From an uncultured Candidatus Altimarinota bacterium (GTDB lineage: Bacteria; Patescibacteriota; Gracilibacteria; UBA4473), in assembly GCA_938021445.1 (NCBI GenBank), contig CALIGR010000030.1, forward strand, positions 1-14,307: a stretch of 14,307 bases of DNA, given 5' to 3'. Below, in pieces: positions 1 through 14,307 of the stretch; within the stretch, counting starts at the first letter, position 1; each line of letters opens with the position of its first letter. The position numbers and the translations under genes were made by a program. Under the pieces are notes generated by a model that saw only the letters and a list, made by a program, of their open reading frames with translations, made no database searches and had not been told where the DNA came from.

Positions 1-405
1 ATCAAGTTGATCTCGCTCCCAGAGTCTCATGGCAACTAAGACTTGGTCGTTTCTAGATCGGCCAGTGTGGATTTTTTTGCCCGTTTCGCCCAGTGAATCA
101 ATTAAGAAGTTTTCAATAGCGGTGTGCCCGTCTTCATCGGATCTTGTGATTTCAAACTCTTTTTTCTTATGTAGTGTGAGAATCTGATTGAGTATTTTTT
201 TGAGATCTTCTAGTTCTTTTTTATCAAGTATATTAATTTGATGAAGTCCTTCAGCGTGAGCGATAGATGCCTGCACGTCATAAGGGATAAGGGCTTGGTC
301 CAAAATGTAATCTTCACCGACGGTGAATTTTTCTACTAGTTTGTAGAGACCCGCCGTTGGCGTGTCTTTTGCTAAATCGGTTGTGGTTTTTTGCCAGATT
401 TTCAT
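1..405 (-). CDS. argH: Argininosuccinate lyase, N-terminal part (runs off left edge)
   Basis: Final step of arginine synthesis: cleaves argininosuccinate to arginine and fumarate in the cytoplasm. Reading the minus strand from ATG at 405 gives 135 in-frame codons to the window edge without a stop. The translation carries the family N-terminal signatures: DVQASIAHAEGL near residues 43-54, EDGHTAIENFL near 91-101, and the substrate-binding TGRSRNDQV near 114-122. The rest of the enzyme (usually about 450 residues) lies outside the window. It reads away from the membrane-protein gene that begins 33 bases upstream on the other strand, so it is not part of the argF-argG transcript. Its promoter would have to lie inside that neighbouring gene; I could not identify it with confidence, and no Shine-Dalgarno site precedes the ATG. 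The identification is firm. Confidence 0.96.
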   Translation of the reverse strand, partial: MKIWQKTTTDLAKDTPTAGLYKLVEKFTVGEDYILDQALIPYDVQASIAHAEGLHQINILDKKELEDLKKILNQILTLHKKKEFEITRSDEDGHTAIENFLIDSLGETGKKIHTGRSRNDQVLVAMRLWERDQLD

Positions 406-438
406 GAAATTTTTTCAAAGTTAATTAGGGTGTTCTTG

Positions 439-1134
439 ATGGAAGCTTGGGTCGAATTTTTACTGCTTATGATTCCCTTCTTGGGGATAATCCTCGTCGC
501 GCTTTGGCGACTGGTGAGGTATATCCGAAAGCGACGACAGGAAGGGGAAGGGGTGGTTCGTTTTGCATGGGAGATGGCGACGCTGCCTTTTTCTTTTTCA
601 AAGATTTTTTTAAGAAATCAGAAGGAGTCTCAATTGCCGCTTTATTTTCAGTACTTTTTGAAGCTTACTCGGTTTTGTAGTCGTATTCCTTACTTTCACT
701 TTTTCCCCAAATTTGTGGTGGCGACGGTTTCCGAGTTTTTGATTTATGGTATCACAGGCGAGCCATTATTGACCGCGCTTATATTTGTCTGGAGTATGTC
801 ATTTTTTATTTTGATTACGATTGTAGAGTCTATGTATGGAGAATTTGAGGAAGAAGTGATTACGTTGGCTAATAAGATTTTTCTCTACACCGTTTCAGTG
901 CTCACGATGCTGGCTTTAGGCGCTTGGTTTTTTGGCTGGGAAACGCTAGAGCCTTTGCTGGATAATTCTTTCTTAAATTTTATGGCTGACTTTGCGAGCT
1001 GGTTTAATGTTCAAATTTTAGCCCTTATCAACTTTGCATGGGGGATGCCCGTTTTAGGAAAAATATTAATTTTAGGCGTCTTTGGTCTTTATGTTTACAG
1101 CTCGCTTTATCTTTCAAAACGGGGGATAAAGTAG
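439..1134 (+). CDS. Unrecognised multi-pass membrane protein
   Basis: I do not recognise this family. From ATG 439 it is 231 residues. Hydrophobic stretches suited to membrane helices lie near residues 6-28, 108-130, 146-168 and 205-224, with a possible further one near 90-104. A strongly basic segment (RYIRKRRQ, about 27-34) directly after the first helix suggests that this side is cytoplasmic. A charged loop (GEFEEE, 134-139) separates the second and third strong helices. The frame stays open back to a TTG at 391 inside argH, but I prefer ATG 439, because a weak AGGG sits 8 bases before it and the hydrophobic segment begins at once. GTG 430 is another option. A perfect hairpin with a T-tract follows the stop, supporting expression as a single gene. 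Function unknown. Confidence 0.72.
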   Translation: MEAWVEFLLLMIPFLGIILVALWRLVRYIRKRRQEGEGVVRFAWEMATLPFSFSKIFLRNQKESQLPLYFQYFLKLTRFCSRIPYFHFFPKFVVATVSEFLIYGITGEPLLTALIFVWSMSFFILITIVESMYGEFEEEVITLANKIFLYTVSVLTMLALGAWFFGWETLEPLLDNSFLNFMADFASWFNVQILALINFAWGMPVLGKILILGVFGLYVYSSLYLSKRGIK

Positions 1135-1166
1135 AGGGACGGATCGTATCCGTCCCTTACTTTTTT
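1135..1166 (+). terminator. Intrinsic terminator between convergent genes
   Basis: A perfect 10-base-pair inverted repeat, AGGGACGGAT / ATCCGTCCCT, with a 3-base loop (CGT) fills 1135-1157. TAC and then six T (1161-1166) follow on the plus strand. It starts directly after the stop of the plus-strand membrane gene. The stem touches the stop codon of the minus-strand lysE-family gene, so it could also end the arginine operon transcript, although the minus-strand tail (TCTACTTT) is a poorer U-tract. Confidence 0.85.
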
Positions 1167-1783
1167 AGACTTATCAGGTTTTTGGAGCCAAAGAAGATTA
1201 AGACAATTCCGATAGTCTGCTCAAGTGTTTTTAGATGTTTTTTGAGAAAGTTTTGAATGCGTTTCATCGTGAAGATATTGGCGATGAGCCCAAGCCAGAG
1301 CATTGTATTTAGAGGTAGGAGAAAACAGATCAGTAATTTTATTCCTAGACTGGTTTCCGGGGGAAGCAAGATGGCAAAGACACTGACAAAGGCAAGAAGT
1401 GGTTCGATGTTGAGAACGTTTGCAATGGCTCCCATTTTGAATGCCTCAGTTTTAGAAATATTCCCAGATTTTTTGCTTTCCTCAACCGTCAGATTTTTTG
1501 CATTTTTTACAAAGTGATGCCCCAAGTAAATTAGATATACGGCGCCCAAGGTTTTAATGAGAGCGAGCGCGTCTGGATACTGACTGATTAAAATGCTCAA
1601 TCCCGCCATGGCGAGCAGGCAGTGACAGAAAGTTACAAACCCAATTCCGAGGACGGTGTAGTATCCAATTTTTTTTGAGTACTTAAGCGCATTCCGTGTA
1701 ACGATCGCAAAGTCTTGCCCAGGGGTTAAAATAGAAAGAAAATCAATAAGGGCGATGGTGAGGATGAGCGTGAAAGTGGTCAT
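1157..1783 (-). CDS. LysE/RhtB-family amino-acid exporter
   Basis: A 208-residue inner-membrane transporter of the LysE/RhtB family, whose known members export lysine, arginine, homoserine, threonine or related compounds. The family signature TPGQDFAIVTRNA lies at residues 20-32, and about six hydrophobic segments follow over the usual family length. It is the last gene of the arginine operon, with only 5 bases between the argG stop and its ATG, so it is almost certainly co-transcribed with argF and argG and under the same leader. No Shine-Dalgarno site is visible. The family cannot be narrowed to a substrate from sequence alone. Context points to arginine or a pathway intermediate, but induction during arginine shortage would be paradoxical for an arginine exporter. 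Family call firm; substrate unknown. Confidence 0.9.
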   Translation of the reverse strand: MTTFTLILTIALIDFLSILTPGQDFAIVTRNALKYSKKIGYYTVLGIGFVTFCHCLLAMAGLSILISQYPDALALIKTLGAVYLIYLGHHFVKNAKNLTVEESKKSGNISKTEAFKMGAIANVLNIEPLLAFVSVFAILLPPETSLGIKLLICFLLPLNTMLWLGLIANIFTMKRIQNFLKKHLKTLEQTIGIVLIFFGSKNLISLKK

Positions 1784-1788
1784 GGTGT

Positions 1789-3063
1789 TTAGTTTTTATT
1801 AAGTTCAGATTCCCAATCGTACATTCCGAAGGCTGTTTTTTGAGGGAGGTTCCAGAGCTCGATGAATCCAGCGGAGGCGTTTTGGTTAAAGTCAGCGGAT
1901 TTGTTAAACGTGGCTAAGTTTTCATCAAAAAGTGAGTGAGGTGAAGTGCAAGAAAGGACCTGCGCCTGTCCTTTGTATAATTTTATTTTCACACTTCCGG
2001 TGACTTTTTTATTCATACTGTTTTGGAAAGCGTGAATGTGATACATCACTGGGTCATACCATTTAGCTGCGTAAGTAAGGTAAGCCCACTTGGTATCCAT
2101 CAAGACTTTGAGCTCGTTTTCTTCTCTGGTTGAGACGAGTTTCTCAAGTTTTTTATGCGCTTCTATGAGTATGGTGGCGCCTGGGTTTTCATAAACCCCT
2201 CTGACCTTGAGTCCTACAAATCTATCCTCGACAAGCGTGAAGACTCCGACGCCGTGCACCGATCCTATTTGGTTGCATTGAGCGATAAGATTCATGAGCT
2301 TGTCTTTCTTTCCGTTGATGGAAACTGGGACGCCTTTGTGAAATTCAATTTCTAAAATTTCAGATTTATCAGGCGCTTTTTCTGGCATATTTGCCCACTG
2401 AAGAATGTCTTCATATTTGGGGCTCATTTCTGGGTTTTCTATCTCTCCACCTTCCCCCGTATTGCCCCACATGTTTTCATCATAAGAGTACGGTTTTGCG
2501 GAGGTCTGTTTTACGGGGATGCCGTTTTTCTTACAAAACTCAATCTGCTCGTCTCTTCCCATAGACCATTCTCTGACGGGAGCGATGGTTTTAATTTTTG
2601 GATTAAGGGTCGTGATATAGCCTTCAAATCTGACTTGGTCATTTCCTTTTCCAGTACAGCCATGAGCGACGACTTCACAGTTGTATTTCTCAGCCATTTT
2701 TACCGCGACTTTTGAGATCATGACTCTTCCAAGCGGAGTGGAGAGAGCGTATCCACCTTGGTAGTCAGCGTTGGATTTGATAGCTTCACTGAGGAATATG
2801 TCAGCGAATTCTTCTTTAGCGTCATAGACGATCGCCTCTTTGGCGCCGAGATTGAGAGCTTTTTGCTTTATCTCTGACAGGTTGTCAGCGGTCTGTCCAA
2901 GATCAATAGTCAGCGCGATGACTTCGCACTTATACTCGTCTTGGATCCACTTGAGCATTGTTGAGGTGTCCAGTCCTCCAGAGTAGAGGAGGAGGCAAGT
3001 TTTGAACGAGCCTTTGGCGGCTTCGTGACTAGCGGTTTTGGTGTAGGTTGATTGTGATTGCAT
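1789..3063 (-). CDS. argG: Argininosuccinate synthase
   Basis: Joins citrulline and aspartate with ATP to give argininosuccinate, the penultimate step of arginine synthesis, in the cytoplasm. At 424 residues it fits the family range. The N-type ATP pyrophosphatase loop YSGGLDTS is at residues 27-34. The conserved HGCTGKGNDQVRFE is at 134-147. SYDENMWG (193-200) matches the family SxDENLWG motif. The first 20 residues before the core strand look like a short polar extension, and no alternative start lies closer to it. It sits third in the operon, 46 bases after argF and 5 bases before the LysE-family gene. The 46-base gap is AT-rich and shows no convincing separate promoter or ribosome-binding site. 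Confidence 0.97.
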   Translation of the reverse strand: MQSQSTYTKTASHEAAKGSFKTCLLLYSGGLDTSTMLKWIQDEYKCEVIALTIDLGQTADNLSEIKQKALNLGAKEAIVYDAKEEFADIFLSEAIKSNADYQGGYALSTPLGRVMISKVAVKMAEKYNCEVVAHGCTGKGNDQVRFEGYITTLNPKIKTIAPVREWSMGRDEQIEFCKKNGIPVKQTSAKPYSYDENMWGNTGEGGEIENPEMSPKYEDILQWANMPEKAPDKSEILEIEFHKGVPVSINGKKDKLMNLIAQCNQIGSVHGVGVFTLVEDRFVGLKVRGVYENPGATILIEAHKKLEKLVSTREENELKVLMDTKWAYLTYAAKWYDPVMYHIHAFQNSMNKKVTGSVKIKLYKGQAQVLSCTSPHSLFDENLATFNKSADFNQNASAGFIELWNLPQKTAFGMYDWESELNKN

Positions 3064-3109
3064 GGTTAGGTTTTGATTAGTTGATGAGTCAGTAATTTTT
3101 TAAAGTGTG

Positions 3110-4054
3110 TTACTCGGGTTTTAAAAAGTGATGGAAAACGCCAAGGCTCGAAACCATTCGATTTTTGGCTTGTTGGTAGACGAGTGAGGTTGGCGAATCA
3201 ATAACTTCGTCGGTCACTTCGATCCCTCGGTGTGCCGGGAGACAGTGCATAAAGTAGGTTGTTTTTCCAGTAAGATCGATAAGCGTTTTATTGACCTGGT
3301 AGGGAGTGAATGTTTTAATTTTTTCATCGTATTCAGCTTCTTCTCCCATGGAGACAAAAGTATCTGAATAGATCACATCACTCCCAGGCAGGATATCTTT
3401 AGGATCAATGTGATGCTTAAAATTCGTATTAGATTCTTGGGCTAATTTTTCAAAATACTGAAGCTGCGCTCCTGACCAATAGTAATTTTTTGGTCCGGTA
3501 AACTGCATTGGATAGCCAAGTTTCAATCCCATCTCGATGAGGGAGTAGGCGACATTGTTACGGTCCCCAACAAAGGTGATAGTTGGCTTTGAGTGTTTTC
3601 CAAAGACCTGCTGAATTGTCAGAAAATCAGCCAAGGCCTGCATGGGATGATGCTGATCACAGAGAGCATTGATAATTGGGACTTCGCTGTGTTGGGCCAG
3701 AGTCTGTAGAGTCTGGTGATCAAAGACACGAGCAAAGACCGCGTCACACCATTGGTTTACATTTTTCATGGTGTCTTTTAGGTCTTCTCTTTTTCCTGAA
3801 GGATCATGCCCAGCGGCGTGAAGTATTTTGCCGCCAAAGAAACTAGGAGCTTCAACGTGTATGACGCTTCCGCCGAGTTTGTTGATGGCGACTTCGGTCC
3901 CAACTTTGGTCCGCAGTGATGGTTTCTCAAAAGCAAAAAGAATGTTTTTACCCTTAAGGGGGTCGCTTACGTTTTTGGCATAAAGTGCCTGACTTTGGTC
4001 TAGGATTTGCTGAAGTTCGTTGGCATCGAAATCGGTAATAGTAAGAAAGTGCAT
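3110..4054 (-). CDS. argF: Ornithine carbamoyltransferase
   Basis: Transfers the carbamoyl group from carbamoyl phosphate to ornithine, giving citrulline. It is 314 residues, the normal length. The carbamoyl-phosphate loop is SLRTK at residues 46-50 (usual form STRTR). HHPMQA at 135-140 corresponds to the HPxQ motif, and HCLPAHRG is at 270-277. The ornithine-side loop DTFVSMG (231-237) is the classical SMG form, which argues for ornithine rather than N-acetyl- or N-succinyl-ornithine as substrate. It follows the GNAT-like gene by 37 bases and precedes argG by 46, all in one direction. No Shine-Dalgarno site is visible before the ATG. Under the arginine leader it should be expressed when charged tRNA-Arg is scarce. 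Confidence 0.95.
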   Translation of the reverse strand: MHFLTITDFDANELQQILDQSQALYAKNVSDPLKGKNILFAFEKPSLRTKVGTEVAINKLGGSVIHVEAPSFFGGKILHAAGHDPSGKREDLKDTMKNVNQWCDAVFARVFDHQTLQTLAQHSEVPIINALCDQHHPMQALADFLTIQQVFGKHSKPTITFVGDRNNVAYSLIEMGLKLGYPMQFTGPKNYYWSGAQLQYFEKLAQESNTNFKHHIDPKDILPGSDVIYSDTFVSMGEEAEYDEKIKTFTPYQVNKTLIDLTGKTTYFMHCLPAHRGIEVTDEVIDSPTSLVYQQAKNRMVSSLGVFHHFLKPE

Positions 4055-4091
4055 GAGGATGATTTTTTATAGTTTAAATTTTAAAATTTTG

Positions 4092-4526
4092 TTAGGGACT
4101 GCGCCCTAATACCACAAATTGACGGTCGTCTTGGACTCTTGGGAACCACGGTGGAAATGCAGTTATTTGACCATCAGTTACTTTTTGAAATTTTTGAGCG
4201 GTTTCGAAGCTGGATGTAACGGCACACATATTGAGTGTGTCTAAAGTCTTAGATTTATAACTTTCGGCTTCTCTCAGTAGTAACTTCAGGACGCTTTGGT
4301 TTGAGTAGACCGATCCAAGCTCTGACCATTCGGAAGCGAGTGTTGGTTTGACCTGACAGAATCCAGCGACGTTTTGATCTGGGTCCAAAATAACCTGCCA
4401 TCGCTCACAGCTTCTTAAAATATCAATAGCTTCGATCTGGATCATTTTCCCATGGCTCCCGTTTTGGGATATGAGCTCGCTCATGTGTGTAGCAAGTTGA
4501 GGTGTTTCTGGTTTTATAATAGTCAT
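4092..4526 (-). CDS. Degenerate GNAT-like protein, first gene of the arginine operon
   Basis: A 144-residue protein with a faint but recognisable GNAT acetyltransferase layout. RSCERWQVILDPDQNVAGFC (about 38-57) fits strands 2-3, EWSELGSVY (about 66-74) fits strand 4, LKLLLREAESY fits the following helix, and LNMCAVTSSFETAQKFQKV fits strand 5 and the C-terminal helix that ends family members. The position in an arginine operon and the layout recall short ArgA-type N-acetylglutamate synthases. The acetyl-CoA pyrophosphate loop (R/Q-x-x-G-x-G/A) that should follow strand 4 is missing: only SNQS is present there. It may therefore be a non-catalytic relative, a binding protein, or an unrelated fold. 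It starts 17 bases after the U-tract of the arginine attenuator and is the first gene controlled by it. Confidence 0.6.
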   Translation of the reverse strand: MTIIKPETPQLATHMSELISQNGSHGKMIQIEAIDILRSCERWQVILDPDQNVAGFCQVKPTLASEWSELGSVYSNQSVLKLLLREAESYKSKTLDTLNMCAVTSSFETAQKFQKVTDGQITAFPPWFPRVQDDRQFVVLGRSP

Positions 4527-4543
4527 CGTTTGGTTTCAAAATT

Positions 4544-4614
4544 AAAAAAATCTCAGAGATCCCGGTTGAGCTTTTTGAAACACAAAAAAACCACTGGGGA
4601 TCATTATCTCCGAG
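4544..4614 (-). terminator. Attenuator terminator of the arginine operon
   Basis: On the minus strand CTCGGAGAT (4614-4606) pairs with ATCTCTGAG (4560-4552), 9 pairs with one G-U. One A follows, then seven U (4550-4544). The enclosed loop can extend the hairpin: CCC 4599-4597 with GGG 4563-4561, GGTT 4592-4589 with AACC 4567-4564, and TTTTTG 4588-4583 with CAAAAA 4577-4572 around a 5-base loop. It lies 17 bases before the first structural gene and after the Arg-rich leader ORF. Its 5' arm is the same segment the antiterminator needs, so the two folds exclude each other. Confidence 0.85.
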
Positions 4615-4674
4615 CAGCTTTTGGTTTAGACGAAATTAAAATAAAGGCTAAATTACCGCTCGGAAGAGGAGCGG
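4608..4674 (-). promoter_or_regulatory. Arginine attenuator: anti-antiterminator and antiterminator segments
   Basis: Two competing pairings precede the terminator on the minus strand. The first is CCGCTC (4674-4669) with GAGCGG (4661-4656), 7-base loop; it lies over the third and fourth Arg codons and the end of the leader ORF. The second is TTCCGAGCGGT (4665-4655) with GCTGCTCGGAG (4618-4608), 11 continuous pairs of which 3 are G-U; it uses the 3' half of the first hairpin and the 5' arm of the terminator. A ribosome stalled at the Arg codons would cover the first segment and release the second for antitermination. A ribosome that reaches the stop codon would cover the second segment and let the terminator form. 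Confidence 0.82.
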
Positions 4675-4709
4675 CGGCGACGTACGTTTGTCGTTTGCGT
4701 ATTTAGCAT
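4653..4709 (-). CDS. Arg-rich leader peptide of the arginine operon
   Basis: An 18-codon ORF, MLNTQTTNVRRRRSSSER, starting at ATG 4709 and ending in TAA at 4653-4655. Codons 10-13 are four Arg codons in a row (CGT CGC CGC CGC), and codon 18, just before the stop, is a fifth (CGG). It begins about 2-6 bases after the predicted transcription start and lies between the promoter and a terminator that can be displaced by an antiterminator. Its role would be to sense charged tRNA-Arg: slow translation through the Arg run switches the downstream RNA to the antiterminated form and allows transcription of the GNAT-like gene, argF, argG and the LysE-family gene. The peptide itself probably has no other function. 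Sequence facts are certain; the regulatory role is inference from the layout. Confidence 0.88.
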   Translation of the reverse strand: MLNTQTTNVRRRRSSSER

Positions 4710-4719
4710 TTCGATAAGG

Positions 4720-4748
4720 ACTTTATTTTGTTTTTGTGAGCTTGTCAA
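4720..4748 (-). promoter_or_regulatory. Promoter of the arginine operon
   Basis: On the minus strand a perfect -35 box TTGACA (4748-4743) is followed after 17 bases by TAAAGT (4725-4720), which matches the -10 consensus at four of six positions. The leader-peptide ATG begins 10 bases after the -10 box, predicting a 5' untranslated region of only a few bases. Confidence 0.8.
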
Positions 4749-4765
4749 AAAAAAGACAGAGAACC

Positions 4766-4793
4766 TTGTAAATCTAATAAAAAGTTTTATTTT
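4766..4793 (+). promoter_or_regulatory. Possible promoter of the AviRa-like gene
   Basis: TTGTAA (4766-4771), a 16-base spacer and TATTTT (4788-4793), each matching consensus at four of six positions, end 8 bases before ATG 4802. The region also holds a palindrome, AATAAAA-AG-TTTTATT (4776-4791), in very AT-rich sequence. It is weaker than the other promoters and is proposed mainly because the short distance to the ATG repeats the pattern seen elsewhere in the window. Confidence 0.4.
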
Positions 4794-4801
4794 AGTTCAA
4801 C

Positions 4802-5533
4802 ATGAGGCAAGACGAATTCATAAGATCGGGAGGAGCTTTTCACTTTCGTGAGGAAACACCAAGAGTTAGTCCTGGGGTTTTAAGGGAGATACGTCGGAAA
4901 CTTCAGGATTTTTTTGAGAAGGGGGACCTGAATATTTATGACCCGTTTTGTGGTAACGGCAGTATTCCTGTTATTTTTTCCTTGTATATGAGAGATGCAG
5001 TTGCTCGATTATATGCTTCAGATGTAGATTCAGATTCGGTGGCAATGACAACTAAAAATTTAGAGAGAACGAGTTTGGATGGTTTAAAAGCTCAGTTGGA
5101 AGAAGGGGGTATTTCATTTGAAGGACACGAGAGGCTCGGAGCAAAAATAGAAGCTCTTAGAGCTTATTTAGTAGAAAAAGAACTAAAAAATCCAATAAGG
5201 TCTCAAGTCTTTTGGAGCAATATTGTCACTCAGCGTCCAGGAGCTATGGAAGATGAGACTCTAGATTTAGTCTGTACGGACCCACCTTACGATGAAAATT
5301 GTGAGTGGGGACAAGTGGGGACTCTTGGAGCTGAAGAATCTTTGCGTAATGCACTTGGAAATATAAGACCTAAAATGAAAGATGATGGCCGGTTGTGTAT
5401 GCTTGCAAGTAGCTCTTCAAATTTAGCTGCGGATATACTAAGTGAGCATTCTGGCTTTAGAATACTGTCCCAGACAAGCCCTAGAATGACTATGGAATCG
5501 GGGAGAGAAATTCTTATGGCTAAGGCTTTTTAG
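4802..5533 (+). CDS. AviRa-like 23S rRNA methyltransferase
   Basis: A 243-residue Rossmann-fold SAM-dependent methyltransferase that I place with AviRa, the Streptomyces 23S rRNA guanosine methyltransferase that confers avilamycin (orthosomycin) resistance. Visible motifs are IYDPFCGNGSIPV (45-57, SAM loop), ASDVDSDSVAMTTKNL (72-87, acidic end of strand 2, very like the AviRa ASDVD...AxKNL), a helical insertion (about 90-130) with ERLG and EALRAY, and CTDPPYDENCEW (158-169, motif IV DPPY). Start at ATG 4802 directly follows a possible promoter, with no Shine-Dalgarno site. It stands alone between the two minus-strand amino-acid operons, and its stop overlaps the end of proA by 4 bases. Its codons look more AT-rich than those of its neighbours. 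The exact target base is unknown; a protein or DNA target cannot be excluded. Confidence 0.78.
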   Translation: MRQDEFIRSGGAFHFREETPRVSPGVLREIRRKLQDFFEKGDLNIYDPFCGNGSIPVIFSLYMRDAVARLYASDVDSDSVAMTTKNLERTSLDGLKAQLEEGGISFEGHERLGAKIEALRAYLVEKELKNPIRSQVFWSNIVTQRPGAMEDETLDLVCTDPPYDENCEWGQVGTLGAEESLRNALGNIRPKMKDDGRLCMLASSSSNLAADILSEHSGFRILSQTSPRMTMESGREILMAKAF

Positions 5534-6765
5534 ATCCGCGTCTGCCCATTGCCTCGGATAATCCACTTATAGCTCGTCATGGCCTCTAATCCCATTGGGC
5601 CACGCGCGTGGAGTTTTTGCGTTGAAATACCAATCTCTGCGCCTAGCTCCAGCTGCTCACCGTCACTGTAGCCGGTTTCGGTATTGTGAAAGACGCAGGC
5701 AGCATCAACTTGGCTTAAAAAGGTTTCAATATTATGGGTATTTTCACTAATGATGGCTTCGCTGTGTTTCGATGAATGGGTGCGAATATGCGTGAGTGCC
5801 TTATCTAAATTTTTGACTGTTTTGAGACTTAGTTCGTAGCCTAGAAACTCAGTCCCAAAATGTTTAGTTTCGGCTCTTTCTAAATTTTTATAGTGTTTTG
5901 TTAATTTTTCAAAACTTTGTCTATCGGCATAGATTTTTACGTTCACATCCGTGAGAGGCGTGATTATATCGGCAATTTTATTTAGATTCGTTTCATGAAT
6001 GATCAGCGTGTCTAGAGCATTACAGACGCTCGGGCGACGTGTTTTGGCTGACCAAACTACTTTCTTAACGATGTCTATTTTGCCTGACTCGTCCCAGTAG
6101 GTGTGGACGATACCAGCCCCAGTTTCGATCACAGGAACTTTCGCGTTGTCACGGACGAATTGGATCAATTTCTGACTACCTCGAGGAATGATGACATCAA
6201 TATCATTTACCGCCGCGAGCATGGCCTTGGTCGCGGCTCGTTCAGCCGGAAGTAGAGCAACGACATCGGTTGGTAGATTTTCTGATTTTAGCGTTTCTTG
6301 GATGATTTTATATACGCATTCGTTGGTGTGTTGAGCATCGGATCCACCTTTGAGAGCAATGGCGTTTTGAGTTTTAAAGGCGATCCCAAACGCATCGGTG
6401 GTTACATTTGGGCGAGCTTCGTAGATCATCCCAATTACACCGATGGGGACGCGTGTTTGTTTCACCGTTAGGCCATTTTTCAATGTGCGCTGTTCTATGA
6501 CTTTGCCGATGGGGGAATCTAAGTTTGTGAGTTGTTTGAGTCCTTGCGCCATCTCCTCGATTCGTTTTGGGGTTAACTTAAGACGGTCGTACTTTGGATC
6601 GTCGCTTTCCATGCGGTCGAGATCTTTTTGATTTTCGGTTAAAACTAATTTTTCATTGATTTTTAAGTTTTTTGCGAGAGCCAGTAGTGTTTGATTAATT
6701 TTCTCGGTAGGACATTGAGCCAATTCTATTTGCGCGGTTTTGAGGTTTGAGAGATCGGTATTCAT
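5530..6765 (-). CDS. proA: Glutamate-5-semialdehyde dehydrogenase (gamma-glutamyl phosphate reductase)
   Basis: Second step of proline synthesis: NADPH-dependent reduction of glutamyl-5-phosphate to glutamate-5-semialdehyde. It is 411 residues, the family's usual length. PIGVIGMIYEARPNVTTDA (107-125) and ALKGGSDA (137-144) are cofactor-binding signatures, IPRGSQKLI lies at 193-201, and RRPSVCNALDT (243-253) holds the catalytic Cys248. GAGIVH (216-221) replaces the more common GAGNCH. It is last in the operon, 11 bases after proC, with no visible Shine-Dalgarno site. Its 3' end overlaps the convergent methyltransferase gene by 4 bases. I found no terminator after it, so antisense read-through is possible. 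Confidence 0.97.
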   Translation of the reverse strand: MNTDLSNLKTAQIELAQCPTEKINQTLLALAKNLKINEKLVLTENQKDLDRMESDDPKYDRLKLTPKRIEEMAQGLKQLTNLDSPIGKVIEQRTLKNGLTVKQTRVPIGVIGMIYEARPNVTTDAFGIAFKTQNAIALKGGSDAQHTNECVYKIIQETLKSENLPTDVVALLPAERAATKAMLAAVNDIDVIIPRGSQKLIQFVRDNAKVPVIETGAGIVHTYWDESGKIDIVKKVVWSAKTRRPSVCNALDTLIIHETNLNKIADIITPLTDVNVKIYADRQSFEKLTKHYKNLERAETKHFGTEFLGYELSLKTVKNLDKALTHIRTHSSKHSEAIISENTHNIETFLSQVDAACVFHNTETGYSDGEQLELGAEIGISTQKLHARGPMGLEAMTSYKWIIRGNGQTRI

Positions 6766-6776
6766 AAATTGGTGTT

Positions 6777-7544
6777 TTAAGCATTTTTATCAAGCTCAGT
6801 CATCCTCTCGAATCCGACCTGAAGGGATTCGCTGAAGCGCTGGTCAAAACCATTAGCCTGCATGGTTTCTATGATCGCTTCTGTAACGCCGCCTTTGCTG
6901 GAGACTTGTGCGGTGAGCAATTCACTGTTGGTTTCTTTTAGACAGATGGCGGAGCCAAAGAAGGTCGTTCGGGCGATGGTTTCGGCTTGTTTTTGAGTAA
7001 AACCCAGTTTAATGGCTTCTTGTTTCATGAGCGTTTGAATATAGGCGAGATAACCGGGGCCGGATCCAGATATCAATGTGATTTTATCAACGAGTTTTTC
7101 GTTGGTTAGTTGGATAGACTCTCCAAGACAATTGAAGATTTCGGTGATTTCTTGGTCTAGAGAATTGTTTAGATTCTCACTATACCAACCAATCACACCC
7201 GCTTGATGTTTAACCGGTAGATTTGGCATACATCGAACAATATGATTGTGAGTGAAATATTTTTTTAGTGTCTTAATTTTGGTTCCAGCCAGCATTGAGA
7301 TGATAATGGTTTCGGGCCCTATTAACTGGGCTATGTCTAAATCAGGAAGTGCTTGGGGTTTTACCGCTAGTAAAACATAATTAGCTTTCATTAAATCTTC
7401 GAGTTGAGCTAATTGGCAATCTTGAGATTTTGCTTTTCCTGGAGTGCGATCGAGTGCTGTTATTTTTAAATTTGATTGCGCTCGTAGACCTTTGTAAAAA
7501 GCTTGCCCCATATGCCCGAAGCCAACAATAACTAGTTGTTTCAT
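6777..7544 (-). CDS. proC: Pyrroline-5-carboxylate reductase
   Basis: Final step of proline synthesis: NAD(P)H-dependent reduction of pyrroline-5-carboxylate to proline. It is 255 residues, slightly shorter than the usual 265-275. The N-terminal dinucleotide loop is VIVGFGHMGQAF (5-16). AVKPQ (60-64) and ISGSGPGYLAY (158-168) are family signatures, and VSSKGGVTEAIIETM (214-228) matches the conserved TxPGGTT block near the C-terminus. The ATG overlaps the proB TGA in an ATGA arrangement (7541-7544), which implies translational coupling, and proA follows after 11 bases. Placing proC between proB and proA gives the complete three-enzyme route from glutamate to proline in one transcript. Confidence 0.96.
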   Translation of the reverse strand: MKQLVIVGFGHMGQAFYKGLRAQSNLKITALDRTPGKAKSQDCQLAQLEDLMKANYVLLAVKPQALPDLDIAQLIGPETIIISMLAGTKIKTLKKYFTHNHIVRCMPNLPVKHQAGVIGWYSENLNNSLDQEITEIFNCLGESIQLTNEKLVDKITLISGSGPGYLAYIQTLMKQEAIKLGFTQKQAETIARTTFFGSAICLKETNSELLTAQVSSKGGVTEAIIETMQANGFDQRFSESLQVGFERMTELDKNA

Positions 7545-8329
7545 GTTTTTGTAATTTTAGTTCCAGCATGTTCGTTGTCCAAAATTTGTTTTAGTTGTTC
7601 CGGCTTTTTTCCGTTGATAATCCAGGCCTCATCAACTCCAGAATTTATAGCTTTTCTGATGTTCATTAACTTTGTGGCCATGCCTCCGGTTCCGCCAGCT
7701 GAAGTGTTTTTACAGTGGTATTTAATGAAGTCATCACTTAGTTTTGAAACGTCTAAGTGTGGGACCGTTTTTTGGGTATCGTAGTCTATGAAGCCATCGG
7801 AGCTGGTATTGAATATCAAGCGGTTAGACTGCGCGAGTGGTGCACAAGTGATGGCGACGACAGCCGCTAAGTGGTCATTGTCGCCAAAGCTATGATTTTT
7901 ATCTTCTTCTAGCTCAGTATCATCCACTCCGTCGTTGAAATTAAGTATGTATAAAAAATCATTGGAGAGCGCGGCTCGGATTGTATTGGTTGAAGTTTTA
8001 CGTTCTAGATCGGCATAGGTCACTAGTTTTTGGAGTACTACTTTTTGGGGTAGATTTTGTTTCCAGGCTTCAACTAAGTAAGGCTGCCCGACCTCGGCCA
8101 ATAAGCGTTTCACGGTAGTAGGTGATTGCGCTTTTACTTTTTTTCCTTGAGTAAGTGCTTTTCCAATGCCAACGGCACCAGAGCTAACAATCAAAGTTTT
8201 GCCGGAGTATTTATTAATTATACTTCCGTGTTGAGCGATGATATTGGTGTCTATTAAATCGTTTCCAGAAAAATCTTGAGTGGTGAGAACGGCGGTTCCG
8301 TATTTGATAACGGTTATTTTTGCTTCCAT
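7541..8329 (-). CDS. proB: Glutamate 5-kinase (kinase domain only, no PUA domain)
   Basis: Committed step of proline synthesis: phosphorylates glutamate to glutamyl-5-phosphate. At 262 residues it consists of the amino-acid-kinase domain alone, without the C-terminal PUA domain of the roughly 370-residue E. coli enzyme. Motifs are KYGTAVLT (9-16), SSGAVGIGKAL (49-59), a glutamate-site stretch NFNDGVDD (130-137, usually NEND), SFGDNDHLAA (147-156) and AGGTGGMATK (211-220). The end, HAGTKITKT, matches the normal end of the kinase domain, confirming that TGA is a stop here. It is the first structural gene of proB-proC-proA, beginning 14 bases after the U-tract of the proline attenuator. Confidence 0.96.
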   Translation of the reverse strand: MEAKITVIKYGTAVLTTQDFSGNDLIDTNIIAQHGSIINKYSGKTLIVSSGAVGIGKALTQGKKVKAQSPTTVKRLLAEVGQPYLVEAWKQNLPQKVVLQKLVTYADLERKTSTNTIRAALSNDFLYILNFNDGVDDTELEEDKNHSFGDNDHLAAVVAITCAPLAQSNRLIFNTSSDGFIDYDTQKTVPHLDVSKLSDDFIKYHCKNTSAGGTGGMATKLMNIRKAINSGVDEAWIINGKKPEQLKQILDNEHAGTKITKT

Positions 8330-8343
8330 TGTTTTATTTTTTT

Positions 8344-8372
8344 AAAAAATCACTCTGAGGTTTTTCAGAGCG
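8344..8372 (-). terminator. Attenuator terminator of the proline operon
   Basis: On the minus strand CGCTCTGA (8372-8365) pairs with TCAGAGTG (8358-8351), 8 pairs including one G-U, around the loop AAAACC. One A and six U (8349-8344) follow directly. It lies 14 bases before the proB ATG and after the Pro-containing leader ORF. The base of its 5' arm (8368-8372) is also part of the antiterminator, so the two folds exclude each other. Confidence 0.9.
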
Positions 8373-8431
8373 AGGTGGTTTAGTTCGTTGTTTTGAATTC
8401 ACAATTTATCCACTCACTCTTGGTGAAGCGG
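8368..8431 (-). promoter_or_regulatory. Proline attenuator: anti-antiterminator and antiterminator segments
   Basis: On the minus strand GAGTGAGTGG (8419-8410), which contains the leader stop codon, pairs with CCACCTCGCTC (8378-8368), ten pairs with one bulged C and one G-U. This antiterminator captures the 5' arm of the terminator. A competing upstream pairing, TTCAC (8427-8423) with GTGAG (8417-8413), extended across an internal loop by CC (8431-8430) with GG (8411-8410), would hide the same segment. A ribosome stalled at the Pro codons (8440-8429) leaves 8419-8410 free for antitermination, while one terminating at 8416-8414 covers it and favours the terminator. Confidence 0.82.
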
Positions 8432-8467
8432 GGGTTGAGGCAAGATAACTGTTTGTTGTAAATTCAT
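8414..8467 (-). CDS. Pro-containing leader peptide of the proline operon
   Basis: A 17-codon ORF, MNLQQTVILPQPPLHQE, from ATG 8467 to TGA at 8414-8416. Pro occupies codons 10, 12 and 13 (CCT, CCC, CCG). Consecutive prolines are also intrinsically slow to translate, which could sharpen sensing. The ATG lies about 3 bases after the predicted transcription start, and the stop codon falls inside the antiterminator segment. The inferred role is to sense charged tRNA-Pro and control read-through of the terminator before proB. The layout copies that of the arginine operon leader in this window: promoter, a start codon almost at the 5' end, a short peptide rich in the end product, competing hairpins, then a terminator. 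Confidence 0.88.
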   Translation of the reverse strand: MNLQQTVILPQPPLHQE

Positions 8468-8477
8468 ATCTGAAATA

Positions 8478-8505
8478 AAGATAGATGAAAAACTGATTTT
8501 GTAAA
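8478..8505 (-). promoter_or_regulatory. Promoter of the proline operon
   Basis: On the minus strand TTTACA (8505-8500, five of six to consensus), a 16-base spacer and TATCTT (8483-8478, four of six). The leader ATG begins 10 bases after the -10 box. It shares the 215-base intergenic region with the divergent promoter of the M23 gene. Confidence 0.7.
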
Positions 8506-8510
8506 GATTT

Positions 8511-8538
8511 TTGAGATCGTCACCGTTTTTGCTATACA
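8511..8538 (+). promoter_or_regulatory. Promoter of the M23 peptidase gene, leaderless
   Basis: TTGAGA (8511-8516, five of six), a 16-base spacer and TATACA (8533-8538, four of six). Only six bases separate the -10 box from ATG 8545, so transcription should start at or next to the first codon. Confidence 0.65.
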
Positions 8539-8544
8539 GAGATT

Positions 8545-9057
8545 ATGAACTTAAGCGGTAAACTTTTTCAGGATGGTGGTGATCATCGTGTGACTCAAAA
8601 ATTTGGACTGAGGCCAGAGGTTTATTCGCAGTTTGGCCTCAAGGGGCACAACGGTGTGGACTATAGAGCAAAGGTGGGGACGCCGTTCTATGCAGTGGCG
8701 GCGGGGAAGGTTATAAGGGTTGAGCATAATCCTAAAGGCTATGGGAAACATATCCGTATTGAAAACACAGAAGGGCTGACGCTGTACGCACACCTTGATA
8801 AGACGTTTGTTAAAAAAGGGGACTCAGTCTTAGTTGGAGACAAGATTGGGCTGACTGGGAATACGGGCTTTAGCACGGGGCCGCATCTGCACTTTGAAGT
8901 GCGCCCAAAACCGTATAGGTTTAAAAACGGTTATGCGGGAGCGGTGGATCCATTGAAAGTAGTCTGGAATAAAGGAAAACCACTTTGGCTTACGGTGATT
9001 TTATTGGTGGTAGAATTTCTTTTTAAGCACTATCAAAAAAGCAGTACTAAAAAATAA
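8545..9057 (+). CDS. M23 (LytM-type) metallopeptidase with C-terminal membrane helix
   Basis: A 170-residue zinc peptidase of family M23, whose members cleave peptide cross-links in peptidoglycan. The zinc ligands are visible: His35 and Asp39 in GHNGVDY, and His116 in the HLHFE motif (114-118). His83 in YAHL and His114 are the expected catalytic histidines. GTPFYAVAAGKV (45-56) and GLTGNTGFSTGPH (102-114) are typical of the beta-sheet core. There is no N-terminal signal peptide. Instead a single hydrophobic segment, about residues 147-161, lies next to a basic tail (KHYQKSSTKK). Such a tail normally stays in the cytoplasm, which would place the catalytic domain outside despite the missing signal. 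It is probably monocistronic, and its 3' end faces the SLH gene across a 39-base gap without a convincing terminator. Confidence 0.92.
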   Translation: MNLSGKLFQDGGDHRVTQKFGLRPEVYSQFGLKGHNGVDYRAKVGTPFYAVAAGKVIRVEHNPKGYGKHIRIENTEGLTLYAHLDKTFVKKGDSVLVGDKIGLTGNTGFSTGPHLHFEVRPKPYRFKNGYAGAVDPLKVVWNKGKPLWLTVILLVVEFLFKHYQKSSTKK

Positions 9058-9096
9058 AACTAAAAATCTAATCTTGAAGACAAGTGAAGTTGCGAT

Positions 9097-10104
9097 CTAG
9101 GGTTGTACGGCCGCGACAGATGGCATCTCAACATTGTCGAGTTGGAAGCTCAGCAGTGTTTCGTTGATGACTTGTGTGAGTTCTTCAGAGAAAGGCCTCA
9201 TCCGCTCAGATTTTTGTCCGGCTCTTTTGGTCTGTTTGATAGCGAGGTGTAGCTCAGAGATCCCGGCCAAGTTTTTTTCATACCGAAAATTTCTCAAACT
9301 TTCCACGAGATGTTTCATGGCTTTTGAAATGGCTTGAGCCGCGACAGCGTCTTGGTTGTTTCGAGTTCGGACAATTTTTTCATTCAGTTTTAGGATGCTG
9401 TGGACTTGAAACTCAGCATCTTGATAATTTCCGGATTTTACAGACTGAAGGAACTGTTTGATAGCCGCCTGAAGCCGTATGAGTTCTTTGGTTTCTATAT
9501 TTCCATGATGGACTCGAAGCTGTCTGTAGGTCATAACTCCAACTTCTCTTCGGGTGAGGTGACGACCTGGGAGATAGTTGTTATTCGCATCAATATGAGC
9601 TATTTGATATTTTTTGGCATAACCAAAAAAAGGTACCATCCAGCTTTCATTGGGTACATCGTTGGCAATGTTTCTATCAGTTTTGTGATTCCCAATATAG
9701 GTAGCGGTCGCTCTTAACAGAAAAGCTAAAAACTCAGACTTGGTAACCGGGTCGTGTGGCCTGAAATTTGGGGCTCCTTTTTTTACAACTCCCGTCTGAA
9801 CCCCACGGTCAACAATAGTGGCGTACCAAACATTTGGATCAACGTCTCCAAAATGAGTAACTTCTGTTTTTTCTGGTATTCTGATCTGCCCGGCTCTCAT
9901 AGCAACGGTCAGGGCTTCAGCTCGAGTGACCGATCCGCCGGGTCGAAAGAATCCTTCAGCGTTCGGCCTCATGATTCCAACTTCACTCAGGTGCTCGAAA
10001 TAATGTCGATGTGGATCATCGGCGGGAATGTCATTGAGAGCGAAAGTAGACAAGAATGGAATAAGTCCTAAAGCCGTGACCAAAAATCTTGTCCATAAAT
10101 TCAT
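9097..10104 (-). CDS. Surface protein with three SLH domains
   Basis: A secreted 335-residue protein. Residues 1-22 form a signal peptide with a basic-then-hydrophobic layout. Three S-layer homology repeats follow: about 24-72 (DIPADDPHRHYFEHLSEVGI, FRPGGSVTRAEAL), about 84-133 (FGDVDPNVWYATIVDRGV, FRPHDPVTKSEFL) and about 146-196 (ANDVPNESWMVPFFGYAKKY, LPGRHLTRREVGVM). SLH domains bind pyruvylated secondary cell-wall polymers and anchor proteins to the surface. The rest (about 203-335) is charged and probably helical, with no domain I recognise. A strong promoter ends 8 bases before ATG 10104. It is probably a single-gene unit, divergent from the HD-domain gene. Confidence 0.9.
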   Translation of the reverse strand: MNLWTRFLVTALGLIPFLSTFALNDIPADDPHRHYFEHLSEVGIMRPNAEGFFRPGGSVTRAEALTVAMRAGQIRIPEKTEVTHFGDVDPNVWYATIVDRGVQTGVVKKGAPNFRPHDPVTKSEFLAFLLRATATYIGNHKTDRNIANDVPNESWMVPFFGYAKKYQIAHIDANNNYLPGRHLTRREVGVMTYRQLRVHHGNIETKELIRLQAAIKQFLQSVKSGNYQDAEFQVHSILKLNEKIVRTRNNQDAVAAQAISKAMKHLVESLRNFRYEKNLAGISELHLAIKQTKRAGQKSERMRPFSEELTQVINETLLSFQLDNVEMPSVAAVQP

Positions 10105-10112
10105 CAGTTATG

Positions 10113-10141
10113 AATATATTTTTTGTTCTATAGCTGGTCAA
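10113..10141 (-). promoter_or_regulatory. Promoter of the SLH gene, leaderless
   Basis: On the minus strand TTGACC (10141-10136, five of six), an optimal 17-base spacer and TATATT (10118-10113, five of six). The ATG at 10104 starts 8 bases after the -10 box, predicting a 5' untranslated region of about 0-3 bases. Confidence 0.8.
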
Positions 10142-10167
10142 TTTTTTTGTACAACATGAAAGTTTAT

Positions 10168-10196
10168 TTGTTGACTTTTTGTTTTATTTATATAAA
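10168..10196 (+). promoter_or_regulatory. Promoter region of the HD-domain gene
   Basis: A good -10 box TATAAA (10191-10196, five of six) lies 9 bases before ATG 10206. The best -35 element is ambiguous: TTGTTG (10168-10173) has ideal 17-base spacing but matches at only three positions, while TTGACT (10171-10176) matches at five but leaves only 14 bases. The surrounding sequence is nearly all A and T. Confidence 0.5.
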
Positions 10197-10205
10197 AAAT
10201 AATTG

Positions 10206-11855
10206 ATGACTGATACTGAAAAAGGGGAACCAGTGTTTGAGATAGAGGGAAATCTAGATCAGCAAATAAAAGATCAGTATTATTACGATGTTTTTAAGCG
10301 CTGCATTTCTTTATATAAAGGATCAAGTAGCCCAGAAGGTTATTTTTTTGGTGCGGTTTTTGGTGATTTTGAAGGATATGAGATGTATATTTACCAGAAA
10401 TGGAATGAAAAAATTGCAGTTCAAAAGGATTTGTACTTGTCTTCTGAAACTTTTATGCACTTCACTCAAAAATTTAAGGCTGAGATAGAAGTCGCTACCC
10501 AACTTTTTAAAGAAGTTGCTCATCCGAGTAATGGCTTGGTGGTTCTTTCTGCAGAACAGAATCAGGTGATTGATAGTTTTAAAGAAAAAATAAATCCACG
10601 ATTTACACTTTTTGATGTAGATTCAGGGTTTCAGCGAATTGATATGAAAGATTTCACACAAAAGAATGATCGTAAATGGTTTACGGCTTTGAGGCTTACC
10701 ACGCACAATGCTGAAATGAGACAGGTGAGTTCTAAAAAATTAAGACCACTTTATGAAAAAATTGTTGATGAAAATTTAGCAATAGAAGTAAGACTAGAGG
10801 CTTTAGAAGAATTTCGAAAGTATATCGATTTTTCATTTATTCATATTAGCCAAGAGGATCTTGATAAGGTTTTAGATATTGCTAAAAATTTTCAGAAAAT
10901 GGGGGTTCTTGGAGAGGTAAATCAACTAGACTATCGTATTACGCGGCAGATAGAAGAAACAATGTGGAAAACAAAATTTTTGAAAATGCCACAAGGTCAT
11001 AGAGATAAGCTCTTTCATGGAGTTCGTGTTTTTGAGCGATTGTATCGAAACAAATTTCGTAATAGCGAGCGAAGCGCTTTTGCACAAAACCAAAATGAAG
11101 CGGCTTATAATCATATTTTACGCTCGATTGATATTGTTTTAGGCCTAGTCCATTCTGGTGAGGTTAATGAAGACCTTTTAACAGGACCTTTTAGGGAGAT
11201 CTTAAGTCAACTTGATTTGCAAAATCCTGATAATTTGTTGGAATTGTGTCTCACCGTGTTAGCGCACGACGTAGTGGAGGATGAACTTAAATCTGCAGAT
11301 GGAAAATCAGTTAATGCGGTGTGGATGAGAAACGTATTGGGGGGGGGAGGTCTGGACCCAGCAATGGTCGAGCGTGTTGTTAGGCGATCTGAACTAATGA
11401 ATGCCAGAGTTTGTTTAGGTGATGAGATGGCAGATCCTAATTTTGATGATGGAAGACCATCCTATAAAGCCTACTTGGAGCGATTAGAAAATACAGATGA
11501 CCCTTATATTCTGATGGCAAAATTTGGTGATATTTTTCAAAATTCCTGCTCGAGTCATGGAAAACAATTGGAGGTTGATGAAAAGAATGGAATACTGCCT
11601 CAGTTTAGTTTGAATTACTTGAAAAAACATATTTCCGCTACAGTTGATTTTTTAAAGCCTTATTGTGACGGTTTTAAATTGCTGTTGGGCCAAAAGGTTA
11701 AAGATAAAGTTAAAACTAAAAATCCACAACTTGAATACCTTTCTGGATTTTGGAAAAAAATACTTGGTACGCCAGAAGATGAGGTTATGACCTCAACGGC
11801 TGAAAGAGTTCTAGAAATGCTTCGTCCGGTTCCTCGAATTGGTCTTGATGATTAA
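10206..11855 (+). CDS. RelA/SpoT-type HD hydrolase domain protein
   Basis: A 549-residue protein. Residues about 300-450 resemble the HD hydrolase domain of RelA/SpoT and MESH1 enzymes, which remove pyrophosphate from (p)ppGpp or related nucleotides. His303 (YNHIL), His354-Asp355 with Glu358-Asp359 (HDVVED) and Asp442 (KFGDIFQN, matching KLADRLHN) reproduce the metal ligands and catalytic acidic pair. No synthetase, TGS or ACT domain follows. The N-terminal 300 residues are mixed, mostly helical sequence that I do not recognise. I start it at ATG 10206 rather than the in-frame TTG at 10203, because a -10 box lies 9 bases upstream of that ATG. Codon use is AT-rich, like the AviRa-like gene. 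The 3' end overlaps the rRNA methyltransferase gene by 4 bases. Domain call fairly sure; substrate inferred. Confidence 0.7.
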   Translation: MTDTEKGEPVFEIEGNLDQQIKDQYYYDVFKRCISLYKGSSSPEGYFFGAVFGDFEGYEMYIYQKWNEKIAVQKDLYLSSETFMHFTQKFKAEIEVATQLFKEVAHPSNGLVVLSAEQNQVIDSFKEKINPRFTLFDVDSGFQRIDMKDFTQKNDRKWFTALRLTTHNAEMRQVSSKKLRPLYEKIVDENLAIEVRLEALEEFRKYIDFSFIHISQEDLDKVLDIAKNFQKMGVLGEVNQLDYRITRQIEETMWKTKFLKMPQGHRDKLFHGVRVFERLYRNKFRNSERSAFAQNQNEAAYNHILRSIDIVLGLVHSGEVNEDLLTGPFREILSQLDLQNPDNLLELCLTVLAHDVVEDELKSADGKSVNAVWMRNVLGGGGLDPAMVERVVRRSELMNARVCLGDEMADPNFDDGRPSYKAYLERLENTDDPYILMAKFGDIFQNSCSSHGKQLEVDEKNGILPQFSLNYLKKHISATVDFLKPYCDGFKLLLGQKVKDKVKTKNPQLEYLSGFWKKILGTPEDEVMTSTAERVLEMLRPVPRIGLDD

Positions 11856-13258
11856 AATAACAACTCTCTCGGAACCTTGTTCTTTACTTTATCACTCACA
11901 ATCTTTCCGCACCCGAGACTGAAGCCCTGAAATTTAATGATTACTTGAGACTCACTGAAGCTGCTGTTTTCAGGCAGTTTTAGATCATAGCCTTGAAGCC
12001 ATTTTGCTTGTTCTTCATTGGTTATTTCTAAAATGTTCTTGTTCATTTTTACACCAAAATGAACACAAAAATCATGACTTAGGTTTCCGTCTTTATCCAT
12101 GACTTTTAATCCAAATTTTCGGTAGAGGTTTTTTTGAAAAAACTGAGTCACTTCTCGCGTCGTAAGATAGAGGTCTCCATCTTTCTCGACAAAAGTGGCT
12201 TTGGACTCTTTATTCATAGCCTCTTGAGCCCAAGACTTAGGAAGGCCATATGCTTTGGCCATTCTCACACTGATTTCTGCCGCTCGATTTTTCTTTAAGA
12301 CTTGTGGCGTATTTTTTATGAGTGGTTTGTGTGGAGGGAGGCGCTTGATGGCGTGTGGTTTTTGTATCTTGGCGACAAAGAAACTTTCGCTTGTCCAGAG
12401 GTCTGTTTCTTGGTGTGGATAGATCCGAATAGTTTTATCGAATCCATTGATTCCAGGTGTCGTGGGAACATTGGGTAGATCTATATCGAGAAGCTCAGCT
12501 TCGGGGTATTTTGATTTTAGAAATTCGATGATGTCTTCATTTTCTTCTACGGCAGAAGTACAGGTTGAGTAAACCATGATGCCTCCTGGGGCGAGTATTT
12601 CATAGCCGGATAAGATTAGTTTTTTTTGCAACTTGGAGGCTTGAAATATTTTCTTTTCAGACCACATTTTTTTAAAAAAGCTGGAATCTTTTCTCCCAAA
12701 ACCTTCGGAACTACAAGGGGCGTCTAATAAAACACGATCAAACTCTTGCCCGAAATATCGATGAAGAAGCGTCCCGTCTGACTGGATCATGACGCTGTTG
12801 CTCACGCCGAGCCGGTCAAGATTGTGGCTGAGCTTTTTGCTCCGAGATCCGCTCGGCTCATTGGCAACGATGACGCCACTCTTGCCCATTTTTTGGCTGA
12901 GAAACGTGGTTTTGCTCCCAGGGGCGGCACAAAGATCGAGGATTTTTTCTCCGGGCTGTGGATTAAGGGCTACAACCGGTAACATCGAGGAGAGTGATTG
13001 GACATAAATCTGCCCAGTGAAGTGTTCGAGAGTTTTGCCTAAAGGAACTTCAGATTGATTAGCCCTCTCAATAAAAAAAGCTTCAGGAATGGAAGTTGGT
13101 TTAAGGGTCCAGGCATCGGGCACTTTTGTATTTGGAGAAAACCGTACTACTTTTGGAAGTGGTTCGGTGCATTTGTCTAAAAACAAATTTCTCTCGTTGG
13201 GATCAGCAATAAGAGACTCTAGGCGCTCAATAAATCGGGGAGGGAAGTCGTTATTCAT
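11852..13258 (-). CDS. RsmF/NOP2-family rRNA (cytosine-5-)-methyltransferase
   Basis: A 468-residue SAM-dependent RNA m5C methyltransferase of the NOL1/NOP2/Sun family. Motif I is DLCAAPGSKTTFL (108-120). The two catalytic cysteines are Cys182 in DAPCSSEG (179-186) and Cys233 in YSTCTSAVEEN (230-240). The N-terminal region has the usual FIERL...PLPKVVRF layout. The extra 150 or so C-terminal residues (WLQGYDLKLP and CGKI blocks) match the length and layout of RsmF/YebU, which methylates 16S rRNA; RsmB would instead carry an N-terminal NusB-like domain, absent here. It starts 31 bases after the end of the PiT-like gene on the same strand, so co-transcription is possible. A TATAGT box and an 8-base-pair inverted repeat also lie in that gap. 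Confidence 0.9.
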   Translation of the reverse strand: MNNDFPPRFIERLESLIADPNERNLFLDKCTEPLPKVVRFSPNTKVPDAWTLKPTSIPEAFFIERANQSEVPLGKTLEHFTGQIYVQSLSSMLPVVALNPQPGEKILDLCAAPGSKTTFLSQKMGKSGVIVANEPSGSRSKKLSHNLDRLGVSNSVMIQSDGTLLHRYFGQEFDRVLLDAPCSSEGFGRKDSSFFKKMWSEKKIFQASKLQKKLILSGYEILAPGGIMVYSTCTSAVEENEDIIEFLKSKYPEAELLDIDLPNVPTTPGINGFDKTIRIYPHQETDLWTSESFFVAKIQKPHAIKRLPPHKPLIKNTPQVLKKNRAAEISVRMAKAYGLPKSWAQEAMNKESKATFVEKDGDLYLTTREVTQFFQKNLYRKFGLKVMDKDGNLSHDFCVHFGVKMNKNILEITNEEQAKWLQGYDLKLPENSSFSESQVIIKFQGFSLGCGKIVSDKVKNKVPRELLF

Positions 13259-13260
13259 AA

Positions 13261-13283
13261 TTCATCAAGACTATATTGATGAA
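13261..13283. repeat. Inverted repeat upstream of the RsmF-like gene
   Basis: TTCATCAA (13261-13268) and TTGATGAA (13276-13283) are a perfect 8-base inverted repeat with a 7-base spacer. It fills most of the gap before the minus-strand rRNA methyltransferase gene and covers a TATAGT box that could be its -10. It could be an operator or an RNA hairpin; the U-tract needed for a terminator is absent. Confidence 0.4.
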
Positions 13284-13289
13284 GCTAAA

Positions 13290-14246
13290 TTAAGCGAGGA
13301 ACCGCTGGATGATAATCACTAAAGCGACCGAAAGAGCGAGCCCAAAGAAAATCTTCATTATGTCTTTTCCGACAATAGGGAAGACGTCTTTAAACTTGTA
13401 TCCTGGAGTGAAGGTCGCAATGGCCATTTCACGCCCACAAAGAAGTCCAACGAAGACCCAAGTGGTTGACATTGGGAGGTCATTGTACTGCTTGAAATAG
13501 AGCAGAATAAAAGCGTAAGTTAGATCAATAAGCGTAGCCGACTTTATGTAACTGACGTTTGTTTTTGAGATAACTACGTTTTGGATTTTCCCACCTTTAG
13601 TCCAAAAAATATAAGCGAGCCCAATGATAAAAGTGGTGAGAACAAACAAGAGTTCAGCGACGTTGAGAGACCTCGGAAGAAAGACGGCGATATTGGCGAC
13701 ATCATGAGAGAGCCAGGTATACCATAAAAATCCAGTAGAAAGCCACTGGAAAGTTCGCCAAAACTTAACGTTTTTTTCAGGGGTTTTCGGGTCTGTTTTT
13801 TGAAAAAACTTACAAACAATGCCCCAAAGGCTGTAGGCAAAAACAGCCGCGACAGCGTAGCCCATAAAAGACTTTACTAAAATTTTCTCAAAGACGAGAG
13901 TCGATGCAAAAACCGAAAGGACGAGAAGTGAGGTCGAGACAGGTATTCCAATTCGAGTGAGCCCAACCAGAAGTGCCGGTGCTAAGGCATGGTACCATTG
14001 GACTTCCTCAAACGGAATTTTGTTGAGACGTCCGTAAGAAATATCACCACCATAAGTCCACCAACTATAGGAAATCGTTAGCACGAGTACAAATGATGCG
14101 GCGAGCCAGAGATAGTACCATTTGATTTTACTATTTGAGGCAATAAAGGTCCCGAGTGTTTGAACACTGTCATTGGCGATGACAGAATAGGCCGCAAATA
14201 AAAATCCAATCAAGGCAAAGAGTGAGATGCTGGTTTCAATCGGCAT
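13290..14246 (-). CDS. PiT-family phosphate permease-like protein
   Basis: A 318-residue protein with about eight or more hydrophobic segments that resembles PiT-type inorganic phosphate transporters. The N-terminal AANDS-like signature appears as IANDSVQTLGTF (23-34), and the second half carries HDVANIAVFLPR (181-192). The paired serine/threonine motifs PVSTSLLVLSVF (102-113) and LPMSTTWVFVGLLCGREMA (257-275) match the inverted-repeat motifs of the family. It is shorter than E. coli PitA (about 500 residues), nearer the compact archaeal and bacterial members. A possible TAAAAT -10 box lies 5 bases before the ATG. The ion carried is not certain from sequence. It may share a transcript with the rRNA methyltransferase gene 31 bases downstream. 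Confidence 0.75.
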   Translation of the reverse strand: MPIETSISLFALIGFLFAAYSVIANDSVQTLGTFIASNSKIKWYYLWLAASFVLVLTISYSWWTYGGDISYGRLNKIPFEEVQWYHALAPALLVGLTRIGIPVSTSLLVLSVFASTLVFEKILVKSFMGYAVAAVFAYSLWGIVCKFFQKTDPKTPEKNVKFWRTFQWLSTGFLWYTWLSHDVANIAVFLPRSLNVAELLFVLTTFIIGLAYIFWTKGGKIQNVVISKTNVSYIKSATLIDLTYAFILLYFKQYNDLPMSTTWVFVGLLCGREMAIATFTPGYKFKDVFPIVGKDIMKIFFGLALSVALVIIIQRFLA

Positions 14247-14307
14247 GTGTAATTTTAAATTTTGTCTTATCTAGAAAGATAAAGATATTGAGAGCGCTGT
14301 GAATTTT

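Follow-up and report, generated by a model that had tools for sequence, protein, structure and literature searches.

A probable ribosome-mediated attenuator with consecutive arginine codons before an arginine operon of a Patescibacteria genome, and similar leaders in its relatives

The region preceding the arginine genes on the minus strand of the window (here the whole 14,307-nt stretch of DNA that was analysed) very probably acts as a ribosome-mediated transcription attenuator of the trp/his type, sensing arginine through the charging of Arg-tRNA, as judged from its sequence and from folding models. It likely controls a gene with a GNAT-like fold, argF, argG, lysE and argH. Defining features of an attenuator are present: clustered codons for the end product, an antiterminator and a terminator that exclude each other, and a terminator ending in a U-tract; in the model, the position of the ribosome, on the control codons or at the stop codon, decides which pairing forms. 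The trp/his-type reading had been put forward from the letters of the window (the original prediction), and is supported by the recurrence of such leaders in relatives, by pairing that is specific to each locus and by a stall/stop logic beyond that of shuffled sequences.

Layout of the leader region

The genome carrying the window (G000) comprises 1.04 Mb in 192 contigs and is about 75% complete. The elements identified in its leader region are given below; the promoter, ORF, hairpins and U-tract of the original prediction match the minus strand base for base.

4748-4743, minus strand: -35 hexamer TTGACA, read from the sequence
4725-4720, minus strand: -10-like hexamer TAAAGT, 17 nt after TTGACA, with the presumed start site downstream
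4709-4653, minus strand: leader ORF of 18 codons plus stop, MLNTQTTNVRRRRSSSER, from the sequence; relatives have ORFs in the same position
4671..4682, minus strand: four consecutive Arg codons, CGT CGC CGC CGC, the predicted stall site, from the sequence and the Arg enrichment in relatives
4674-4669/4661-4656, minus strand: 1:2 hairpin CCGCTC/GAGCGG over the Arg codons, from folding against shuffles
4665-4655, minus strand: antiterminator 5' arm, made up of the last leader codons and the first base of the stop codon, from sequence, folding and model
4618-4608, minus strand: antiterminator 3' arm, overlapping the terminator 5' arm, from sequence, folding and model
4552..4614, minus strand: terminator hairpin, outer stem 4614-4606/4560-4552, from folding against shuffles
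4550-4544, minus strand: U-tract of seven T, followed by 17 nt to the ATG at 4526, from the sequence
4590-4584, minus strand: second T7, in the loop of the terminator and preceded by a weak hairpin, from sequence and folding

The three pairings had been predicted to be mutually exclusive, and their overlapping bases bear this out, since the 1:2 hairpin shares 4661-4656 with the antiterminator, which in turn shares 4614-4608 with the terminator. The 1:2 hairpin has six Watson-Crick pairs and -8.7 kcal/mol (1 of 200 shuffles as good); the antiterminator 4665-4655/4618-4608 has eleven pairs, three of them G-U, and the stretch that contains it, 4674-4608, folds at -15.6 (6 of 200 as good); and the terminator 4614-4552 reaches -20.5 kcal/mol (1 of 200). 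The terminator is a long-loop hairpin that a simple terminator scan does not report. Folding of the whole leader gives z = -2.87. The weak hairpin before the T7 at 4590-4584 is at -6.6 no better than shuffles (32 of 200 as good). An extra U-tract in the terminator region, as at 4584-4590 on the minus strand of the window, is also seen at loci L076, L080 and L131, and such tracts may be tandem termination sites in some leaders.

In the mechanism proposed, the transcript would begin a few nt upstream of the AUG, where a ribosome would load without a Shine-Dalgarno sequence. With plentiful arginine it would run to the stop codon and cover 4665-4655, whereupon 4614-4606 would pair with 4560-4552 and transcription would end at the U-tract. 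With arginine short, it would stall on the first CGU/CGC codons and 4665-4655, left free, would capture the emerging 4618-4608, letting RNA polymerase read into the operon. In the absence of a ribosome the 1:2 hairpin would hide 4665-4655, making termination the default in the window, as in trp; several relatives are modelled to have read-through as their default without a ribosome.

Downstream arginine genes

The genes following the leader were predicted to form a GNAT-argF-argG-lysE operon, and are indeed found in that order, though an argH-like gene that was not part of that prediction comes after them.

4092..4526, minus strand: gene at the head of the operon, 144 aa, predicted to have a GNAT-like fold (fold model; no sequence family)
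3110..4054, minus strand: argF, ornithine carbamoyltransferase (TIGR00658 over its cut-off)
1789..3063, minus strand: argG, argininosuccinate synthase (profile matches)
1157..1783, minus strand: LysE-family exporter (profile matches)
1..405, minus strand: argH-like N-terminal part, cut by the window end (Lyase_1, PF00206; the name argH from its place and from relatives)

The assignment of the first gene (4092-4526) to GNAT finds support in its predicted structure, a modest model (mean pLDDT 69) that matches GNAT folds, but not in sequence families, as no match was found in Pfam or NCBIfam. A protein search with it returned only itself, making it an orphan by sequence. N-acetylglutamate synthases are among the fold matches of its model. 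Proteins about 29% identical to it lie directly before argG in L062 and L063. Two larger genes are also seen directly before argG, one in L075 (4853-5971) and one in the reverse complement of L081 (849-2144); these are 27% identical to each other over about 197 residues, and by eye resemble the arginine deiminase/amidinotransferase group.

Recurrence of arginine-run leaders in relatives

A search of 353 genomes of the same class, whose TGA-recoded members suggest that it is the Gracilibacteria of GTDB, gave an argG match in 74 (two of them, G036 and G192, very weak) and an argF match at E 1e-25 in 34. Arg-run ORFs were defined as having 8-60 codons, lying within 350 nt upstream of the gene and containing three or more Arg in 5 codons; the count was limited to gaps of 100 nt or longer, and other genes of the same loci served as controls. 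By this rule they precede 45 of the 76 arg operon starts compared with 10 of the 148 control genes (Fisher 2e-17), and at 4 Arg in 5 codons 14/76 compared with 3/148. The window itself is outside the 76 regions, probably hidden by an antisense ORF at 4452-4706. The rule finds no Arg-run ORF in 31 of the 76, and at least one of its 45 matches, L129, is a misread T-box. The original prediction had proposed checking the Arg run in relatives, and there it is kept, though the leaders do not align across loci.

Runs of other residues show nothing comparable in the same arg regions and controls: K gives a modest excess (19/76 versus 17/148), while L (19 versus 33), S (13/76 versus 21/148) and F (11/76 versus 15/148) are followed by all others at no more than 7/76. 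These counts bear on a very improbable alternative, in which the hairpin is a 5' UTR terminator working without ribosome control and the ORF with its Arg codons is a by-product of GC-rich stems. Such stems do give CGC repeats, and the reverse strand of the same regions scores Arg runs in 17/76, but the other frames of CGC repeats would yield Ala and Pro runs, which appear in only 2/76 and 2/76 regions against 45 for Arg. The by-product reading is further opposed by the one distance from the AUG that TTGACA favours (13/45 leaders in one 8-nt bin, at most six in any other) and by a stall/stop logic that exceeds shuffles, both described below. A chance ORF arising from GC-rich stems was rejected on the counts of Arg runs against runs of other residues.

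By eye, 41 class leaders were kept. Of the 72 genomes whose argG match is good, 40 contribute to them; these 40 genomes belong to 13 families (counted by hand), three of which are TGA-recoded. The remaining genomes of the 72 include six with T-boxes, five with plausible leaders and others left unassigned, some of them at contig ends. Together with L243, from another class, the 41 make up a 42-leader set, which includes close relatives (L084 and L085 have one peptide in common) and leaves out the plausible leaders L073, L081 (GTG start), L083, L096 and L110. One genome, G052, has two different leaders, L084 before argG and L135 before the argF operon.

Peptides such as MDYTKLYLHARRRRYRCAG, MNIWNLVSQLRRRRL, MQNTFLISIRRRRAI and MHLQMNRFRLVSRRRRRH have the Arg run in common and little else, which favours the reading of codons. 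By eye, several leaders also have an Asn a short way ahead of the run. An alternative in which the leader peptide binds arginine or ornithine in the exit tunnel, with Arg as part of a nascent-peptide arrest motif, is very improbable. The fungal arginine attenuator peptide, specified by a short upstream ORF with Arg codons before an arginine-related gene, counts in favour of such arrest. Upstream ORFs with Arg codons precede arginine-related genes in speF too, according to the available part of PMC6386406. Against arrest, the 41 class leaders, 12 to 27 residues long, are by eye alike outside close relatives in little but the Arg run, and arrest at the run by excess arginine would lead in the model to read-through, the wrong sign for a biosynthetic operon.

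The leader Arg codons are CGC or CGU in 135 of 181 cases, compared with 715 of 2,099 in ORFs of the same loci (Fisher 2e-26); this bias may reflect a single isoacceptor being sensed, or simply the demands of stem formation.

Outside the class, 18 genomes with argG, covered for only about 1.5 kb of flank, include one clear Arg leader (L243) and a weak one, L248, whose ORF has 3 Arg in 5 codons. A collection of named, mostly unrelated species provided 80 argG loci, 52 with a usable upstream region; none of these 52 has 4 Arg in 5 codons and nine have 3, one of the nine, L163, being the class member G347. Locus L159, whose record is named Balneolia, encodes an argG product 68% identical to that of the window and has a short upstream ORF with Arg-Arg; it is possibly a mis-binned contig.

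RNA pairing and terminators in relatives

For the antiterminator, 44 regions were taken by rule, with the window added by hand and L102 and L106 excluded as having no terminator after the chosen ORF; L095 counts twice among the 44, and the doubtful ORFs of L095 and L129 are included. In 22 of the 44 regions, the best duplex between the segment from Arg run to stop and the terminator 5' arm outperforms 95% or more of 200 shuffles, and in 10 it outperforms all 200. When terminator arms were swapped among the 42 leaders the true partner had a median rank of 4 out of 41, and when leader segments were swapped a median rank of 2 out of 41 (chance being about 20 for each); it falls in the top 5% both ways for 13/42, and is no better than swaps in L107, L108, L122 and L104. 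The antiterminator arm mostly lies at about -28 to +17 around the end of the stop codon (L078, L079 and L122 being exceptions), which is where a ribosome at the stop stands.

The terminators of the 42 leaders were selected as the best hairpins with at least 4 T of 7, a choice that in part guarantees that every leader has one. A fair count took hairpins that reach -8 kcal/mol or lower, have five or more T of 7 and lie within 120 nt upstream. It finds them in 30/42 arg regions with a kept leader (here the kept-leader loci without the window and L243, which differ from the 42-leader set) and 12/34 other arg regions, compared with 27/148 control genes and 8/126 shuffled regions. The pairings and U-tract that the original prediction expected in relatives are thus also retained, as a locus-specific antiterminator and as more terminator-like hairpins than in controls.

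These hairpins also bear on the improbable alternative that the leader acts on the translation of the first gene or on RNA stability, and not via an intrinsic terminator. The outputs of speF, given in the available part of PMC6386406 as Rho, RNase G and access to the ribosome-binding site, speak for it, as do some leaders with weak U-tracts (L104, with 4 T of 8). Against it, the end of the chosen hairpin lies 19-47 nt upstream of the gene in 31 of the 42 leaders, terminator-like hairpins are more frequent than in controls, and SD-like motifs that could be hidden are found before only 1 of the 76 first arg genes.

Ribosome-masking model

In the model, the transcript is folded until the terminator 3' arm emerges, with an assumed ribosome footprint of 27 nt masked, and the output is the probability that the terminator 5' arm has already been captured upstream. 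Averaged over the 42 leaders, capture is 0.72 when the first Arg codon occupies the A site, 0.33 when the stop codon does, and 0.53 if the ribosome is absent. The stall/stop difference exceeds 0.2 in the expected direction in 28/42 and in the opposite direction in none, with no difference above 0.2 in the other 14. The mean difference is 0.385, compared with 0.048 in 25 sets in which the stretch from the first Arg codon to the terminator was shuffled (maximum 0.089); these sets had 5-13/42 above 0.2, and 17 of the 42 leaders beat all of their own 25 shuffles. Several loci run counter to the model: in L067 the arm is captured only when the ribosome is absent, and L071, L079, L107, L108, L122 and L136 show no difference or a small reversed one.

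For the window, capture with the ribosome on the first, second or third Arg codon is 0.68, 0.66 and 0.30, and it is 0.00 both at the stop codon and without a ribosome. The window, L094, L101 and L131 are modelled as a trp-like subtype, in which the lack of a ribosome means termination, and L124, L243 and L062 as a simple subtype, in which it means read-through.

Promoter and start of translation

The promoter-like site of the window, TTGACA-17-TAAAGT, has 10 of 12 consensus letters, but is weak evidence alone, since a stretch of 601 nt holds two such sites where 1.0 would be expected. In 13 of 45 leaders (12/42 Arg and 1/3 Pro) the leader AUG is preceded at 34-41 nt by an exact TTGACA, which is absent at that distance from the other 32; six other 8-nt bins, covering 26-81 nt before the AUG, hold 3, 6, 2, 3, 0 and 0. 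With ordinary spacing, the sequences predict that the transcripts of those 13 leaders would start at the AUG or within about 6 nt of it, and that of the window would probably begin a few nt 5' of the leader ATG. L243, from another class of the same phylum, reads TTGACA-17-TATACT-7-ATG. SD-like 4-mers precede 1/45 leaders, 1/76 first arg genes and 9/148 controls; being rare at all three alike, they indicate that these loci are SD-poor in general.

Relation to known systems

We know of no leader-peptide attenuator at an arginine biosynthetic operon. The literature search, with subscription journals mostly outside its scope, found none at such an operon or in Patescibacteria, and the available parts of PMC6386406, PMC8632094, PMC1262725, PMC2965389, PMC4833913 and PMC1183508 do not describe this type of attenuator at arginine biosynthetic genes or in Patescibacteria. 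The original prediction knew of no ribosome-mediated Arg attenuator in bacteria, and this stands for arginine biosynthetic operons in the papers searched, but Arg-codon sensing as such is known in speF (available part of PMC6386406).

The region is like the attenuators of E. coli trp and Salmonella his (their principle is given in the available part of PMC1183508) in its short ORF rich in end-product codons, its 1:2, 2:3 and 3:4 pairings, its U-tract terminator before the operon and an antiterminator arm lying under a ribosome at the stop codon. It is unlike them in its arginine specificity, SD-poor loci, an AUG predicted near the transcript 5' end and a long-loop terminator, and in that several relatives are modelled to read through without a ribosome. 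T-box leaders (RF00230) likewise sense tRNA charging at the RNA level before arginine genes, but have no leader peptide, the tRNA binding the RNA directly. Mycobacterial leaderless cysteine-run leader ORFs are also short, precede genes that match the amino acid of their single-codon run and start at or near the transcript 5' end. They differ in being devoted to cysteine and in having no conserved terminator hairpins reported in the available part of PMC1262725, an Actinobacteria survey that, in this part, reports arginine operons to lack conserved RNA structures and refers to T-boxes elsewhere.

Salmonella speF, the nearest precedent, already provides a bacterial leader in which Arg codons sense arginine: the consecutive Arg codons of its orf34 leader report low arginine through slowing of the ribosome (available part of PMC6386406). 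According to the same part of that paper, the gene controlled is an ornithine decarboxylase, with Rho, RNase G and RBS structure as the means, unlike in the window, and the orf34 peptide has a conserved core (DUF2618); by eye, the leader peptide and genes of the window are different.

If the attenuator reading is true, reduced Patescibacteria genomes would keep amino-acid feedback without the usual repressor, and in near-leaderless leader ORFs the race between ribosome and RNA polymerase would begin almost at the first nucleotide. The control-codon bias would let the selective-charging theory of attenuation be tested on a natural case (available part of PMC1183508).

Other regulators and other amino acids

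ArgR (PF01316) is over cut-off in none of 108 sampled class genomes, including that of the window (about 75% complete), compared with 8 of 14 control genomes, and ArgR control was rejected on this ground; a single match in G047 falls below cut-off, with 25.7 versus 27 bits. At gathering score, Rfam gives no match in the window or on 12 loci. A T-box (RF00230) at the locus of the window was likewise rejected, with no Rfam match there and none in G000 under stricter filters.

T-box matches at E up to 0.001 are found in 12 of the 108 sampled genomes, none over gathering score. Matches just upstream of argG, with E from 0.004 to 5e-16 and again below gathering score, occur in L123, L125, L126, L127, L128 and L129, of which L123, L125, L126 and L129 had been suspected by eye and L127 and L128 were added from the genus of L129; the T-box specifier of L127 reads CGC by eye. 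The argG products of these six loci are 30-32% identical to that of the window. Those of L124, L131 and L132 are 32, 29 and 27% identical to it, yet these loci have leader peptides, and a clean split between T-boxes and leaders by argG lineage was therefore rejected.

A putative second leader, for proline, has been identified in the window:

8414..8467, minus strand: proline leader ORF MNLQQTVILPQPPLHQE, with three Pro codons, before proB-proC-proA (sequence, model)
8344..8373, minus strand: terminator hairpin and U-tract before proB (-12.0 kcal/mol)

The same arrangement is present in G019 and G016 (L152 and L153), of the same family as the genome of the window; the other five of the eight proB loci show no convincing proline leader. 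Modelled capture for the window is 0.86 with the ribosome on the first Pro and 0.19 with it at the stop; the corresponding values are 0.93 and 0.04 for L152, and for L153 0.18 at the first Pro, 0.67 at the second and 0.11 at the stop. We put the chances as evenly balanced that this ArgR-less class of Patescibacteria governs arginine by attenuators that read mainly CGU/CGC with an AUG at or near the 5' end, are replaced by T-boxes at some argG loci and have a proline counterpart in the same genomes, amounting to a repressor-free control of amino acids by the ribosome only in minimal genomes.

For histidine, a His run was found within the flanks of only 1 of 20 hisG loci (hisG is not necessarily first in its operon), so that the generality of attenuation is not demonstrated. 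Upstream of hisG in L278 (G045) lies a short ORF that contains SHHHA, possibly a His leader.
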